DNA of 63,907 nt from Gemmatimonadota bacterium. Lineage in GTDB: Bacteria; Gemmatimonadota; Gemmatimonadetes; Palauibacterales; Palauibacteraceae. The notes under the pieces were generated by a model. The model had not been told where the DNA came from, ran no database searches, and saw only the letters and a program-made list of their open reading frames with translations. Every line of letters starts with the position of its first letter. Positions within the stretch are counted from its first letter, which is position 1. Where the stretch lies: assembly GCA_022825725.1 (NCBI GenBank), contig JAJDWE010000030.1:1-63907 (forward strand). Reading direction: 5' to 3'. Positions 1-63,907 of this stretch are shown here, piece after piece. A program made the position numbers and the translations under genes.

Positions 1-70
1 AGGCCTTGCGAGCGAGCCCAGCCCGCCGATACTCAGACGGATCGTTCCACAGCCGCCAACTCCGGACCCG

Positions 71-358
71 ATGACAGACTCCGACATCCAGATCACGGTT
101 GAGGGGACCCCGAACCCGCACGCGGCGAAGTTCGTCCTGGACCGCGACATCCCCGGCGAGGGGAGCCGAAGCTATTTCGATCCCGAGTCCGCCGCCGAAG
201 ACCCGCTGGCGGCGCGCCTGTTCGAGGTCGAAGGGGTCCGCGCCCTGCTCATCGTCGAGAATTTCATCACGGTGACGAAGACCGCCGCGCTCGATTGGCC
301 GGAGCTGTTGGACGAGATTGAGGCGGCGATCCTGAAGGCGCTCGACACCCTCCAATAA
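71..358 (+). CDS. Nfu/NifU N-terminal domain protein
   Basis: The 95-aa product is essentially one Nfu_N domain, recognisable from the N-terminal GTPNPHAAKFVLD and the central LFEVEGVRALLIVENFITVTK. In NFU1-type iron-sulfur scaffolds this domain precedes a CxxC-bearing NifU C-terminal domain. Here there is no cysteine and no second domain, so the protein cannot hold a cluster alone and is more likely an accessory or partner-binding protein. The ATG is the first possible start. No neighbouring iron-sulfur assembly gene is visible. The family call is firm; the role is inferred. Confidence 0.8.
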   Translation: MTDSDIQITVEGTPNPHAAKFVLDRDIPGEGSRSYFDPESAAEDPLAARLFEVEGVRALLIVENFITVTKTAALDWPELLDEIEAAILKALDTLQ

Positions 359-369
359 GGTTCGTCCGA

Positions 370-389
370 CCCCCCCCAATTTTGGGGGG
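370..389 (+). terminator. C-run/G-run hairpin after the Nfu-like gene
   Basis: CCCCCCAA (372-379) and TTGGGGGG (382-389) form an 8-bp stem with a 2-nt loop just after the stop codon of the Nfu-like gene. There is no strong T-tract, so this is a weak intrinsic terminator candidate. The rest of the gap up to 524 is unusually AT-rich around 431-470 and probably holds the promoter of the next gene; I cannot fix its boxes. Confidence 0.35.
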
Positions 390-524
390 TTGAAAGAGTT
401 CGCCGCATCGCCCCTATCTTCTTATGCCACAACGTGTTGATACCATGTAAATATCTCCCCAGTAAGTAGTTCTCGGGCGACAGAACCACTGCCGCCACGT
501 CAATCTCTCAGGGGAGAAAGGAAC

Positions 525-3500
525 ATGCTTACGCTACGCTGCTTCGGCGAGGTCGCGACCTCGGACGCACGCGGGGCAAGGATCCCGCTGCGGTCACGGA
601 AGCACACGGGTCTCCTGCTCTATCTCGTTGCACACCCCGGAACCGTCCACATGCGGGAGACGCTCGCCGATCTCCTGTGGGACAGTCGCGACAGGAAAGC
701 GCGACACTCGCTCAGCCAGGCACTCTACGACATCCGGTCGTCCATGGGTCCGGTGATCACCGTGGACGCCAACACGGTCCGACTCGTGCCGAAGCGGATC
801 ACATACGAACTCGATGCATTCGAACGGGCGTTCCAGGCCAGGGACCACGAGACCGTCATCGATCTGTACCGGGGAGACTTCGCCCCCGGTCTGCTCAACC
901 TGGGAGCGGACGAGTTCGAGCGCTGGCTGGACGGCGAACGGGAGCGTTGTCGCGTCCTGGTCGCCATGGCGCTCAAGAACGTGCAACAAGCCGCCGAGGA
1001 GAGCGGCGACTGGGACCGGACGTGTCTGGCCGCGCTCCGGCTCGTGAGGCAGAACGAGTTCGACGAACACGCGCACAGCACCCTCATGCGTGCCTTGTGC
1101 ATGAAGGGCGACTACGCTTCCGCCCTTTCCTACTACCGAGCGCTGGAGAAATGCGGTTGGGTCGCCAACGCTACGGAGCTGACGGAGACGGCGGCGTGGG
1201 CTCGGAACCAGCTTGACGCCGCACCCCTGGTCGTCCGCGAGCGCCGGGAACCGCGGATGTCGGATCGAGGAGGAGAGTTCCGCCAGCTGAGCCTCGCTCT
1301 CCGTTCGTCCCGCGCGGTGCCCATACGGTTGGCCCTGGCCGGCGAGCGCGGTCTCGGACGGGAGTACGTCTTGCGGGACTTCGCCAGATTCGTATCCAGC
1401 CGTGGAGGGTCGGTGCAGTGGCTTCCGCCCGATCTTGCGGGGACGCGCGAGAATCTGGCCTCGGAGCTGGGCCGATACCCTCGAAAGACCCGGCTCATCG
1501 TCATCAGGGCCGACGTTCCGGATTGGACCGCCGTGGATGAAGTCATGCGGACCGCGGATTTCCCGGGCGCCATGGTGGTCGGCTTTTCGAACCCGGACGT
1601 GGCTCGGCGGGCGGAAGCCGCGCGTCTCGTGGACTTCGTGATCACCTTCGATCCACTCACCACCGACGCGTGTGCGGCGCTGCTTCAGGCAACCGAGAGG
1701 GGCTGCAGTCCGGTCCAGGCGGTCGAGAGCGCGCGGCTCTCCGGCGGCAATCCGGCTCTGGCCCGGGCCATCCTCAGGGCGTGGATGCGTCACAACTTCA
1801 GCCCAACGACCGCCGGCGACCGGGAATCGGGCGGGCGATTGGCCTACGAGCGGTCTGCCGAGGTTCGTTCGCTCGTCGGCGATCAACTGGAGACCCTCTC
1901 GCTCCGGGAAGGACGACTGGTGGCGACGCTGGTGCTGCTCACGCGCCCGGCACGGGCCCATGCCGAATCGATCGTGGGCGCAGATTCGAGTGGGGGTGCC
2001 GTTGAAGGGCTCCGCGCCAAGGGCTGGCTACACTCCGAAACGGATCGATGGACGTTGAGCCGCCCCCTGGCCGGTGCCGTGCTCGCGTGGAATCTGCCGC
2101 CGGACGAGAGGGCGCAGGTACACCGGGCGGCGGCCGCAGTCCTCGAGAACGCAGGTCTCGGTGCGCGGGCGGCGGCCGCCTCCGAGTTCGCCGCGGCCGG
2201 AGAGTCCTCCCGCGCCTTCAGTCTGGCCTGTGAGGTGGCAAAGGGGGCGTTGGCGGAGGGTCGGTCGCCGGTAGCGGGTGAGGCGGCGGCGTTGGCGTTC
2301 GAGCATGCCAGGGGCGGCGCCGACCGCCTGCGTTCCGGCCTCCTCTTCTCGGAAGCCGAATTGCAGCGGGGACGGTTTCGGCGGGCCATGAGCGTCCTGC
2401 ACCAGATTGCCGCCGTGGCGGACACCGGGAACGACCTGAGCCGCGTCCACCTGGCGTTGGCGCGGGCGGCGTTGGCGGCGGGAGATCGACTCGCGACGGA
2501 TCTCCACCGACAGAATCTCGCGGAGTCTCTCGGGCATGCGACCGACCCGGCGCTCATCCGCGCACTGACGATGCAGACCGCTGTCCTCGAGGCGACGGAA
2601 GCCACGCCCCGGCGCAACGGCAAGCCCGGTCTCGAGAGGTTCCGTACGCGCCTCCGCGGGATCGTCCCCGAGGACGCCGACTACGCAGGTGTCTGGTGCG
2701 ATGCGTTTCGGCTCCTCTTCCATCGGGCTGGAGGCCAGAGCGGCCTTGCGGAGGCTCGCCGAGTTCTCGAGACCTGCCGTCACGGGCTTGTCCGGCTCGG
2801 CTACGAGGGTTTCCGCGCCGCCACCGCCGCGGAGTTCTGGGTGGCCATGCGGGGCGCGCGTCTTCATGACGCCCTCCAGTTGCTGGAAGACACCTCGGAG
2901 AGCTGCAACGAGAACCGACACGCATCCGCGAACCTCAACAACCTGGGTGCGGTTCTGCTCGAACTCGGCAACTTCGAACGGGCGCTCGATGAACTCGGCC
3001 GCAGCCGCGCGATGGACGAGGCGCTCGAGAGTCCACCCGAAGCCCGGGCCTACGCCCTGCTGAATCAGGCGCAGTGCGTCTTCTTCAAGGGGGACTACGC
3101 TCTCTGCCGGGAATACATGGAGCAGTTGCTCCGGGGTCCCGGGCACACGGGCCGGCATCCCTTCGGGGCGCAGGCATGGGCGCTCACCGGCCTCCTGGCG
3201 ATGACCGACGACGATCAGCGGGAGGTCGAGGCATGCCTCGAGTCGCTGGAGGACTGTTCCGACGGAGTGGGGGAGAACGACCTCTACCTGGTGACCTGGT
3301 TTCGTGCAGCGGCGATGGGGAAACGCGATCGCCGAGAGACCATCGCCGGTCTCATCGAAGCAGCGGATCATACAGCCGAGATAGACCGGCTGAGTGCCGA
3401 GAAGCTGCGAGTGTTGGCCGGCACCTACGCTGCACCCAACCGGCCCGGCGATCAACGCGAGGCCTGCGGCTTCCTGCGGTCCGCCGGTGCCTCCTGGTTC

Positions 3501-3533
3501 GTGCGCTTCGCCCACAACTGGCTGCGCGTCTAG
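525..3533 (+). CDS. BTAD/SARP-type transcriptional regulator with TPR region
   Basis: A 1002-aa regulator. Residues about 1-95 form an OmpR/SARP-like winged helix (LRCFGEV start; ETLADLLW; SLSQALYDIR). Residues about 100-230 form a bacterial transcriptional activation domain made of TPR-like helices. The middle should be a signal-transduction ATPase, but its P-loop position reads AGERGLGREYVL, lacking the GK[ST] of Walker A, so nucleotide binding is probably lost. The C-terminal 400 residues are TPR-like (NNLGAVLLELGNFERALDEL). GGGGAGAAAGG lies just upstream of the ATG. It resembles AfsR/SARP activators, but no biosynthetic cluster adjoins it, so its targets are unknown. Confidence 0.8.
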   Translation: MLTLRCFGEVATSDARGARIPLRSRKHTGLLLYLVAHPGTVHMRETLADLLWDSRDRKARHSLSQALYDIRSSMGPVITVDANTVRLVPKRITYELDAFERAFQARDHETVIDLYRGDFAPGLLNLGADEFERWLDGERERCRVLVAMALKNVQQAAEESGDWDRTCLAALRLVRQNEFDEHAHSTLMRALCMKGDYASALSYYRALEKCGWVANATELTETAAWARNQLDAAPLVVRERREPRMSDRGGEFRQLSLALRSSRAVPIRLALAGERGLGREYVLRDFARFVSSRGGSVQWLPPDLAGTRENLASELGRYPRKTRLIVIRADVPDWTAVDEVMRTADFPGAMVVGFSNPDVARRAEAARLVDFVITFDPLTTDACAALLQATERGCSPVQAVESARLSGGNPALARAILRAWMRHNFSPTTAGDRESGGRLAYERSAEVRSLVGDQLETLSLREGRLVATLVLLTRPARAHAESIVGADSSGGAVEGLRAKGWLHSETDRWTLSRPLAGAVLAWNLPPDERAQVHRAAAAVLENAGLGARAAAASEFAAAGESSRAFSLACEVAKGALAEGRSPVAGEAAALAFEHARGGADRLRSGLLFSEAELQRGRFRRAMSVLHQIAAVADTGNDLSRVHLALARAALAAGDRLATDLHRQNLAESLGHATDPALIRALTMQTAVLEATEATPRRNGKPGLERFRTRLRGIVPEDADYAGVWCDAFRLLFHRAGGQSGLAEARRVLETCRHGLVRLGYEGFRAATAAEFWVAMRGARLHDALQLLEDTSESCNENRHASANLNNLGAVLLELGNFERALDELGRSRAMDEALESPPEARAYALLNQAQCVFFKGDYALCREYMEQLLRGPGHTGRHPFGAQAWALTGLLAMTDDDQREVEACLESLEDCSDGVGENDLYLVTWFRAAAMGKRDRRETIAGLIEAADHTAEIDRLSAEKLRVLAGTYAAPNRPGDQREACGFLRSAGASWFVRFAHNWLRV

Positions 3534-3539
3534 CAGCCC

Positions 3540-3580
3540 GCGGGGTATGCCCCGCCTCCCGCGCCCTGTCAGAGGCGGGG
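3540..3580 (+). terminator. Two mutually exclusive hairpins after the BTAD gene
   Basis: GCGGGG (3540-3545) can pair with CCCCGC (3550-3555). The same C-rich arm, CCCCGCCTC (3550-3558), can instead pair with GAGGCGGGG (3572-3580). No T-tract follows. This is either a GC-rich terminator of the regulator gene or an alternative-fold element; only the inverted repeats are certain. Confidence 0.35.
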
Positions 3581-3596
3581 TCCCTCGGACGTTTCT

Positions 3597-3639
3597 ACTA
3601 CGTGTCTAGTTGACAGCGGCGTCCCGTCACGTTTACGCT
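3597..3639 (+). promoter_or_regulatory. Candidate blaI promoter with overlapping dyad
   Basis: TTGACA at 3610-3615 is a perfect -35 hexamer; a weak -10 (TACGCT, 3634-3639) lies 18 nt downstream. A short dyad, ACTA(N6)TAGT at 3597-3610, overlaps the -35. BlaI/MecI repressors bind ACTACA/TGTAGT-type dyads and commonly autoregulate, so this is a plausible BlaI operator, though the arms are short. Confidence 0.4.
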
Positions 3640-3737
3640 CAATTGGGAACGATGCCCGCTCGGCCCGCCGGCGCTTCGGCGACGGGCGGCCGCCGCGGGC
3701 GGCGACGCTGATGGTTCGGGACGAAAGGATCTGTCTC

Positions 3738-4109
3738 GTGGAGATCAAGTTCACCACGCGCGAACTCGACCTCATGGCGGTGCTGTGGGAGAGAGGGGCC
3801 TCGACCGTCGCGGAGGTGCAGGACCGCCTCGGCGACGCGTTGGCCTACACCACCGTGCTCACGATCCTCCGGACGCTGGAGGAGAAGGGGTACGTGGGGC
3901 ACACGCAGGAGGGGAAAGCCTACCGCTATCACACGCTCGTCGGGCGCGAATGCGCTGGGGCGAGCGCGGTGCGCCGGCTGGTTCAGAAGATGTTCCAGGG
4001 GTCGCCCGAACTGTTGCTCACGCACCTCGTCTCCGACCGGGCGCTCTCGAAGGAGGACCTCGAGAACCTGCGCGGCATGGTGGACGAACGCCTCAGCTCG
4101 AAGGAGTAG
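3738..4109 (+). CDS. BlaI/MecI/CopY-family transcriptional repressor
   Basis: A 123-aa winged-helix repressor opening MEIKFTTRELDLMAVLW, followed by the wing-helix sequence AYTTVLTILRTLEEKGYV that is diagnostic of BlaI/MecI. The GTG at 3738 is chosen over the in-frame ATG at 3711 because GAAAGGA sits at ideal spacing and the N-terminus then matches the family. In the known systems the repressor dimer is cleaved when the paired M56 protease senses a signal. The paired protease gene starts 4 nt after this stop codon, with AAGGAG inside the end of this gene. The ligand here is unlikely to be a beta-lactam, since the partner lacks a penicillin-binding domain. Confidence 0.92.
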   Translation: MEIKFTTRELDLMAVLWERGASTVAEVQDRLGDALAYTTVLTILRTLEEKGYVGHTQEGKAYRYHTLVGRECAGASAVRRLVQKMFQGSPELLLTHLVSDRALSKEDLENLRGMVDERLSSKE

Positions 4110-4113
4110 GGAC

Positions 4114-6022
4114 ATGGTCATCGCCTGGATCGGATACTGCCTGTTGATTTCGGGACTTCTCGCCTTGGCCGCCTTCGCCTCGGAGCGGGCGTTGAGTCAC
4201 TTCCGGAAGCCCGTGCGGTGGGCGTGGCTCGCGGCGATCGTCGGGTCCGTGACCGTGCCCGTCATCGCCTTCTTCGCTCCCGGACTCCTTCCCGGCTTCG
4301 GGGTCTCCTCCGCCGAGCCGGCGGTCGGGTTGAGCGGTCTTGCGGTCGTCGCCGCGGCGGGGGAGCTGCCCGCAGCGGCCGGCGGCGGGTTCGATGCGGC
4401 GGCCGTGGGCGCGGTGCTGGCGTGGGGCTGGGTGCTGCTGATCGTCGCCATGGTCGGCTATGTGGGGCGGATCTACGGCCGGCTGCGGTCGGAGATGCGG
4501 ACGTGGAGGCCGGGCCGCGTTTGCGGGATCGCGGGTCATGATTTCCGAGGAGCGGGGACCGGCCGTCGTCGGGTTCCGGCGCTCGGTCGTCGTGATGCCG
4601 AAGTGGATCCCCGAACTCGAGGACCGGCTGCTCCGCCTCGTCTTTCTCCACGAGCGCGAGCATCAGCGCGCCGGCGACCATCGGCTCTTCGCGGCGGCGG
4701 TCACCGCGCTCGTGCTGATGCCGTGGAACCTGTTCGTATGGTGGCAGGTGTCGCGGCTGCGGCTCGCGATCGAGTTCGACTGCGACCGTCGCGTGCTCCG
4801 GCGGGGGGAGTCGCCGCGCGACTACGCGGATGCCCTCATCACGGTGGGGAGCCGCGTCTCCGGGTCGCTGCTCTCCGCGGCCGCCTTCGCCGAGCGCAAG
4901 CCGGCCGTGGAGCGACGCCTGCGCCGCATGACCGAGCCGCTGGCCAGCATGCGTCTGCTCCGAACGCTCGGCGCTTCGGGCGTGGCCATGGTCGCCGTCC
5001 TCTTCGTGCTCGGCTGCCCCGGACCCGAGAGCGGCATGAACGCGCCGGAACCGCCCGCCGCGGCGGTGACACCGCCCTCCGAAGCCGTTGAATGGACACC
5101 TCCGCTGAGGCCCGCCGCGGACCCCCTCACACGCGGTGACCAGCCGTCCTTCATTGCGTTCGACCGCGCTCCGGTCCTTCAGAACGCCGGGGAGGTGTCG
5201 GAGGCGCTGAAGCAGTCCTACCCGGCGAACCTGAAGGACGCGGGAATCGGCGGGAGAGTCGAGATATGGCTGTACGTGGACACGTCCGGCATGGTGCGGA
5301 ACACGGAACTCAAGACGAGCAGCGGCAACAGCGACCTGGACGCCGCCGCCGCGGATGTGGTCGCGACGATGCGCTTCGAGCCCGCGATGAACCGCGACCA
5401 GCCGACCGACGTCTGGATCGCCCAGTGGGTCACCTTCCAGATGGCGAGCGATGCGGACACCCCCCCCGCCCGGAGTTCTTCCTTAACCGGTGAGTACGCT
5501 CCGCTCGTCATCGTCGACGGCGTCATTCAATCCGAGGGCACGAGCATGGAAGACCTCCGGGCCCTCGATATCGACCACGTCGAGATCATCAAGGGGAGCG
5601 CGGCCATCGAGCTGTACGGCGAGCAGGCCAGCAACGGCGTGATCGAAATCACAACAAAGGGCGGCGCCGCGGACAGCGACCCCGCGGCGGAAGATCGCGA
5701 GGACTTCACGGTGAGCGAACTCGCCCCGCCTCGGGCCCGCGAGCTTACGGCCGATGGGCGGCGGGACATCATCATCAGCGGTTACGTCGGCGATGATGGT
5801 ACGCGGAATCATGTGGTGAGTACGGACAACCCGCTCATCATCGTCGATGGCGTCATCCAGTCCGGCGATGTGACGCTCGATGACGTCAGCTTCGGCAAGC
5901 TCGATATCGCCGATGTCGAGATCATCAAGGGAGAACGGGCCATCGAACTGTACGGCGAACGGGCCCGGGGCGGAGTGATTCACCTCACGACGAAAGAGGG
6001 GGCGGGGGCTGGCGGCAGGTAG
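4114..6022 (+). pseudogene. M56 (BlaR1-like) peptidase with TonB domain and two plug-like repeats, frameshifted
   Basis: Copy 1 of a tandem pair. The N-terminal membrane part reads from 4114. Near 4525-4527 a GGG stands where the intact copy at 6076 has GG; removing one G gives a continuous 635-aa protein. The downstream frame carries the M56 zinc motif HEREH, the EFDCDRRVL segment, a TonB C-terminal domain (IGGRVEIWLYVDTSG) and then two homologous repeats, about 5501-5665 and 5831-6001, each running IVDGVIQ...VEIIKG..AIELYGE...GVI..TTK, which resemble TonB-receptor plug segments. Copy 2 lacks these repeats. The frameshift is either real decay or a base error in the assembly; the good conservation downstream leaves both open. 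Confidence 0.75.
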
Positions 6023-6045
6023 AACCCCGGCCCTGGAAGGGATGC

Positions 6046-6075
6046 ACGAACGCCTCAGCTCGAAGGAGTAGGGAC
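6046..6075 (+). repeat. Duplicated 3' end of blaI upstream of M56 copy 2
   Basis: These 30 nt are identical to 4084-4113, the last codons of blaI plus the spacer and ribosome-binding site. Identity continues into the coding region: 71 nt in all, 4084-4154 against 6046-6116. The stretch is a scar showing that the M56 gene was tandemly duplicated with a breakpoint inside blaI. It also supplies copy 2 with the same AAGGAG ribosome-binding site. Confidence 0.9.
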
Positions 6076-7338
6076 ATGGTCATCGCCTGGATCGGATACT
6101 GCCTGTTGATTTCGGGGCTCCTCGCCCTGGCCGCTTTCGCGACCGAGCGGGCCTTGGGTCACTTCCGGAAGCCCGTGCGCTGGGGCTGGTTCGCGGCGGT
6201 CGTCGGCTCCGTGACGCTCCCGTTCGCGGCGTTTCTCGCCCCCGGCCTCCTCCCGGGCATCGGCGCGGCACCGTGGGCTCCCCTCGCGGAGTTGAGTGAG
6301 CCGGTGGTCGTGAGCTCGGCGCCTGCGGCTGCGGAACCCACGGCGTGGTTCGGTGTCGGCGCGATGAGTGCTCTCGCGGGTGGCGTCTGGCTGTTGCTTG
6401 CAGCGGGGATGCTCCTCTACCTCGGGCGGGCGTACCGGCGCCTGCGGTCGGAGATGCGGACGTGGACGCCGGGTCGCGTCCTCGGATCGCCGGTCATGAT
6501 CGCCGACGACCGGGGCCCGGCGGTGGTCGGCATCCGGCGCTCGGTCGTCGTGATGCCGAGGTGGATCCCCGAACTCGAAGACCGGCTGTTGCGCCTGGTC
6601 TTCCTGCACGAGCGCGAACACCAGCGTGCGGGCGACCACCGCCTCTTCGCCACGGCGGTCGCGGCCCTCGTGCTGATGCCGTGGAACGTGTTCCTGTGGT
6701 GGCAGGTGTCGCGGCTGCGGCTTGCGATCGAGTTCGACTGCGACCGGCGCGTCCTCAAGCAGGGCGAGTCCCCGCGCGACTACGCGGACGCCCTCATCAC
6801 GGTGGGGGGGCGTGTCTCCGCGCCGCTGCTGGCCGCGGCCGCCTTTGCCGAGCGCAAGCCGGCCGTGGAGCAGCGGCTGCGCCGCATGACCGAACCGCTG
6901 GCCCGGCTCCGCATTCCGAGAACCCTGGGAGCCTCGGGCCTCGCGGCGCTCGCCATTATTCTTGTCCTCGGCGTCCCGCAGCCCGAGGCGTCGATGGATG
7001 CGCCCGCGCCGAGAGATGCGCAGGCGGAGCAGCCAACCTTCGTCGCGTACGACACGCCCCCGGTTCTTGAGAACGGGGGCGAGATCCACCAGGTGCTCAT
7101 GAGGGCCTATCCGAGCGAACTGAAGAATGCGGGCATCGGTGGCCGGGTCGAGATGTGGCTGTACGTCGACCTGTCCGGCGCCGTCGCCAACCACGAGCTG
7201 AAGACAAGCAGCGGCAACGAGGCACTGGACCGCGCCGCCGCGGAAGTCGTCCGGCAGATGCGCTTCCGGCCCGCGAGGAACCAGGGTGAGCCCACCGCCG
7301 TCTGGGTCTCGCAGTGGTTGACGTTCCAGGTGATCTAG
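6076..7338 (+). CDS. M56-family (BlaR1-like) metallopeptidase with TonB C-terminal domain
   Basis: The intact 420-aa paralogue of the gene at 4114. Membrane segments lie near residues 3-22, 36-56, 99-117 and 192-210. The zinc motif HEREH is at 178-182, and E219 of AIEFDCDRRVL is the likely third ligand. A further hydrophobic segment near 280-300 leads to a periplasmic TonB-C domain (about 335-420; GIGGRVEMWLYVDLSG). Known BlaR1/MecR1 proteins end in a penicillin-binding sensor; here TonB-C takes its place, so the input may be an envelope or TonB-linked signal. It is the only uninterrupted M56 copy and the likely working partner of the BlaI at 3738. Confidence 0.85.
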   Translation: MVIAWIGYCLLISGLLALAAFATERALGHFRKPVRWGWFAAVVGSVTLPFAAFLAPGLLPGIGAAPWAPLAELSEPVVVSSAPAAAEPTAWFGVGAMSALAGGVWLLLAAGMLLYLGRAYRRLRSEMRTWTPGRVLGSPVMIADDRGPAVVGIRRSVVVMPRWIPELEDRLLRLVFLHEREHQRAGDHRLFATAVAALVLMPWNVFLWWQVSRLRLAIEFDCDRRVLKQGESPRDYADALITVGGRVSAPLLAAAAFAERKPAVEQRLRRMTEPLARLRIPRTLGASGLAALAIILVLGVPQPEASMDAPAPRDAQAEQPTFVAYDTPPVLENGGEIHQVLMRAYPSELKNAGIGGRVEMWLYVDLSGAVANHELKTSSGNEALDRAAAEVVRQMRFRPARNQGEPTAVWVSQWLTFQVI

Positions 7339-7433
7339 CGTGAGGTCGCGGGGCCTGCGGGCCCCGCGGTGCAACCATCCTCGAGGCGACAGTTTCCCCG
7401 GAGCGGGAGACGACACAACCCGGGGAGGAATCC

Positions 7434-8771
7434 ATGATCCGCCCGACCTCGATCCGCCCAGCCTCGCGCCCGTGTTTGTCCGGTGCCGTCCTCTGCCTCC
7501 TCGTTGCGTGCGGGGGTGACGGCGGCGGCGGGCTGCCCGCCGGCGGGTCCGCGGCCATGGACGGTCCCGACTTCACGATCGTTCCGGAGTACGAGTCCCG
7601 CTGGACCGCCGGCGCCCTGGATGGGGAAGACTGGGAGACCTTCGGGTCCATCGCCGACCTCGTCTTCAGTGAGGCGGGCGATCTCTTCGTGCTGGACGAA
7701 CAGGCGGCGCACGTCGTCGTGCTCGACCGCGACGGCGCATACCTCCGAACCATCTCCCGGCAGGGCGAAGGCCCTGGTGAGCTCGCCCAGCCGGAGTCAA
7801 TGTCGCTGCTCGCCGATGGCCGTCTCGCCGTGTTCGACCGCGCGCGGAGCGGGATTCAGTTCTTCACGCCGGAGGGCGAGTACCTGGAGTCGGCGCCCTT
7901 CGATCCGACACGGGGCGCGCCCGGGGGTGTGGACGCGTGGCTGTCGGACGGGAGCATCATCACGGACCGCGAGTTTGTGGTGAGCGGCACGGCGGACGCG
8001 ATGTCCATACGGAGCGGCTCCGTCGACGGAACGGGCGACGAAGCCGGGCGTCCGATCGCCCGCTACCGCCCGGACGGTAATCGCGAACTGCTCTACACGG
8101 CCTGGGAGCCGCCACCGCCCACCGGAGATGAAATGGAAGCTGAAGGAGGCAGCTTTTCCTTCACCATGAGTCCGGTGAGAGCGTTCGACCCGGGGCTGCA
8201 TTTCACCGCGCTCTCGGACGGGCGGCTCGCCGTCGTCGACTCCTCGGGATACCGGATCAAGCTGGTCGGCGAGGGCGGCACCGTGGAGGAGGTTCTGGAA
8301 CGGCCGCTCTCCCCGACGCCGGTGACGAACGCAGTCCGGGATGCGGAACGGGAGCGCCGGCTCGCCGAAGTCGACCAGAGTGGGAACTCAACGACGCTGT
8401 CCGTTGCGGGACGCCAGGACATCCGCATGCCCGACGATTTCGCGAGGCAGATGCGCGAGGCGTACCGTGACGGCATCGAACGGATGACGTTCGCCGACGT
8501 CATCCCCGCGATCGAAGCGTTGGCCGTGGACGGCGATGATCGCCTGTGGGTAGCGCGAACCCCGCCGCCCGGCGGGGAGGGGCCGATCGACATCGTGACG
8601 GCCGATGCCCGCTACCTCGGCACGATCCCACCCGGAGGACTCCGCATCCCGGACGCCTTCGGTCCCGACGGCCTCATCGCCTACGCCGATGCGCACGGTC
8701 TTGGCTACCCGATCGTCCAGGTATTGCAAATGGCGCCGGACACGCAGCTGGAGACCGAACCGCGACGGTGA
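7434..8771 (+). CDS. 6-bladed beta-propeller lipoprotein
   Basis: A 445-aa exported lipoprotein with lipobox LLVAC near residues 21-25 and a Gly/Asp-rich linker. The remainder has repeated strand patterns such as GDLFVLDEQAAHVVVLDRDG and the RQGEGPGEL signature shared by all propeller paralogues in this window. It belongs to the 6-bladed beta-propeller (NHL/YncE-like) group, whose members usually lack catalytic residues and bind ligands or proteins. GGGGAGGAA precedes the ATG. It lies alone, about 27 kb from the other family members. Confidence 0.8.
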   Translation: MIRPTSIRPASRPCLSGAVLCLLVACGGDGGGGLPAGGSAAMDGPDFTIVPEYESRWTAGALDGEDWETFGSIADLVFSEAGDLFVLDEQAAHVVVLDRDGAYLRTISRQGEGPGELAQPESMSLLADGRLAVFDRARSGIQFFTPEGEYLESAPFDPTRGAPGGVDAWLSDGSIITDREFVVSGTADAMSIRSGSVDGTGDEAGRPIARYRPDGNRELLYTAWEPPPPTGDEMEAEGGSFSFTMSPVRAFDPGLHFTALSDGRLAVVDSSGYRIKLVGEGGTVEEVLERPLSPTPVTNAVRDAERERRLAEVDQSGNSTTLSVAGRQDIRMPDDFARQMREAYRDGIERMTFADVIPAIEALAVDGDDRLWVARTPPPGGEGPIDIVTADARYLGTIPPGGLRIPDAFGPDGLIAYADAHGLGYPIVQVLQMAPDTQLETEPRR

Positions 8772-8865
8772 CGTTCACGCCGCTTGCGGCGTCTACAGTC
8801 AGGCGGAGGCGTGGTGTATTCTCGAAGTTGAAGCTCCGGGCCATTCCAACCTCGCGGATTTCCAC

Positions 8866-10308
8866 ATGACAGGAACTCGGAAACGGCGCAGGCGTGGACT
8901 GAAGGCCACGCTCGTACGGCCGACGCTGCTCGCCGTCACGCTGGCGGCGATCGTCGGCACGGCGCCGGAGACGACGGCGGCTCAGGAGGCGGTGGAAGTC
9001 GCCGGAACCATCGTTGACGACGGGACGGGCGCGCCGATCGAAGGCGCGACGGTCCGGCTCTCCGACTCAGCGGGTTCGGCTCGGGAAACCATCACGGGAC
9101 CGGACGGCACCTTCGCCTTCGCTCAAGTACTGCCCGGCGAATACACGCTCGCCGTGCGGCGTTTCGGCTACGAAGTTCTCAGTGCCCCGTTGGAGATCGG
9201 CTCCGAGGCCCCGCCCCGGCTGGATGTGCGCCTCCAGCCGCAAGCGATCCCGCTGGATCCGCTTGAAGTCGGCGTGGAGGGACGCCCGCCCCGCCTCGCG
9301 GAGTCCGGCTTCTACGAACGGATGGAGGAGGGCTGGGGGGTGTTCCTCGAGCCCGAGTGGATCGAGGCGAACAAGGTGGGCTTCGTCAGGCTCTCGGACT
9401 TCATGTCCACCCTCCAGATGCGCGCACCTCTGCCGCGGTGCGCGAAGATACCGGTATATCTCGACCGGAGGCCGATCGGAGCGGCGGACGGCTCGGGAAC
9501 GAGCAGGCCGTACTCCCTGAATCCGGAGGGAACCTTCCGTTCTCCGGACGACCCGCCCCCGACACTGCTCGAAGAACTCTCCGTGTACGATGTCGGTGCC
9601 GCGGAGTTGTACCAACCTGGGTCGAAGGTCCCGTTCTTTGCCTGGGACGGGGCCTCCATGTTCTGCGGCGCGATCATCCTGTGGTCCAACTGGACCGCGG
9701 AGACGCCCGAGATACCGCAAATCGAGGTCGAACTGTGCGAACCGGCCGGTCGGCCCGGCGAAGTGGCGCTGGAAGGGTTTGTGAATGATGAGGTCACGGA
9801 GGTAAGGCTGCCGGCAGCGCACGTGATCGCCTCGTTCCCGACTTCCGGGAGCCTCGAGCGCGTAGAGACCGTCGTGCGGACGGACTCGCTTGGACGGTAT
9901 CGGCTGTGCGACCTCCCGGTCGAAGCGGAGGTGGAACTCTCGGCCGCCTACGGCCCCCATTCAGGCCTTCCCTCGGTGGTTCCGGCCACGGCGGGCGCCG
10001 AGGTGAGGCTCGGCGTGCCGGTTACCCCTCCGGGATCGGTCACGGGTCTCGCCGTCAACGAGGTGACCCGCCAGCCGCTCGAGGCCGTACGTATAATCGT
10101 CGACGATACGGATTTCCGCACCGTAACGGACCGCACGGGAGCATTCTCGCTGAAAGGGCTTCCCCCCGGCTCATACAAGATCCGTGCCCTGTGTGGAGGC
10201 TTCGACAGTTCCGTACAGACCGTAGACATCACCGCGGGGCAGCAGGTGCGCGTCGTGATTGGTCTCCGATCGAAGGGAACTCCGCGCAGGACGCGCTGTT
10301 CCGCGTAA
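8866..10308 (+). CDS. Exported carboxypeptidase-regulatory/plug-domain protein (no barrel)
   Basis: A 480-aa product beginning at the ATG at 8866, which gives a signal peptide (basic MTGTRKRRRRG, hydrophobic core, cut near TTAAQE). A CarboxypepD_reg beta-sandwich follows at about 45-125 (VEVAGTIVDDGTGAPIEGATV; FGYEVLSAPL), then a plug-like region (PVYLDRRPIG; VYDVGAAELY; MFCGAIILWS), and more regulatory-like Ig domains at the C-terminus (EVRIIVDDTDFRTVTDRTGAF-type strands). No outer-membrane barrel follows, so it is not a TonB receptor. Two similar proteins lie at 11782 and 15348. The role is unknown. Confidence 0.7.
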   Translation: MTGTRKRRRRGLKATLVRPTLLAVTLAAIVGTAPETTAAQEAVEVAGTIVDDGTGAPIEGATVRLSDSAGSARETITGPDGTFAFAQVLPGEYTLAVRRFGYEVLSAPLEIGSEAPPRLDVRLQPQAIPLDPLEVGVEGRPPRLAESGFYERMEEGWGVFLEPEWIEANKVGFVRLSDFMSTLQMRAPLPRCAKIPVYLDRRPIGAADGSGTSRPYSLNPEGTFRSPDDPPPTLLEELSVYDVGAAELYQPGSKVPFFAWDGASMFCGAIILWSNWTAETPEIPQIEVELCEPAGRPGEVALEGFVNDEVTEVRLPAAHVIASFPTSGSLERVETVVRTDSLGRYRLCDLPVEAEVELSAAYGPHSGLPSVVPATAGAEVRLGVPVTPPGSVTGLAVNEVTRQPLEAVRIIVDDTDFRTVTDRTGAFSLKGLPPGSYKIRALCGGFDSSVQTVDITAGQQVRVVIGLRSKGTPRRTRCSA

Positions 10309-10317
10309 CCCGCCTGG

Positions 10318-11745
10318 CTATACCTCCTTCTGCTTCCAGCGGCCGCGGCGGAAGAGGTAGAGTCCGACGACGGCCGACAGCGAATAGGCGACCGCGAACG
10401 ACCAGAAGACGCCCGTCTCGCCCCACCCGGCGCCGAAGGCGAGCAGCGCCGCGACGGGAAGCTGGAAGAACCAGAAGACCCAGATGTTGATCCAGGTCGG
10501 CGTCGCCGTGTCGCCGGCTCCGTTGAAGGCCTGCATCGTCACCATGCCCCAGGCGTAGAAGATGTACCCGTAGCTGATGATCCGGAGCGCGCGCACGCCC
10601 ACGTCGAGCGTTTCCGGGTCCGGAGCGAACGGTGCCAGAATCGGCTCCGGGAAAGCCACGAAGACCACCGTCACCACGGCCATGAACAGCATGTTCCAGA
10701 AGCCCGTGAGGTAGACGGCCCGCTCGGCGCGGTCCGGCTTGTCCGCGCCGAGGTTCTGGCCCACGAGCGTCGCCGCGGCGTTCGCGAGGCCCCAGGCGGG
10801 CAGGATGATGAAGATGACGACGCGGATCGCCATCGTGTAGCCCGCGAGGGCGATCGTCCCGAACTCGGACAGGATCCGGATCGAGAGGATGTAGCTGACC
10901 TGGGTCACGAGCATCTGGCCCACACCCCCGACCGACACGCGCGCAAGCCGCTTGATCACGGCGAGACGGATCCGGAGGTCGTCCCGCCGCACCCGGATGC
11001 GCTCGCCGCGGGACAGGTGCCACAACTGGTACGCGGCCCCGATCCCGCGTCCGGTCGTCGTGGCGACGGCGGCCCCCGGGAGGCCGAGTTCCGGGAAGAT
11101 CCAGAGGCCGAACACGAGCACGGGGTCGAGCACGATGTTGATCCCGTTCGCCAGCCACACGGAACGCATGGCCATCGATGGGTCGCCCGCCCCCCGGTAG
11201 ATCGCGTTGTTCACGAAGAGGAGGATGATGACGACCATCCCGCCGAGCTGAATGCGGGCGAAGGTCGTGCCTGCGGCGACGACTTCCGGGGATCCTCCCA
11301 TGGCCCGGAGAAGCGACGGGGCCAGTATCGCCCCGGCGAGGCCGAGAACCACGGCGATGCCGACGCTCAGCACGATCGCCTGCACGGCGGCCCGCGCCGC
11401 GCCGCGCTCGTCCTTCTCTCCCGTCCGTCTCGCGACCATCGCCGTCGTGGCCATCGCGAGGCCCATCGCGATCGAGTAGATGACGGACAGCATCGCTTCG
11501 GTGAGGGCGATCGCGGCCAGGGCGCCGGCCCCGAGCCGGCTCACGACGGCCATGTCCACGAGGAAGAAGAGCGACTCCCCCGCCATCTCCAGCACCATCG
11601 GAATGGCGAGGAGCAGGACCCCGCGGTTCAGGCTTCCCGACGTGAAGTCCTCGTGCGTTCCCCACAGCAGCGCCCGAAGTGTTCCCCCCACTCCGGAACG
11701 GCGGGGGGCCGCAGTTTCCCCTTCGGGCCGGCCAGTGTCGCTCAA
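10318..11745 (-). CDS. MATE-family efflux transporter
   Basis: A 475-aa polytopic membrane protein with about 12 hydrophobic helices and MATE landmarks: GSLNRGVLLLAIPMVLEM at the first helix, VDMAVVSRLGAGALAAIAL, VGQNLGA near the middle, and FNGAGDTATPTW. MATE proteins export cationic drugs and metabolites using Na+ or H+ gradients. It converges with the plug-domain gene at 8866, 9 nt separating the stops. The next gene on the same strand, at 11782, begins upstream of it with a 36-nt gap, so the two may be co-transcribed. The substrate cannot be read from sequence. Confidence 0.92.
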   Translation of the reverse strand: MSDTGRPEGETAAPRRSGVGGTLRALLWGTHEDFTSGSLNRGVLLLAIPMVLEMAGESLFFLVDMAVVSRLGAGALAAIALTEAMLSVIYSIAMGLAMATTAMVARRTGEKDERGAARAAVQAIVLSVGIAVVLGLAGAILAPSLLRAMGGSPEVVAAGTTFARIQLGGMVVIILLFVNNAIYRGAGDPSMAMRSVWLANGINIVLDPVLVFGLWIFPELGLPGAAVATTTGRGIGAAYQLWHLSRGERIRVRRDDLRIRLAVIKRLARVSVGGVGQMLVTQVSYILSIRILSEFGTIALAGYTMAIRVVIFIILPAWGLANAAATLVGQNLGADKPDRAERAVYLTGFWNMLFMAVVTVVFVAFPEPILAPFAPDPETLDVGVRALRIISYGYIFYAWGMVTMQAFNGAGDTATPTWINIWVFWFFQLPVAALLAFGAGWGETGVFWSFAVAYSLSAVVGLYLFRRGRWKQKEV

Positions 11746-11781
11746 GGAATCGTCCTGTCAGGAGGAAGCGGTCTCGGGGGG

Positions 11782-12822
11782 TCAGTACGTCCAGATCGCG
11801 ACGAGGTTGCAGTCGGTCAGGAGCATGGTGTTTGGCACCTGGTTCATGATCTCGGGCGGCGCCTCGCTGCACCTGTACGCCTCGACGCCCCGAACGGTGT
11901 CGAATTTCAGTTCGCCCAGATTTCTCCGGGTGAACCCGAGGCGGCTGGCCGGCCGGCCGTTGAGGAGGATGAGCTGGTTCCGGCGGTATCGGATGGAGAG
12001 CTCCCGCTTGAACTGGAACAGCTGCCCGAGGTGGATGAACTGGTCGATCTCCGGATAGGTCGCGAAGTAGCCCTCGTCGATGGACTGGCGGCGCTCGTAG
12101 AACCCCGACGTGAGCAGGAACGGATCGCGGCCCGTCACTCTCACCTCGATCGGCGCGAGCGCGATCGCCTGGGTGTTGAGTTCGACGCGGAATTCCGCGT
12201 TCTGGTCGGTGAGGATGTTGATCTCGGTCTCGAGGGGCGCGTAACCGATGTGCGCGACGCGCAGTCCGTAGGTGAGCGGCGGCATGGAGCGGAACGCCAC
12301 GCGTCCGAGCGAATCCGTGACCCCGGAGACGGGCAGCGGGGAGAAGTCGATCTGCGCGCCCGCCACCGGGCGCCCGTCCGCGGCGTCCACGACGGAGAGG
12401 ACGACGAAGGCCGCGTCCCCCATGTCCACCTCGAGGTCGACGAACTTCGACCGGTCGAGTTCGACCTTTCGCTCCTTCCCTCGCCGGGACCCATAGTTCG
12501 CGCGCACCCGGATCTCCCGGAACGCTTCGAGGCCGCACGCCTGGTATCGCCCTCGCCCATCCGCTTCGAGTCGCACGTCCTCGGGCGTCGGCAGCCCGCG
12601 TTCGGCCTCGTAGCGGATCACGACCGTCGCCCCCGCCAGCGGAACCTTGCTCTCGTCGTCCCGGATCGTGCCCTCGATCCCGACCTCGAGTTCCGCCTGT
12701 CCGAGCTGCCGGCAGATGCGGAGGACCCGCTCCTCCTCTTCCTGCCCCATGGCCGGGTGCGGCGCGAGAGCCACAGCCGTCAGAGCGGCCCCGCGCGCGA
12801 GGTGCGGCGCGATCCTCCTCAA
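11782..12822 (-). CDS. Exported carboxypeptidase-regulatory/plug-domain protein (no barrel)
   Basis: A 346-aa product. The start chosen is TTG at 12822, whose bases overlap the TGA of the upstream hydrolase and which gives a proper signal peptide (LRRIAPHLARGAALTAVALA, cut near AMGQ). Two regulatory-like Ig domains follow (VGIEGTIRDDESKVPLAGATV; FVVLSVVDAADGRPVAGAQI), then a plug-like C-terminus (IEVRVTGRDPFLLTSGFYER; QLILLNGRPASRLG; VRGVEAYRC; TDCNLVAIWTY). It ends without a barrel. The SGFYER segment and late Cys pair match the genes at 8866 and 15348. It is translationally coupled to the serine hydrolase. Confidence 0.68.
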   Translation of the reverse strand: MRRIAPHLARGAALTAVALAPHPAMGQEEEERVLRICRQLGQAELEVGIEGTIRDDESKVPLAGATVVIRYEAERGLPTPEDVRLEADGRGRYQACGLEAFREIRVRANYGSRRGKERKVELDRSKFVDLEVDMGDAAFVVLSVVDAADGRPVAGAQIDFSPLPVSGVTDSLGRVAFRSMPPLTYGLRVAHIGYAPLETEINILTDQNAEFRVELNTQAIALAPIEVRVTGRDPFLLTSGFYERRQSIDEGYFATYPEIDQFIHLGQLFQFKRELSIRYRRNQLILLNGRPASRLGFTRRNLGELKFDTVRGVEAYRCSEAPPEIMNQVPNTMLLTDCNLVAIWTY

Positions 12823-13970
12823 CTGCCGGCCTCGAGCAGCGCCTGGAGGAGCCCGTTCCCGGCCTCGCCGAGGTTGGTGGCGCCGCGATTGTAGTTGCGG
12901 CCGAGCGCGACGCCGTAGCCGCTTTCGGGTTCGAACACGAGGTACATGTTGTATCCGGCGACGGAACCGCCGTGGCCGACGAACCGCACGGCGCCGCCCT
13001 CGAGCGCGACAGGACGAATCGAGAAGCCGAGTCCGTACCCCGCGTCGGGATCCTCGGGCGTGTGGACCGTCATGACTTCCCGTCGCGTCGCCGGCTCCAG
13101 GAGTTCGTGTTCGGTCATGCCCATGACCGCGGCCGCGAACGTCGCGAGATCTCCGACCGTCGCGTAGACGCCGCCGTTCGGCACCTTGTATCCGCGCCCC
13201 TCGTGCTCGAGCGCCGGGAAGTCGGAGTTCACGACGCCGTCCGCTCCGTTCGCGAAGCCTACCGCGACCCGCCGCCACAGGTCGGGGCCGACGATGAAGG
13301 TCGAGGAGCGCATCCCCAGTGGTTCGAACAGTCGGTCCTCCACGAGGTCCATGAAGGAGGTCCCGGCCGCCCGCTGCAGCACGTAACCCAGCACGCCGTA
13401 CCCGATGTTGGAGTACTGATACCGGGTGCCGGGCATCGTGTAGAACCGGGTGTGCGGGATCGAAGCGAGGATCTTGTATCCCCAGTCCTCGATCGGCCCC
13501 GCCGCCGCGCCTTCGAGTTCGGGCTCCCGAATGAGGCCGGCGGTGTGGCTCGCCAACTGCCGGAGCGTAATCGGCGCCATGTCGGCCGGCGGATCCCCGA
13601 AGCCGGCGGCCTCGGGCAGGTGGTCCACGACGGCGTCATCGAGGGCGACCGTCCCCTCCTCCACGAGGTCCGCCATCAGAATCGCCGTCACCGATTTCGA
13701 GATCGATCCGGTCCGGTAGATCGTCCGCACGCCCGCGGGCACGCGGTTCTCCGGATCGGCCCAGCCGAACCCCTGTGCCCACAGCACCTGGTCTCCCTTG
13801 AAGACCGCCGCCGTGATCCCGCCGACGCCGTCCGCTTCGACATCCGCCGCGATCTGCCGCGAGAACGCGTCGATGACGTCCGCGTCCTGACCGTCCGCGA
13901 CTGACGGAAGGACGAGGACGAAGAGAGAACTGAGAAGGAAGACGATCGTCGCGGAGTACAGGCGGGGCAT
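12819..13970 (-). CDS. Serine hydrolase, beta-lactamase/DD-peptidase family (S12)
   Basis: A 383-aa exported protein. The ATG at 13970 has AAGGAGA 8 nt upstream and gives a signal peptide (FLLSSLFVLVLPSVADG). The nucleophile motif SISK is at residues 89-92, YSN follows near 190, and HGGSVAGYN late in the chain is the KTG-equivalent, so the full S12 triad is present. The family covers esterases, D-aminopeptidases and class C beta-lactamases, and the substrate cannot be chosen from sequence. It overlaps the plug protein at 11782, suggesting shared expression. Confidence 0.88.
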   Translation of the reverse strand: MPRLYSATIVFLLSSLFVLVLPSVADGQDADVIDAFSRQIAADVEADGVGGITAAVFKGDQVLWAQGFGWADPENRVPAGVRTIYRTGSISKSVTAILMADLVEEGTVALDDAVVDHLPEAAGFGDPPADMAPITLRQLASHTAGLIREPELEGAAAGPIEDWGYKILASIPHTRFYTMPGTRYQYSNIGYGVLGYVLQRAAGTSFMDLVEDRLFEPLGMRSSTFIVGPDLWRRVAVGFANGADGVVNSDFPALEHEGRGYKVPNGGVYATVGDLATFAAAVMGMTEHELLEPATRREVMTVHTPEDPDAGYGLGFSIRPVALEGGAVRFVGHGGSVAGYNMYLVFEPESGYGVALGRNYNRGATNLGEAGNGLLQALLEAGS

Positions 13971-14152
13971 GATGTTCTCCTTGCGTGGCCGACGGGTCGT
14001 CGGAAACCTCCCGCCGGGCTCGAATCCAATGCATAGTCGCAGCTTCTTGCCCGCATCGGAAGCCTTCAGGCCGGCGGCAGGCTGGCGGGTCGAGCCCGAC
14101 TCGCCTAGTGTCTCCGCGCCTAGCCACGCAAACGCACCAACCGCGCGCACAC

Positions 14153-14443
14153 ATGTCGCTTCTGAAGAAACTGATCTTCCGGATGGATGGGGCTGCGGAC
14201 AGCGCCCGAACCCGGTTCACGAGCGAGTCGGGGGCCACCTGGGAGGCCGAGTTCTCGATCTTCTCGGGCACCACGCAACAGTCGCCCCGGCTGCTCGTCA
14301 TGTTCCGGAACCAGGATGACATCACCATCCCGCAGCGCTACAACCAGGCGCCGCCGGGCATCTCCAAGGTGCCGAAGCAGGCCGTGTCCGAGATGAACGA
14401 GGCGGGACTCCGCGAACTGCTCGCGCGCTCGGTGAAGGTGTGA
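14153..14443 (+). CDS. Hypothetical small protein, first of a coupled pair
   Basis: A 96-aa protein starting MSLLKKLIFRMDG, with no signal peptide, membrane segment or recognised domain. Its core (TWEAEFSIFS; RLLVMFRNQDD; SEMNEAGLRELLARS) resembles the next gene's WEAYVS; RIYFVCLEDPF; DMSDADLLGLHSRS, so the two look like ancient duplicates. The stop overlaps the next start (GTGA). The 182-nt gap upstream faces the divergent serine hydrolase. Confidence 0.6.
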   Translation: MSLLKKLIFRMDGAADSARTRFTSESGATWEAEFSIFSGTTQQSPRLLVMFRNQDDITIPQRYNQAPPGISKVPKQAVSEMNEAGLRELLARSVKV

Positions 14444-14709
14444 GCGGCACGAGGGTGGATCCGAAGAAGGCGCTCTCCCGCACCTTCCTCGACGGGGGAA
14501 TGGTCCGCTGGGAAGCCTACGTTTCGGGTGGCCAGCCGAATACGCCGCACGCGGCCCGCATCTACTTCGTGTGCCTCGAGGACCCGTTCGCGCCGCCGCG
14601 CTGGCTGCCGCACGAGAGTCGCAGCGTGGCCGAGGCGACGCGCGCTCTGGCCGACATGAGTGACGCGGATCTGCTGGGACTCCATTCCCGCTCCACGCCT
14701 CTGGAATGA
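14440..14709 (+). CDS. Hypothetical small protein, second of a coupled pair
   Basis: An 89-aa soluble protein starting at GTG, overlapping the previous stop by 4 nt, so translation is coupled. It shares the layout of its neighbour: a central Trp-Glu-Ala strand, a hydrophobic strand (RIYFVCLED) and a C-terminal helix (ALADMSDADLLGLH). The paired, similar small proteins suggest a heterodimer, an inference only. No family recognised. Confidence 0.55.
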   Translation: MSGTRVDPKKALSRTFLDGGMVRWEAYVSGGQPNTPHAARIYFVCLEDPFAPPRWLPHESRSVAEATRALADMSDADLLGLHSRSTPLE

Positions 14710-14751
14710 CGCGGGCGCCGGAGTGACGCAGCGGGCGCGAGCCTCCGGCGG

Positions 14752-15204
14752 CTAGTTCACCGTGACGACGTCGTACAGCCGCTCGCCGGGTGTTCCGTCC
14801 ACGCCTTCGTAGCGGTGCTCCACGAGAATCGACCAGGACCCGGGCTCGACGTTGTAGATGTTCGCCACGTAGGACAGCGTCGCGGGCGTCAGACTGTTGC
14901 AGCCCTGCCGGCCCGACACGATCGTGATGGCGAGTTCCAGCCCTCCGTCGACCTCCCGCAGATCGGGGGACAGGTAGTCGCACCGCAGCTTGCCCACGAT
15001 CTGGCCCGAGACTCGCATGGATCCGGGCCCCCCGGCGGCGCGCGCGAACTCGGGCAGGGCGGATCCCTCGCTGACCACGGACGAGAGCATGTTCCCCACG
15101 GTCGGGGAGATTCCGATCCCCAGATCCAGGCAGCCGGACAATCCAACGAGGATGCAAGCGACGCCGATTGCGTAGCGCGCCTGTCGGTTTCGCACGATTT
15201 GCAA
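14752..15204 (-). CDS. Putative lipoprotein of unknown function
   Basis: A 150-aa product if it starts at TTG 15204, which has GGAG 7 nt upstream; GTG at 15195 is the alternative. Either gives a lipoprotein signal ending in LSGC. The mature part is Gly/Val-rich with probable beta strands (LELAITIVSGRQGC; WSILVEHRYEG) and two further cysteines that could form a disulfide. No family recognised. It is divergent from the plug protein at 15348. Confidence 0.6.
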   Translation of the reverse strand: MQIVRNRQARYAIGVACILVGLSGCLDLGIGISPTVGNMLSSVVSEGSALPEFARAAGGPGSMRVSGQIVGKLRCDYLSPDLREVDGGLELAITIVSGRQGCNSLTPATLSYVANIYNVEPGSWSILVEHRYEGVDGTPGERLYDVVTVN

Positions 15205-15347
15205 GATGAGACTCCGCGGCCGAGGAACCCTCGAAAGAGTGACAGCGTCCGGGAGTGTCTCGCAATACCGGCGCGCGTCGTGTGCGCGGTACGCGCCTGC
15301 ATTACTTTCCGTGCGTGGCTTGTCGACGTCGTGGCGGAGACCGCAGG

Positions 15348-16580
15348 ATGCGAACAAAGCGAGAGGATCGTTCGGAGGCGCAGGCGCGGAGAAGGACTGT
15401 CTGCCGGGTCGCGTCCTTCGCCTTGGCGGGAGCCGCCATCCTGACGTCGGCCGGATTTGATCTCGCCGCTCAGAGCCTGACCCTCAACCCGCCCCGAAGC
15501 ATCGTGACGTGTCCGGCCGAGATGGATCCGTCCCTCACCGGCCTCGCCGGCGTCGTCCGCGATACGCTCCAGGGTATCCTCATTCCGGGCGCCACGGTCA
15601 TGGCGAGCTGGACCGAGGGCGAAGGACGAGAGCGCACGGTCTCCGTGGACGCGGACAGCGAGGGCGTGTACGTCCTCTGCGGCCTTCCGCCCCAGGAGGA
15701 TCTCACCGTGAGCGCAAGGTTCCCGTCCTTCCGCACGGAGCCGACTCTAGTGCGCATCGCACCCGGCCCGCCGGCCGGGTGGGATATCCTCGTGGGCGTG
15801 GAGGAAGGCGCGCTCGCCAGGCTGCTCACCGTGCCCGGCCGAATCGTGGGTCGGGTGGTGGATCGGCGTTCCGGCCGTCCGGTGGAAGCCGCAAACGTCG
15901 TTCTTTCGGACACGCTGCTGGCGGAGGACCGGCAGGGAATGACCGATGGCAGCGGCCGCTTCATGTTCACCGACCTCGATCCGGGGATGTACCGCGTGAC
16001 CGTGGACCACCTCACCTTCGATCCCCTGGACCAGTTGGTGCGCCTCCCGAGCGACCGAACCGTGCAGGTGGATTTCGAACTCAGCGTGGACCCGATCGAA
16101 CTCGCACCGATCGTCGTCACCGCGCTGCGCGAGAAGCGGCTGGAGCTGCAGGGGTTCTACGACCGGCGCGAACTGGGCGAGGCGATTGGCGCCGGGATCT
16201 TCCTCACGCGGGACGACATCCAGGACGCCGGCGCGATCCGCGTCACGCACTACCTGGGACGGATTCCGGGCGTGCGCACCGAGTGCACCGGAGGCGCGAA
16301 CAACAACTGCGTCATCCGCATGACGCGGGGCGCGCCCAGCCTGAGCAGTCGCGCCGAGTACGGGTGCATGAACGCGAACGTCTACCTGGACGGCGTGCGC
16401 GTGATCCGCGACGGCGGCGCCGGCGAGTCGATCGACAACTTCGTCTCGCCGTCCGAGATCGCCGGGATCGAGGTCTATCGCGGTCCGAGCGAGTTGCCGG
16501 CCGAGTTCGGCGGCGCCGTCGGGCGCTGCGGAGCCATCGTCATCTGGACGGGTCCGGGGATCCGGCGGAATTCGGGCTAG
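15348..16580 (+). CDS. Exported carboxypeptidase-regulatory/TonB-plug protein (no barrel)
   Basis: A 410-aa product; ATG 15348 has GGAG at good spacing and gives a signal peptide (VASFALAGAAILTSAG, cut after LAAQ). Two regulatory Ig-like domains (about 50-130 and 150-245; GRIVGRVVDRRSGRPVEAANV) precede the clearest plug domain of the three such proteins: IRVTHYLGRIPGVR, NANVYLDGVRV, VSPSEIAGIEVYRGPSELP and CGAIVIWTG. In true receptors the plug is followed by a 22-strand barrel; here the chain stops about 10 residues after it. Cysteines in CTGGANNNC, YGCM and GRCG may be disulfides. Function unknown. Confidence 0.75.
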   Translation: MRTKREDRSEAQARRRTVCRVASFALAGAAILTSAGFDLAAQSLTLNPPRSIVTCPAEMDPSLTGLAGVVRDTLQGILIPGATVMASWTEGEGRERTVSVDADSEGVYVLCGLPPQEDLTVSARFPSFRTEPTLVRIAPGPPAGWDILVGVEEGALARLLTVPGRIVGRVVDRRSGRPVEAANVVLSDTLLAEDRQGMTDGSGRFMFTDLDPGMYRVTVDHLTFDPLDQLVRLPSDRTVQVDFELSVDPIELAPIVVTALREKRLELQGFYDRRELGEAIGAGIFLTRDDIQDAGAIRVTHYLGRIPGVRTECTGGANNNCVIRMTRGAPSLSSRAEYGCMNANVYLDGVRVIRDGGAGESIDNFVSPSEIAGIEVYRGPSELPAEFGGAVGRCGAIVIWTGPGIRRNSG

Positions 16581-16602
16581 CCACGGACTGCTGGGCACGG
16601 GC

Positions 16603-17628
16603 TTGACCGCTTTACGACTGGTTGCCGCTGTAGCGATCGCCGTTTGTGTCTCCTGCACACCGACGGACGATTGTGCGTACGGCGATCTGCCATGCGTGTT
16701 GGCCGGCTTGGAGAACGATGAGCACGGCGATCTGCATTCCGTCATCGTGATTCGGAACGGTGTTCCGGTCGCGGAACAGTAGTACAACGGCGGTGATCGA
16801 CGGACTCTGATTGACGTTAGGTCGGCGGGGAAGAGCGTAACGTCACTGCTTTTCGGGATTGCGCTCGATCAGGGAGCGGTCGAGAGTCTCGACGATCCCG
16901 TCGAAAAATATTGGCCCGAAGCCGAGGGGAGCGCGATCGGCCCCGTTCGCCTAGCGGACCTGCTGACCATGCGTTCCGGGCTGGATGCGGACGGGAACGA
17001 TCCGGAATCTCCCGGATACGAGGGCCGGATGGATGCGGCGGACGACCCGCTCGCCTTCGCCATGTCGGTGCCCGCTCTGGAGGAGCCGGGCACCCGGTAT
17101 CGCTACAACTCCCTCGCGGCCTACGTGGCGGGGATAGTGATCGGGCGCGCCACCGGCGGCGGTCTGGAGGATTTCGCGCGCGACCGCCTCTTTGAACCGC
17201 TGAATATCGAACGTTGGGACTGGCAGGAGGATCGGGCGGGATACACGAAGGGCCAGGGCAACCTCTTCCTCACCGCTCCCGACTTTGCACGCATCGGCGA
17301 ACTGGTTCTGAATAAGGGAGTCTACGACGGCCACCAGGTGGTGAGCGGCGAATGGATCGAGGAGAGCCTGCAACCTCGGTTCGATATCTCCGACAGCGAC
17401 CCGTTCGCGAGTGGGTACGGCTACTACTGGTATCATCAGGTATATCCGGTGAACGACCGCTCGATCGAAGTGTCTTTTGCTTCGGGCAGCGGCGGGAACA
17501 AGATCTACGTGATTTCCGAGTTCGACCTCGTGGTGTCGATCATGTCGCGGGCTTACGGACAGGGGCGGGGACAGCGACGCTCCGAAGACATCCTGGAAGC
17601 GATACTGGCCGCGCAGCGACCGCACTGA
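16603..17628 (+). pseudogene. Serine hydrolase (S12) interrupted by an in-frame TAG
   Basis: From TTG 16603 the frame encodes a lipoprotein signal (LTALRLVAAVAIAVCVSC) and the first S12 strands (VIVIRNGVPVAEQ). It meets TAG at 16780-16782, where homologues usually have an aromatic residue (VAE.YYNG). The same frame then continues to 17628 with SAGK (16822-16833), RYRYNSLAAYVAG as the YxN region, and FASGSGGNKIY near the end. The ATG at 16969 cannot rescue function because it lies after the SxxK nucleophile. A single base change (TAC or TAT to TAG) explains the break. Real decay or sequence error. Confidence 0.8.
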
Positions 17629-17635
17629 TACGGGA

Positions 17636-18760
17636 CTAGGATGTGCCTGATTCCCTCGGTCCGACCGGTGCGGCGGGGAACGCATGCAACGCCGTGGCCT
17701 TTACCCGCACCGCGACGCGCACGCCGGGTTCGACGCCGAGTTCCTCCGCCGCGTCGAGCGTGACGAGGGCCACGAGTTCGACGGGACCGCGGAGCCGCAG
17801 CCGGACGAGCCCGCCCATGTCGCGCCGTTCCTCCACCGTCGCCACGACCAGGTTGCGCGTGCTCAGATCCGCGGGGGGGACGTCCGGGGGCCCGAGGACG
17901 AGGTCCTCCGGCCGATAGGCGATCTTCACCGGCGTCCCCGGGACCGCCTCGCCGAGGGCCACGAGCGACGCGCCCCCGATGTCGACCGTGACCATGCGCT
18001 CGTGCGCCCGCGTCACGGCGCCGGAGATCGTGAACTCCGCCCCGGTGACCCGCGCCGTGTAGACATCCGCCGGATTCTCGTAGATCTCCTTCGGCGTGCC
18101 CGTCTGGACCAGTTTCCCGTCCCGGATCACGGCGACCCGATCCGCGAGGTGGAAGGCCTCGCCCCGGTCGTGGGTGATGAGGAAGACGCTCGTCGCCCGC
18201 TCCCGGGCCACGCGCTCCAGGTCGTGGCGGAGATCGAGCCGCGAATCCGTATCGAGATTCGCCGTCGGCTCGTCGAGGAAGAGGATCTCCGGGTCGAGAA
18301 CGAGCGCCCGCGCGAGCGCCACTCGCTGTGCCTCCCCTCCGGACAGCCGCGAGATCGGGGCTCCGAGCAGGTGCGAGATCGCGAGTTGCTCGCACACCGC
18401 GCGCGAGCGGGCGCGGGCTTCGGAGCGGGGCACGCCGCGCAGGGCCAGCCCGAGCCCCACGTTGTACTCGACGGAGTCGCTCCAGAAGTGAGGGCGCTGG
18501 AACACGACCGCGGACGCGGCCCGGAGCGCCCGCTCGGCCGGCCGTCCCGACCCGCCGCGGAACGCGACCTCTCCGGCGTCGGGCTTCTCCAGCATCGCGA
18601 GCAGGCGCAGCAGCGTGGACTTCCCGGCCCCGTTCGGCCCGAACACCGCGAGCATCTCGCCCTCCCGCAGTTCGATGCGGTCCACCGCGACGGCCGTCCT
18701 TCCGCCGTAGCTCCGGCGCAGGCCGACGCCGCCGAGGAGCGGTCCCGCCGCGGCGTTCAC
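17636..18760 (-). CDS. tupC: ABC transporter ATP-binding protein, tungstate/molybdate type with TOBE domain
   Basis: A 374-aa ATPase. Walker A GPNGAGKST lies near 41-49, the signature LSGGEAQRVALARAL and Walker B ILFLDEPTAN follow, and the C-terminal 130 residues form an oxyanion-type TOBE region (VVATVEERRDMGGLVRLRL). Its start overlaps the permease stop by 4 nt (ATGA), and the binding protein lies one gene further upstream. The TupA identity sets the probable substrate as tungstate, with molybdate an alternative. It drives import from the cytoplasmic face. Confidence 0.85.
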   Translation of the reverse strand: MNAAAGPLLGGVGLRRSYGGRTAVAVDRIELREGEMLAVFGPNGAGKSTLLRLLAMLEKPDAGEVAFRGGSGRPAERALRAASAVVFQRPHFWSDSVEYNVGLGLALRGVPRSEARARSRAVCEQLAISHLLGAPISRLSGGEAQRVALARALVLDPEILFLDEPTANLDTDSRLDLRHDLERVARERATSVFLITHDRGEAFHLADRVAVIRDGKLVQTGTPKEIYENPADVYTARVTGAEFTISGAVTRAHERMVTVDIGGASLVALGEAVPGTPVKIAYRPEDLVLGPPDVPPADLSTRNLVVATVEERRDMGGLVRLRLRGPVELVALVTLDAAEELGVEPGVRVAVRVKATALHAFPAAPVGPRESGTS

Positions 18761-19455
18761 GCGATCTGCCCGCGGCGGATCGTGCGCCGGCCGAGCAGGA
18801 GGAGCGCCGCGTTCACGCAGAGAGCGATGAGCATGAGTACGATCCCCATCGCGATCGCGACGTCGAAGTTGCCGCGCCGCGTCTCCAGCACGATCGCCGT
18901 CGTCATCACCCGGGTTTCCCCGAGGATGTTGCCTCCCACCATCATCACCGCGCCCACCTCGCTGATGATGGCCCCGAACCCCGCCGCCACCGCCGCCACG
19001 AGCGACGTCCGCACCTCCCTCAGCTGCAGGAGGATCGCCTGCCGCCGGCTCGCGCCGAGGGCCCGCGCCTGGAGCGCGATGTCCGGGGGAATGTTCTCCA
19101 CGGCGGCGAGGCTCACCGCGGCGATGTACGGGCCCGCGAGGATCGCCTGGGCGCCGATCATGGCGGCCGGCGTGTAGAGCAGTTGCAGGTCGCCGAGCGG
19201 GCCCGCCCGCGACAGGAAGAGGAAGACCCCGAGGCCGACGACTACGGGGGGAAAGGCGAGACCCGCGTTGATCACCGCGACCACGGGCAGCCGAAGCCGG
19301 AATCGCGTCAGCCCGACCGCGATCCCGATGGGGAGTCCGATGACCATGGCCAGGAGGAGCGCCGATCCGCTGATCTGCAGAGAGCGGAGGATGACGTTCC
19401 AGACGTACAGGTCACCCGACGTGATGAGCCGGAGAGCCTCGAGCAGCGGATCCAC
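18757..19455 (-). CDS. tupB: ABC transporter permease, tungstate type
   Basis: A 232-aa inner-membrane protein with about five hydrophobic helices. The EAA loop (NIPPDIALQARALGASRRQAILLQL-type, ending REVRTSLVAAVAAGFG) docks the ATPase. VGGNILGETRVMTTAIVLETRRGN is typical of TupB/WtpB-like permeases. It starts 9 nt after the binding-protein stop and overlaps the ATPase gene by 4 nt. Length and order fit a TupABC importer. Confidence 0.87.
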   Translation of the reverse strand: MDPLLEALRLITSGDLYVWNVILRSLQISGSALLLAMVIGLPIGIAVGLTRFRLRLPVVAVINAGLAFPPVVVGLGVFLFLSRAGPLGDLQLLYTPAAMIGAQAILAGPYIAAVSLAAVENIPPDIALQARALGASRRQAILLQLREVRTSLVAAVAAGFGAIISEVGAVMMVGGNILGETRVMTTAIVLETRRGNFDVAIAMGIVLMLIALCVNAALLLLGRRTIRRGQIA

Positions 19456-19464
19456 GCGCCGAAT

Positions 19465-20322
19465 CTAGGGAGTCGGATCGTCGCGGGGCCACGGGGCGAA
19501 GAGGGCCTCCGCGCCGCCCCGCACCCGGAATTCCCCGATCGCGCGGCGTCCGTCTCCGGAGCGCAGCCAGTCCGCGAAGGCGGCGGCGCGCTCCGGGCGG
19601 GCCGCGGCGCGCGGCGCCAGCAGCGAGTAGATGTTGCGCAGCGAGGGGTGGTCCGCGACGAGCGCCTCCAGGTCGAGCACCCGCGAGAGCATCGCGAGCG
19701 TCGCGACATCCGTGAGGACGTAGGCGCGGCGTTCGCTCGCCACGTGCAGCGTCGTGGCCTGTCCCTGCCCGGACTCCACGTACCAGGTGCCGGCACCGGG
19801 CACCCCCGCCTCCCGCCAGAAGGCGATTTCGCGGTAGTGCGTGCCCGAACTGTCGCCGCGCGAGACGAAGTCGTGCCCCCCCCGCGCGAGGGTCGCGAAC
19901 GCCTCGGACGGGGACGCGGACCCGCGAATCCGCGCCGGATCCGAGGGTGGCCCCGCGATCACGTATCCGTTGACGAGGACGGGACTCCGCCGCGGCGCGT
20001 ACCCCGCCTCGACGAAGCGGGCCTCGGCTTCGGGCGCGTGCACGAGCAGGAGATCCACGTCTCCCGTGCGGCCGAGCTGCAGCGCCTCGCCGCTTCCCGC
20101 GATGACCGTGCGCACCCGGAGCCCGGGATGGTCTTCGTTGAAGCGGGCGATCAGGTGTTCGAGCAGGCCCGAGTCGTAGGTGGACGTCGTGGCGCCGAGC
20201 ACGAACGTGTCCGCGTCGGTCTCGCACGCCCCGGCGCACACTCCCCCACCGAGAGCGAAGAGGAGGGCGAAGGAGGTTCGCCGCGCGCGTCTGTCAGAGC
20301 CGGCTAGCCGTGGCGTATCCAC
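19465..20322 (-). CDS. tupA: Tungstate-type substrate-binding lipoprotein
   Basis: About 285 aa from GTG 20322, which overlaps the upstream exporter permease by 19 nt. The N-terminus has a lipoprotein-like signal (FALLFALGGGVCAGAC). The mature sequence carries TupA hallmarks: ATTSTYDSGLL, GSGEALQLGRTGDVDLLLVH, APEAEARFVEAGY, HDFVSRGDSSGTH and AYVLTDVATL. TSTYDSG and the S-R-G-D-S-S-G-T-H segment are the oxyanion-binding loops. TupA binds tungstate very tightly for molybdopterin enzymes; a MogA gene lies at 53280. The start is approximate, the family secure. Confidence 0.88.
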   Translation of the reverse strand: MDTPRLAGSDRRARRTSFALLFALGGGVCAGACETDADTFVLGATTSTYDSGLLEHLIARFNEDHPGLRVRTVIAGSGEALQLGRTGDVDLLLVHAPEAEARFVEAGYAPRRSPVLVNGYVIAGPPSDPARIRGSASPSEAFATLARGGHDFVSRGDSSGTHYREIAFWREAGVPGAGTWYVESGQGQATTLHVASERRAYVLTDVATLAMLSRVLDLEALVADHPSLRNIYSLLAPRAAARPERAAAFADWLRSGDGRRAIGEFRVRGGAEALFAPWPRDDPTP

Positions 20323-21635
20323 CGCAGCACCTGCGGCAGGTTGGCGCGCTGGCCCTTCATCAGAATCCCGACCCGGAAGATGCGGCCCGCGACCCACGCC
20401 GCCCCGAGGACGAAGACCCCCAGCAGAACCAGCGACACGAGCCACTGCCACACAGGGACCGAGGTGGCGAACAGTCGCGCCGGCATCACCAGCGGACTGA
20501 AGAACGGCACGAGGGAGAGGATGACGCCCCAGCCCGCGTTCGGGCTCTGGATCACGCCCTGCGTCGCGATGAAGGGGAGGATGATCAGCATCGTGATCGG
20601 GAGCATGACCTGCTGGGCGTCGTGCTCGTTGCTGATCGTCGCGCCGGCCCCGGCGAACATGCCCGCGTAGAGCAGGTAGCCGAAGACGAGAAAGAAGAAC
20701 ATCAGCACGAGCGTGCCCCACGGGATCGGGATGCTCGCGATGTCGATCCCCGCCTCCGCCAGCGTGGATGCCCCGGCGGTGAGGCCGTAGACCGCGGCGA
20801 GCGCGAAGACCAGCGCCCAGACCGCCATCTGCGCGATACCCACGGCGCCGACGCCCACGATCTTGCCCAGCATCAGTTCCCACGGGCGAAGCGAGGAGAC
20901 CATGATCTCGACGATATCGGACTGCTTCTCCTCGAGGATCGCCCGCACGATCATCTGCCCGTAGATGAGCAGGATGAAGTAGAAGAAGAACGCGATGCCG
21001 AAGCTGAGCGCCCGGTAGATATCCTGGGACCGCGCTTCGCCGGACTCCGTGACGTTGATGACGTCGAACGAGGTCCGCTGGAGCAGCGCGCCGGGATCGA
21101 TGCTCTGCACGCCGATCGAGCGCAGGCGCGCCCGCACCGATGCCCGCTGAAGGGCGCCTCGGACCGAGCTCTCGATGACGGAAGGCACGCTGGCCCGCGC
21201 GAGCAGCGTCGTCCGCTCGTCGTCGCCCTCCCCTTCGTCCGCGTCCGGCGTCGCCCCCGGCATCTCCGCGGAGCGCCGGCCCTCACTCCTCGGGATCATC
21301 AGCAGCAGATCGTAGGAGGAGCCGGCGAGCCGCGTCCGCGCCTCGTCGACCGACACCGCCTCCATGTCCGCGGCGCGCACGGCGTCGAGCGAGTCCGCGA
21401 GGAACTCCTCGATCAGGAGGTCTCCGATCAGTCCGGCGGGATCGGCGACCCCGATGAGCCGGCGCTCCTCGCCCGCATCCGTCGCCCCTCTCACGGCCAG
21501 GAAGGCGGAGAGGACGCCGAGCCCGACGATCAGCACGGGGAGGCCGAGCGTGGAGAGGAGGAACCACTTCGACTTCACGCGCAGGATGAACTCCCGGCGG
21601 ACCACGGCCGCGACCCTTGGCGTGAACGGGTTCAT
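20304..21635 (-). CDS. ABC-2 type exporter permease (NatB-like)
   Basis: A 443-aa permease. The ATG at 21635 overlaps the ATPase stop (ATGA). One N-terminal helix (FLLSTLGLPVLIVGLGVLSA) is followed by a roughly 180-residue extracytoplasmic domain, then about five helices, including AVWALVFALAAVYGLTAG, as in NatB/YhaP-like ABC-2 proteins. RAILEEKQSDIVEIMVSSLRPWELMLGK is the family signature loop. It exports an unknown substrate. The tungstate operon starts inside its last codons, so all five genes may share one mRNA. Confidence 0.85.
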   Translation of the reverse strand: MNPFTPRVAAVVRREFILRVKSKWFLLSTLGLPVLIVGLGVLSAFLAVRGATDAGEERRLIGVADPAGLIGDLLIEEFLADSLDAVRAADMEAVSVDEARTRLAGSSYDLLLMIPRSEGRRSAEMPGATPDADEGEGDDERTTLLARASVPSVIESSVRGALQRASVRARLRSIGVQSIDPGALLQRTSFDVINVTESGEARSQDIYRALSFGIAFFFYFILLIYGQMIVRAILEEKQSDIVEIMVSSLRPWELMLGKIVGVGAVGIAQMAVWALVFALAAVYGLTAGASTLAEAGIDIASIPIPWGTLVLMFFFLVFGYLLYAGMFAGAGATISNEHDAQQVMLPITMLIILPFIATQGVIQSPNAGWGVILSLVPFFSPLVMPARLFATSVPVWQWLVSLVLLGVFVLGAAWVAGRIFRVGILMKGQRANLPQVLRWIRHG

Positions 21636-22594
21636 GCGGCCGCCTCGTCGTCTTCGCTCTCGTCCTCGTGCGAGAGTCCGGCCTCCGTCGCCTTCTCGAT
21701 GAAGATCTGGCGCAGCGAGGGTTCGATGAGTTCGAAGCGCGAGATCAGGGCCCCGCTGTCCACCGCCCGCCGCAACAGCGCCTGCGGATCCGCCCCCTCC
21801 AGCATGCGGACCTCCACGTACGTGCCGTGCGCCGAAATGTCCTCGATGAGGTCCGGCGCATCGAGGAACGTGGGGTTCCCCTCGAAGGACAGCGCGATGT
21901 CGCGCCGCCCCGCCGCAGCCTTGATGTCGCGGACTCGGCCGTCGAGCACCTTGGTCGCTCCCGCGATCATGCACACCCGCTCGCACAGCCGCTCGGCGTC
22001 CTCGATGAGGTGCGTCGAGAGGAGGATCGTGGCTCCGGCCCGCTGTCGTTCCTGCAGCAGTTGTTTGAACAGTTCGACGTTCAGCGGGTCGAGGCCGCTG
22101 AACGGCTCGTCGAGCACCAGCAGGTCGGGCTCATGAAGGATGACCCCCAGGAACTGGGCCTTCTGGGCCATCCCCTTCGAGAAGGTCTCCACCTTGTCGT
22201 CCGCCCGGTCGCCGAGACCCACCGCGTCCAGCCCGGAGCGGGCCCGCGCGAGCGCATCCTTCCGCTTCAATCCCTTCAGTTGGCCGAAGAAGGCGAGGTG
22301 GTCCGCGGCCGTCATCTTCTGGTACATGCCGCGCTCCTCCGGCAGGTACCCGATGCGGGTACGCATGGCCTCGACGTTGGGGGAACCGAAGACGTCCACG
22401 GAGCCGGCGTCGGGCCCGATGATGTCGAGGATGATGCGGAGCGTCGTGGTCTTTCCGGCGCCGTTCGGGCCGATGAGCCCGTAGATCGATCCGTGCGGGA
22501 TCTCGAGGTCGAGGTCGCGGACCGCGGTCTTCCTGTCGAAGCGCTTCGTGACGCCGCGGAGGCGAATGGCCGGTGTATTCACGGCCCCGATCAT
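21632..22594 (-). CDS. ABC exporter ATP-binding protein (NatA-like)
   Basis: A 320-aa ATPase from ATG 22594. Walker A is GPNGAGKTTT, the signature region is the degenerate FSKGMAQKAQFL typical of NatA/EcsA types, and Walker B is LLVLDEPFSGLDPLN. The C-terminus holds a DUF4162-like region. It forms an exporter with the overlapping downstream permease. It is the first gene of the minus-strand run 22594-17636; its promoter should lie in 22595-22740, shared with the divergent AbrB-like gene. Confidence 0.9.
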   Translation of the reverse strand: MIGAVNTPAIRLRGVTKRFDRKTAVRDLDLEIPHGSIYGLIGPNGAGKTTTLRIILDIIGPDAGSVDVFGSPNVEAMRTRIGYLPEERGMYQKMTAADHLAFFGQLKGLKRKDALARARSGLDAVGLGDRADDKVETFSKGMAQKAQFLGVILHEPDLLVLDEPFSGLDPLNVELFKQLLQERQRAGATILLSTHLIEDAERLCERVCMIAGATKVLDGRVRDIKAAAGRRDIALSFEGNPTFLDAPDLIEDISAHGTYVEVRMLEGADPQALLRRAVDSGALISRFELIEPSLRQIFIEKATEAGLSHEDESEDDEAAA

Positions 22595-22679
22595 ACGGAC
22601 TGCCCGCACCCGTCGCCAAGCAGCAGCCCCGTCGTCCGCCCCGGGTGTCCGTCGGACGCGGCCTACCGCGGGGGCCGTT

Positions 22680-22700
22680 GAATCCCCATATTGAGGATTC
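22680..22700. promoter_or_regulatory. Inverted repeat between the ABC operon and the AbrB-like gene
   Basis: GAATCC (22680-22685) and GGATTC (22695-22700) form a perfect 6-bp dyad with a 9-nt spacer, CCATATTGA, the only AT-rich patch in the gap; a further GAATCC lies near 22714. Placed between divergent genes, one encoding a DNA-binding protein, it is a candidate operator. Evidence is sequence symmetry only. Confidence 0.4.
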
Positions 22701-22740
22701 CCCTCACTTTGCCGAATCCAACCCTCCATGGGGAGGTTAG

Positions 22741-22932
22741 ATGGCGATCTTCCGCGTCATGTACTACCGCGACATCACCGTAGGAAGCGGCGGCCGCATC
22801 ACGATTCCTCTGGAGATGCGCGACCATATGCGACTGGCCGATGGCGATGCGTTGAAGGTTCGCCTCGAGGAAAGCGAATCCGGCCAGCGCCAGTTCACCG
22901 TCTGGAAGACGGAATCCAACCAGGGCATGTAG
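22741..22932 (+). CDS. AbrB/MazE/SpoVT-family swapped-hairpin protein
   Basis: A 63-aa protein whose residues 10-45 match the AbrB fold: ITVGSGGRITIPLEMRDHM, then RLADGDALKVRLEE. GGGGAGG lies 6 nt before the ATG, fixing the start. MazE-like antitoxins share this fold and usually precede a toxin gene, but the next gene is convergent and there is no room for a toxin, so it is either an orphan antitoxin or a small stand-alone regulator. Confidence 0.8.
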   Translation: MAIFRVMYYRDITVGSGGRITIPLEMRDHMRLADGDALKVRLEESESGQRQFTVWKTESNQGM

Positions 22933-22973
22933 GGTTTGCCACGGGCTGCCAGCCCGAGTCTCCAGCCACAACG

Positions 22974-23714
22974 CTAACGGCGGTTTCCGTAGTTGATGGC
23001 CATCGTGCCCATCATCAGGTCTTCGTAACCGCACTCCTCGAACCCGACCGCTTCCATCCTGCGGACCATCTCCCTCTGGTCCGGAAACCTCCTCAGAGAC
23101 TCGGGGATGTACACGTAGGACTCCGGGTCGCAGTGGAGCGCCCAGCCCGCGATGCGGGTCGAAGCGTCGAGGTATCCGAGGTAGAGGCGGCGCAGCGCTG
23201 CGGAGCGAGGGTGGCCGAAGTCGAGTGAGATCAGCCGGCCGCCCGGGCGCACGCAGCGGAAGCTCTCGGCCAGCGCAGAGTCCAGGCAGGCGAAGTTCCT
23301 GAGCCCATAGCCTATGACGACGCGGTCGAACGCGCCGTCGGGGAAGGGCAGACGAAGCGCATCGGCTCCGATCCAGCCGGCGAGGTCTGGGCCCGGACGT
23401 CCGCGCCCCACCCGCATCATCTCCGGCGTGAGATCCGCGGCCACGACGTGGATCTCGAACGCCTCGCGCGCGGCCCGGTCCAGCGCTCCCCGCGCGAGGT
23501 CTCCCGTGCCGGCCGCGAGATCGAGGACGCGATGGTCCGGGCGCAGTTCCGCCCGCGCGAGCAGCCGACGCTTCCAGCGGCGGTGGAGACCCAGCGACAT
23601 GACATCGTTCGTGAGGTCGTAGCGGCCGGCCACGCCGGCGAACAGCCGCCGCACGTAGCGTCGTTTGTCCGCCGGCCGTTCGATCTGGCCGGAAATGCGT
23701 CGATTGAGCTTCAA
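22974..23714 (-). CDS. ubiE: UbiE/MenG-type quinone methyltransferase
   Basis: A 246-aa class I SAM methyltransferase. LFAGVAGRYDLTNDVMSLGLHRRWK is the N-terminal signature, VLDLAAGTGDLA is the SAM-binding loop, and GLRNFACLDSALAE and ESYVYIPESLRRFPDQ are family marks. It methylates demethylmenaquinone to menaquinone, or the benzoquinol ring in ubiquinone makers; a respiratory bacterium of this type would use menaquinone, so menG is an equally good name. It lies alone between unrelated genes. Confidence 0.92.
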   Translation of the reverse strand: MKLNRRISGQIERPADKRRYVRRLFAGVAGRYDLTNDVMSLGLHRRWKRRLLARAELRPDHRVLDLAAGTGDLARGALDRAAREAFEIHVVAADLTPEMMRVGRGRPGPDLAGWIGADALRLPFPDGAFDRVVIGYGLRNFACLDSALAESFRCVRPGGRLISLDFGHPRSAALRRLYLGYLDASTRIAGWALHCDPESYVYIPESLRRFPDQREMVRRMEAVGFEECGYEDLMMGTMAINYGNRR

Positions 23715-23789
23715 CGGGCGCGGCTCCTCCCGGTGCGGGCCGCCGCGGCCGACTCGCTCAGCGCCGCGGCCCGGGGCTGAGCCGCCACA

Positions 23790-25799
23790 TTAACGCTGGT
23801 CGTCCTCCTCTGCTGCCGTTCCGAGCAGATCCAGATCGCGCACGGCCTCCACGAGTCGGATGAACTCTCCGCGATAGCCCCGCGGATCGTCGCCCCGTCC
23901 CCTCTCCGCCAGATCGATGACATCATTGGGCGTGAGCCCTCCGGAGTGGGGCGAGTCCCGCAGAAGCATGCCGAACCCCGCCACGGCCGCGGCGAAGCGG
24001 AAGCTCGGTGAGGGCGGCCGGGCGCGGTTCGCGACCGCGTGCGCCAGAAGCCTGCTCTCGGAACCGTCCGGATCCTTGTAACGGACCTTCACGTAGAGCA
24101 GTTCGTCCTCAAACGCACCCGGGAGAGCGTCCGCCGGGGGCGCGTCAACCGCGGGCGCCTCAACCGGGGGCCGCGGCTCGGCCGTCGGCTGATACCGGAG
24201 CGGATCCACGCGGCGGGGGACCGGGAGGCCCGCGGGCACGACCTCGTACAGCGCGGTTACCGTGTGTCCGGCCCCGAGTTCGCCCGCGTCCTTCGTGTCG
24301 TCGTTGAAGTCCTCGTCGGCGAGCAGCCGGTTCTCGTACCCGATCAGCCGGTATGCGGCGGCGCGCGCAGGGTTGAACTCCACCTGCAGCTTCACGTCCT
24401 TCGCGACCGTGAAGAGCGTCCCTCCCATCTCCTCCACGAGCACCTTGCGGGCTTCGAGGAGGCCATCCACGTAGTGGAAGTTGCCGTTCCCGTGGTCCGC
24501 GATCTGCTCCATCTTCGAGTCCTTCAGGTTCCCGGTGCCGAAGCCGAGGACCGTGAGAAAGATCCCGCTCTCCCGTTCCTTCTCGATTAGGCGCACCATC
24601 TCCGCGTCGCTGGAGGCGCCCACGTTGAAGTCCCCGTCCGTCGCGAGAATGACGCGGTTGTTGCCGTCCTCGACGAAGTGCTCACGCGCCACCTCGTAGG
24701 CGAGCGCGATCCCGGCGCCGCCCGCCGTGCTTCCGCCCGCCTGCAGCCGCTCCACCGCGGACAGGATGCGGGCCCGCCGGTTCCCCGGCGTCGGAGGAAG
24801 CACGAGTCCCGCGGCGCCGGCGTAGACGACGATCGCGACCCGGTCCTGCGGTCTGAGCTTCTCGGCGAGCAGGGCGAAGGCCTTCTTCAGCAGCGGGAGT
24901 TTGTCGGACGACGACATGGACCCCGACACGTCGAGCAGGAAGACGAGGTTGCTCGGCGGCAGGTCCTCCGTGTCGATGGAGGGCGCGCGGAGTCCGATGC
25001 GGACGAGCCGGTGCTCCGGCTTCCAGGGCGCGTCCCACACCTCCGTGAGGAGCTGGAAGGGGGGGTCGCCGGCTGCCGAGTTGCGCCCGCCGGCTGCCTT
25101 GTCCCGCTCGGAGTCCCGCTCGGAGTCCCACTCGTACGGGAAATAGTTGATCATCTCCTCGATCCGGACCGCGTCGACGGGCGGTCGCTCCCCCGCCTGG
25201 ATGAAGCGCCGGACGTTGGCATACGAAGCGCGGTCCACGTCGATCGAGAAGGTGGAGAGGGGTGACGCGCCGACGCTCCGGAAACCGTTCTCCTCGATCC
25301 GGGCGTACGACTCGGTGTTGAAGTCGGCGTACGCGCGCATGACCGAAGTGGCGGCAAGGCCGGCCGCCGCGCGCTCGACCGCGTACAGCTGCCGGACCTG
25401 CGGGGTCTCGCCGGCCACGCCCGTCACGGCGGGATCCTGCGGTCGTAGCGCCGTCTGCTCGACGGAGAAATCCAGCGTGACCGTCTCGCCCGCCGTCACG
25501 GTGACGCTCTTGCTCGCCTGCCTGTAGCCGACCAACCGGACCGTGACGACCCGCTCCCCGGCGGGCACGCCCGAGAGGAAGTAGGCGCCATTCGCGTCGG
25601 TCAGCGTGCCGATCGCCGTCCCCGTCACGAACACCTGGGCTCCCGCGACGCCGACGTTGGCCGTCGCATCGAGCACCGTTCCCTGCACGGCGCCCGTCTG
25701 TGATTGCGCCTGGGACGGGGCCGGACCCGCGATCGCGAGCGCCAGCGCGAGCACGGCGCCGGTTCGCTGGCGGATTCCGCGTACGTTCGTGGTTGCCAT
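23790..25799 (-). CDS. Exported VWA-domain protein (YfbK-like, DUF3520)
   Basis: A 669-aa protein. AGGAGG lies 10 nt before ATG 25799; GTG 25805 is the alternative. Order: signal peptide (ALALAIAGPAPSQAQ), a regulatory-like Ig domain (about 38-115; AVQGTVLDATANVGVAGAQV), a YfbK N-terminal region (TFSIDVDRASYANVRRFI; MINYFPYEW), a VWA domain with MIDAS DVSGSMSSSDKL near 300, and a C-terminal DUF3520. MIDAS proteins bind partners through a divalent metal. The Ig domain resembles those of the plug proteins in this window. Function unknown. Confidence 0.88.
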   Translation of the reverse strand: MATTNVRGIRQRTGAVLALALAIAGPAPSQAQSQTGAVQGTVLDATANVGVAGAQVFVTGTAIGTLTDANGAYFLSGVPAGERVVTVRLVGYRQASKSVTVTAGETVTLDFSVEQTALRPQDPAVTGVAGETPQVRQLYAVERAAAGLAATSVMRAYADFNTESYARIEENGFRSVGASPLSTFSIDVDRASYANVRRFIQAGERPPVDAVRIEEMINYFPYEWDSERDSERDKAAGGRNSAAGDPPFQLLTEVWDAPWKPEHRLVRIGLRAPSIDTEDLPPSNLVFLLDVSGSMSSSDKLPLLKKAFALLAEKLRPQDRVAIVVYAGAAGLVLPPTPGNRRARILSAVERLQAGGSTAGGAGIALAYEVAREHFVEDGNNRVILATDGDFNVGASSDAEMVRLIEKERESGIFLTVLGFGTGNLKDSKMEQIADHGNGNFHYVDGLLEARKVLVEEMGGTLFTVAKDVKLQVEFNPARAAAYRLIGYENRLLADEDFNDDTKDAGELGAGHTVTALYEVVPAGLPVPRRVDPLRYQPTAEPRPPVEAPAVDAPPADALPGAFEDELLYVKVRYKDPDGSESRLLAHAVANRARPPSPSFRFAAAVAGFGMLLRDSPHSGGLTPNDVIDLAERGRGDDPRGYRGEFIRLVEAVRDLDLLGTAAEEDDQR

Positions 25800-25993
25800 G
25801 GTCACGTCGCCTCCTGTCCAGGGCCGGAGCCAGGGCCGAGGGCGAAGAGCGTTACCTCATTCCGGCTCCCTCCGGCTGTCGGGAGCGGTAGCGCCCCCGC
25901 GATACACCCGTAGACGCCGCGAACGGCGAAAGGGTTACATCGCCGGGCGCCGCCGCGCCGCGGGTTCCGCCCGCACTGGCACGTCTCCGGAGG

Positions 25994-26014
25994 ATGGTAT
26001 ACCATGTATACATG
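25994..26014. promoter_or_regulatory. Two overlapping 12-bp perfect palindromes
   Basis: ATGGTATACCAT (25994-26005) and CATGTATACATG (26003-26014) are each perfectly self-complementary, overlap by 3 bp, and share the GTATAC core about 9-10 bp apart, one helical turn. They run into the start of an RHH-type gene. RHH regulators bind as paired dimers to adjacent short palindromes, so this is a strong autoregulatory operator candidate. Confidence 0.6.
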
Positions 26015-26386
26015 CCTCTGCCCCGTCCCCTCTGCACGCGTGTCTCACGCGAGATCGAGTCGGAACTCGAACGCGTGTTCCTCGAGCAGCAATGGACTCC
26101 CTCGGAAGGACTCAGGAATATCCTGCTGGAGTGGCTCGCCGTTCAGGGTTTCCCGCAGATCGAGTTCCGGGAGACGCGGGCGGGCAGGCGCGCGGCGCTC
26201 CGCGGCGGGCCGGAGGTCTGGGAGATCGCGGCGGCCGCCGGACCGGGCCGCGCAATGAGCGCCGCCGTGGGCCAACGCTTCGCCGGGACGCGGACGGAGG
26301 CGCTCGAGGAAGCCCTCTCCTACGCCAAGGAATACGCCGACCAGATCGACCCCATCGTCGCCCGCGAGGAGCGCCTCGCCCGCTAG
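26012..26386 (+). CDS. RHH-type regulator with DUF433-like C-terminus
   Basis: A 124-aa product from ATG 26012; an in-frame ATG at 25994 would put the palindromes inside the gene and has GGAGG directly abutting it, too close to work. Residues about 6-42 (LCTRVSREIESELERVFLEQ; SEGLRNILLEWL) fit a ribbon-helix-helix DNA-binding unit. The rest (GRRAALRGGPEVWEIAAAAG; EALSYAKEYADQIDPIV) resembles DUF433, an antitoxin-associated domain. No toxin follows: trpE converges and the stop codons overlap by 2 nt. Likely an orphan antitoxin-like autoregulator. Confidence 0.6.
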   Translation: MPLPRPLCTRVSREIESELERVFLEQQWTPSEGLRNILLEWLAVQGFPQIEFRETRAGRRAALRGGPEVWEIAAAAGPGRAMSAAVGQRFAGTRTEALEEALSYAKEYADQIDPIVAREERLAR

Positions 26387-27870
26387 ACTTTGGTCAGCGC
26401 CTCCAGGAGGACGCGGGCCTTGTGGCGGGTTTCTTCCCACTCGCGCGCGGGTTCGGAGTCGTAGACGATCCCGGCCCCGGCCTGCGCGTACACGCGGTCC
26501 CCGACGGAGAGGAGCGTGCGGATCACGATGGCCATGTCGAGGCTCGTCGCGCCGTAACCGACGTAGCCTGCCGCCCCGCCGTAGGGTCCGCGACGCGTCG
26601 GTTCGAGTTCATCGACGATCTCCATCGCGCGCACCTTCGGGGCGCCGGTGAGCGTGCCGGCGGGGAAGCAGGCCTTGAAGGCATCGACGGCGTCGGCTCC
26701 GTCCTTCAGCGATCCGGCCACCTCGCTCACGAGGTGCATGACGTGGCTGTAGCGCTCGATCTCCATGAAGCGCGACACCTCGACGGAGCCGGGACGGGCG
26801 ACCCGGCTCACGTCGTTGCGGCCGAGATCCACAAGCATGAGGTGTTCCGCCCGCTCCTTCTCGTCGGCGAGCAACTCGCCCGCGTGCCGTTCGTCCTCGC
26901 GCGGCGTGGTTCCGCGCGGTCGCGTCCCGGCGATGGGACGCACGGTCACGATCCCGTCTTCCACCCGGACGAGTGTCTCGGGGGAGGAACCGATGAGGCG
27001 CATGCCGTCCAGTTCGATGAAGAAGAGGTAGGGAGATGGATTGCTGCGACGGAGGGCGCGGTAGATTTCCAGCGGATCGCCCTCGTAACGGGCGCCGGCG
27101 CGCTGCGAGACGACGACCTGGTACGCGTCCCCCGCCACGATGTACTCACGGATACGCTCGACGGCCTCCTCGTAGTCGTCGCGGGAGCGGTTTCCGACCA
27201 CCTCCGGCGTCCTCGCCTCCCCGCCGTTGCCGAGCGTCCCCAGCCCGTGCGGTCTCTCGAGGCCGCGCACCCAGTCGGCGAGCCGATCCACGGCGTCCCC
27301 GTACAGCTCGGCCGGGTCGTCGTCGGGCGTGACCGGCACGGCCGCCACGGCGAAGGCGCGGGAATACAGGTTGTCGACGATGAGCATGCGCTCCGTCGCC
27401 ATGAAGCAGGCGTCCGGCACGCCGAGGTCGTCCGGAGGCGCGTCGGGCAGCCGCTCGATCCAGCGCACCGTGTCGTAGCCGAAGAATCCGACGGCCCCGC
27501 CCCAGAACGGCGGCAGGGAGGAGAGTTCGACCGGTTCGTAACGGGTGATCCAGGCCTCGAAGGCCCCGAAGGGATCGCTCGTGGTCTCGGGCTCGCCCCA
27601 GCCCCCCGCGGGCGTCCAGAGCCGGATCTCCGAACCGTCGAGTCGCCACGCTTCCCGGGGTTCGGAGCCGACGAAGCTGAATCGCGCCCAGCGCTCCCCT
27701 CCCTCGACCGACTCGAGCAGGAAGGAAAACGGGCCGCGTCGCAGCTTCGAGAACGCCGTGACCGGTGTGTCGAGATCGAACGGGATTTCGATGGCCACGG
27801 GAACCATCCGCCCGGGCTCGGCAAGGCGGGAGAATTCGGTAAAGTCGGGGATGGCGGAGGCGTCGCTCAT
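26383..27870 (-). CDS. trpE: Anthranilate synthase component I
   Basis: A 495-aa chorismate-binding enzyme that makes anthranilate from chorismate with TrpG-supplied ammonia, the first step of tryptophan synthesis. The C-terminal half carries the signatures PIAGTRPRG, DERHAGELLADEKERAEHLM, VDLGRNDVSRV, CFPAGTLTGAPKVRAME and YGGAAGYVG. An N-terminal LLESVEGGERWARFSF segment matches the tryptophan feedback site. ATG 27870 excludes a low-complexity N-terminal extension. No trpG or other trp gene adjoins it. PabB is the alternative; the LLES motif favours TrpE. Confidence 0.9.
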   Translation of the reverse strand: MSDASAIPDFTEFSRLAEPGRMVPVAIEIPFDLDTPVTAFSKLRRGPFSFLLESVEGGERWARFSFVGSEPREAWRLDGSEIRLWTPAGGWGEPETTSDPFGAFEAWITRYEPVELSSLPPFWGGAVGFFGYDTVRWIERLPDAPPDDLGVPDACFMATERMLIVDNLYSRAFAVAAVPVTPDDDPAELYGDAVDRLADWVRGLERPHGLGTLGNGGEARTPEVVGNRSRDDYEEAVERIREYIVAGDAYQVVVSQRAGARYEGDPLEIYRALRRSNPSPYLFFIELDGMRLIGSSPETLVRVEDGIVTVRPIAGTRPRGTTPREDERHAGELLADEKERAEHLMLVDLGRNDVSRVARPGSVEVSRFMEIERYSHVMHLVSEVAGSLKDGADAVDAFKACFPAGTLTGAPKVRAMEIVDELEPTRRGPYGGAAGYVGYGATSLDMAIVIRTLLSVGDRVYAQAGAGIVYDSEPAREWEETRHKARVLLEALTKV

Positions 27871-27969
27871 GCGCCCAAGGTAGCAGCCCGCGGCGTGGGA
27901 CGGGCACCCGGCGGCGGCGCGGCCGCCCACCTTGTCGGGGGTCGGATCGATGCCTACCCTTTCAGGTCC

Positions 27970-28003
27970 GGTTCGATCCGGGGTTCAATCGGGTTCGATC
28001 CGG
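27970..28003 (+). repeat. Three tandem near-copies of GGTTCRATCSGG upstream of rocD
   Basis: GGTTCGATCCGG (27970-27981), GGTTCAATCGGG (27982-27993) and GGTTCGATCCGG (27992-28003) follow each other about 80 nt before the rocD start. The 10-12 bp phasing would put the copies on one face of the helix, as for cooperative operators. Binding protein unknown; they do not match an ARG box. Confidence 0.45.
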
Positions 28004-28082
28004 CGAGAACGGTTCCCGTACCCCGACGGGGTTCAGCTCCAACCGCGGGCCGAGGATTGCTCGGCAGCCCAATGAGGAAGCG

Positions 28083-29300
28083 ATGAACACCAGCGATTAC
28101 ATCTCTCAGGTCGACAAGTGGAGCGCCCACAACTACCACCCGCTTCCCGTCGTGCTCGAGCGCGGCGAAGGCGAGTGGGTGTGGGACGTCGAGGGCAGGA
28201 AGTACCTCGACATGCTGAGTGCCTATTCCGCCGTGAACCAGGGACACCGCCACCCCCGCATCATCGAGGCGCTGCGGGCGCAGGCGGAGAAGCTCACGCT
28301 CACGTCGCGCGCCTTCCACAACGACCGGATGGGTCCGTTCCTCCAGCAGCTGTGCGAGATGACGGGGTTCGAGCGCGCGCTGCCGATGAACACAGGCGCC
28401 GAGGGGGTGGAGACGGCGATCAAAGCGGCCCGCAAGTGGGGCTACACCGTGAAGGGCGTGGCGGAGGACCGGGCGGAGATCATCGTCTGCGAGCAGAACT
28501 TCCACGGCCGGACGACGACCATCGTCGGCTTTTCCTCGGACGAGGGATCCACGTTCGGGTTCGGTCCCTTCACGCCGGGCTTCGTGCCGATCCCCTACGG
28601 CGACGCGGATGCGCTCGAGGCGGCGATCACGCCGAACACCGTCGGCTTCCTCGTGGAGCCCATCCAGGGCGAGGCGGGCGTCGTCGTGCCGCCGGATGGT
28701 TTCTATGCGCGGGCGCTGGAGATCTGCCGGGCGAACGGCGTCCTCATGATCAACGACGAGATCCAGACGGGCCTCGGACGGACCGGCAAGCTGTTCTGCG
28801 CCGACTGGGAGGCGGACCGCGGCGACATCATGATCGTCGGGAAGGCGCTCGGCGGGGGCGTGTTCCCGGTCTCCGGGATCCTCGCGAACTCCGAGATCAT
28901 GGATGTCTTCCATCCGGGAGACCACGGCTCGACGTTCGGCGGGAATCCGCTCGCCGCGGCGGTCGGGATGGCGGCACTGGACGTGATCCGGGATGAGGAT
29001 CTCGCCGGGCGGTCGAACGAACTGGGCTCCTGGTTCAAGCGGGAGCTGGAGTCGATCGATTCTCCCCACGTGGATCATGTGCGGGGACGCGGCCTGTTCA
29101 TCGGCGTCGTGATCCGGGACGAGTCCGGGGACGCGCGTCCGTTCTGCGAGGAACTGCAGGCGCGCGGAATCCTCGCCAAGGAGACGCACGAGCAGGTGAT
29201 CCGCTTCGCGCCTCCGCTCACGATCGAAAAGGCCAGCCTCGAATGGGCGCTGGAACACATCGCCGAGGTGATTCAGGGGGCGGCGGTCGCCGTCGCCTGA
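28083..29300 (+). CDS. rocD: Ornithine aminotransferase
   Basis: A 405-aa class III PLP aminotransferase, the usual length. It transfers the delta-amino group of ornithine to 2-oxoglutarate, giving glutamate semialdehyde. Ornithine-specific marks are HNYHPLPVVLERGEG near the start, SAYSAVNQGHRHP, MNTGAEGVETAIKAARKWGY, NDEIQTGLGRTGK and GKALGGGVFPVS with the PLP lysine. AGGAAGCG precedes the ATG. It links the arginine pathway at 50-53 kb to proline and glutamate. Confidence 0.93.
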   Translation: MNTSDYISQVDKWSAHNYHPLPVVLERGEGEWVWDVEGRKYLDMLSAYSAVNQGHRHPRIIEALRAQAEKLTLTSRAFHNDRMGPFLQQLCEMTGFERALPMNTGAEGVETAIKAARKWGYTVKGVAEDRAEIIVCEQNFHGRTTTIVGFSSDEGSTFGFGPFTPGFVPIPYGDADALEAAITPNTVGFLVEPIQGEAGVVVPPDGFYARALEICRANGVLMINDEIQTGLGRTGKLFCADWEADRGDIMIVGKALGGGVFPVSGILANSEIMDVFHPGDHGSTFGGNPLAAAVGMAALDVIRDEDLAGRSNELGSWFKRELESIDSPHVDHVRGRGLFIGVVIRDESGDARPFCEELQARGILAKETHEQVIRFAPPLTIEKASLEWALEHIAEVIQGAAVAVA

Positions 29301-29367
29301 GTAGCGGGTTCGGGCGCCCGGCGCCCAGCCGGGAATCTCGGCCCCTCCCGGAACCCCGCCCCCGATC

Positions 29368-29402
29368 GACCGGCCGCGGCGCACCCTCGCCGCGGTCCGG
29401 TC
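29368..29402. terminator. Long GC-rich hairpin after rocD
   Basis: GACCGG-CCGCGGCG and CGCCGCGG-T-CCGGTC pair as a 14-bp stem with a 1-nt bulge and a 6-nt loop, about 70 nt past the rocD stop. No T-tract follows, so termination is plausible but not proven; a GC-rich genome may use such U-poor hairpins. Confidence 0.45.
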
Positions 29403-29426
29403 GGCCCCCGCGCAACTAATCCCGCG

Positions 29427-30029
29427 TTGGCTGTGTCACCGTTCTGGAAGCGGAAGAACCGACGTGTACCCGGAGATCCCGGCACGGTGACGGAACCGCA
29501 ACTCATTCAGCGGCTCAGGGACGGAGACGAGGACGCGGCGCGCGCGTTGTACGACGCGCACGTCGACCGCGTATTCCGGATATGCTACCGGTTCGCGGGC
29601 GAGGACCATCTCGCTCAGGATTTCACGCAGGAGACGTTCGTGCGGGCGTTCACGAAGATCGACACGTTTCGCGGCGAGGCCGCGTTCGGGACGTGGCTGG
29701 GATCGATCGCGACGACGGTGTCGCTGAACGGACTTCGCAAGGTGAAGCGCTTTCGCAGCCGCGAGACCGCGCTGCACGAGGATCTCCGCTCGACCGGCGG
29801 CCTGAACCGCCTCGAACCCGACGTGAAGGATCGGCTGCACCGCGCGATCGACGAGCTTCCCGCGGGCTATCGAACCGTCTTCCTGCTGCACGACCTCGAG
29901 GGCTACACGCACGAGGAGATCGGGGCGATGCTCGGGATCAAGGCCGGGACCTCCAAGTCGCAGCTCTTCCGGGCCCGCAGCCGTCTGCGGGAGAAGCTCG
30001 CGGACTTCGCGGGAGAATGGGCATGCTGA
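29427..30029 (+). CDS. ECF-type RNA polymerase sigma factor
   Basis: About 200 aa from TTG 29427; GTG 29487, with GGAG upstream, is a good shorter start. Region 2 reads ALYDAHVDRVFRICYRFAG, then AQDFTQETFVRAFTKIDTFR with the conserved aromatic-rich helix. Region 4 reads LPAGYRTVFLLHDLEGYTHE, then IGAMLGIKAGTSKSQLFRAR. There is no region 1.1 or 3, so it is an extracytoplasmic-function sigma. The next gene overlaps its end and encodes a membrane-anchored protein, the usual place of an anti-sigma factor. Confidence 0.9.
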   Translation: MAVSPFWKRKNRRVPGDPGTVTEPQLIQRLRDGDEDAARALYDAHVDRVFRICYRFAGEDHLAQDFTQETFVRAFTKIDTFRGEAAFGTWLGSIATTVSLNGLRKVKRFRSRETALHEDLRSTGGLNRLEPDVKDRLHRAIDELPAGYRTVFLLHDLEGYTHEEIGAMLGIKAGTSKSQLFRARSRLREKLADFAGEWAC

Positions 30030-31111
30030 AGGATCGCATGGACGACGCGAGCCGCTTTGCCCGGTTCCTCCGCCGGGAGGCGGCGGACTACCACGACCCG
30101 CCGGCGCCCCCGGTCGAGGCGATGTGGGCCGGGATCGAGACGCGGCTCGGCGCGCCGCCGGTGTCCGACGAGCCGGAGTCGACGGACCTGGCAGGCATGG
30201 CGGACGCCGTGGACTGCATCGGAGACGACGTCGATCGCCCGTTCGATGTGCTGGGTTACCACGATCCGCCGCCCGCGCCGCGCGAGGCGATGTGGGAACG
30301 CATCGAGGCCGAATGGGTCGCACGGCAGCCGGAGGCCCCCGGCGCGCGGGAGGTGGCCCGCGGCTCGCTCCGGCTCGTCGTGGCCCGGACGCTCGGGCGA
30401 CGGCCCGGCCGGACCGCGGCATGGCTGACGGGAGCCGCCGCCGCTTCGGTCGCGCTCGCCGTGGCGCTCGACGGCGGCCCGCAGCTGCCGGTGCCTGACG
30501 GGCCCGAGACGGTGGCGGCAGCGGCGCCGACGCCGGTCGGAGCGGCGGGGACGACTGCGGCGTCGATCGCGGCGACCGACTCCGGGCCTCTCGCGCCGAC
30601 GGCCGCCGAGGAGGCGCTGGCCCTTTCCGTCGTCGAGGAGCCCCTGGAGACGAACCGGCAGTTCGCGGCGGCCACTCCGCCGCCGGCAGCCGATCCGGCC
30701 CCGGCTTCGGCCCGGCGCGAAGCGGACCCGCCGGTCCGCGCCGTCAGCTCGCCGGCGCAACGGCCCGCCGGCGCCGCGGGGCGCGCCAGCGTCGACGAAT
30801 ACGACATGGCGGGGCACCTCGACCGCGCCCGCACCCTGCTCGTCGCCTTCCGCACGGATATCGGCACCGACGAGTCCCAGGAGGATCTCGCACGGTGGGC
30901 GCGCGAACTGCTGGTGGAGACCCGTTCACGGCTCGCCACGCCCGCCGCCGACGGACAGCAGGCGCGGACGCTGCTGCAGGATCTCGAACTCATCCTCGTG
31001 CAGATCGCGCGCCTGGGCCCGGACGCCCCGGACTTCGAGCGCGAACTGGCCCGCGAGAGCATGGAACGGCAGGGGACGCTGATGCGGCTTCGTTCCGTGA
31101 GCGGCACGTGA
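30023..31111 (+). CDS. Membrane-anchored protein in anti-sigma position
   Basis: About 362 aa; GGGAGA lies 7 nt before ATG 30023. It overlaps the sigma gene by 7 nt. A cytoplasmic N-terminus of about 130 residues carries a duplicated motif (YHDPPAPPVEAMWAGIE and YHDPPPAPREAMWERIE). One helix (AAWLTGAAAASVALAVAL) follows, then an Ala/Pro-rich periplasmic stretch and a helical C-terminus (DMAGHLDRARTLLVAF). Position and topology fit an anti-sigma factor; the zinc-finger HxxxCxxC signature is absent, so the role is inferred. Confidence 0.6.
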   Translation: MLKDRMDDASRFARFLRREAADYHDPPAPPVEAMWAGIETRLGAPPVSDEPESTDLAGMADAVDCIGDDVDRPFDVLGYHDPPPAPREAMWERIEAEWVARQPEAPGAREVARGSLRLVVARTLGRRPGRTAAWLTGAAAASVALAVALDGGPQLPVPDGPETVAAAAPTPVGAAGTTAASIAATDSGPLAPTAAEEALALSVVEEPLETNRQFAAATPPPAADPAPASARREADPPVRAVSSPAQRPAGAAGRASVDEYDMAGHLDRARTLLVAFRTDIGTDESQEDLARWARELLVETRSRLATPAADGQQARTLLQDLELILVQIARLGPDAPDFERELARESMERQGTLMRLRSVSGT

Positions 31112-31197
31112 TCCGGATGCGAGCGCGAAGACAGGACGACGGAGAGCGACCTACAGAGAGCGACCCTGGAGTCGACCATAGAGTACGGAGGCATACC

Positions 31198-33063
31198 ATG
31201 AGTGACCGCGTGAGACACCTGACCTGGACCGGGCTGCTGCTGGCCGGTCTCGCCATCGTGGACGCCGCGCCCGCGCGCGATGCGCCGTGGGCGTTCGGGG
31301 CCGAGAGCTTGGCTGCGCAGACGGCTCAGCAGAAACGGCAGACGGTCCAGCAGGAGGAGGTGGCGCGATTCCTCGAGGCGCGTCGCGCGATCAACGCGGA
31401 GGAGTTCGAACGCGCCGTGGCGCTCTTCCAGGCGGTCCGAACCGAGTCCGGGCTCGTGACGCCTCCGTTCGAGCCCGACTCCTACTACTGGGAAGCGTTC
31501 GCCCGTTATCGCCTCGGCGACCTGGCCGAAGCGCGTTTGCTGCTGGAAATACTGATGGTCGGGTTTGACGAAGCGCGACCGGCCGATGCTCGCCGACAAA
31601 GGGAGGCCGGGCGGCTGTACCACGACGCGCGGACCCTGGACTTCGAGGTCCGAAGCCAGCTCGCGTCGCGTGGCGACGCCGGCGATGCGGAGCGGCTGCT
31701 GCGCGAGGCGGAGGAAACGCTCGACGTCACCTCCCCGATGCCCGGCTTTCGCATGATGCCCGTGGACGTGGACGTGATGCCCGTGGACGTCGTGCGGTCG
31801 CCCACCTTCTCGCTTCCCATGTCGACGGCCGAGCTGACAGCTCTGCCGGACTCGGTGGCCGCCGATCTGCTGGCCGAAGTACAGGGCGCGCCGGATGTAC
31901 AGGGCGCGCCGGACGTACAGGCCGTGGAGGACTGGGCCCAGCGATTGGCGGAGTACACGGATCCCGTCGCCGACTACGAGCGGCAGGTGGCGGACTATAC
32001 GCGCGCAGCCACGAACCTCGCTTGGCAGCGGGTGGAACTCCAGGAGGCTTGGCGCGCCGCGTCACAGGAGCAGGAAGCGTGCGAAGACGTGTCGGTACAG
32101 CTGGCGGCGCTCGAGGCCGTGATGCGCTTCGATGATGTCAACCGGGTGCAGGTGCTTCGCGACGTCCTGACCCGCGAGGATGAGTGCTCGATGCGGCTTC
32201 ACGATGAGGCGGTTGAACTCATCGCGAGGGAGGAAACCGAGGAAGCCGAGCGCGTCCTCCTGGGCGTCATTGCGAACCATCCGGAGCAGTCGGTTCGCAG
32301 GAGCGCTCTCCAGGAAATGTGGCGTTTCAACTCCCGGGCCGCGTTCCGGGTGCTCGCGGCAACCCTCCGGGATTCGGATGACGACGCCGAGCAGAGCGAC
32401 GCGATCGGCGGGCTCCGCAGCAGCCGGTATGCGGTGGACGCGTCGGCGCCGACCGCGATCCAGAACGCCCTCGTCGCCGCGGTCGCCAACCCCTCGAAGT
32501 CCGACCGCATTCGTTATCAGGCGATCAATGCGCTGCGCGACCTCGATCACGTGGAAGGCGGAGTGTTCGTTCGACTTTACGACCGGCTCGATTCGGACGA
32601 TCGCAAGGAGACGCTGCTCCGCGCGCTGGCGCGCAAGGTGAGGGAGAAGGAGGACATGCAGACGGCCGAATGGGCGCGCCTGGTTGCCTACGACCCGGAG
32701 GTGGCCAGCGACGTGCGCGCCGCAGCCTTCAGCGCGTGGGCGGCCCACCCGACGCTGACGGTGGGTTATCTCGCCGACCTGTACGGGGAACTGTCCGAGG
32801 CCTTCCTGAAGCGGCAGGCCATCTACGCGATCTACCAGCGGGCAGGGTCCGACCCCACCGCTCCGAGGGTGCTGATGGAACTGATCCGCGACGAATCCGA
32901 TCAGGAGGTGCGGGAGCGCGGCATCTACTGGCTCGGCCGGACCGAATCCGAAGAGGCCGTCGACTTCCTCCTCGAACTGCTGCGTCCCCCGGCGACCGAC
33001 ACGCTGATCGTCGATTCGCCGCCTCCTTCGGCCATCGATACCTTGCCGAGGTGGCCCGGATAA
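31198..33063 (+). CDS. Exported HEAT-repeat protein
   Basis: A 621-aa protein; GGAGG 7 nt before ATG 31198 sets the start. Signal peptide near 10-30, then a TPR-like helical part (RRAINAEEFERAVALFQAV; YYWEAFARYRLGDLAEARLL). From about 360 on there are HEAT-like repeats, pairs of helices such as SVRRSALQEMWRFNSRAAFR and DRIRYQAINALRDLDHVEGG. The DNA at 31879-31920 holds short tandem copies encoding VQGAPD. It follows the sigma/anti-sigma pair by 86 nt and may be part of the same operon. Likely a protein-interaction scaffold in the envelope. Confidence 0.7.
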   Translation: MSDRVRHLTWTGLLLAGLAIVDAAPARDAPWAFGAESLAAQTAQQKRQTVQQEEVARFLEARRAINAEEFERAVALFQAVRTESGLVTPPFEPDSYYWEAFARYRLGDLAEARLLLEILMVGFDEARPADARRQREAGRLYHDARTLDFEVRSQLASRGDAGDAERLLREAEETLDVTSPMPGFRMMPVDVDVMPVDVVRSPTFSLPMSTAELTALPDSVAADLLAEVQGAPDVQGAPDVQAVEDWAQRLAEYTDPVADYERQVADYTRAATNLAWQRVELQEAWRAASQEQEACEDVSVQLAALEAVMRFDDVNRVQVLRDVLTREDECSMRLHDEAVELIAREETEEAERVLLGVIANHPEQSVRRSALQEMWRFNSRAAFRVLAATLRDSDDDAEQSDAIGGLRSSRYAVDASAPTAIQNALVAAVANPSKSDRIRYQAINALRDLDHVEGGVFVRLYDRLDSDDRKETLLRALARKVREKEDMQTAEWARLVAYDPEVASDVRAAAFSAWAAHPTLTVGYLADLYGELSEAFLKRQAIYAIYQRAGSDPTAPRVLMELIRDESDQEVRERGIYWLGRTESEEAVDFLLELLRPPATDTLIVDSPPPSAIDTLPRWPG

Positions 33064-33120
33064 GGCGTGGAACAGGGAGTCGCCGTCCCGATTCCGGGTG
33101 ATTGAGACCGAGACTCCTGG

Positions 33121-34149
33121 ATGGGTGCGAGCCCCATGAAGCTCCTGCGTGCAATGCCCGGCCTGGTTGTACTCCTTGCAGTGACGGCGTCCCCGAGCGT
33201 CGGGCAGGTCATTGAAGGACCCGACGGACCGGTCGAGTTCGTCGGGTTGAAGGAGTGGAACGCGCAGGACCTCTTCGACGCCATCCAGGAACTGGCTCCC
33301 GACCAGCCGTTCCACGCCTGTGCGGCCGTCATGGAGCGCGAGCTCGGATTCGCCGAGGCGGCCGCCACCTCATACCGGACCATGGGGTCCGACGAGGTCT
33401 ACACGATCGTGGTCGGCGTGGAGGACGCCACACACGTCCGCCCTCGCACCATCGGCAGCGAGACCCTCGTCCTGCCGGAGGCCCTGGAGAGCCTGAAGGC
33501 GTTCGGGGAGGAGCACCCCGGGCTGCTGCATATGGCGGCCCAGATGCTCTACGTGCGGGACGATGCCGATCGCATCGGCGAGGTGGCCGGGTGGATGGGA
33601 ATCGACGTCGAAACGTTCGCTGAAGTCTGGCGCCTGCTCGACCGCGCGGACCGGAGACGCGATGAGCGCCTCGCCCACGAACTCCTGGCGAGAGATGTCT
33701 CGTGGCAGACGCGCGCAGTCGCCACGCTCGTGCTCAGCAATTTCGTGGATCGCGACGCCTCGTGGCACGCGCTCGTCCTTTCCCTGACGGATCCGGAGGA
33801 TCGAGTCGCCAGCATTGCCGGCGGCGTGCTCGGGGGGCTGACCGCCCCCGACGGCCCGGTGCACACGGTGGACTGGACGCCCGCGGAAGAGTCTCTGCTC
33901 GCGCTCTTCGGTGGGACGCACGCGTGGGAGTTCGACAAGGTGCTCTGGGTTCTCGTCGCGACGGGCATCACACCCGACTTCGGCCGGCGGCTGGCCCGCG
34001 AACGACCTGACCTCCTGCTCGCTCACGCGGGTGCCGAGCACCGCCCGACCCGGGCGCCGGCCATCGCCTTCCTCCAGGCCATCAGCGGCGAGGATTTCGG
34101 CACGGATGTCGACGCCTGGGCCGCATGGATCCACGGCCAGCCCGACTGA
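33121..34149 (+). CDS. Exported alpha-helical (HEAT-like) protein
   Basis: A 342-aa product; ATG 33136 (MKLLRAMPGLVVLLAVTASP) is an equally good start with a clean signal peptide cut near SVGQ. The mature chain is mostly helical. Its second half (RDVSWQTRAVATLVLSNFVD; DPEDRVASIAGGVLGGL) has HEAT-like helix pairs, echoing the previous gene 57 nt upstream. It carries no catalytic motif that I recognise. Probably co-transcribed with the gene before it. Confidence 0.6.
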   Translation: MGASPMKLLRAMPGLVVLLAVTASPSVGQVIEGPDGPVEFVGLKEWNAQDLFDAIQELAPDQPFHACAAVMERELGFAEAAATSYRTMGSDEVYTIVVGVEDATHVRPRTIGSETLVLPEALESLKAFGEEHPGLLHMAAQMLYVRDDADRIGEVAGWMGIDVETFAEVWRLLDRADRRRDERLAHELLARDVSWQTRAVATLVLSNFVDRDASWHALVLSLTDPEDRVASIAGGVLGGLTAPDGPVHTVDWTPAEESLLALFGGTHAWEFDKVLWVLVATGITPDFGRRLARERPDLLLAHAGAEHRPTRAPAIAFLQAISGEDFGTDVDAWAAWIHGQPD

Positions 34150-34170
34150 CACGGCACCCGCCCCGCTCGA

Positions 34171-34244
34171 TCCCGCACAACCAAAGCTGTTGCTGACCGT
34201 GTCCCCGGTTCGGCAAGGACCGAACCGATCCGGGGGAGAGATTC
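34171..34244 (+). promoter_or_regulatory. Shared leader of the propeller operons, copy 1
   Basis: This leader closely matches 37521-37591: CGCACAACCAA near the start, GTGTCCCCGGTTCGG in the middle and GGGGGAGAG before the ATG. It contains a perfect inverted repeat, CGGTTCGG (34206-34213) with CCGAACCG (34220-34227) across a 6-nt loop. Either an operator dyad or an mRNA hairpin ahead of the ribosome-binding site. Confidence 0.55.
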
Positions 34245-35381
34245 ATGCGTCACGCGTGCCGAGGTCGTCTCCGCATTCAGTGGGTGCGCGCGGGCGCGTG
34301 CCTTCCACTCCTGGCGATCACCGCCGCGTGCGTGGCGTGCGGTCCGGGTGAAGCTGCCGACGAGGCCGTCTTCACGCCCGAATTGATCGGCACGGCCGCC
34401 GTGCCGCTGAGCGAGAGCGACGAAGTCGCGCTGCTCGCGGACGAGCGCACCGCCTGCGTCATCGACTCCTACGAAGGGCAGGTCCGCTGCGTGGCGGGGG
34501 CTGGCCGGGTCGTGGGGGTCTTCGGGCGCGAGGGCGAAGGCCCCGGCGAGTTCGGCGATCCCGCGCAGCTCGCCCGCGGAGAGGCGGGAACCGTCGGCGT
34601 GGTGGATTCCGACCTGGGCCGCTTCACGGTCTTCGAGCCATCGGGCGCCTACGTGTCGGATGTGCTGCTGCCGGATGTATTCCAGCCCTTCCCATCGTTC
34701 GGCACCACGGTCTCAGGCGTGTCGCTGGACTACATGGTGATGCTCGGCCGGATGTCCGGATCGCTGATGACCCGGTACGAGGTGGACCTCGCCTCCGGGG
34801 AGACGGTGCGTCAGGAAGAGTCGCCGCCCGGTCCATGGGACATCGAGTGCGAGCAGGTCATCCACGGTATCCCGGATCTGGCCGGGGGCTGGGCATTCGT
34901 GGCCTGCGAAGGGCATCTGATCTTCGTCGGCGACACCGGCGACGCCAAGGTGCTCCGCGCGCCGACCTACATCCCGGAACTCCCGAACGAGCGGGACGTG
35001 GCCCGGCGGGAAGAGGAACTCCTGGCCCTGAACAGGTCCCAGGGTCTCCCGCGGACGCCCGCCATCGACGAGGGGTTGGAGACGTTTAGCGCCACTCCGA
35101 AGCATTACTATCTGTCCGCGGGCGAGCATCTCTTCGACGCCGCCAACCGATACTGGGTCGCCACGGGCCGCGACCAGCACGAATGGTCCTGGCTGGACGT
35201 GTACGCCAACGCCGAATACGTCGGGTCGGTGCGGGTCCGGGACCGGCTCAGGGCCTTCGACCTCCTGGGGTCGACCCTGGTCGTGCTCGTTGATCGGCAG
35301 GTGGGGTCGGACGATGGCGACGGGATTCCGGACCGGGCCCTCGACTGGTACGACATCGCGAACCTGCCCTTCGCCCGGTGA
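34245..35381 (+). CDS. 6-bladed beta-propeller lipoprotein
   Basis: A 378-aa lipoprotein with signal LPLLAITAACVAC near 20-32. The body has propeller strands and the family signature REGEGPGEFGDPAQL, followed by VGVVDSDLGRFTVFEPSG. First gene of the first propeller operon; GGGGGAGAG precedes the ATG. The next gene starts inside its stop codon (GTGA). Paralogues at 7434, 35378, 37592, 38851 and 40283 share the G-E/D-G-P-G-E motif but differ widely elsewhere, suggesting divergent binding specificity. Confidence 0.78.
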   Translation: MRHACRGRLRIQWVRAGACLPLLAITAACVACGPGEAADEAVFTPELIGTAAVPLSESDEVALLADERTACVIDSYEGQVRCVAGAGRVVGVFGREGEGPGEFGDPAQLARGEAGTVGVVDSDLGRFTVFEPSGAYVSDVLLPDVFQPFPSFGTTVSGVSLDYMVMLGRMSGSLMTRYEVDLASGETVRQEESPPGPWDIECEQVIHGIPDLAGGWAFVACEGHLIFVGDTGDAKVLRAPTYIPELPNERDVARREEELLALNRSQGLPRTPAIDEGLETFSATPKHYYLSAGEHLFDAANRYWVATGRDQHEWSWLDVYANAEYVGSVRVRDRLRAFDLLGSTLVVLVDRQVGSDDGDGIPDRALDWYDIANLPFAR

Positions 35382-36589
35382 CGCGCCGCGTACTCACGCC
35401 GAGCCGCATACCGATCCTGGCGGCGGCCCTCGCCGCCTGCGGCGGCGACGCCGGGCCCACCGGCGAGATCCAGGTCCAGATCCGGGACAGCGCGGGCGTG
35501 CGGATCGTCGAATACGCGGGAGTGCCGGAGGTCGAGGCACCCTTCACCCTCGCGGCCGAGCCGCTGTACCGGCACGGAGCCAACCCCGGCGACTACGAAT
35601 TCCAGTTCGTCGACGCCGGCCGGCTCTTGCCGGATGGAAGCGCGGTCGTTGCCTGGTACAGCGAAGTGATCGTCCTGAGTCCGGACGGCACGACGCACGA
35701 GGTGCTAGCCAGGGCCGGAGAGGGGCCGGGCGAAGTCATCTCCCCCTACTCGGTGTTCGTCCTGGGCCGGGACAGCGTTCTTGTGCCCGATGATCGCCAG
35801 TCTCGCCTCACGCTCTTCGTCGGCGATTCGGTCGCGCGCATCGTGAGCCTCCCCCGGGCCGCGCACTTCGGGGTGGCGGGGATCGGTTCATCCGGTGAGC
35901 TGATGATGATGGACCGATACCCCCACCGTCTCTGGATCGACATCGAGGAGGAGTGGCTTGCCGGGCACATGACCCTGTTCGATATCGAAACCGGCGCCCT
36001 CGACACGGTCGCGTCGTACGACCACTACCCGCGGCAGCGGTCGGGGCAGACACCCCCGATCATCCGGCCCATCGGCGACGTCACGGTCGCGGCCGGGCGC
36101 TTCGTCTACACGAGGTCCGACAGGCCCGAGATCACCTGGCGTCTGCCGGACGGCAGGGTAGAGCAGATCACGCGCTGGCGACCCGGGCCCAACCTGCTGG
36201 ACGAGGAACTCCTGGAGCACGGCGAGGCCTATAATCGAACGTTGGGCCGGAGGCACTACGGAGTGTCCGATGCCCGGCTCGAGGAGATCATTCAGGAAGA
36301 CATGGACCGGTATCGCGCCATGATCGGCCAGCCGATTCCGTTCTTCAGTACCCCCTTCGCCGACGCCGACGGCAACATATGGCTGCCCTCCTACCGGCCC
36401 GCCTACCCGGAAGAGGGGTCCCCGTACACCGTCATTTCCCCGGACGGAGAGTGGCTGGGACAGTTCGAGACGCCGCCCAGGTTCCGAATCCTCGACGTGT
36501 CCGGAGCCCTCGTCCTCGGCGTGCTCCGCGACGACCTCGACATACAAAACGTCGTCGTATACGAACTGGCAGAGCGACCTCGACAGTAG
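35378..36589 (+). CDS. 6-bladed beta-propeller lipoprotein
   Basis: A 403-aa product starting at GTG 35378, overlapping the previous stop by 4 nt. The signal ends LAAALAAC (lipobox AAC), followed by VQIRDSAGVRIVEY, a strand typical of this subgroup (compare VVRDSAGVMIVENE at 37592), and the RAGEGPGEV signature. Late strands include FADADGNIWLPSYRP and YTVISPDGEWLG. It is the last gene before the convergent Abi gene at 36606, 16 nt away. Confidence 0.78.
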   Translation: MTRRVLTPSRIPILAAALAACGGDAGPTGEIQVQIRDSAGVRIVEYAGVPEVEAPFTLAAEPLYRHGANPGDYEFQFVDAGRLLPDGSAVVAWYSEVIVLSPDGTTHEVLARAGEGPGEVISPYSVFVLGRDSVLVPDDRQSRLTLFVGDSVARIVSLPRAAHFGVAGIGSSGELMMMDRYPHRLWIDIEEEWLAGHMTLFDIETGALDTVASYDHYPRQRSGQTPPIIRPIGDVTVAAGRFVYTRSDRPEITWRLPDGRVEQITRWRPGPNLLDEELLEHGEAYNRTLGRRHYGVSDARLEEIIQEDMDRYRAMIGQPIPFFSTPFADADGNIWLPSYRPAYPEEGSPYTVISPDGEWLGQFETPPRFRILDVSGALVLGVLRDDLDIQNVVVYELAERPRQ

Positions 36590-36605
36590 GCAAAGCCGGC
36601 CGGCG

Positions 36606-37319
36606 TCACTTGACGATCGCCTCGGCCTGAGCGCGGAAACCGGCGACGCCCCGGTCGACTACTGCCGGCAGGGGCGAGTGTTTCTCCAGGGTCGCCGCCA
36701 AATCGGGGTTGATCCAGGCTATGGTCTCGAGGATCTCTCGATGGCTTCGGTCGAGCTTCCGGTCCCAAACGGCTTCGTGGTGAGAAACGCGGTTGCGTAG
36801 TTCGCGGAGTGGATTCAGGGCGTGGAAGATCTGGCTTCGTGTGCGCCTGGCGTTGGGCGGATGCGGGAATCCCCTCGTCGCCAACTCGGGCCAGAGGCGC
36901 GGCCCACCCGTGCGCCCCTGTTCATATGACCGTTTGCACAGGCTCACCCAGAAACCAAACCCCAGGACCGAGACAAGCCGGCCCTCGGTCAGCGGACTCC
37001 TTCGTCCCAAGATCGTTGCTTTCGCCTTCTCGACGGCGTCGCGCTCGGGTTCGGCAAGCAGCGAAGGTCGAGCATCGAGCCAACACGGAACCTTGTCATA
37101 ACTGAGCTTGGTCTCATCGATGATCTTTCTGGAGATGTCGAAAAGGCGGTTCCGGACGGTAATTTCAAGGGTATGAAGCGCCGGTTGGAGGGCGCTGCAC
37201 AGCGCCAGATTCCACAGATACCTGGCCACGCAGTCGATCTCGTCGGTGTCCTCAGGCAGAGCGTAGGCACTCAGCCGCTCCGCGGAAAGCGCACTTCGAA
37301 GGCCTTCGATGGGTAGCAT
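36606..37319 (-). CDS. Abi-family (Abi_2) HEPN protein
   Basis: A 237-aa protein of the Abi_2/AbiD-F abortive-infection group. The N-terminal part carries the family signature LHTLEITVRNRLFDIS (near 49-63); FWVSLCKRSYEQ follows. RNRVSHHEAVW places R175 and H180/H181 as the R-x4-H motif of HEPN RNases. GGAG 6 nt before ATG 37319 sets the start. Known members stop phage growth by cutting RNA in the infected cell. It lies alone, reversed, between two operons of propeller genes, which suggests insertion as a single-gene defence cargo. Confidence 0.85.
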   Translation of the reverse strand: MLPIEGLRSALSAERLSAYALPEDTDEIDCVARYLWNLALCSALQPALHTLEITVRNRLFDISRKIIDETKLSYDKVPCWLDARPSLLAEPERDAVEKAKATILGRRSPLTEGRLVSVLGFGFWVSLCKRSYEQGRTGGPRLWPELATRGFPHPPNARRTRSQIFHALNPLRELRNRVSHHEAVWDRKLDRSHREILETIAWINPDLAATLEKHSPLPAVVDRGVAGFRAQAEAIVK

Positions 37320-37431
37320 AGCAACTCCGCAGGTTGCGGTTGGGATGAGAGTTGACGATCCTACAAGTGTATGCCTCAGGTCGTCCTCTACTGCAAAAGG
37401 CCTTCGGGTGCAGCAAGACGCTGGGGTAAGG

Positions 37432-37460
37432 GCCCCGAGGGCGTTTCTCGTCCTCGGGGC
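37432..37460. terminator. Strong hairpin in the gap between the Abi gene and the second propeller operon
   Basis: GCCCCGAGG (37432-37440) pairs with CCTCGGGGC (37452-37460), extendable by AAG/CTT with one G-T pair, around an 11-nt loop. It sits in the 272-nt gap 37320-37591, which otherwise holds no gene I can support. There is only a short T-containing tail. Possibly the old terminator of the 34245-36589 operon. Confidence 0.4.
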
Positions 37461-37520
37461 TCTTGCGTTCCGGCAAGGGTGGCGCTGCCCGAGTGTCCAC
37501 CTGGCGGGGTAGCTCGACCT

Positions 37521-37591
37521 CCGCACAACCAACCCGCCGCTGATCGTGTCCCCGGTTCGGTGCGATTGAACCGAGCCAAAGGGGGAGAGTC
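37521..37591 (+). promoter_or_regulatory. Shared leader of the propeller operons, copy 2
   Basis: Near-copy of 34171-34244: CGCACAACCAA, GTGTCCCCGGTTCGG and GGGGGAGAG in the same order. The inverted repeat is kept, CGGTTC (37553-37558) with GAACCG (37568-37573), although the loop sequence and length differ. The preserved pairing argues for a functional dyad. Confidence 0.55.
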
Positions 37592-38854
37592 ATGGACGAC
37601 GGTTGCCGCGCTGTTCCCTCGGCAGAGTCCGTCGGCGCAAGGCGCTGTCTCGGGACAACTCTGACCGTCCTCGTCGCGGGTATGGTGGGGTCGGCGTGCG
37701 CGGGCGGCGGAGACGGCGTCGGCGATGGCAGCGGAAGCCTGAGAAGTGTCGTCAGGGACAGCGCCGGGGTCATGATCGTCGAGAACGAGCGCCCCCCGCT
37801 CGATTCGCGGCTGGGATGGCGGGTCGGGGAGGCGCCGGTGACGATCGGGTCAGCGGCGGGCGATCCCGCGTACGAACTCTTCCGCGCTTACGACGCGATG
37901 CGGCTTCCCGACGGGCGGATCGTGGTCGCCAACGCGGGTTCCGGCGAACTCCGCGTCTTCGACTCCGACGGCGTCCACCTCGAGTCGTGGGGAGGCCAGG
38001 GCGACGGTCCGGGCGAATTCGGCGCCATGGCTCCGGCGAGTGTGGAGCGGTGGGCGGGCGATTCGCTGATGGCCAGGGAGCCGTTCCAGCGCCGGCTGTC
38101 CGTCTTCTCCGCGCGCGGAACGTTCGGTCGCGCCTTCAGGCTGCAGGGCCGCTACCAGAGCGCGGTCGGCCCGCTTCCGGACGGGAGGATCCTGGCCCAG
38201 ACCCTCACGTCGTACTCGGGCGGCACGCCGGGCACGTCGGAACTCACGCGCCCGGACCTCGAATACGGGATTCTGGAGGCGGACGGGAGCGTACACCGGG
38301 ACCTGGGCGCGTACCCCGGATCGGAACTGTACGTCGCCACTACCGCCGAGAGGACGTTTCCCCGGGCCTACCCGTTCGCTCGCCGCGCGTTCGCGTTCGC
38401 ATGGGGTGACCTGATCGTCATCACCACGAACGACCGCTATGAGATCCGCGCATATCGCGCGGACGGGTCGCTGGCGAGGATCGTCCGTCGCGACCACGAG
38501 GCCCGCGCTCCAACCCGGGCCGACCTGCGTGACTACGTCGCCCGCCAGAACCCCGACCGGCCCGAGGCGCTCGACGCGGTTGCGGACATGCCGCTCGTCG
38601 AGGCGTTCCCCGCCTTCAACGGGGTGTTCGTCGACCGTCTCGGGCACCTCTGGGTCGAGGAATACCGGCTTCCCGGCGAAGAGCACCGGCTGTGGACCGT
38701 ATTCGACCCGGAGGGACGCGTCCTCGGCCTGGTCGAGATGCCCGGGAGCTTCGACGTCACGGAGATCGGCGAGGACTACATCCTCGGCACGCGGGACGAC
38801 GAACTCGATATCGAGTACGTAGAGTCCTGGCCCCTAGACCGTTCCGGTTCGTGA
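37592..38854 (+). CDS. 6-bladed beta-propeller lipoprotein
   Basis: A 420-aa product; GGGGGAGAG precedes ATG 37592. The N-terminus is long, with lipobox GSAC near 37-40, then VVRDSAGVMIVENERPP. Propeller marks include IVVANAGSGELRVFDSDG, the GQGDGPGEF signature and a C-terminal FDPEGRVLGLVEMPGSFDVT ending in SWPLDRSGS. It is closest to the gene at 40283. First gene of the second propeller operon, overlapping the next start (GTGA). Confidence 0.78.
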   Translation: MDDGCRAVPSAESVGARRCLGTTLTVLVAGMVGSACAGGGDGVGDGSGSLRSVVRDSAGVMIVENERPPLDSRLGWRVGEAPVTIGSAAGDPAYELFRAYDAMRLPDGRIVVANAGSGELRVFDSDGVHLESWGGQGDGPGEFGAMAPASVERWAGDSLMAREPFQRRLSVFSARGTFGRAFRLQGRYQSAVGPLPDGRILAQTLTSYSGGTPGTSELTRPDLEYGILEADGSVHRDLGAYPGSELYVATTAERTFPRAYPFARRAFAFAWGDLIVITTNDRYEIRAYRADGSLARIVRRDHEARAPTRADLRDYVARQNPDRPEALDAVADMPLVEAFPAFNGVFVDRLGHLWVEEYRLPGEEHRLWTVFDPEGRVLGLVEMPGSFDVTEIGEDYILGTRDDELDIEYVESWPLDRSGS

Positions 38855-39981
38855 AGTCCGGCATCCCGGTCGCGCTCGGTCTGATCCTGGGAGCCGCCGG
38901 GTGTGTCGACGGCGGCGCCCCCGCCCCGCCTCCCGAGATATCCGTTTTCGAGGGGGCGGTCGATCTGGAGATCGGCGAGGTCGAGGGGGAGGATCCCTAC
39001 CTGTTCACGAGAATCGGCTCCGTCGTGGAAGACGACCGCGGGCGGGTGATCGTGACGGACTATCAGACGCACGAGGTTCGGGTGTTCGAACCGGACGGCC
39101 GCTTCAGCTTCTCCGTTGGTGGCCAGGGGGAGGGGCCCGGCGAACTGACGAATCCCTGCTGCATGACCTTCGGGCCCAATGGCCTCCTGTGGGTGCGGGA
39201 GAACGTCCGCTACAGCGCGTTCAGACTCGACGACGACGGCGCGGAGTACGCGCGCAGCGTCAGGAGCATGAACGCCTCCTTCAACCTGATCGCTCCGGTG
39301 ACCTTCGACGCGGAGGGCCGGCTCGTCGATCTCGGGATGGCGGCGGGCGACACCCGGTTCACGCGTTTCCACCTGGGGCCGGGCATGGCAGTGGATACGG
39401 TCCCGATGGTGACGGAAGAGGAGCAGGCCACGGGCTTCAGCCCGGTCGACATCAGGGTGGGGGACCAGGCCGCCACATTCTTCCTCTACCAGCCCTTCGG
39501 CCCGCTGTGGATTCACGGGCACGGGTCGGGCGGCTGGTGGGCCACGGCGGTCAGTTCCGCGTATGCGGTCACGCTGCACCATCCCGATGGGAGCACGTCG
39601 CTGATCCAGGTGCCGCTGCAGGGACCGGAGTTGAGCCCGGACGAACGCCAGGGCGCGCAGGCCCGCATCGACCAGGAGAGGGAGAGATTCGATCTGAGGG
39701 AACACCCATTCGGAATCCCCGATCGCAAGCCGGTCCTCGCCGAACTCTTCTTCGATCGCGGAGGCCGGCTGTGGGTGGAGAAGACGGGGGTCGACGGGCA
39801 GGACATGCGCGAGGCCGACGTCTACCGCGAGGGCACGCTGGTGGCGCGATACCGCTGGCCGCGCCGCGTCAGCCACCCCGTCGGGTCCCCCTGGGTCACC
39901 GAGTCGACCCTCTACGGCACGACGCGCGACTCTCTCGACGTGTGGCGCGCCGCGCGCGTCCGCTTCACCCGTCGAGGTTGA
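38851..39981 (+). CDS. 6-bladed beta-propeller lipoprotein
   Basis: A 376-aa lipoprotein from GTG 38851, overlapping the preceding stop. The short signal KSGIPVALGLILGAAGC gives a clear lipobox. The body has VIVTDYQTHEVRVFEPDG and the GQGEGPGEL signature followed by a Cys-Cys pair (NPCCMTFG), unusual among the paralogues and possibly a disulfide. It is more diverged than the flanking members and ends 32 nt before the deleted copy at 40014. Confidence 0.77.
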   Translation: MKSGIPVALGLILGAAGCVDGGAPAPPPEISVFEGAVDLEIGEVEGEDPYLFTRIGSVVEDDRGRVIVTDYQTHEVRVFEPDGRFSFSVGGQGEGPGELTNPCCMTFGPNGLLWVRENVRYSAFRLDDDGAEYARSVRSMNASFNLIAPVTFDAEGRLVDLGMAAGDTRFTRFHLGPGMAVDTVPMVTEEEQATGFSPVDIRVGDQAATFFLYQPFGPLWIHGHGSGGWWATAVSSAYAVTLHHPDGSTSLIQVPLQGPELSPDERQGAQARIDQERERFDLREHPFGIPDRKPVLAELFFDRGGRLWVEKTGVDGQDMREADVYREGTLVARYRWPRRVSHPVGSPWVTESTLYGTTRDSLDVWRAARVRFTRRG

Positions 39982-40013
39982 CGTGCGACCCCCGGGAGCC
40001 GGAGCGTAGGACC

Positions 40014-40286
40014 ATGCGAAACGTCATTCTCGGGGGCCGGTTCGCGGCGGCGGGCGTCCTGGTCGCTGGCGGGAGCGTGCTGTGCCTGGAATCGGGCCTA
40101 CAATCGGTCGTGCGGGACAGCGCCGGCACCGTGTTCGATCCCGAGGGCCGGGCCCTCGGTTTCCCGGAGACCCCGCCGGGCCTGCGCATCCTCGAGATCG
40201 GCCCCGACTACGTCCTGGGCGGCGCACACGACGCACTCGGAATCGAGTACGCCCAACTGTGGCCGCTCGACCGATCCGACCCATGA
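40014..40286 (+). pseudogene. Internally deleted beta-propeller remnant
   Basis: A 90-aa open frame joining the two ends of a propeller gene. A signal-like N-terminus and LQSVVRDSAGT are followed at once, near 40130, by VFDPEGRALGFPETPPGLR and the C-terminal tail LWPLDRSDP. In the full-length neighbours about 300 residues lie between these parts, including the G-E/D-G-P-G-E signature. The deletion is in frame and the stop still overlaps the next start (ATGA), so the remnant may be translated and keep coupling to the gene at 40283. Confidence 0.8.
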
Positions 40287-41497
40287 GGGTCCGCTGCCCC
40301 GCTCCGTCGCGGATGTGCATTCTGGCCGGCGCCGCCGCGACGTGTGCCGTTGCGGCGTGCGCCGACGCCGAGGATGGGAGTGCGGGACTCGAGTCCGTTG
40401 TGCGCGACAGCTCGGGCGTGACGATCGTCGAGAACGAACAGCCCGCCGCAGATACGCGGCTCGGTTGGCGGGTCGGTGCGGAGCCCGCCCTCTCGATCGG
40501 CGCCTTCGAGGCCGCCCCGGCGTACGAGTTGTACCAGGTCATGGACGCCGCAAGGCTTGAGGACGGCAGGATCGTCGTCGCCAACGCGGGATCCGGCGAA
40601 CTGCGCGTGTTCGACGCGTCGGGCACCCACCTCGCCTCGTGGGGTGGACGAGGGGAAGGGCCGGGCGAGTTCGGCGACTTCGCCGCTCCCTATAGTGTCG
40701 AACCGTGGCCCGGCGATTCGATTGCGGGGTCGGACGCGTTTGCGAGGAGGATGTCGATCTTCGATGCACACGGCGTGCACGGCCGCACGTTCGTGCTGGA
40801 AGATCCGTTCTACGCCCTCATCGGCGCACTTCCAGACGGACAAATGCTCCTCCGGACCATGGACCAGTTCGTTGCCGGCACCATGGGGACCGGGACGGTG
40901 CGCATGGACGTCGAATACGGCATCGTGGCGCCGACCGGACGCCTGCATGCGGCGCTCGGGCCGTATCCGGGCCACGAGCGGTACATCATCGACGACGACC
41001 GCGGGATGCGCCCGTACCCACAGGCCTTCAGCCGTTCCGGCATCGCCCGCGTCTGGGGGGATCTCATCATCGTCGGCTCCAACGATCACTACGAAATCCG
41101 GGCCTACACGACGGACGGTGCGCTGGTGCGGATCGTACGCCGCGAGCACGACGCTCGGGGGCCGACCCGGGCCGACCGCGACGCCCATCTCGCAGAGCTT
41201 TATGCGGACCGTACCGAGCAGGAGCGTGCGGAGGCGCTGGCCGATCTCGAGGAAATGCCGTTGCCGGAAGCCTTCCCGGCGTTCGGGGGGGTTCTGGCGG
41301 ACGCCCGCGGCCATCTTTGGGTGGAGGACTACCGGCTGCCCGGCGAACCGGCCCCCGCGTGGACGGTCTTCGACCCGACGGGCCGCGTACTCGGCCTCGT
41401 CGAGCTTCCCCCGGCTCTGACCGTCTTCGAGATTGGCGAAGACTACGTTCTGGGTCGAGTGTCCGACGACCTCGGCATCGAGCGCGTCCAACTGTGA
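40283..41497 (+). CDS. 6-bladed beta-propeller lipoprotein, slightly truncated
   Basis: A 404-aa lipoprotein from ATG 40283, overlapping the remnant's stop. The lipobox is AVAAC near 22-26, then VVRDSSGVTIVENEQPA and the GRGEGPGEF signature. It is closely similar to the gene at 37592. The stop TGA (41495-41497) lies where paralogues have Trp: after it the frame reads QLDRSGG and a second TGA at 41519-41521, matching the WPLDRS-type tail of the paralogues. So a TGG-to-TGA change trimmed about eight residues. Confidence 0.78.
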   Translation: MRVRCPAPSRMCILAGAAATCAVAACADAEDGSAGLESVVRDSSGVTIVENEQPAADTRLGWRVGAEPALSIGAFEAAPAYELYQVMDAARLEDGRIVVANAGSGELRVFDASGTHLASWGGRGEGPGEFGDFAAPYSVEPWPGDSIAGSDAFARRMSIFDAHGVHGRTFVLEDPFYALIGALPDGQMLLRTMDQFVAGTMGTGTVRMDVEYGIVAPTGRLHAALGPYPGHERYIIDDDRGMRPYPQAFSRSGIARVWGDLIIVGSNDHYEIRAYTTDGALVRIVRREHDARGPTRADRDAHLAELYADRTEQERAEALADLEEMPLPEAFPAFGGVLADARGHLWVEDYRLPGEPAPAWTVFDPTGRVLGLVELPPALTVFEIGEDYVLGRVSDDLGIERVQL

Positions 41498-41659
41498 CAG
41501 CTCGACCGATCCGGCGGCTGACGGCCCGGCGGCCGCTCGCTCCCGTTGCGGGCGGGGGCTAGTTTCGGCGCGCAGGCGAACCGCCACGGAGGTCCGATAT
41601 TCGTGGCGGAATCCCCCCCCCAACGAACTTCCCGACCAGGAGAGCGTAGCAGGGGCGTA

Positions 41660-43987
41660 ATGAACGGTATCGAGCGCGAGAAGATCGGTCCGCTGACGCT
41701 GCGTCTGTGGGGGCTGGTGACGGCCCTCGGCGTGTGGTCGCTCTATCTGCTCACGATCGCGCCGACGACCGGGTTCTGGGACACGTCGGAGTACGTGACG
41801 ACGGCCCACATCCTCGGGCTGCCGCACCCGCCGGGGAACCCGTTCTTCGTCCTCGTGGGCCGCGTGTGGGATCTGCTGCTCGGCTTCACCGGCCTCCCCG
41901 TCGCGCTCCGCATCAACGTGCTCAGCGCGACGCTCTCCGCCGGCGCGAGCTTCTTCTCCTTCCTCGCCGTGGCGCGCATGGTCGCGCACTTCCGCGAGAA
42001 CCGGCACGAGATCCTCGTCGCTTCGATGGTGGCGGTCTGGATCGGGGCGACCGCCTTCACCGTCTGGACCCAGTCGAATCTGAACGAGAAGGTCTACACG
42101 CTCTCCCTCTTCATCGTCTCCCTCGTCAGCTACCTGACGATGGTGTGGGTGGACGAGGCGGACACCGCGCGCGGGAACCGGCTGCTCGTGCTCATCGCGC
42201 TCCTGCTCGGCCTGGGCTGGTCGAACCACACGATGTCGCTGCTGCCGGGCCCGGCGCTCGCGCTCTTCGTCCTCCTCAACCGCTGGCGGGCCGCGCTGAA
42301 CCCGCGCGTCCTCGGGCTGGGGGTCGTGCTCTTCGCGGTCGGCTACTCGGTGCAGCTCCTCTTCGTCCCCATCCGGTCGGCGCAGAACCCGATCATCGAC
42401 GAGGCGGACCCGGAGTGTCCGACGCTCCTCTCGGCCGTCACGCCGAGCGTGATCGACGACCGGTTCGGGAACAGCAAGATCTCGGTGGCGTGCGAGCCGC
42501 TCGCGCTGTCGCTCATCCGCGACCAGTACGGCCCGGGGCCGGTCACGCAGCGCCAGGCTCCGCTTCACCGCCAGTATGCGAACTACTGGCAGTACTTCGA
42601 CTGGCAGTGGGCGCGCTCGCTGCCGCCGGGCGGCCGGGTCGCCGTCAGCATGATCTTCCTCTTTCTCGCGCTCCTCGGTCTGTGGACCCACTTCCGGAGC
42701 GACCGGAAGACCTTCGTCTACGCGGGCACGCTCTTCTTCACGGTCACGCTGCTCCTCGTCTACTACCTGAATTTCAAGCACGGCTACTCCCTCTACCTGG
42801 AGGAGGTGCCGAACATCCTCCAGCACGAGGTCCGGGAGCGGGACTACTTCTACATCATCGGCTTCCAGCTGTGGGGGATCTACGCCGGACTGGGGCTCGT
42901 CGCGCTGTGGGGCAACTGGTCCGTCCCGGATCGACGGCGGAGCGCGGTGCCCCCGGACCGGACGAGTCTGCCGGAGGACCGCCCGGCCGGATTCAGCGCG
43001 CGGCACCGGAGGGCGGCGCCGATCCTCGCCGTCGCGCTCGTGCCCTTCCTCTTCAACTTCGCGCGCGCGGACCGGACGGAGGACAGCGCGGCCCGCGACT
43101 GGGCGTACAACATCCTGCAGTCGGTCGAGCCGTACGCCGTGCTGTTCACAAACGGGGACAACGACACCTTCCCGCTCTGGTACCTGCAGGAGGTAGAGGG
43201 GATTCGGCGCGACGTGACCGTCATCGTCCACTCCTACCTCGGCACGGACTGGTATCCGAAGCAGTTGCGGTCGCTGACGACGCCGTGCGAGCCGGGGGTG
43301 TCCGCGGCGGATTCCCCGACGACCGTCGTGTGCCAGCGTCCCTTCGATGAGGCGAATTCGGCGAGCCCGTATGCCGACGCGGAAGCGACGCCCCCCTCGC
43401 GCTCGATCATCGCCCTCACCGACGAGCAGATCGACGGACTCACGCCGGGGATCGCAGTCGCCCGGGACACGGCGTTCCGGGTCTCGAGTGCGGTGACGGC
43501 GACGGTGCGCGGCGGGGACTCGATTCTGTACCCCGACATCCTCGTGTTCCACATCATACAGCAGTCGCTGGGGGACCGGCCGGTCTACTTCGCGGCGACC
43601 GCTCCGCCCGTGTACGGGAAGTGGGGGCTGCAGCCGCACCTCGTCCGGCACGGGCTCGCCTTCAAGCTCGTGGACGCGCCGCTCGAGGCGACGGACGACC
43701 TCGTGGACCTGCGCGAGTACATGCCGAACACGATTTCGCCGACGTGGAACGACCGGGTGCGCACGGCGGAACTGCTGTGGGAGGTGTTCGAGGTCGAAGA
43801 CGTGCTGGGATGGGAGGAGTGGCCCGAGCCGTCCACGCAGTCGAGCATCCCGGCCCAGTACTACCTCGCGTACTACCTGCAGGGGATGACGGAGGAGCAC
43901 CTGGGCGACGTGGAAGCCGCCGAGCGGGCGTATCAGCGCGCGGACCGTTTCGGGTTCCTTGCGGGTCTCGGAGCCCCCGCCAACTGA
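41660..43987 (+). CDS. DUF2723 (TMEM260-like) membrane protein
   Basis: A 775-aa polytopic protein. TIAPTTGFWDTSEYVTTAHI near residue 40 and LGLPHPPGNPFFVLVGR are the DUF2723 signature; the acidic D/E pair in the first loop resembles the catalytic site of GT-C glycosyltransferases. About ten helices fill the first 450 residues, and a soluble C-terminal region of about 330 holds NGDNDTFPLWYLQEVEGIRR, typical of the family. Human TMEM260, in the same family, is an O-mannosyltransferase; a lipid-linked sugar transferase role here is inferred. The following gene is a tandem paralogue. Confidence 0.85.
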   Translation: MNGIEREKIGPLTLRLWGLVTALGVWSLYLLTIAPTTGFWDTSEYVTTAHILGLPHPPGNPFFVLVGRVWDLLLGFTGLPVALRINVLSATLSAGASFFSFLAVARMVAHFRENRHEILVASMVAVWIGATAFTVWTQSNLNEKVYTLSLFIVSLVSYLTMVWVDEADTARGNRLLVLIALLLGLGWSNHTMSLLPGPALALFVLLNRWRAALNPRVLGLGVVLFAVGYSVQLLFVPIRSAQNPIIDEADPECPTLLSAVTPSVIDDRFGNSKISVACEPLALSLIRDQYGPGPVTQRQAPLHRQYANYWQYFDWQWARSLPPGGRVAVSMIFLFLALLGLWTHFRSDRKTFVYAGTLFFTVTLLLVYYLNFKHGYSLYLEEVPNILQHEVRERDYFYIIGFQLWGIYAGLGLVALWGNWSVPDRRRSAVPPDRTSLPEDRPAGFSARHRRAAPILAVALVPFLFNFARADRTEDSAARDWAYNILQSVEPYAVLFTNGDNDTFPLWYLQEVEGIRRDVTVIVHSYLGTDWYPKQLRSLTTPCEPGVSAADSPTTVVCQRPFDEANSASPYADAEATPPSRSIIALTDEQIDGLTPGIAVARDTAFRVSSAVTATVRGGDSILYPDILVFHIIQQSLGDRPVYFAATAPPVYGKWGLQPHLVRHGLAFKLVDAPLEATDDLVDLREYMPNTISPTWNDRVRTAELLWEVFEVEDVLGWEEWPEPSTQSSIPAQYYLAYYLQGMTEEHLGDVEAAERAYQRADRFGFLAGLGAPAN

Positions 43988-43992
43988 GCGTG

Positions 43993-46329
43993 ATGCCGCG
44001 ACACCCCACCGACGTGGAGCGGGAGAAGGTCGGCCCGCTGACGCTGCGGGCCTGGGGGCTGCTGACCGCGTCCGCGATCTGGGTTCTCTATCTCCTGACG
44101 CTCGCTCCGACGGTCGGGTTCTGGGACGCGTCGGAGTATGTGACGACGGCGCACATCCTCGGGCTCCCCCACCCGCCGGGGAATCCGCTCTTCGTCGTCA
44201 TCGGCCGCGTGTGGGACCTCCTGACCGGGTTCACGGGCCTCCCCGTCGCGCTGCGGATCAACGCGCTCGGCGCCACCCTCTCCGCCGGCGCGAGCTTCTT
44301 CTGGTTCCTGGCCGTCGTCCGCATCGTCGGGCGCTTCCGCGAGAACCGGCACGAGGTGCTCGTCGCCGCGGTCGCCGCCGTGTGGATCGGGGCCACCGCC
44401 TTCACCGTGTGGACCCAGTCGAACCTGAACGAGAAGGTCTATCCCCTCTCGATGTTCGTCGTGGCCCTCGTGAGCTACCTCGCCATGGTCTGGATGGACC
44501 GGGCGGACACCGTGCGCGGCAACCGTCTTCTCCTCCTCATCGCGCTCCTGCTCGGGCTGGGGTGGGCGAACCACACGATGTCGATGCTCCCGGCGCTGGC
44601 GCTGGCCGCCTTCGTGCTGCTGCACCGCTGGCGGGCCGCCCTGAACCCGCGCGTCCTGGGACCCGCCGTGGCGCTCCTCGCCGTGGGCTACTCGCTGCAG
44701 TTCCTCTTCGTCCCCATCCGCTCGGCGCAGAACCCGATCATCGACGAGGCGGACCCCGAGTGTCCCACGCTCCTCTCGGCCGTCACGCCCCGGCGGATCG
44801 ACGACCCCTACGGGAAGAGGAAGCTCGCCGTGGCGTGCGAACCGCTCGCCCTCTCGCTGATCCGCGCCCAGTACGCCCCGACGCCAGTCACGCTCCGCCA
44901 GGCGCCGTTCTCCGCCCAGTACGCGAACTACTGGCAGTACTTCGACTGGCAGTGGGCGCGCTCGCTGCCGCCGGGCGCCCGGGTCGCCGCGAGCATTCTC
45001 TTCCTCTTCCTCGCGCTCGTCGGCCTGTGGACCCACCTGCGGCGCGACCGGAAGACGTTCGTCTACGCGGGCACGCTCTTCTTCACCGTCACGCTGCTGC
45101 TCGTCTACTACCTGAACTTCAGGTACGGCTACTCGATGTACTGGGAGGAGGCGCCGCTCCTCGACGCCCACGAGGTCCGCGAACGCGACTACTTCTTCAT
45201 CATCGGCTTCCAGATGTGGGGGATCTACGCCGGGCTGGGACTCGCCGCCCTGTGGGGACGGTGGACCGCGGCTCCGCGTCGGAGTTCGCCGAAAGCAGCC
45301 GCGGCGCGCGAGCCGGAGCGGATACCGGCGGGGTTCGGCCCCCGGCACCGGAAGGCGGCCGCGCTCCTCGCGCTCGGTCTCATCCCCTTCTTTTTCAACT
45401 TCGCCCGGGCCGACCGGAGCGGGGACCGCGCGGCGCGCAACCTCGCCTACAACATGCTGCAGTCCGTCGAACCCTACGCCGTGCTCTTCACCTACGGCGA
45501 CAACGACACCTTCCCGCTCTGGTATCTGCAGGAGGTGGAGGGGATCCGGCGCGACGTGACGGTGATCGTGCAGTCGTACCTGGGGACGGACTGGTACCAC
45601 CGGCAACTGCGGCGGCTGACGAAGCCGTGCGAACCGGGGGAGTCACCGGAGGATTCTCCGACGACGATCGTGTGCCAGCGGCCGTTCGACGCGGCGACGG
45701 CAGCGGAGCTGTACGCGGAGATGGCCGCGACGCCGCCTACGCGTTCGGCCGTCCCGCCATCCGGTACGGGGATCGATGCCCTCTCGCGGGGACAGTCCAT
45801 ATCCGAGGACTCGACCTATCGGCTTTCCGACTGGATCACGGGTCCGCTGAGGGAAGGCGACGTTCTATCGCCAGCCGATATCCGCGTGTTCCAGATCGCG
45901 CGGCAGTCGCTGGGGGACCGGCCGGTCTACTTCGCGTCCACGGCGAGGCCCCTGTGGGACCGGTGGCAGCTTCAGCCGCACCTCGTCCGGCAGGGGCTCG
46001 CCTTCAAGCTCGCGGACGGGCCGCTCGAGGCATCCGAGGCGCTCGTCGACCTGGGCGAGTACTTCCGGGGTTCGGGGCTGCCGGCGTGGAACGACCGGAT
46101 CCGCACTGGACAACTGCTGGAAGAGGTGTTGCTCGTTGACGACATCCTGGCATGGAGCGAGTGGCCGGATCCGTCCACGAGGTCGAACATCCCCGGCGCC
46201 TACTACTTCGCGCACGTCTCCCAGGGCATCTCCGAGGAGTTGTACGGGAACCTGGAGGCCGCGGAATGGGCCTACCGGCGCGCAAACCACTTCGCGCAAC
46301 TCGGCGGGTCCGCTTCGCCCTCCGACTGA
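43993..46329 (+). CDS. DUF2723 (TMEM260-like) membrane protein, tandem paralogue
   Basis: A 778-aa protein with the same organisation as the gene that ends 5 nt upstream. The signature LAPTVGFWDASEYVTTAHIL, PPGNPLFVVIGR and YGDNDTFPLWYLQEVEGIRR are shared nearly word for word. Divergence is concentrated in the C-terminal soluble part (about 560-720), where an acceptor would bind, suggesting that two related acceptors are served. It converges with the small membrane protein at 46336, 6 nt away. Confidence 0.85.
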   Translation: MPRHPTDVEREKVGPLTLRAWGLLTASAIWVLYLLTLAPTVGFWDASEYVTTAHILGLPHPPGNPLFVVIGRVWDLLTGFTGLPVALRINALGATLSAGASFFWFLAVVRIVGRFRENRHEVLVAAVAAVWIGATAFTVWTQSNLNEKVYPLSMFVVALVSYLAMVWMDRADTVRGNRLLLLIALLLGLGWANHTMSMLPALALAAFVLLHRWRAALNPRVLGPAVALLAVGYSLQFLFVPIRSAQNPIIDEADPECPTLLSAVTPRRIDDPYGKRKLAVACEPLALSLIRAQYAPTPVTLRQAPFSAQYANYWQYFDWQWARSLPPGARVAASILFLFLALVGLWTHLRRDRKTFVYAGTLFFTVTLLLVYYLNFRYGYSMYWEEAPLLDAHEVRERDYFFIIGFQMWGIYAGLGLAALWGRWTAAPRRSSPKAAAAREPERIPAGFGPRHRKAAALLALGLIPFFFNFARADRSGDRAARNLAYNMLQSVEPYAVLFTYGDNDTFPLWYLQEVEGIRRDVTVIVQSYLGTDWYHRQLRRLTKPCEPGESPEDSPTTIVCQRPFDAATAAELYAEMAATPPTRSAVPPSGTGIDALSRGQSISEDSTYRLSDWITGPLREGDVLSPADIRVFQIARQSLGDRPVYFASTARPLWDRWQLQPHLVRQGLAFKLADGPLEASEALVDLGEYFRGSGLPAWNDRIRTGQLLEEVLLVDDILAWSEWPDPSTRSNIPGAYYFAHVSQGISEELYGNLEAAEWAYRRANHFAQLGGSASPSD

Positions 46330-46335
46330 GGCCGC

Positions 46336-46812
46336 CTACATGGGGCGGATGGTGCCCAGCAGGGTGACGATCAGGATGAGTACGCCGTTGATCGAGGCAA
46401 CGATCGCGTTCGTCTTCCGGAAGCGGACGAACGAGGCGCTGTCCTCGTCGGCGTTGGCGGAGGCCTCCGCGGCGCGCGCGAGCCGGCCCGAGTTGGGGAT
46501 CTGGACCGCGACCGCGAGGACGAAGGCGATGAGCCCCAACACCTGCATCTGAAACTGCCAGTGCGGCGTGAGCCGGAAGACGCCGTAGCCGCCGAGTCCG
46601 GCGAGGCCGAAGCCGGCGATCGTGGTCAGCAGCATGCCGAGGAGCCCGGGGCCCCGGAGCAGCCGGTGGCCGGCGCGATAGATGAACGCGATCACGTTCC
46701 GGTCGCCCGTCTTGTTGGCCCGGACGCCGAGGATCGCGAGCGAAAAGGTGACGCCGAACCACAGCGCCAGCCCGACCAGATGCAGAAAGAGCATCACTCC
46801 ACGCATGTCCAT
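46336..46812 (-). CDS. Small integral membrane protein (DUF2269-like)
   Basis: A 158-aa product with four hydrophobic helices: VMLFLHLVGLALWFGVTFSL, LLGMLLTTIAGFGLAGLGGY, MQVLGLIAFVLAVAV and SINGVLILIVTLLGTI. The His of FLHLVGL and of RAGHRLL lie on helices, as in CopD/DUF2269-type proteins that may bind haem or copper. ATG 46806 is an alternative start. It is divergent from the FAD oxidase. Function not assignable. Confidence 0.6.
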   Translation of the reverse strand: MDMRGVMLFLHLVGLALWFGVTFSLAILGVRANKTGDRNVIAFIYRAGHRLLRGPGLLGMLLTTIAGFGLAGLGGYGVFRLTPHWQFQMQVLGLIAFVLAVAVQIPNSGRLARAAEASANADEDSASFVRFRKTNAIVASINGVLILIVTLLGTIRPM

Positions 46813-46919
46813 GCGCGCAAAGTCCGGGCACCGCCGGGACGGGTCAAGAGACCGTCCGCGGGATCGCCGTCCCCCGGACGGCGTTTGACGAACGGCGGGG
46901 CCGGGCGGCAACGTCCGGC

Positions 46920-48317
46920 ATGAGCACGACCGCACCGACGAAACGGACCCCGCTCCCGGCGGCGCTCGAGACCGAACTCGAAGAGGTGTTCGGCGACCGT
47001 TTCACGACGGCCGAGGCGATGCGCCGCCAGCACGGCGAAGGCGAATCGTTCCACGCCAACGAGCCGCCCGACGCGGTCATCTTCCCCGAGTCCACGGCGG
47101 AGGTGTCCGCGGCCGTGCGCGCCTGCCACCGGCACGGCGTCCCGATGATCGGGTTCGGCGCCGGGACCTCGCTCGAAGGGCACGTCGCCGCCCTGCGCGG
47201 GGGGGTGACGATCGCCACGAGCGGCCTCACGCGCCTCATCGACCTCAACCCCGAGGACATGGACTGCCGCGTCGAGGCGGGCATGACGCGCAAGGCGCTC
47301 GAGCAGCACCTGAAGGGGACGGGCCTCTTCTTCCCCATCGATCCGGGTGCCGACGCGAGCCTGGGCGGGATGGCCGCGACCGGCGCCTCGGGGACGACCA
47401 CGGTTCGCTACGGCACGATGCGCGAGAACGTCCTCGGGCTCACCGTCGTGCTCCCGGACGGGACGGTGATCCGGACGGGCGGCCGCGCGAGAAAATCCTC
47501 CGCGGGCTACGACCTCACGCGGCTCTTCCTGGGCTCCGAGGGCACGATCGGCATCATCACGGAGGTCCTGCTCAGGCTGCACGGGATCCCCGAGGCGATC
47601 GCCTCGGCGGTGTGCTCCTTCCCGACGCTGGCCGACGCGGTGGACGCGGTGATCTACACGATCCAGAGCGGGGTGCCGGTCGCGCGCGTCGAACTCCTCG
47701 ACGACGTGCAGATGGACGCGGTGAACCGGTACTCCGACTTCGACTACCCGGTCCGTCCCACGCTCTTCTTCGAGTTCCACGGGACGGCCGCAGGCGTCGA
47801 GGAACAGTCGACCGAGGTGGGTCTCATCGCGAAGGAACTCGGCGGGACGGACTTCGAGTGGGCCACGCGGGCCGAGGAACGATCGCGGCTGTGGGCGGCC
47901 CGGCACGAGGCTTACTACGCGTCGCTCGCCCTCCGTCCGGGAGCCCGGGGGTGGGCGACGGACGTCTGCGTCCCGATCTCCTCGCTCGCCGACTGTCTCC
48001 TGAAGACCCGCGAGGACATCGATGCGGAGGGCCTCCTCGCCCCGATCGTCGCCCACGCGGGAGACGGCAACTTCCACGTCCTCTTCATCATCGATCCGGA
48101 AGATGAGGAGGAGATGGCGCGCGCGAAGCGGGTGAACGCGCGCATGATCGAGCAGGCGATCTCGGTCGGCGGCACCTGCACCGGCGAGCACGGGGTCGGC
48201 TACGGGAAGGTCCCCTACATGCGGGCGCAGCACGGAGATGCAGTGGACGCCATGCGCTCGATCAAGGAGGCGCTCGACCCGAAGGGCCTCATGAACCCCG
48301 GAAAGGTGGTCGCATGA
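46920..48317 (+). CDS. FAD-linked oxidase, D-lactate/glycolate dehydrogenase type
   Basis: A 465-aa flavoenzyme with a PCMH/VAO-type FAD domain: PESTAEVSAAVRACHRHGVP, then GFGAGTSLEGHVAALRGGV, DPGADASLGGMAATGASG and FLGSEGTIGIITEVLLRL. The C-terminal cap carries HAGDGNFH and GEHGVGYGK, binding a 2-hydroxyacid carboxylate. Length and motifs fit cytochrome-linked D-lactate dehydrogenase or the GlcD subunit. No GlcE or GlcF gene adjoins it, which favours the stand-alone D-lactate type. It overlaps the next gene by 4 nt. Confidence 0.9.
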   Translation: MSTTAPTKRTPLPAALETELEEVFGDRFTTAEAMRRQHGEGESFHANEPPDAVIFPESTAEVSAAVRACHRHGVPMIGFGAGTSLEGHVAALRGGVTIATSGLTRLIDLNPEDMDCRVEAGMTRKALEQHLKGTGLFFPIDPGADASLGGMAATGASGTTTVRYGTMRENVLGLTVVLPDGTVIRTGGRARKSSAGYDLTRLFLGSEGTIGIITEVLLRLHGIPEAIASAVCSFPTLADAVDAVIYTIQSGVPVARVELLDDVQMDAVNRYSDFDYPVRPTLFFEFHGTAAGVEEQSTEVGLIAKELGGTDFEWATRAEERSRLWAARHEAYYASLALRPGARGWATDVCVPISSLADCLLKTREDIDAEGLLAPIVAHAGDGNFHVLFIIDPEDEEEMARAKRVNARMIEQAISVGGTCTGEHGVGYGKVPYMRAQHGDAVDAMRSIKEALDPKGLMNPGKVVA

Positions 48318-49846
48318 CGATCCATCGCACCGCGGGTCGCACGGGCGGTCGCGGACGGCGAGCGGCGTGGCTGGCGGCCCTCGCGTTCGCGGCGTGCGCT
48401 TCCCCCGAAGGTTCCCCCGGAAGCGGAGACGCGGCGGTCGGCGCGGAAGGCGTCGCGGACCTCGTCATCCTCGGCGGCCGGGTCATGGACCCGGAGACGC
48501 GCCTCGACGCCGTGCGCAATGTCGCCGTCGCGGATGGACGCGTCACGGCCATCTTGGAGGGGGGCGTCGCGGGACGGGACACGATCGACGCCACCGGCCT
48601 CGTCGTCGCGCCCGGCTTCGTCGACCTGCACGCGCACGGGCAGGACACGGTGAGCGCGAAGCTCCAGGCGCTCGACGGCGTGACGACGGCCCTCGAGATG
48701 GAGCTCGGCGTGTACCCGGTGGCCGAATGGGTCGCCTCCCGCGAGGGGACGGCGCCCATCCACTTCGGGGCGACGGTGAGCCACCCGGGCGCGCGCACGA
48801 AGCTGCTCGCGGGTTTCGATGTCGGCCACTCGGTGATGACGCCGCCGGGCGAAGCCAGCCCCTTCGAGTTCGACGCGGTCTACGGGTCGATCGACGACGA
48901 CGAGATGCTCGAACTGAACGGGCTCATCGCGACGGGCCTGGAGGAGGGCGGGCTCGGCATCGGGTTCGGCATCACGTACACGCCGGGCGCCTCGAGGACG
49001 GAGATCTACCGCGTCTTCCAGCTCGCGGCCGCGCAGGGAGCGCCGGCCTACGTCCACATCCGCGGCGAGAACTCGGGCGGCACGCTGGGGGCCTTCCAGG
49101 AGGTGATCGCGAACGCGCTCGCGACCGGGGCCTCGCTCCACATCGTCCACATGAACTCGAGCGCCGACGAGATGGCGCGCATGACGCTGGAGATGATCCG
49201 CGGGGCGCGCGAGCGCGGGATCGACATCACGACGGAATCCTACCCCTACACCGCGGGCTCGACGCGGATCGAATCGGCCCTCTTCGACCCGTGGGAGGGC
49301 GCCTCCGACGAGGAATACGGTCGCCTGCAGTGGTCGGGGACCCCGGAGCGGCTGAACGCCGCGACCTTCCGGCACTACCGGGATCAGGGCGGCTGGGTCG
49401 TGATCCACGGGAGGAGCGAGGAGACGAACGAGTGGATCGTCGCGCAGCCCGACGTGATCGTGGCGAGCGACGGGATCCCGTACCTGTACCAGGCGATCCA
49501 CCCGCGGGGCGCCGGCACCTATTCGCGGGTGCTGGGATACTACGTGCGCGAGCGCGGGGCGCTGAGCCTGATGGACGCCCTCGCGAAGATGACGATCCTG
49601 CCGGCGCAGCGCGTCGAGGGGTTCGCCCCCGTCATGGCGCGGAAGGGAAGGGTCCAGGTCGGCGCCGACGCGGACATCGTCGTTTTCGACCCGGAGACGA
49701 TCATCGACCGCGCGACCTACGCGGACCCGGCGGCGCCCTCGGAGGGCGTGATGCACCTGCTCGTCGAGGGAACGGCCGTGGTCCGAGACGGCGAGCTTGT
49801 GCCCGGCGCCTACCCGGGACAGGCGATCACGAGCGGCACCCGCTAG
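48314..49846 (+). CDS. Exported amidohydrolase, D-aminoacylase type
   Basis: A 510-aa metal-dependent hydrolase with a lipoprotein-like signal (WLAALAFAAC). The beta-sandwich start VADLVILGGRVMDPETRLDA leads to PGFVDLHAHGQD, the HxH metal site; ITYTPGASRTEIYRVFQLA, HIVHMNSSADEM and VASDGIPYLYQ follow. These match N-acyl-D-amino-acid deacylases, with the metal Cys position not clearly conserved. It starts inside the stop of the D-lactate-type dehydrogenase gene, suggesting joint use of D-configured compounds, perhaps from peptidoglycan (inference). Confidence 0.87.
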   Translation: MTIHRTAGRTGGRGRRAAWLAALAFAACASPEGSPGSGDAAVGAEGVADLVILGGRVMDPETRLDAVRNVAVADGRVTAILEGGVAGRDTIDATGLVVAPGFVDLHAHGQDTVSAKLQALDGVTTALEMELGVYPVAEWVASREGTAPIHFGATVSHPGARTKLLAGFDVGHSVMTPPGEASPFEFDAVYGSIDDDEMLELNGLIATGLEEGGLGIGFGITYTPGASRTEIYRVFQLAAAQGAPAYVHIRGENSGGTLGAFQEVIANALATGASLHIVHMNSSADEMARMTLEMIRGARERGIDITTESYPYTAGSTRIESALFDPWEGASDEEYGRLQWSGTPERLNAATFRHYRDQGGWVVIHGRSEETNEWIVAQPDVIVASDGIPYLYQAIHPRGAGTYSRVLGYYVRERGALSLMDALAKMTILPAQRVEGFAPVMARKGRVQVGADADIVVFDPETIIDRATYADPAAPSEGVMHLLVEGTAVVRDGELVPGAYPGQAITSGTR

Positions 49847-49853
49847 CCGGTGC

Positions 49854-49875
49854 GCAGCCGCGTCGTCGCGGCTGC
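49854..49875. terminator. Perfect 9-bp hairpin between convergent genes
   Basis: GCAGCCGCG (49854-49862), loop TCGT, CGCGGCTGC (49867-49875). It lies between the stops of the amidohydrolase and of argR, so it can serve both strands. There is no T-tract; termination is inferred from position and stem strength. Confidence 0.5.
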
Positions 49876-49887
49876 TCGCGGCGCGGG

Positions 49888-50355
49888 TCAGAGCTTGGCG
49901 AGCGACCTCAGTTCGTCCACGAGCCTGGAACGGGTCTTCGCGTCGCGGCACAGCACGAGGATCGTGTCATCTCCCGCCACCGTCGCGAGGACGCCATCCA
50001 GATCCGCTTCGTCGATGGAGATCGCGACGGCATTGGCGCAGCCGCTCAGCGTGCGAATCGCGAACAGCGCATTGCCCGGGCCGACGTCCAGTGCCAGTTC
50101 GCTGAGTGTCGCCGCCAGCATGCGCTGCGGGCAGGGCGGAGTCGTGTCCCGTCCCGGGCGGTGATATCTCGGTCCGCCGGCGTCGGCCCGCTTCACGATG
50201 CCGAGGCGCCGGAAGTCGCGGGACAGCGTCGTCTGCGTGGTCGGGATCCCCTCGCGCGCGAGCGCCGCCACGAGTTCGATCTGGCTCCGGATCTCCTGGG
50301 TGTCGATGATGTGCAGGATGGCCCGCTCGCGGGTCCTGCGGCGTTCGGGAGTCAT
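49888..50355 (-). CDS. argR: Arginine repressor
   Basis: A 155-aa ArgR. The N-terminal winged helix includes ILHIIDTQEIRSQIELVAAL, then GIPTTQTTLSRDFRRLGIVK, with the recognition helix T-Q-T-T-L-S-R-D. The C-terminal half forms the hexamerising, arginine-binding domain (GNALFAIRTLSGCANAVAIS; GVLATVAGDDTILVLCRD). When arginine is bound it represses arginine biosynthesis. It is the last gene of argG-argH-argR, and an ARG-box promoter stands at the head of that operon, giving a closed autoregulatory loop. Confidence 0.93.
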   Translation of the reverse strand: MTPERRRTRERAILHIIDTQEIRSQIELVAALAREGIPTTQTTLSRDFRRLGIVKRADAGGPRYHRPGRDTTPPCPQRMLAATLSELALDVGPGNALFAIRTLSGCANAVAISIDEADLDGVLATVAGDDTILVLCRDAKTRSRLVDELRSLAKL

Positions 50356-50371
50356 GAGAGCCTCGCGTGGT

Positions 50372-51835
50372 TCATGTAAGCAACGTGTCCAGGAGCCGCT
50401 CCTCGAGGTGAGCGCGCCGGATCGGCGGATCGGTGCGCCCGTCCAGCCAGGCTTCGAGCGCCGTCACCTCGCGGTCCACTTCCTGCAACTGCTCCAGCAC
50501 GCGTCCCGGCGCCGGCCCGCCCGGCGAATCGTGCGCCGCGACGGCGGCCGGCGGACGCAGCACTTCGTGTACGTCGTCGCCCGCGGAAGGACAGCACGTC
50601 CGCAGGGTCTCGAGATCCAGTTCCCATAGTTCCACTCCGCCTTCCTCGGCCAGGCGCACCGCCTCGCCGACCTGGTGGTGCGCCCGCCGGAACGGGACGC
50701 CGTGGCGGACGAGATGGTCGGCGAGTTCGGTGGCGGTCAGCATCCCGCCCCCCAGCGCGGCTTTCATCACGTCCGTCCGGTAGTTAACACCCCGCGCCAC
50801 CGCAATCGCTGCCGCGAGGGACCAGTCCGCCGTGTCGAGCGTGTCGAACAGGCGTTCCTTGTCTTCCTGAAAGTCGCTGTTGAACGTGAGCGGAAGACCT
50901 TTCATCAGCGCGAGCAGCGCCGTCACGTTCCCGATGGCCCGGGCCGACTTCCCGCGCAGGATCTCCGCCGCCTCGGGGTTCTTCTTCTGCGGCATGATGC
51001 TGCTGCCCTGCGCCACGGAGTCGTCGAGTTCGATGAACCTGAACTCCCGCGTCGACCAGAGCACGATCTCGTCCGCCCAGCGTGAGAGATGCACGGAGAG
51101 CATGGCGCAGGCGTAGGCCGCGTCGAGCACGTAGTCGCGGTCGCCCACGATGTGCATGCTGTTGGCGAAGGTGCGGTCGAGCCCGAGCAGCGCGGCGCTG
51201 CGGGCCGGGTCGATGGGGAACGACGTGCCGGCAAGCGCGCCCGCGCCGAGCGGCGACACGCCGGCCAGCCGGTGCGCCGCCCGGAGCCGTTCCGCGTCCG
51301 CGCCGAGCGAGGCCACGTGGGCGAGCAGGTGGTGCGCGAGGCTCACCGGCTGCCCCGGCTGGAGGTGCGTGTAGCCGGGCAGAAAGGTCTCGCGAAACGA
51401 GGCCGCCTGGCCGGTCAGCACGCGCTGCAGGCCGGCGACCCCGGAGAGGATGTCCTCGAGGCGCTCGCGCACGTACAGCCTCAGCGCGACGGCCGTCTGG
51501 TCGTTCCGGCTCCTCGCCGTGTGGAGCCGCTTGCCGGCGTCTCCCACGCGCTCGACGAGCGTGCGTTCGATCCAGGTGTGCACGTCCTCATCCGGCCCCT
51601 CGACCTCGAGTCCCGTCTCCACCTCCCGCAGCATCTCCGACAGGCCGGACAGGATCAGGTCGCTGTCGCTTCCGGCGAGGATCTCCGTCTCGCGCAGCAT
51701 GCGGGCGTGCGCGAGGCTCGCGAGGAGGTCGTGCCGGACAAGCCGGCGGTCGAACGGCAGCGAGTTCGTGAACTCCTGGACCGCCGGATGGACGGGCGCC
51801 GCGAAGCGCCCTCCCCAGAGAGCATCGTCCGGCAT
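50372..51835 (-). CDS. argH: Argininosuccinate lyase
   Basis: A 487-aa enzyme of the fumarase/aspartase superfamily, splitting argininosuccinate into arginine and fumarate. Marks: LWGGRFA at the start, DEDVHTWIERTLVERVG, LHTARSRNDQTAVALRLYVR, LPGYTHLQPGQPVSLAHHLL and the signature loop GSSIMPQKKNPEAAEILRGK. ATG 51835 lies 8 nt after the argG stop. The C-terminal tail after the superfamily core is somewhat longer than usual, Pro/Ala-rich, then helical. Confidence 0.95.
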   Translation of the reverse strand: MPDDALWGGRFAAPVHPAVQEFTNSLPFDRRLVRHDLLASLAHARMLRETEILAGSDSDLILSGLSEMLREVETGLEVEGPDEDVHTWIERTLVERVGDAGKRLHTARSRNDQTAVALRLYVRERLEDILSGVAGLQRVLTGQAASFRETFLPGYTHLQPGQPVSLAHHLLAHVASLGADAERLRAAHRLAGVSPLGAGALAGTSFPIDPARSAALLGLDRTFANSMHIVGDRDYVLDAAYACAMLSVHLSRWADEIVLWSTREFRFIELDDSVAQGSSIMPQKKNPEAAEILRGKSARAIGNVTALLALMKGLPLTFNSDFQEDKERLFDTLDTADWSLAAAIAVARGVNYRTDVMKAALGGGMLTATELADHLVRHGVPFRRAHHQVGEAVRLAEEGGVELWELDLETLRTCCPSAGDDVHEVLRPPAAVAAHDSPGGPAPGRVLEQLQEVDREVTALEAWLDGRTDPPIRRAHLEERLLDTLLT

Positions 51836-51843
51836 CGGACGGT

Positions 51844-53169
51844 TCAGCGCGACCCGGATGCCGCCGCCCGCCCGGGCCGCTGCATCGGCTTCGCCGAGCT
51901 TCGAACGGTCTCGACGGAAGCGGACGCGGCCCAGTCCCGGTCGCCGCTCGCCGCCCTCGCCCGCACCCGCGCGGCGAGACTCGAGGGGAGGCCCCACAGG
52001 CGGACGAACCCGCCCGCATCGGCCTGGTCGTAGACCGAGTCCTCCTCGAACGTGGCGAGGTCCTCCCGGTACAGCGAGTAGCGGGACGTGCGCGCGACGG
52101 GCATCGCGGAACCCTTGAACAGCCGCACGGTCACGTCTCCGGTCGACATGGCGTGCGCCTCGTCCAGGAAGGCGTCGAACGCCGCCCGCAGCGGCGAGAA
52201 CCAGAGACCCTGGTAGACGAGTTCCCCGTACCGGTCCGCGATGCCGCGCTTGAAGCCCGCCGTGTCGCGGTCGAGGGTGAGCGCCTCCAGGTCCGCGAGC
52301 GCGGCGAGGAGGACGGTCCCGGCCGGCGTCTCGTAGACGCCGCGGCTCTTCATGCCGACGAGCCGGTTCTCCACGAGGTCGACCCGCCCCACGCCGTGGG
52401 CGCCGGCCATCTCGTTCAGCCTCTGCACGAGCGTCACGGGATCGAGCGCTTCGCCGTCGAGCGCGACCGGCACCCCGCGTTCGAACGAGATGACAACGTC
52501 CTCCGGCGTGTCCGGCGCCTCGGCCGGGTCCGCCGTGAGTTCGCGCAACTCGTCCGGCGTCGCCGCCATCGGATCCTCGAGGATGCCGCCCTCGAACGAG
52601 GTGTGCCACAGATTCCGGTCGATGCTGTAGAGCTTCCGGGGGCTGCCCGGCACGGGGATGTCCCGTTCCGCGGCATAGGCGAAGGCGTCCTCGCGCGACG
52701 TGATCTCCCATTCGCGCCAGGGGGCGATGACGGTCAGCTCCGGAGCGAGCGCCTGGTAGGCGAGTTCGAAGCGAACCTGGTCGTTGCCCTTTCCGGTGCA
52801 GCCGTGCGCGACGGCGTCGCAGTCGAACTCCCGCGCGACCTCGACCTGGGCGGCCGCGATCACGGGCCGGGCGAGGGAGGTCCCGAGGAGGTAGCGGCCC
52901 TCGTACACGGCCCCCGCCCTGAGCGCCGGGAAGGCGCACTCGGTGAGGAACCGCTCGCGGAGATCGACGACGCGGCAGGCGACGGCTCCCGTCGCCAGCG
53001 CCTTGTCGCGGATCTCGTCGAAGTCTTCCCGCTGCCCGACATCCACCGCGGCCGCGACGACTTCGCAGCCGTAGTTCTCCTTCAGCCAGGTGACCATCAC
53101 CGATGTGTCGAGGCCGCCGGAATACGCCAGGGCGACCCGCTTCACGTTCTTCGTCGTGTCTTTATTCAT
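51844..53169 (-). CDS. argG: Argininosuccinate synthase
   Basis: A 441-aa enzyme joining citrulline and aspartate with ATP. The PP-loop LAYSGGLDTSVMVTWLKE opens the protein; GCTGKGNDQVRFELAY, IAPWREWEITSREDAFAYA and SIDRNLWHTSFEGGILEDP follow. ATG 53169 is used; an upstream in-frame start adds a sequence unlike the family. The last roughly 40 residues are a Ser/Ala/Arg-rich extension beyond the usual end. First gene of the arg operon, behind the promoter at 53230-53258. Confidence 0.95.
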   Translation of the reverse strand: MNKDTTKNVKRVALAYSGGLDTSVMVTWLKENYGCEVVAAAVDVGQREDFDEIRDKALATGAVACRVVDLRERFLTECAFPALRAGAVYEGRYLLGTSLARPVIAAAQVEVAREFDCDAVAHGCTGKGNDQVRFELAYQALAPELTVIAPWREWEITSREDAFAYAAERDIPVPGSPRKLYSIDRNLWHTSFEGGILEDPMAATPDELRELTADPAEAPDTPEDVVISFERGVPVALDGEALDPVTLVQRLNEMAGAHGVGRVDLVENRLVGMKSRGVYETPAGTVLLAALADLEALTLDRDTAGFKRGIADRYGELVYQGLWFSPLRAAFDAFLDEAHAMSTGDVTVRLFKGSAMPVARTSRYSLYREDLATFEEDSVYDQADAGGFVRLWGLPSSLAARVRARAASGDRDWAASASVETVRSSAKPMQRPGRAAASGSR

Positions 53170-53229
53170 GCGTAGATCCCGAGAATGGCAGTGGGGAAAA
53201 TCGGTCAAGAACCGCTCAAGAAGCGGGAG

Positions 53230-53258
53230 ATTATACCGGATGGTGAATAATTATGCAA
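53230..53258 (-). promoter_or_regulatory. sigma70 promoter of argGHR with overlapping ARG box
   Basis: Read on the minus strand: -35 TTGCAT (53258-53253), a 17-nt spacer, and a perfect -10 TATAAT (53235-53230). The spacer and part of the -35 are covered by TGCATAATTATTCA (53257-53244), a one-mismatch copy of the ARG-box consensus TGAAT-N4-ATTCA. A repressor there would block RNA polymerase. The transcript would start about 55 nt before argG. Confidence 0.8.
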
Positions 53259-53279
53259 CCTGCCCGCTACGGTGACGGG

Positions 53280-53834
53280 TCAGTGGGGGCGATAGGCCTC
53301 CACCCTGTCCGGATCCGTTTCCAGACGGGGTCCGCCGATGAGGTCGACGCAGTCGGGCACCGCCGCGAACACCGCGTCCAGGCACTCGCGGATGGCCTTG
53401 GGTGACCCCGGGAGGTTGATGATCAGCGCCGAACCCCGCACCCCCGCCGTCTGGCGCGAGAGGATCGCGGTCGGCACGTGGGGCCGGGAGACCGCGCGCA
53501 TCGCTTCACCGAAACCGGCGAGTTCCTTGTCGAGCACCGCGACGGTCGCCTCCGGAGTGACGTCGCGTGGGGCGGGTCCGGTGCCGCCAGTGGTGATGAC
53601 CAGGCAACAACCGGCCTCGTCGACCAGCTCGACCAGAGTCGCGCGGATCAGCTCCGTCTCGTCGGGGATGACGCGCGTGGCCGCCTCCCAGGGGGAGGTG
53701 AGGACATCTCTGAGATACGCCGCAACCCCCGGACCGCCCCGGTCCTCGTACTCGCCTCGGGAGGCACGGTCCGAAACCGAGAGGATGCCGATGCGGGCGA
53801 CGCCGCCGCCCGGCCCTTCCGATGAATCGTCCAT
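53280..53834 (-). CDS. mog: Molybdopterin adenylyltransferase
   Basis: A 184-aa MogA/MoaB-type protein, which adenylates molybdopterin before molybdate or tungstate insertion. Marks: IGILSVSDRASRGEYEDRGG, then VITTGGTGPAPRDVTPEAT with the catalytic acidic loop, RGSALIINLPGSPKAIREC and the C-terminal DLIGGPR. ATG 53834 excludes a long antisense-like extension. No other moa/moe gene is in the window; the TupABC genes at 17.6-20.3 kb would supply the oxyanion. Confidence 0.92.
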   Translation of the reverse strand: MDDSSEGPGGGVARIGILSVSDRASRGEYEDRGGPGVAAYLRDVLTSPWEAATRVIPDETELIRATLVELVDEAGCCLVITTGGTGPAPRDVTPEATVAVLDKELAGFGEAMRAVSRPHVPTAILSRQTAGVRGSALIINLPGSPKAIRECLDAVFAAVPDCVDLIGGPRLETDPDRVEAYRPH

Positions 53835-53927
53835 GGCGGGAATATGAGCCCCCGCGCCCCTTTTTCGATAGTTTGGCTGGATCGTGGAACCCGATGGACG
53901 GCATGAACCCGGTAAGGTTGATGACAT

Positions 53928-54734
53928 ATGACGAAGATCCTCGACGCGGCTCCGCTGGCCGACGTGCAGGCCCATCGCGACACGCGCAGGGTGCCGATCA
54001 GCCGCGTGGGCGTACAGAACGTCCGCTTCCCCATCTCCGTGAGGGACCGTCGGAAGACGGCTCAGCACACGATCGCGAACATCGACATGTCCGTGGACCT
54101 TCCCCACGACTTCAAGGGGACCCACATGAGCCGCTTCATGGAGATCCTCAATTCGTACAATGACGAGATCTCGGTGGAAGCGCTGCCCGCGATCCTGCGC
54201 ACGATGCGCGAGCGTCTCAATGCCGAGACCGCCCACCTCGGCATCTCCTTCCCCTACTTCGTGGAGAAGGAAGCTCCCGTAACCGGTGCGGCGGGCCTGC
54301 TGTCCTACGATTGCGCCTTCGACGCCTCCAGCGGAGCGGAGGACGACTTCATCCTCACGGTCAAGATCCCCGTGACGACGCTGTGTCCGTGCTCCCGGGA
54401 GATCAGCGCGCGCGGGGCGCACAACCAGCGCAGCATCGTCACCGTCAAGACGCGCTTCACGGGGCGGCTGTGGATCGAGGACGTCGTGGCGCTGGTGGAC
54501 GCATCGGCCTCGTGCGAGCTCTATCCCGTGCTGAAGCGCGCCGACGAGAAGTGGGTCACGGAGCACGCGTACGACAACCCCCGGTTCGTCGAGGACCTGG
54601 TCCGCGAGGTCACGCTCCGTCTTCGCGCACTGAGCCACGTGACCTGGTTCAGCGTCCACGTGATCAACTTCGAGTCGATCCACGAGCACGACGCGTATGC
54701 GCAAGTGGAGGAGCCCGCCCGCGCGTCGAGCTGA
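53928..54734 (+). CDS. folE2: GTP cyclohydrolase FolE2 (type IB)
   Basis: A 268-aa FolE2/MptA-family enzyme opening the GTP ring for folate (and queuosine) synthesis. Marks: VGVQNVRFPISVRD, DLPHDFKGTHMSRFMEIL, VKIPVTTLCPCSREIS with the active-site cysteine, GAHNQRS and a late FESIHEHDAYA. Unlike zinc-requiring FolE, FolE2 can use other metals and in many bacteria is made under zinc starvation. It lies beside the His-rich ABC transporter and DUF3299 gene. No recognisable Zur box was found upstream. Confidence 0.95.
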   Translation: MTKILDAAPLADVQAHRDTRRVPISRVGVQNVRFPISVRDRRKTAQHTIANIDMSVDLPHDFKGTHMSRFMEILNSYNDEISVEALPAILRTMRERLNAETAHLGISFPYFVEKEAPVTGAAGLLSYDCAFDASSGAEDDFILTVKIPVTTLCPCSREISARGAHNQRSIVTVKTRFTGRLWIEDVVALVDASASCELYPVLKRADEKWVTEHAYDNPRFVEDLVREVTLRLRALSHVTWFSVHVINFESIHEHDAYAQVEEPARASS

Positions 54735-54784
54735 GAGCTGCCAGCAGACTGAGAGTTGCCGGCAAGCTGAGAGCCGCCGGCAGC
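54731..54784. repeat. Three tandem 18-bp repeats at the end of folE2
   Basis: CTGAGAGCTGCCAGCAGA (54731-54748), CTGAGAGTTGCCGGCAAG (54749-54766) and CTGAGAGCCGCCGGCAGC (54767-54784). The first unit contains the folE2 stop codon. Copies fill the gap before the convergent permease gene. Units share CTGAGAGYYGCCRGCA; purpose unknown. Confidence 0.85.
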
Positions 54785-54794
54785 CCGCGGTCCG

Positions 54795-56303
54795 CTACAC
54801 CCGCACCGCCAGCCCGTCGTGGAGGGCGGTGCGGTAGGCCTTGAGCGCGGGTACGAATCCCATCAGGAATCCGGCCAGGACCACGGCGCCGAGGAAGAGC
54901 AGCTCGACGGAACCGGGTGGCCGGATCGGGATGAAGAGCCCCGCCTGCGCTTCGACGAGGGGCTGTGCGACCGCGAGCAGCGCATACACCAGCGTGAGTC
55001 CCGCGAGCGCTCCCGCCGAGGCCAGACACAGCGATTCGAGCACGAGCAGGGTGATGATCCGGTTGGGACCGGCGCCGACGGCGCGCAGGATCGCCATTTC
55101 GCGCCTGCGCTCGTTGAGCGACGTGTAGAGCGAGACCAGCATACCGAGCAGTCCTACCAGGACGACGAAGATGGCCACCAGCCGTAGCCCGGTCTCGGCG
55201 TAGGCCAGGCCCTGCCACATCTCGTTCAGGGCGACGCCGGGGATCACGGCCATCATCGGCTCATCCTCGAAGTCGTTGATCTCGCGCTGCAGCTGGAGCA
55301 CGTCCCGGCGGTTGGTCGTACCCACGAAGAACGAGGTGACCTGGGTGACCTCGACATCCTCGATCGAGATGTCCTCCGCGTGGACGTGGCCGTCGTCGGC
55401 GGGAGCGGCCTGCGCCTCGGCCTCGTCGTCATGGGCGTGGCCGTCGTCCGCGGGAGCCGCCTCCGCTTCGTCGGCGTGGGCGTCGCCGTCGTCATCGTGG
55501 TCGTGCCCGTCCTCGTCGTGGGCCGCCTCGGCCTCGTCGTCGTGGGCGTGGTCGTCGTCATGGGCCGCCTCCGCCTCGTCCTCGTGGGCGTGGCCGTCGT
55601 CGGACGGGGCCGCCTGCGCCTCCGCCTCGTGGTCGTGTTCGTCGTCCGACGCCGGCGGCGCGCCGTCCTCCCAGTGGATGGCCTCCATGCCCTCGAGCGT
55701 CACGTAGATTGCGCGGTCGACGGGGGTGAACGTCTTCGCGAGCACGCCCGTGACCGTGAAGGGCATGTGGTCGTGGTTGATGAAGCCCACTTCGCCGAGC
55801 CCGTGCGTGACCGCAATCTCGTCGCCGAGCGCGTAGTTCAGCTCGGCCGCCACGTCCGCGCCCAGCGTCACGTCGAACAGGCCCTCGTTCGCCCGTCCCT
55901 CCGCCAGCGCGATCTGCTGACCTCCCCGGTAGCGGTAGTGGCGGTAGAAGTCCTCGTTCGTGCCGATGACCCGGAACCCTCTGTGGCTGTCCCCCAGGCC
56001 GTAGGGGATGGTCCACTCGACCGCGGGGTGGTCCGCCCACTCCCTGTAGGCCTCCCACGAGACGTTCTCCGTCGGCGCCCCCATGCCGAACACCGAATAC
56101 AGCAGCAGCTGAATCGTGCCGCCCTTGGTGCCCACGATGAGGTCGGTCTGGCTGATGGTGTTGGAGAAGCTCTCGCGCATGCCCACGCGCACGTTCTCGA
56201 CGCCCATGAGGAGGGCGACGCTGAGGGCGATGGAGCCCACCGTGAGCGAGGTGCTGAAGGCGCGATTCCGGAGCGACTTGAGCGCGAGGTCGAAAATCAG
56301 CAT
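54795..56303 (-). CDS. FtsX-like ABC permease with His/Asp/Glu-rich insert
   Basis: A 502-aa MacB/FtsX-type permease: one N-terminal helix (FSTSLTVGSIALSVALLMG), a large periplasmic domain, then three C-terminal helices (LVAIFVVLVGLLGMLVSLYT, and two more). Residues about 217-306 are an acidic, histidine-rich repeat (DDGHAHDDEAEA and variants, over ten histidines), a probable zinc or other divalent-metal buffer in the periplasm. It starts at the ATPase stop (TGATG). In Pseudomonas aeruginosa a comparable ATPase-permease-DUF3299 operon (PA4063-PA4066) is Zur-controlled and has a separate His-rich protein; here the His-rich part sits inside the permease. Confidence 0.82.
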   Translation of the reverse strand: MLIFDLALKSLRNRAFSTSLTVGSIALSVALLMGVENVRVGMRESFSNTISQTDLIVGTKGGTIQLLLYSVFGMGAPTENVSWEAYREWADHPAVEWTIPYGLGDSHRGFRVIGTNEDFYRHYRYRGGQQIALAEGRANEGLFDVTLGADVAAELNYALGDEIAVTHGLGEVGFINHDHMPFTVTGVLAKTFTPVDRAIYVTLEGMEAIHWEDGAPPASDDEHDHEAEAQAAPSDDGHAHEDEAEAAHDDDHAHDDEAEAAHDEDGHDHDDDGDAHADEAEAAPADDGHAHDDEAEAQAAPADDGHVHAEDISIEDVEVTQVTSFFVGTTNRRDVLQLQREINDFEDEPMMAVIPGVALNEMWQGLAYAETGLRLVAIFVVLVGLLGMLVSLYTSLNERRREMAILRAVGAGPNRIITLLVLESLCLASAGALAGLTLVYALLAVAQPLVEAQAGLFIPIRPPGSVELLFLGAVVLAGFLMGFVPALKAYRTALHDGLAVRV

Positions 56304-56986
56304 CAGAGCACCGCCTTGTTGACGTCGGGAAGCGAGATGGTGCGGGAGAACATGCCCTCCAGGGTGCGGTCGTGGCTCACGAACACCAGCGTGGCGCCGG
56401 CGCGCTCGCACTCCTGAAAGAGCAGTTCGAGGAAGGCCTCCCGGCGGTCGAAGTCCAGGGAGGAGGTCGGTTCATCGGCGACGATGAGTTCGGGAGACCC
56501 GATCAGCGCCCGGCAGGCGGCCACGCGCTGCTGCTGACCCACCGAGAGTTCCGTCACCGGCTTCTTCAGCAGGTCGCCGATCTGGAGATGATCGGCCAGC
56601 TGCGTGGCGGTCTCCCGCACGCCCGTCCCGTCCAGCCGGGCCCGGCGTTCCGCGTTCATGCGCGCGGGGAGCGCGATGTTGTCGAGCACCGACAGGTAGG
56701 GGATGAGGTTGAACATCTGGAAGACGTAGCCGATGTGCTCCGCCCGGAAGGCGTCCCGTTGCGCGCCCGAGAGCGACGCGAGATCCTCGCCGAGCACCCT
56801 GACCTCGCCTTCTTCCGCTTCCAGCACTCCCGCCAGCACGCCGAGAAGCGTGGTCTTGCCGCTCCCGCTCGGACCGAACAGGAACGCGCGCGTCCCCCGC
56901 TCGAGGGTCAGTTCGGGGATGTCCAGCACCCAGGGGCCTCCACCGTAGCGGAAGCGCAGGCGTCGGAGGTCGATTGCGAGGCTCAT
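56303..56986 (-). CDS. ABC transporter ATP-binding protein (LolD/MacB-like)
   Basis: A 227-aa ATPase: Walker A GPSGSGKTTLLGVLAG near 36-51, Q-loop in YVFQMFNLIPYLSVLDNI, signature LSVGQQQRVAACRAL, Walker B LIVADEPTSSLDF, H-loop VSHD. It energises the overlapping permease by mechanotransmission rather than classic import, as expected of the MacB/LolCDE group. A terminator lies between the DUF3299 gene and this one, so it may have its own promoter near 57000. Confidence 0.9.
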   Translation of the reverse strand: MSLAIDLRRLRFRYGGGPWVLDIPELTLERGTRAFLFGPSGSGKTTLLGVLAGVLEAEEGEVRVLGEDLASLSGAQRDAFRAEHIGYVFQMFNLIPYLSVLDNIALPARMNAERRARLDGTGVRETATQLADHLQIGDLLKKPVTELSVGQQQRVAACRALIGSPELIVADEPTSSLDFDRREAFLELLFQECERAGATLVFVSHDRTLEGMFSRTISLPDVNKAVL

Positions 56987-57016
56987 CTACTGGCGTCTCC
57001 CTGCGCAGTAACTCAG

Positions 57017-57051
57017 AAAAAAGCGCGCCCCCGGCTCGGCGAGGGCGCGCT
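57017..57051 (-). terminator. Intrinsic terminator downstream of the DUF3299 gene
   Basis: On the minus strand AGCGCGCCC/GGGCGCGCT forms a 9-bp stem (57043-57051 with 57022-57030) directly followed by six T (57022-57017). It is the best textbook terminator in the window, 28 nt past the DUF3299 stop. Confidence 0.85.
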
Positions 57052-57079
57052 CAGTGCATGCAAGTGGCCGCATCACGGA

Positions 57080-57583
57080 TCAGGACTCGTACGGATAGAC
57101 CTGCTGACCGGAGAGGGTGAAACCGACGTAGCCGTAAACGCTCTCCGTCATCTCGATCGTCAGCACGCCCTCGACCCACACCGGGTTCCACCCGTCCAGC
57201 TTCGCCCGCTTGCCCTCATCCATCTCGATGTAGACGAGCTGGTTGGGCGGGGGAGGCGGCGTGTGGATGCAGGCGCCGACATAGGGCACGAGGAGGAATT
57301 CCGTCGCCGAGGACGCCCAGTCTTCGAGGGGCACCGTGAATCCGGGGATCTTGACGAGCTTGCCCGAGAGGGCCGCCAACTCCTCGCTCGGTTCGCCGGT
57401 CCGGTAGTTGAGGCTGGCCAGGAGGCGCCAGCCCACCTCGGTGGGATCGTCGGTCGATGCCGCCGCCGGCGCGTCGGCCGGCGGCTCCGTGACGACCTCA
57501 GTGGGGCCACCCGCGCCGGTGAGGGTCACCACGAACAACATGGCGGCGACCGTGGAGATAAGCCTGCGGCTTGTGTCAATCAT
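57080..57583 (-). CDS. DUF3299 exported protein
   Basis: A 167-aa protein from ATG 57583 with a signal peptide (LISTVAAMLFVVTLTGAGG). The DUF3299 core follows: GKLVKIPGFTVPLE near 90, then FLLVPYVGACIHTPPPPPNQ with a Cys-His pair that could bind a metal, and a C-terminal VEGVLTIEMTESVYGYVGF. The family goes with Zur-regulated ABC operons in gammaproteobacteria, supporting a role in envelope metal handling with the two ABC genes downstream. The terminator separates it from them. Confidence 0.85.
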   Translation of the reverse strand: MIDTSRRLISTVAAMLFVVTLTGAGGPTEVVTEPPADAPAAASTDDPTEVGWRLLASLNYRTGEPSEELAALSGKLVKIPGFTVPLEDWASSATEFLLVPYVGACIHTPPPPPNQLVYIEMDEGKRAKLDGWNPVWVEGVLTIEMTESVYGYVGFTLSGQQVYPYES

Positions 57584-57608
57584 CGAACAACTCCGGTTGC
57601 AAACGTTC

Positions 57609-59249
57609 TCAATCCGATCCCGGGTGATCCCGCCGGTCCTCCGCGGAAGCCGAAGCCGGCCGCGAGAGAGTCGGATACTTGATCCCCAACTGGTCAAGAT
57701 ACGTGTCGAAGCGCGTCTCGTCATAATAGAACTTCTCGAGGAGCGGACGGAAGGTGTCCATGATCTCCCGGTTGAGGTCGATCGGGGGCGGGTCGTCCGG
57801 TCCGATGAAGGGGACATACTCCATGGCGGAGGTCTGTTCCTCCCGGAAGTAGGTCCACGCGTCCTCGACGAGTTCCGGCTGGGCGAAGAGCTGGAGCGCC
57901 GTGCGGGCCACGACGCGCGCGCCGGCGACCGCGCCCTTGTGCGCGATGGGAGTCGCCATCGCCATGGCGCTCGACCAGTGGTGACCCGGAAGTCCCGGCA
58001 CGTTCGACGGGAAGCGCAGCGTCACCGTGGGCACGTTCCACGAGATGTCGCCGATGTCGTCGGACCCGCCGCTCCGGCGCGGCCCCGGCTCCCCCAGGCC
58101 CGAGAGCGCGATGGGCATCCCGGATGGGACGCTTCCCACAGACTGCTGCACGGCGCTCGCGAAGTCGTGATCGTCGTCGGTCCACTCCGGAAGCCCGACC
58201 TCCTCGATGTGTCCGTGCATCGTCTCGGCCACGACCTTGTTGAAGTGTCGCGGCCAGGCGGCTCCGATGATCCGGTACGACATCTCGGTGTCGGTCATCA
58301 GGGCCGCGCCCTCCGCGATGCGGATGGCCGTGTCGAAGTTGCGCTTGATGTCCTCGTAGTCCATCTCGCGGATGAAGTACCATACCGAGGCGCTCGGCGG
58401 CACGACGTTCGGCTGGTCGCCGCCGTCGCTGATCACGTAGTGGGAGCGCTGGTCGGGTCGCAGGTGCTCGCGCCGGAAGTTCCAGGCGACGTTCATCAGT
58501 TCGACCGCGTCGAGCGCGCTGCGGCCCCGCCAGGGCGCGCCCGCGCCGTGGGCGGCCTCGCCCTCGAAGGTGAACTCCACGGAAACGAGTCCCGTGCCGC
58601 TCCCCTGGCCCCAGCTCACCGACAGGTTGCTGCTCACGTGCGTGAAGAGGGTGACGTCGATGTCCTCGAGGTAGCCGTCCCGCACGTACCAGGCCTTGGA
58701 GCCCAACTGCTCCTCCGCGACCCCGGGCCAGAGCACGAGCGTGCCCTCGATCCCCTCGGCCTCCATGACCTCCTTGAGCGCGAGCGCCGCCACGACGTTC
58801 ACGGCCTGCCCGGAGTTGTGACCTTCGCCGTGGCCGGGCGCGCCCGGAACCAGGGGGTCGTGATAGGCGACGCCGGGCTTCTGGTTGGCCTTCGGAATTC
58901 CATCGATGTCGGACCCGAAGGAGATGACCGGCGAACCGCTGCCCCAGCGCGCGAACCAGGCGGTCGGGATGCCCACGGGCCCGTACTCGACGGTGAAGCC
59001 GTTCTCCTCCAGGATCCCGGTGATGTAGGCCGAGGTCTCGATCTCCTGCTGCCCCAGTTCGGAGAAGGAGAAGATCTTGTCGACCATGACCTGTGCGAGC
59101 TTGGCGCGCTCCAGCACGCCTTCTTCGACGCGGGTCACGAGGGGCGCGAGTTCATCGTCGGAGAGGCCCTGCACGGCCGCCAGAGCCGTGGGAGCGGAGA
59201 GAAGGGCGACCAGCGTTGCTGCCAGCGTTCGTCTACCGATTGTACCCAT
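57609..59249 (-). CDS. Exported M20-family amidohydrolase (AbgB-like)
   Basis: A 546-aa product; ATG 59249 gives a signal peptide (LAATLVALLSAPTALA). M20 metal ligands and framing: HNSGQAVNVVAALALKEVME, PGVAEEQLGSKAW and HGAGAPWRGRSALDAVELMN. The dimerisation domain YVISDGGDQPNVVPPSASVW resembles p-aminobenzoyl-glutamate hydrolase subunit B, which cleaves a folate breakdown product. Export to the periplasm is unusual for AbgB itself, so another N-acyl amino acid may be the substrate. Confidence 0.87.
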   Translation of the reverse strand: MGTIGRRTLAATLVALLSAPTALAAVQGLSDDELAPLVTRVEEGVLERAKLAQVMVDKIFSFSELGQQEIETSAYITGILEENGFTVEYGPVGIPTAWFARWGSGSPVISFGSDIDGIPKANQKPGVAYHDPLVPGAPGHGEGHNSGQAVNVVAALALKEVMEAEGIEGTLVLWPGVAEEQLGSKAWYVRDGYLEDIDVTLFTHVSSNLSVSWGQGSGTGLVSVEFTFEGEAAHGAGAPWRGRSALDAVELMNVAWNFRREHLRPDQRSHYVISDGGDQPNVVPPSASVWYFIREMDYEDIKRNFDTAIRIAEGAALMTDTEMSYRIIGAAWPRHFNKVVAETMHGHIEEVGLPEWTDDDHDFASAVQQSVGSVPSGMPIALSGLGEPGPRRSGGSDDIGDISWNVPTVTLRFPSNVPGLPGHHWSSAMAMATPIAHKGAVAGARVVARTALQLFAQPELVEDAWTYFREEQTSAMEYVPFIGPDDPPPIDLNREIMDTFRPLLEKFYYDETRFDTYLDQLGIKYPTLSRPASASAEDRRDHPGSD

Positions 59250-59788
59250 GGACGCACCGGGGCAAAGGGAACCGAAAGGCAAAGCACCTCCGTAGCATAA
59301 GTGTGCGCGGCCCGCGTCGGAAAGTGGGATGGCGCCGGCCCGGCAGAGCACATAGGGCCTGAATCCCGGTAGGAAATCGTCTAAAGTATTACAGGACTGC
59401 ACGATCTGCGTTTCCTGCCGTCTTACGGGACTTGGCTGGATCTTGCCGCTAGGGCGGGAAAACGTACTTGAATGGCGGGAAGCTGGGGTCTTCCGAGTTG
59501 GCGGAATATGCACCTCCGTCGCTCGGCGTAGCGAGCGTCGCCAAGGCCGACAACTGAAGGTAGTCGAGGTTGAGCGTGACCCCCACGCCTTCGACGGTGG
59601 CGATGTGAGGTGACGTGATAAACTTTATGTTATGGAATGACTTACAGAATTGATGGCCTCGCGGTTACCTCATTGCATACCTCTTCCCGAACGGGAATCC
59701 AATCGACCGCATCGGATGCCTTTGGAGTCTACCGATCTCCTTCCTTAGGTAGCCACAGCACGCGTTCCAAGGCCCCGCTCCGGTACCG
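59250..59788. other. Non-coding gap between the M20 and LRR genes
   Basis: This 539-nt stretch holds no open frame with coding character; the short ones are chance frames. The part near 59380-59660 is clearly richer in A+T than the rest of the window and should carry the M20 promoter (minus strand) and the LRR gene's 3' end. No hairpin with a T-tract, inverted repeat or mobile-element end was recognised. Confidence 0.5.
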
Positions 59789-61225
59789 CTACGGACACGT
59801 CGGGCCGCCGATATGTTCCTCGATGGTCGCTAGCCACGCCTGGAAAGCGTCGTCGCTTGGAGCGCAGAGCCCCGTGTTCCTCCAATTAAACCTCTTGAGC
59901 TGCAGGTTCGTCAATTCGATGGGCAGCGAACCGTTGAGTCCGGGGTTCGAAGCTATCGAGAGTCTGGTAAGCTGAGAAAGCTCGCCCAGCTCCGGGGGTA
60001 CGGGACCAGCCAGATCATTACCCCAAACATACAGCAATTCAAGGTTCTTGAGACCAGCCAATTCCGGTGGAATCGGGCCGGAAATATCGTTTGCGGAAAG
60101 CGCGAGCGTGGTGAGATTCTGGAGCCTTCCGAGTTGCCTCGGAATGGGGCCTGACAACTGGTTGAAATCGAGCCTCAGATGCTCAAGGTTCGCAAGCGTG
60201 CCCAGCCATGCCGGAATGGCGCCTGACAGGTCGTTCTTGTGAAGTTCTAGGATGGTGAGATTCTGGAGCCTCCCGAGCGCGGCAGGGATGAGACCGCTCA
60301 GATCGTTATCTCCGACGGTCAACACCTCAAGCTCGACGAGGTTGCCCAATCCGGCGGGAATCGAGCCGGACAGGTGGTTTTCGGTAAGCGTGAGCCATCC
60401 AAGATTCTGAAGCCCTCCAAGTTCCTCCGGAATGGGGCCGGAAAGCTGGTTGAAGTCAAGCCTCAAGCCCGTGAGATCCGCGAGGTTGCCCAGTGACGCT
60501 GGAATGGAGCCGGTCAAGGCGTTGTCAGTCAAGATGAGCGTCCTGAGCTTGGTCAGGTTGCCAAGCTCGGCCGGGATGGGGCCACTCAACTCGTTTTCCC
60601 AAGCCAAGAAGGTGTTCAAGTTCGTCAGTTTCCCGAGTTCGGGTGGGATGGGGCCACTAAGCTGGTTCTCCTCGATGCTCAGGCGAGTCAACGTGGTCAG
60701 GTCTCCAAGCTCGGGCGGGATCGGTCCACTGAGGTTGTTTTCGTAAATGTAGAGGTGCTCCAAGCTGGCCATTTCCCCGAGTTCGGACGGGATGGGGCCA
60801 CTAAGCTGATTCTGTTCGAGAACCAAATGCTTCAGGTCGGTGAGGTTACGCCATCCGAAGAAGGGAAGTCCCCCCGTCAGGCGGTTTTGGTCCAGACGGA
60901 GTCTCTCCAGCTTCGTCATTTGGAGCACTGACGCCGGAAATCGACCTTGGAGGTTGTTGTCACCGAGCTGCAGGAAGAGAACCTGCTGGTTGCCGTTTCC
61001 CCACGGATGCACGCCGTACCAGTGCCCAACCGGTTCGTCGGACAGCCATCTGTCCGACCGGTGCCATTCTGCACCTCTCGTATCACGGTACAGTAGCTCA
61101 AGGTTGTGACGATCATAGCTCAGCCTCAGCACCACACGGCGGCCCTGTTGGACCTCTGTTGGCTGCTCGCAGGCGACCAAGAGCATGAGCGCGGACGGCA
61201 CGAGGATGGCGAGGCGTCGTTTCAT
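59789..61225 (-). CDS. Plant-type leucine-rich-repeat lipoprotein
   Basis: A 478-aa lipoprotein (LAILVPSALMLLVAC lipobox). An N-cap (LELLYRDTRGAEWHRSDRWL; VGHWYGVHPW) is followed by about 14 repeats of 24 residues, each like NQLSGPIPPELGKLTNLNTF, matching the plant receptor LRR pattern, and a C-cap with a Cys pair (GLCAPSDD; GGPTC). Such eukaryotic-like LRR proteins are common in host-associated bacteria and mediate binding. Neighbouring repeats are very similar, indicating recent repeat expansion. Divergent from the gene at 61476. Confidence 0.88.
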   Translation of the reverse strand: MKRRLAILVPSALMLLVACEQPTEVQQGRRVVLRLSYDRHNLELLYRDTRGAEWHRSDRWLSDEPVGHWYGVHPWGNGNQQVLFLQLGDNNLQGRFPASVLQMTKLERLRLDQNRLTGGLPFFGWRNLTDLKHLVLEQNQLSGPIPSELGEMASLEHLYIYENNLSGPIPPELGDLTTLTRLSIEENQLSGPIPPELGKLTNLNTFLAWENELSGPIPAELGNLTKLRTLILTDNALTGSIPASLGNLADLTGLRLDFNQLSGPIPEELGGLQNLGWLTLTENHLSGSIPAGLGNLVELEVLTVGDNDLSGLIPAALGRLQNLTILELHKNDLSGAIPAWLGTLANLEHLRLDFNQLSGPIPRQLGRLQNLTTLALSANDISGPIPPELAGLKNLELLYVWGNDLAGPVPPELGELSQLTRLSIASNPGLNGSLPIELTNLQLKRFNWRNTGLCAPSDDAFQAWLATIEEHIGGPTCP

Positions 61226-61475
61226 AAGGCCAATGTAATCGACATGGCCGCCTGATGGGCGAGGACGGGGCGCGCCGTGCGGCGTCCGAGCCTTGGGGCC
61301 GTGGTCGGGAGCACCCCGGCGGTTGGGATGCCCAGTGCGGGCTATCGCGGCGGGTGGGGATGCGCCCCCCCCATCCGCCGCCGGAAGTCTCTGCGGACGA
61401 GCGAGCGGCGGCTGATCGTCGGTTGTGGAGACCAGTCTTGCGCTGAACCCGACTCCGGCCCGAACATTTGGCTGC

Positions 61476-63647
61476 ATGGAACTCACCGCTTTCACCGCAC
61501 TTGTGCCTCCCAATAGCCAAGAGCTGCATCCTCCGGCGTGCCGCTCCTCCGATCCGCACCCGGGGCTGATCGCCGCGCGGGTCCGGCTTCGGGGCTCCGC
61601 TCTGGTCGCGGCGGCGGTCGCGTTTGTGACGGCCTGCGGGGACGAACCAATGACACTGGCCACGCCGGACCCGTCGGTCCCCACCACGGTCGCGATCTCG
61701 CCCGCCTCCGCAGCGTTCCGTTCGATCAGCGACACTGTGAGAATGATCGCCACCGTGAGCGACCAGTACGGTTCGGCGATGGCCGATGTCGCGGTCGTGT
61801 GGAACAGCGGCAATATAGCCGTCGCCGCCGTGACGGAAGGGCTCGTTACCGCGATGGGCAACGGCAATGCGACCGTCACCGCTGTGGCCGGGTCGGCGGT
61901 GGCCAGCGCGAAGGTGGCGGTGGAGCAGTTGGCTAACACGGTCATCGTGACTCCGGCTACGGACTCGGTCGCGGAAGGCGACACGCTTCGCCTCTCAGCC
62001 GTTGCGATGGACGGGAACGGGCATGTGGTAACAGGTGCGGAGTTCGAGTGGTCGTCAGACAACGGGTCCGTGGCGGGGGTGACCAAATTCGGTCTGGTGC
62101 ATGCTGCTGCGGAGGGTACGGCCACGATCTCGGTCGTGTCGGGGAGCGCGCAAGACGCAGCGCATATCACCGTGTTCCACCCCGACCGGGCGGTCCTGGT
62201 CGCACTCTACGAAGCGATGGACGGGCCGAACTGGGTGAACAGCGAGAACTGGCTCACCGACGCTCCGCTCTGGGATTGGTACGGCATCAGCTTGCGTGGT
62301 GGTCGGGTGGCCATGCTAAACCTCAGGAAGAACGGACTCACCGGCTCAATACCTCCCGAACTCGTTGGGCTATCTGGTCTGCGATGGCTGCTACTGGACG
62401 AGAACGCTCTCAGCGGCCCCATCCCGTCCGAACTCGCTGGGCTCACTGATCTGCGTTGGCTGTGGCTGGACGGAAACGCGCTCACCGGCCCCGTTCCACC
62501 GAAACTTGGCGACACGAGCTTGGAAAGCCTCGGCCTTTCGGACAACGAGCTTTCCGGTCCGATCCCGCCGGAGTTGGGCAAGAACCAAAACCTCACGGAC
62601 CTTAGTGTAGCCAACAACCCCGGTCTCCGAGGAGAGATCCCCCCGGCCATCCTGCCGAATCTGGAGAAATTGTACTCGTATGGGACCGGCCTTTGCGTAG
62701 CTCGCACCGGCGATTTTGACTCGTACATCACAAGGGATCACTGGATTGGCTACGCCTGCGGTGAAACGGAACCGGGCTTTCAGATTCAGCTGGTATTCGA
62801 GCCGGATGTCCCCGAGTTCATCCGCGATGCGATGAATTCCCAAGCGGAATACTGGATGGAAATCCTCCGGGAAACGGAAGCCCCTGACATTTTTGGCACA
62901 GCCGACTGCCACGGCGTGGGTCGGATGCAACAGGTACCCGTCATCGACGATGTCCTCGTGGTCGTCAGTATGTGGAAAACCTATACGGCAGGAATCTGCG
63001 GAAGCTACCGCATGTTGCGCCACCGCATCCCTGACCGTGGCGGTGTGGCATTCGAGAGGAACTGGCTGGACATTGACTCCCGCTGGGTCGATCTCGTCGC
63101 CCGTCACGCGCTCGGCCACGTCCTCGGGATCGGAACCCTTTGGGATATCCGCGGCCAACTAAAGAATCCGAGCACATCGAAAGAGGTGCGGGATACCTAT
63201 GTCGTCTCGCCCCTCGCGGAGAGAGCATTCGATGCGGCTGGTGGCGCGAGCTACACCGGGCCGAAGGTGCCTCTGCGCCATCGCAGAAACTACACCTCTC
63301 ACTGGCGACCCGAGGTGTTCGGGTCCGAACTCATGACGGGGCGCTGGAGCGACCACGTGCCAACGAGCGCGGTGACGCTTCAGGCGCTCGCGGACCTCGG
63401 CTACACAGTCGACCTGAGCCTCGCCGATCCGTATACGCTCCCCGGTGCAGCAGCAGCTTCCGCTATTGGAACGGCAGCGTCGCTATCTTTCGAACTGGGC
63501 TGGGAGGGCCCGTCCTCGGTCGTGGTGTGCCCTCCGCGAGACCGGCCCTTCGAGGAGCCGGAGGCCCTTGGCTTTCGGGATCTCGCCGCTCCGGTATCGG
63601 TCCAAACACTCTGCACGTCGATTCGATGGACGCGGGGGCGATTCTAG
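61476..63647 (+). CDS. Big2-LRR-metalloprotease-like lipoprotein with altered HExxH
   Basis: About 723 aa from ATG 61476, though a later start closer to the lipobox (FVTAC) is possible. Two Big2/BIG-type Ig domains (VAISPASAAFRSISDTVRMI; VIVTPATDSVAEGDTLRLSA) precede an LRR block with the same N-cap as the gene at 59789 (LYEAMDGPNWVNSENWLTDA) and about four plant-type repeats. The C-terminal 250 residues resemble leishmanolysin-like proteases, but the zinc motif expected as HExGHxxGIGTLW reads HALGHVLGIGTLW (residues 544 on): the catalytic Glu is Ala. It is probably inactive or a pseudoenzyme. Confidence 0.8.
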   Translation: MELTAFTALVPPNSQELHPPACRSSDPHPGLIAARVRLRGSALVAAAVAFVTACGDEPMTLATPDPSVPTTVAISPASAAFRSISDTVRMIATVSDQYGSAMADVAVVWNSGNIAVAAVTEGLVTAMGNGNATVTAVAGSAVASAKVAVEQLANTVIVTPATDSVAEGDTLRLSAVAMDGNGHVVTGAEFEWSSDNGSVAGVTKFGLVHAAAEGTATISVVSGSAQDAAHITVFHPDRAVLVALYEAMDGPNWVNSENWLTDAPLWDWYGISLRGGRVAMLNLRKNGLTGSIPPELVGLSGLRWLLLDENALSGPIPSELAGLTDLRWLWLDGNALTGPVPPKLGDTSLESLGLSDNELSGPIPPELGKNQNLTDLSVANNPGLRGEIPPAILPNLEKLYSYGTGLCVARTGDFDSYITRDHWIGYACGETEPGFQIQLVFEPDVPEFIRDAMNSQAEYWMEILRETEAPDIFGTADCHGVGRMQQVPVIDDVLVVVSMWKTYTAGICGSYRMLRHRIPDRGGVAFERNWLDIDSRWVDLVARHALGHVLGIGTLWDIRGQLKNPSTSKEVRDTYVVSPLAERAFDAAGGASYTGPKVPLRHRRNYTSHWRPEVFGSELMTGRWSDHVPTSAVTLQALADLGYTVDLSLADPYTLPGAAAASAIGTAASLSFELGWEGPSSVVVCPPRDRPFEEPEALGFRDLAAPVSVQTLCTSIRWTRGRF

Positions 63648-63788
63648 GGGCCGACTGCGAGGATTTGATGCGGCGCTGACCTGTGAGTATCCATCTCACA
63701 AGCGGACACCCGTTTTTCGCGAAGCAACCTGCCTCGCAGCGCCCCTTTGCGACGCTTCCGCTTCGACGCCCGTTCTTGCCCGGTTCGA

Positions 63789-63907
63789 TCATCCGTGAAC
63801 GCTCCCCGCCGGGCTGGGCGTCGGGAAGGCCGGGCAGGAGTACTCGCGCGGCGGCTGCGCCGTCCAAGTGCGGTCCTGCTGCACCAGGGCGTTGGCGAGG
63901 ACGAGGA
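63789..63907 (-). CDS. 3' end of a gene cut by the window edge
   Basis: On the minus strand, from the edge to TGA at 63789, the frame reads LVLANALVQQDRTWTAQPPR and then a Cys/Pro-rich tail ending PSPAGSVHG. The composition looks like a real C-terminus and the frame is open to the edge, but only 39 residues are visible. No family recognised; it may be a chance frame. Confidence 0.35.
   Translation of the reverse strand, partial: LVLANALVQQDRTWTAQPPREYSCPAFPTPSPAGSVHG

Follow-up and report, generated by a model that had tools for sequence, protein, structure and literature searches.

The closest described systems, BlaR1/BlaI and MecR1/MecI of staphylococci and bacilli, pair a BlaI-family repressor with an adjoining M56 membrane protease in a self-regulated operon; the catalytic domain of the protease lies ahead of the last transmembrane helix, and the sensor is an extracytoplasmic C-terminal domain. 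The locus described here has the same layout, with a putatively self-regulated operon. Proteins that combine an M56 domain with a TonB domain exist as automatic annotations, also in Bacteroidota. Literature searches found no published description of M56-TonB fusions, and a paper on TonB/TolA evolution does not mention M56 (PMC12204202). Regulated proteolysis, including BlaR1-type systems, has been reviewed (PMC7593790).

The DNA analysed, hereafter the window, is a stretch of 63,907 nucleotides (contig C28; GenBank JAJDWE010000030.1) from a 3.5-Mb genome of the genus Candidatus Palauibacter (Gemmatimonadota), the order of which is described in PMC10469786. G, C and L numbers denote genomes, contigs and loci, respectively.

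A blaI gene with two M56 protease genes

The locus consists of blaI and two tandem genes for BlaR1-type M56 proteases at 3711-7338 (Table 1). Gene order in the genus runs BTAD-type regulator, blaI, M56a (copy 1), M56b (copy 2), six-bladed propeller lipoprotein and CarboxypepD/plug-like protein, followed on the opposite strand by a MATE pump, a second CarboxypepD protein and a serine beta-lactamase-like hydrolase; most relatives share this gene order. The BlaI of the window passes the Penicillinase_R winged-helix model (104 bits, cut-off 22.6); its start codon is uncertain, with conserved coding from GTG 3738. Because the starts of M56a and M56b share a 170-bp direct repeat and the two genes split at the base of the genus in a tree, they descend from an old tandem duplication.

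The opposite-strand genes of the window (10318-14150, - strand; MATE pump, CarboxypepD protein and class-C/AmpH-like serine hydrolase) converge on the BlaI locus and keep their order across the genus; the hydrolase matches PF00144 at 5e-61, far under the cut-offs for true class C enzymes. The regions 15255-16580 and 8605-10308 encode short, secreted CarboxypepD_reg proteins that end in plug or plug-like sequence but carry no barrel. They resemble pieces of a receptor in the absence of the receptor itself, and possibly reflect a wider habit in the phylum of recycling plug pieces.

Pfam searches bore out the preliminary description of both copies as BlaI-paired M56 proteases that end in TonB_C and lack the penicillin-binding domain. 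Peptidase_M56 was matched at 2e-16 and 3.4e-17 and TonB_C at 8.2e-14 and 1.6e-14 in copies 1 and 2, respectively, and the Pfam scan found no penicillin-binding domain in either. The beta-lactam receptor model NF000326 gave 34-37.5 bits against a cut-off of 400, with the match confined to the M56 part. The catalytic motifs are intact: HEREH and the E/D..D motif that holds the distal acidic zinc ligand are invariant or nearly so in three M56 alignments (A1-A3). A PDB sequence search also returned an enoyl-CoA hydratase likeness for the M56 part, which was discarded as a set of weak, meaningless matches. The preliminary description had proposed to examine M56 proteins in related genomes. Of the M56-TonB_C genes with sufficient flanking sequence, 43 of 53 have BlaI upstream. 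In other families, M56 proteins hold tandem arrays of two to four TonB_C domains; arrays of up to four occur in the 818-residue proteins of L045, L143 and L261 and in L243 and L249.

The preliminary description had also treated copy 1 as one chain. All 11 aligned copy 1 sequences match M56, TonB_C and Plug, which excludes chance as the origin of this architecture, and at least nine other loci of the genus encode the chain unbroken. In the window, copy 1 is split between two frames by a +1 frameshift (one T too many in a run of T near 4520), the transmembrane part lying in the frame of 4114 and the protease-TonB-plug part at 4460-6022. M56a is also damaged or frameshifted in G008 and G007, and this damage, like the frameshift in the window, counts against the switch proposed below. 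Independent frame breaks are seen in several metagenome-assembled genomes (the window at 4520, L059, L053); from the sequences, assembly error, decay and phase-variable reading would each be compatible with them.

Table 1. Coordinates of the features of the blaI-M56 locus in the window
Feature	Position	Strand	Basis and remarks
Putative BlaI operator CTACTA-N6-TAGTTG	3595..3612	+	Kept upstream of blaI in 15 aligned genus loci, including divergent L063
Candidate promoter TTGACA-N18-TACGCT, overlapped by operator	3610..3639	+	Read from sequence; TTGACA conserved in alignment
blaI, winged-helix repressor	3711..4109	+	PF03965, 6e-30; 80-98% identity within genus
Direct repeat, unit 1 (includes blaI end)	4084..4253	+	Partner 6046-6215
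M56a (copy 1): M56 protease, TonB_C, two half-plugs	4114..6022	+	Pfam; frame broken near 4520
M56 peptidase domain of copy 1	4553..4921	+	PF05569; HEREH and EFDCD motifs retained
TonB-CTD-like module of copy 1 (Pfam core 5213-5440)	5144..5443	+	Pfam, AF2, Foldseek
Half-plug repeat 1	5489..5668	+	PF07715, C-terminal half; 60% identity over 60 residues to own SusC-type receptor C80
Half-plug repeat 2	5828..6001	+	Second Plug stretch; half-plug HMM and tree
Direct repeat, unit 2	6046..6215	+	Partner 4084-4253
M56b (copy 2): M56 protease, TonB_C, no plug	6076..7338	+	Pfam; kept in 13 loci
TonB-CTD-like module of copy 2 (Pfam core 7105-7326)	7036..7335	+	Pfam; 66% identity to own ExbB/D-linked TonB

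Conserved dyads and the candidate regulon

The dyad upstream of blaI covers the -35 box of the blaI promoter and is conserved against a diverged background. Its consensus, CTACTA-N6-TAGT(T/A)G, precedes blaI phylum-wide and in other families, often twice, 43-46 bp apart. The CopY dyad core, quoted as TACANNTGTA (PMC7253601), differs from this putative BlaI dyad. Dyad counts in a single genome did not exceed a reversed-pattern control (8 versus 16 strand hits), so that conservation was the sole evidence used. Genes with the BlaI dyad were searched for, as suggested at the outset: nearly all dyads recurring across genomes of the genus precede four kinds of gene. These are blaI, an MBL-fold lipoprotein gene (in 8 genomes, where the dyad is a perfect 18-bp palindrome that spans the start region), an RND operon (in 6 genomes, with the dyad over the -35 box) and a propeller lipoprotein gene. 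The RND operon encodes an adaptor, an outer-membrane factor and an AcrB-type pump according to Pfam; the MBL-fold lipoprotein scores far under the cut-offs of true beta-lactamase models (44 versus 200 bits).

Several candidates were set aside. The dyad on C77 has no gene suitably placed for control, the class-C-like hydrolase and MATE genes of the window have no dyad nearby, and CTACTA-N6-TAGT is absent upstream of all three other BlaIs of the host genome, which removes these as owners of the dyad. One of these three belongs to a second BlaI-M56 pair (G000:C70, L111), which has a different dyad upstream, ACGAA-N4-TTCGT, and a different, non-TonB periplasmic domain. In a divergent member of the genus, two dyads 42 bp apart (G004:C125, L107, 103-160) lie near an ABC-transporter permease, MacB/FtsX-like by eye, which is a possible further BlaI target.

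The TonB-like sensor and the half-plugs

An AF2 model of the TonB_C plus half-plug part of copy 1, built from 63 sequences, gave pLDDT values mostly above 90 for TonB_C, about 90 for half-plug 1 and 54-89 for half-plug 2. Foldseek searches with this model matched the TonB of the FoxA-TonB complex (6i97_D; E 3.4e-5, TM 0.82 on the target) as well as BtuB-TonB and FhuA-TonB (2gsk, 2grx), and matched the half-plug part to SusC plugs at 37% identity; judged from this model, both identities, TonB C-terminal domain and SusC-type plug, are correct. A PDB sequence search with the TonB_C module gave zero matches. An earlier full-length AlphaFold model of an orthologous M56a, made from 11 close sequences, had a mean pLDDT of 43 and was used for helix positions alone.

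The two repeats of copy 1 are plug-derived, as had been proposed, to judge from several lines of sequence and model evidence. Plug (PF07715) was matched at 2.5e-10 in two stretches; the 31-residue SusC/RagA signature TIGR04057 was exceeded, also in two stretches, in the intact orthologue L048 (52.8 bits, cut-off 46.2); and in a tree the repeats cluster (99/97) with SusC-type receptors of the genus itself, at C80 and C47, not with the receptors of other lineages. The repeats are not complete plugs: the Plug match spans profile positions 56-107 of 107 alone, the C-terminal half, in which the SusC/RagA signature lies. Copy 1 is thus left without the part of the receptor on the Ton-box side, and no barrel family was matched in the Pfam scan. 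The copy 1 homologue of G006 has three half-plugs. Other M56 proteins of Gemmatimonadota have a single half-plug without TonB_C (L287, L289, L297, L301, L303 and L306). Open reading frames of about 205 codons that match the whole Ton box plus plug of a SusC-type receptor occur at G001:C6:138000, G016:C121:45039 and G002:C46:625; they read as free-standing plugs or receptor fragments.

TonB docks at the Ton box, N-terminal of the plug. A position weight matrix found no significant Ton box in the window's copy 1 chain (p 0.77), and the by-eye candidate DIIISGYV was dropped, as no significant site was found there. A Ton-box-like motif between the half-plugs is the best in the protein for 6 of 11 sequences; it is weak (shuffle p 0.016-0.21), its best score being 10.3 versus 12.8-23.1 for real Ton boxes. 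These results speak against the repeats as a TonB docking module. They also weigh against the idea, put forward in the preliminary description, that the TonB domain and plug repeats of one chain dock together as an internal self-sensing switch. Both modules do share a chain in at least nine loci, and MxcH-type receptors (NF038079) offer a possible precedent for TonB_C followed by plug in one chain. However, the plug is present as its C-terminal half alone; AF2 predicts the domains confidently only one by one, with disordered linkers (pLDDT <50), a pTM of 0.46 and no confident interface; and plug is absent from copy 2 and from most M56-TonB_C proteins. We therefore regard self-docking as very improbable.

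The bona fide TonB of the host genome is encoded on C69 in an ExbB-ExbD-ExbD-TonB operon, and it is this TonB that is nearest, within the genome, to the M56 domains of the window (62 and 66% identity for copies 1 and 2, respectively). By pairwise identity among 65 TonBs, the own TonB was nearest to the M56 TonB_C in 24 of 31 genomes, against a mean of 0.9 and a maximum of 5 in a shuffled control. A second set comprised 16 genomes selected without prior sight of their TonBs; here the own TonB was nearest in 10, several of the misses being genomes with close relatives in the sample. In a tree of 86 TonB_C domains, M56 domains adjoin the TonB of the same genome across many lineages, with supports of 100/94 (G046), 100/93 (G081), 99/98 (G043), 100/94 (G037), 99/99 (G091), 100/99 (G063), 100/95 (G103), 99/84 (G018) and 99/90 (G071). 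A single clade of all M56 TonB_C domains was rejected (p-AU 4e-37), as was a single TonB_C clade for the M56 proteins of family f6 (p 1e-5), the protease domains of which form one clade (99/93). M56 and TonB labels change 15 times on the tree, against a shuffled mean of 15.1; by this measure, whether a TonB_C domain sits in an M56 protein or a TonB carries no ancestry signal. All four tandem TonB_C domains of G091 are nearest to that genome's own TonB. Matching was not accepted for the M56 protein of Steroidobacter (L282), where TonB_C is weak and just 22% identical to the own TonB.

The C-terminal strand of TonB is the one that pairs with the Ton box in solved complexes (2GSK, 2GRX). In the M56 proteins this strand is lineage-specific and common to M56 and own TonB: WVSQWVTF in the genus, VWIQVPI in G103 and VWVQQR in G018. 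In G043, the M56 gene and the own tonB share a 300-bp tract of 96.7% identity that is confined to the TonB_C domain, with 97% identical codons in the copied domain versus 54% background; the copy looks recent and conversion-like. The two copies of this tract lie on separate contigs (L034:1505-1804 and L150:2569-2868). Own-TonB matching, the rejection of a single M56 clade and the G043 tract together argue that the sensor mimics the cell's TonB and has repeatedly been copied from it anew. This evolutionary signal, read from sequence comparison, is unusual and well supported, and it greatly strengthens what was already a fair reading of the locus, that of a receptor- or TonB-mimic input into BlaI.

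Part of the lineage matching could stem from neutral gene conversion. If all of it did, TonB_C and the half-plugs would be generic periplasmic binding folds, sensing peptidoglycan or envelope stress, and the locus an ordinary envelope-stress BlaI switch. The conversion-like tract in G043, the TonB_C arrays of two to four in M56 proteins of other families and the resemblance of the candidate target genes to antibiotic or envelope defence all agree with such a switch. Against it, matching survives where synonymous sites are saturated (outside G043, codon identity at identical residues is about background, 0.5-0.6, and the proteins are about 60-86% identical), it recurs in most lineages, and the half-plugs are matched to the host's own receptor as well. 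We consider this alternative unlikely.

A proposed Ton-state switch and its relation to known systems

The reading we prefer, to which we give an even chance, is a BlaI regulated-proteolysis switch whose sensor mimics the tip of the cell's TonB and reports the state of the Ton system. We infer BlaI cleavage, the binding partner, the direction of the signal and its physiological cue as follows. BlaI would repress its own operon and, via the same dyad, the MBL-fold lipoprotein and the tripartite RND efflux pump. The M56 protease would span the inner membrane and expose its sensor to the periplasm, the sensor of copy 1 being a TonB-tip mimic extended by two C-terminal half-plugs. As the sensor is kept matched to the host TonB, it most likely binds TonB's partners, presumably TonB-dependent receptors, at their Ton boxes or periplasmic faces, with the SusC-type receptors that were the source of the half-plugs the likeliest. 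It would thereby report load or failure of the Ton system: a change in binding would activate the protease, BlaI would be cut and the regulon would open. Copy 2 would work, if at all, without a plug.

The main objection concerns linker length. Between the last transmembrane helix and the TonB domain lie about 20 residues in copy 2 and 46 in copy 1, compared with about 80 in the own TonB, and linkers this short make it doubtful that the sensor extends to the outer membrane. A lipobox-like cysteine directly follows the last transmembrane helix in 22 of 59 M56-TonB_C proteins, for example in M56a of L048 (LFVLGC, residues 295-301); a cut there by signal peptidase II could free the sensor as a lipoprotein.

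The short linkers leave room for a partner closer by. TonB C-terminal domains are capable of dimerising, and the M56 TonB domain might pair with the cell's TonB, or with ExbD, at the inner membrane; the switch would then count free versus engaged TonB, not receptors, and the half-plugs would serve as TonB bait. Linkers of this length suit a partner near the inner membrane, a like-with-like interface would require same-genome matching, and the half-plugs are copied from the own receptor. Yet bait without a Ton box is hard to reconcile with such a role, and TonB C-terminal dimers in vivo are disputed, which also tells against it. Pairing of this kind thus seems to us a minority prospect.

For the Ton-state switch as a phylum-wide arrangement, in which Ton import state is wired into a BlaI regulon by a protease that carries a replica of the TonB tip of its own cell (in Palauibacter, of its receptor plug as well) and gene conversion keeps this replica up to date, we put the chance slightly short of even. 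To our knowledge, the signals of most M56 proteases beyond BlaR1/MecR1 are unknown. If correct, the proposal would give M56 proteases a new class of input, open a new path by which outer-membrane uptake can act on gene control, link outer-membrane nutrient import to the control of drug efflux and a hydrolase, and provide a natural detector of compounds or phages that enter via TonB-dependent receptors. The approach is general: the target of a sensor can be read from concerted evolution, here from the repeated match to the host TonB, which indicates the sensor's partner.

Compared with BlaR1/MecR1, the sensor of the window proteases is a TonB C-terminal domain, plus half-plugs in copy 1, rather than a penicillin-binding domain; there are two proteases per operon, the dyad is CTACTA-N6-TAGT(T/A)G, and BlaI would control an RND pump and an MBL-fold lipoprotein. 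With the TonB energy transducer the proteins share a C-terminal domain at 62-66% identity and the same predicted fold, but they have four transmembrane helices and a protease in place of one N-terminal anchor, and a shorter linker instead of the long Pro-rich span; neither ExbB nor ExbD was found in the flanks examined around the M56 loci, while ExbD is present beside the genome's own TonB. Like MxcH-type receptors (N-terminal TonB_C, NF038079), the copy 1 orthologue has TonB_C and then plug in one chain (matches 365-454), but at 42 bits against a cut-off of 925, with no barrel and with half-plugs only, it is not a receptor. Relative to TonB-dependent receptors at large, copy 1 lacks the complete plug and the 22-strand barrel, and its chain in the window yielded no Ton box. 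With cell-surface signalling (TonB-dependent receptor, anti-sigma factor and ECF sigma factor; PMC7593790) the locus would, if our reading holds, share the passage from receptor state to transcription via regulated proteolysis. It would do so with BlaI and an M56 protease instead of a FecR-type anti-sigma factor and site-1 and site-2 proteases, and a TonB mimic would take the place of the receptor signalling domain in reading the signal. By its sequence, then, the locus belongs to the BlaI/M56 kind, with a type of sensor that differs from those of the known BlaR1 and MecR1.

Follow-up and report, generated by a model that had tools for sequence, protein, structure and literature searches.

A ZrgA-less relative of the Zrg-type ABC systems with a histidine-rich permease loop in a member of the Gemmatimonadota

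The window analysed here is a stretch of 63,907 nucleotides from a Gemmatimonadota bacterium. The locus under study contains the following features:

53928..54734, + strand: folE2, convergent neighbour (Pfam GCHY-1 316 bits, NCBIfam FolE2 equivalog)
54795..56303, - strand: ABC permease of the MacB/FtsX type (ZrgB/PA4065-like), 502 aa (Pfam MacB_PCD 51 bits, FtsX 63 bits)
55377..55646, - strand: acidic insert rich in His (90 aa; residues 220-309 of the permease), in part made of tandem repeats and with predicted disorder
56303..56986, - strand: ABC ATPase of the LolD/FtsE/MacB-NBD class (ZrgC/PA4064-like; Pfam ABC_tran 107 bits, best NCBIfam matches all below cut-off)
57021..57052, - strand: terminator-like hairpin with T run between the DUF3299 and ATPase genes (13 pairs, 10 of them G-C)
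57080..57583, - strand: DUF3299 protein (ZrgE/PA4066-like) with VPYVGACIHTPPPPPNQ (Pfam DUF3299 116 bits)
57609..59249, - strand: gene for an M20-type amidohydrolase, in front of DUF3299 (TIGR01891 of NCBIfam, 157.6 bits against a cut-off of 153.75)
59291..59330, - strand: genus-conserved block ACTTTCC...CTTATGCTA upstream of the M20 gene, candidate promoter (by eye)

DUF3299, ATPase and permease form a conserved unit, which lies here behind the M20 amidohydrolase. The permease start codon overlaps the ATPase stop codon (TGATG); the two are overlapping genes and not one chain. Between the stop of the M20 gene, whose start was set at ATG 59249, and the start of DUF3299 there are 25 bp. Of the 80 DUF3299 loci from the phylum, 31 have an M20 gene in front of DUF3299; in the genus it is 10 of 10. 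By eye, the M20 N-terminus resembles a signal peptide. A consensus promoter scan gave no match in the block upstream of the M20 gene. Visual inspection showed hairpins similar to the one listed in 10 of 34 DUF3299-ATPase gaps (families f1 and f6); the region holds two terminator-like sites, compared with a shuffle mean of 2.0. The cassette is patchily distributed and was probably acquired horizontally. In the initial annotation folE2, permease, ATPase and DUF3299 were described as one compact unit. All four genes are real, with Pfam or NCBIfam matches at their coordinates, but the unit has to be redrawn: folE2 is encoded on the other strand and runs towards the 3' end of the permease gene, the M20 gene had been omitted and the hairpin stands between DUF3299 and ATPase.

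FolE2 needs no zinc and had been regarded as part of a "zinc-economy module". It was rejected as a module member: it is convergent with the permease, it is the sole GTP cyclohydrolase I of its own genome, and it is present exactly where FolE1 is missing. A second, zinc-dependent FolE, combined with constitutive folE2 expression, had been named as a sign against the module; FolE1 (PF01227) was not found in the own genome, so FolE2 has no FolE1 to back up there. In the genus FolE2 and FolE1 are mutually exclusive (9 vs 8 of 17 genomes), with FolE1 in none of the nine FolE2-bearing members. Among 13 genus members searched for both, four carry the cassette without FolE2 and one carries FolE2 without the cassette. 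Of 80 other loci, five have folE2 beside the cassette, and these five belong to this genus.

Control by Zur, also proposed initially, is not supported. A candidate Zur motif for the phylum was derived by visual inspection of 12 divergent zrgA/DUF3299 regions. With this inferred motif no box was found in the gaps 53835-53927 and 57584-57608 or in the M20 upstream region; the best score at the gaps was 3.2, compared with 15-27 for the training sites, values that are circular because the motif was chosen and scored on the same regions. Independent support for the motif comes from matches elsewhere in this genome, e.g. before the merC-like/fur pair. None of 32 M20 upstream regions contained a candidate box. 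Zur-like boxes were detected upstream of 20 of 49 ZrgA cassettes vs 1 of 17 cassettes with a His-rich loop (Fisher p 0.007, with relatedness ignored and lineages not matched). In the gammaproteobacterial scan with at most two mismatches and a narrow window of 350 bp, 5/30 ZrgA vs 1/13 His-loop cassettes had a box; with a 1-kb window the counts were 12/30 and 1/13, and in a second sample, likewise with 1 kb, 8/19 and 0/4. No ZnuA was found in the own genome. Neighbour clustering, which is noisy because of GC-rich antisense frames, showed two genes in the vicinity of ZrgA loci, one Fur-like and one merC-like. Judged from the sequence, nothing ties the window cassette to zinc starvation, and it appears to lie outside Zur control.

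The absence of a separate His-rich protein was confirmed: ZrgA (PF10986) had no match in the own genome or in 12 other genus members searched (0/13). Loops with at least four His were found in none of 37 ZrgA-adjacent permeases (maximum 2) vs 22 of 43 others among 80 named GTDB loci. For an evenly drawn gammaproteobacterial sample the counts were 0/20 (maximum 1) vs 5/9, with five further permeases counted in neither ZrgA group. In the combined tree set 0/61 ZrgA-adjacent permeases had such a loop vs 36/66 without adjacent ZrgA, which lends support to the idea of a permease with its own metal buffer, the metal binding being presumed. In the permease tree, His-rich loops turn up at several separate places. 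Phylogenetically independent pairs agree with the exclusion but are too few (median p 0.0625 and 0.125 for two tree sets). ZrgA anywhere in the genome was found for 4/18 and 0/6 His-loop genomes in two sets, so most are without it.

The tree set was composed as follows. Its 22 extra Gemmatimonadota rows were hand-picked among another 63 permeases, with none of the five ZrgA-adjacent ones left out; near-duplicates are contained (L093/L175). Six rows, all with fewer than four His, were set aside since contig ends hid ZrgA adjacency (L154, L158, L193, L277, L278, L284), and four truncated permeases were excluded by length (L176, L208, L291, L297). Of the latter, L297 has nine His, and L208 has ZrgA and no His. 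L185 was scored as ZrgA-adjacent from coordinates, with its contig C7 taken to be the record ending in 07; for L288 no adjacent ZrgA was scored, though one sits about 4 kb upstream.

The reverse does not hold throughout. Thirty of the 66 ZrgA-less permeases of the tree set have fewer than four His, including the M20-type cassettes of family f6 and members of family f4. The four gammaproteobacterial cassettes with full context that are His-poor and without adjacent ZrgA (L268, L270, L273, L288) speak for the self-buffer reading: each of their genomes has ZrgA elsewhere. Against it, L202, L193 and L176 have His-poor loops although their genomes give no ZrgA match, and the same applies to the contig-edge permeases L277 and L278. 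In family f4, Pro-rich repeats of 94-152 aa occupy the same site. Thus, the loop site tolerates other filler. The cassette had initially been called a fused form of the system. A His-rich loop is indeed present where ZrgA is not adjacent, but "fused" is overstated: a ZrgA fusion was rejected because no ferredoxin-like core was seen and many ZrgA-less permeases are short-looped. Among the relatives examined, His-rich loops came up only where no ZrgA gene adjoins the permease.

The acidic His-repeat of about 90 residues, noted initially in the periplasmic domain of the permease, was verified. Nine members of the genus, that of the window among them, have the expanded loop in full (L040, the tenth, is cut by a contig end; L044 is unexpanded). 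Across the 658 residues of their insert spans there are 108 His, of which 92 stand in HxH motifs, and a single Lys/Arg, beyond chance. The inserts contain tandem repeats whose periods range from 21 to 66 bp, and their spans vary from 38 to 113 aa in the genus; the loop of L149 reaches 220 aa. The closest unexpanded relative, L080, is 90% identical and has ...ASDDEHDHEHPVD... at the insert site. A similar stretch, HAHDDEHAHDDEH, was found in ZrgA of the same phylum. For three close relatives pN/pS of the insert codons was 0.18-0.27, and His was retained at 10/11 to 15/15 aligned places. In the wider set the insert reached 0.73 vs 0.07-0.15 for the flanks, indicating weaker constraint on the insert; all pairs tested remained below 1.

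The AlphaFold model of the permease (pLDDT 77) matches the fold of type VII ABC permeases with Z 17-24. The best match was 5xu1 (Z 24.0); MacB, LolCDE and HrtBA ranged from 17.6 to 21.1, and the HrtBA/LolCDE match is evidence of fold only. The window permease is homologous over its full length to permeases of ZrgA-bearing cassettes. Three permease alignments (48, 27 and 33 rows) show no substitution at H167, H177 or H210, and H107 is invariant or nearly so. The His-rich loop, disordered in the model, leaves the periplasmic domain directly after H210; the short loop of L080 is of low confidence as well.

With moderate confidence we read the window cassette as a variant of the Zrg-type ABC system that has no ZrgA, buffers its own metal and lies outside Zur control; for this variant we infer metal binding, docking site, substrate and direction. 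Permease and separate ATPase would form a MacB/LolCDE-like (type VII) machine working with a periplasmic DUF3299 protein. The loop after H210 probably catches metal ions: it may loosely bind and concentrate divalent metal, most likely Zn and possibly Co or Ni, because Cys and Met are almost missing from the His-rich loops of the permease family. Metal would be gathered where, in ZrgA-bearing systems, ZrgA would hand it over or signal it, and the loop/ZrgA distribution hints at a docking place of ZrgA on the pump. Part of the same reading, at the same strength, is that tandem repetition enlarged a short loop already bearing His into the insert and that selection keeps its His content. More tentatively, such cassettes from different phyla may constitute a class of type VII ABC metal systems with a buffer of their own, in which the permease loop does the metal collecting of ZrgA outside Zur control and its site marks ZrgA docking on ZrgB.

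It is unlikely that the loop is simply an unstructured, permissive spacer, in which GAC/GAG/CAC/GCC repeats expanded in the GC-rich DNA of this genus and His is a by-product without metal function. Such drift would agree with the disorder of the loop (in L080 too), the unequal lengths in close relatives, the tandem repeats and the Pro-rich filler of f4. However, low-GC lineages with different codon make-up (Pseudoalteromonas, Aliivibrio) have His-rich loops too, and the HxH spacing, the near absence of Lys/Arg, the pN/pS values and the lack of such loops beside ZrgA argue against it. We consider it quite unlikely that the ZrgA-less cassette is another MacB-like device, e.g. for metallophore export or maintenance of a periplasmic metalloprotein, with a metal-sensing loop and with ZrgA missing because the job differs; M20 as its metal-requiring client is speculation. 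The scarcity of Zur-like boxes at His-loop cassettes and M20 genes, the frequent M20 neighbour and the four His-loop genomes with ZrgA elsewhere would fit, as would the pyochelin/cobalt exporter of MacB type argued for PA4064-PA4065 in the accessible text of PMC11481552. On the other hand, permease fold, ATPase, DUF3299 and the invariant periplasmic His are all shared with the ZrgA type, and the acidic-His chemistry of ZrgA recurs in the permease.

The Zur-controlled module with FolE2 as zinc-sparing partner is largely refuted and highly improbable. The zinc independence of FolE2 speaks for it. So does the Zur control of ZrgA-type relatives in Vibrio and Pseudomonas, as given in the available parts of PMC9817125 and PMC11481552. 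The convergent folE2, the missing FolE1, the separate occurrence of FolE2 and cassette and the low Zur scores at the gaps all oppose it.

The Zrg system is an unusual metal system, and there is dispute over how it works and which way it transports: the proposals are zinc import for Vibrio and pyochelin/cobalt export for Pseudomonas. The distribution of loop and ZrgA points to one loop as the likely site of ZrgA contact or hand-over, and the His-loop cassettes offer natural ZrgA-free versions for testing the ZrgA-ZrgB contact. In the open-licence literature searched, no description of His-rich permease loops was found.

With ZrgABCDE of V. cholerae and V. parahaemolyticus the window cassette shares a MacB-like permease (ZrgB), a separate ATPase (ZrgC) and a DUF3299 protein (ZrgE). 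In contrast, it lacks ZrgA and a Zur-like box, has a long His-rich permease loop and an M20 gene in front, and its order is DUF3299-ATPase-permease instead of ZrgA-ATPase-permease-DUF3299. As far as the accessible sections of PMC9820375 go, the His-rich stretch of V. cholerae ZrgA was reported as not essential for function, which counts against the self-buffer reading, and contact of ZrgA with the large periplasmic domain of ZrgB is raised as a possibility. The initially proposed match to operons of the type PA4063-PA4066 of Pseudomonas aeruginosa stands for the split MacB-type, exporter-like ABC pair and DUF3299 (PA4066), but not for Zur control; nothing in the window genome corresponds to PA4063, the ZrgA homologue. 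Fold of the permease model and mechanotransmission architecture are shared with the type VII transporters MacB, LolCDE and HrtBA; unlike in MacB, the ATPase is on a separate chain and the periplasmic domain carries an acidic His-rich loop. At their periplasmic metal sites, ZnuA-type zinc binding proteins and ZrgA also have a flexible stretch of the acidic-His kind, but theirs lies in a soluble binding protein and that of the window in the permease.

The genes at the locus are arranged as follows:
53928-54734, plus strand: folE2
minus strand: the permease, ATPase and DUF3299 genes (the cassette) and an M20 amidohydrolase gene

The ATPase stop is overlapped by the permease start, and 25 bp separate the M20 stop from the DUF3299 start. 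The DUF3299/ATPase gap contains a hairpin followed by a run of T; inspection by eye showed hairpins of this kind in 10 of 34 corresponding gaps in families f1 and f6. Thus, there may be two transcripts, M20-DUF3299 and ATPase-permease. Divergent from folE2 is a molybdopterin adenylyltransferase gene of the moaB/mog type (53280-53928); upstream of the M20 gene, 59789-63647 holds a pair of reading frames on opposite strands, both containing leucine-rich-repeat-like segments (SGPIPxELGxLxxL).

The initial annotation regarded FolE2 as zinc-sparing partner in a Zur-controlled module. The zinc-dependent FolE1 (PF01227) was not found in the window's own genome. Among 17 members of the genus, all nine with FolE2 were without FolE1 and all eight without FolE2 possessed FolE1. 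Such mutually exact replacement is a clean non-orthologous displacement; FolE2 has displaced FolE1 and is not a backup enzyme, which speaks against the partnership. Nor did cassette and FolE2 co-occur consistently: of 13 members searched for both, seven had both, four the cassette only, one FolE2 only and one neither.

DUF3299 was present in 86 of 298 genomes of the phylum and in 11 of 13 of the genus, but in none of nine other listed family members and none of five sister-family genomes of the same order; it reappears in further families of the class. Gene content was used to type 80 DUF3299 loci, read in four sets of 20 regions. DUF3299-ATPase-permease stood alone in 32 and with M20 in 28, including five with folE2 (the only folE2 loci, all in the window's genus). 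ZrgA (PF10986), the separate His-rich protein of ZrgABCDE, accompanied DUF3299 without ABC genes in 13 and with them in five, two of these also with M20; M20-DUF3299 and DUF3299 by itself occurred once each. M20, ATPase and permease of the genus share roughly 80-95% identity with most f6 loci, and permeases of two Latescibacterota MAGs are 79-82% identical. This high identity across lineages and the patchy distribution suggest horizontal spread of the cassette. Misbinning of contigs could possibly produce such matches; one MAG copy lies on a 2.5-Mb contig.

An AT-rich palindrome is common to twelve divergent zrgA/DUF3299 regions of f6. In f6 loci such as L066, L074, L077, L090 and L098, both genes diverge around a common Zur-like box with a merC-like gene close by, and the ABC genes lie at a separate locus behind M20. 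Allowing two mismatches, the palindrome matched six places in the window's genome, three at one mismatch, and its reversed control none. One of the three (contig C2, about 29600-30500; L143:5590-6506) directly precedes a merC-like membrane protein gene (named by eye), followed by one of three Fur-family genes; this pair is likely the organism's Zur operon. The others precede TonB-receptor-like (C84:16315, L144) and FAD-oxidoreductase-like genes (C35:4233, L145), also named by eye. A small Zur regulon is possible. ZnuA gave no match in this genome. Inside the window the palindrome was not matched at up to two mismatches. Best motif scores were 3.1 and 3.2 in the gaps 53835-53927 and 57584-57608, where Zur control had been expected, and 0.8 upstream of M20, versus 15-27 for training sites; 31 other M20 upstream regions reached at best 10.0. 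A Zur-like box lay within about 1 kb of 20/49 ZrgA cassettes versus 1/17 His-loop cassettes (Fisher p 0.007, ignoring relatedness, for two sets of differing lineage).

The periplasmic loop of the window permease contains an acidic, HxH-rich insert of 90 residues, partly a tandem repeat and predicted to be disordered. Across the genus the loop spans 57-133 aa and carries 5-19 His; the exception is L044 (31 aa, 2 His). The 90% identical L080 has an unexpanded loop with 3 His, and most f6 relatives have 31 aa ('FGWEDGAPPMPGEE...'). Family f4 shows Pro-rich repeats at this site; a few f4 and f6 members have 7-9 His. The longest loop seen (220 aa, 28 His) belongs to L149 of Gemmatimonadetes IRC1_bin_16. 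For three close relatives pN/pS was 0.18-0.27 in insert codons versus 0.08-0.13 outside, and for five others 0.14-0.73 versus 0.07-0.15, with uncertain insert alignment across the repeats.

The idea that the permease carries its own metal buffer gained support. In the best 80 named loci, retrieved with a Gemmatimonadota alignment, ZrgA-adjacent loops had 19-30 aa and at most 2 His (0/37 with four or more); the other 43 had 27-220 aa, 22 of them with 4-28 His. From 274 evenly drawn gammaproteobacterial genomes 35 matched, one being the known L171 genome. The remaining 34 comprised 20 ZrgA-adjacent loops with at most one His, nine non-adjacent loops, five of which had 8-23, and five that were assigned to neither group. 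In the tree set, four or more His occurred in 0/61 ZrgA-adjacent loops versus 36/66 others, and either trait changes 14-16 times. Judged by counts, the exclusion is striking and it recurs, but it does not yet reach significance once relatedness is taken into account: independent pairs (starred branches, averages: same direction 0, opposite 4.5, no difference 4.5) gave a median p of 0.0625. Exceptions also exist: L202, L193, L176, L277 and L278 are His-poor and their genomes gave no ZrgA match, as are several f6 M20-type cassettes in ZrgA-less genomes, e.g. G017 (2 His) and G053 (1 His). Four His-poor gammaproteobacterial cassettes with full context and no adjacent ZrgA all had ZrgA elsewhere in the genome; for His-loop cassettes this held in 4/18 genomes in one search and 0/6 in another. 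A distant gammaproteobacterial permease subfamily (L292-L296), beside an ATPase gene and in 4/5 with a weak DUF3299 match, has very His-rich loops at the same site (27-100 aa, 8-23 His); no ZrgA was found in these genomes.

In the His-rich loops of both samples, His makes up 16% of the residues and Asp+Glu 30%, against 0.1% Cys and 1% Met, a composition that disfavours a Cu(I) site. In the short-loop model of L080 the invariant histidines H167, H177 and H210 border the two low-confidence stretches (168-177 and 212-228) and may form a metal site together with the loop. The window permease model matched 5xu1 (Z 24.0), LolCDE (21.1), HrtBA (19.7) and MacB (17.6). We consider it an evenly balanced proposal that a type VII ABC machine would collect divalent metal through the permease's own His loop, acting at the site that ZrgA would supply with metal in ZrgA-bearing systems. 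The proposal commits to neither transport direction, as the literature on relatives is divided: PMC9817125 and PMC9820375 describe import and PMC11481552 export.
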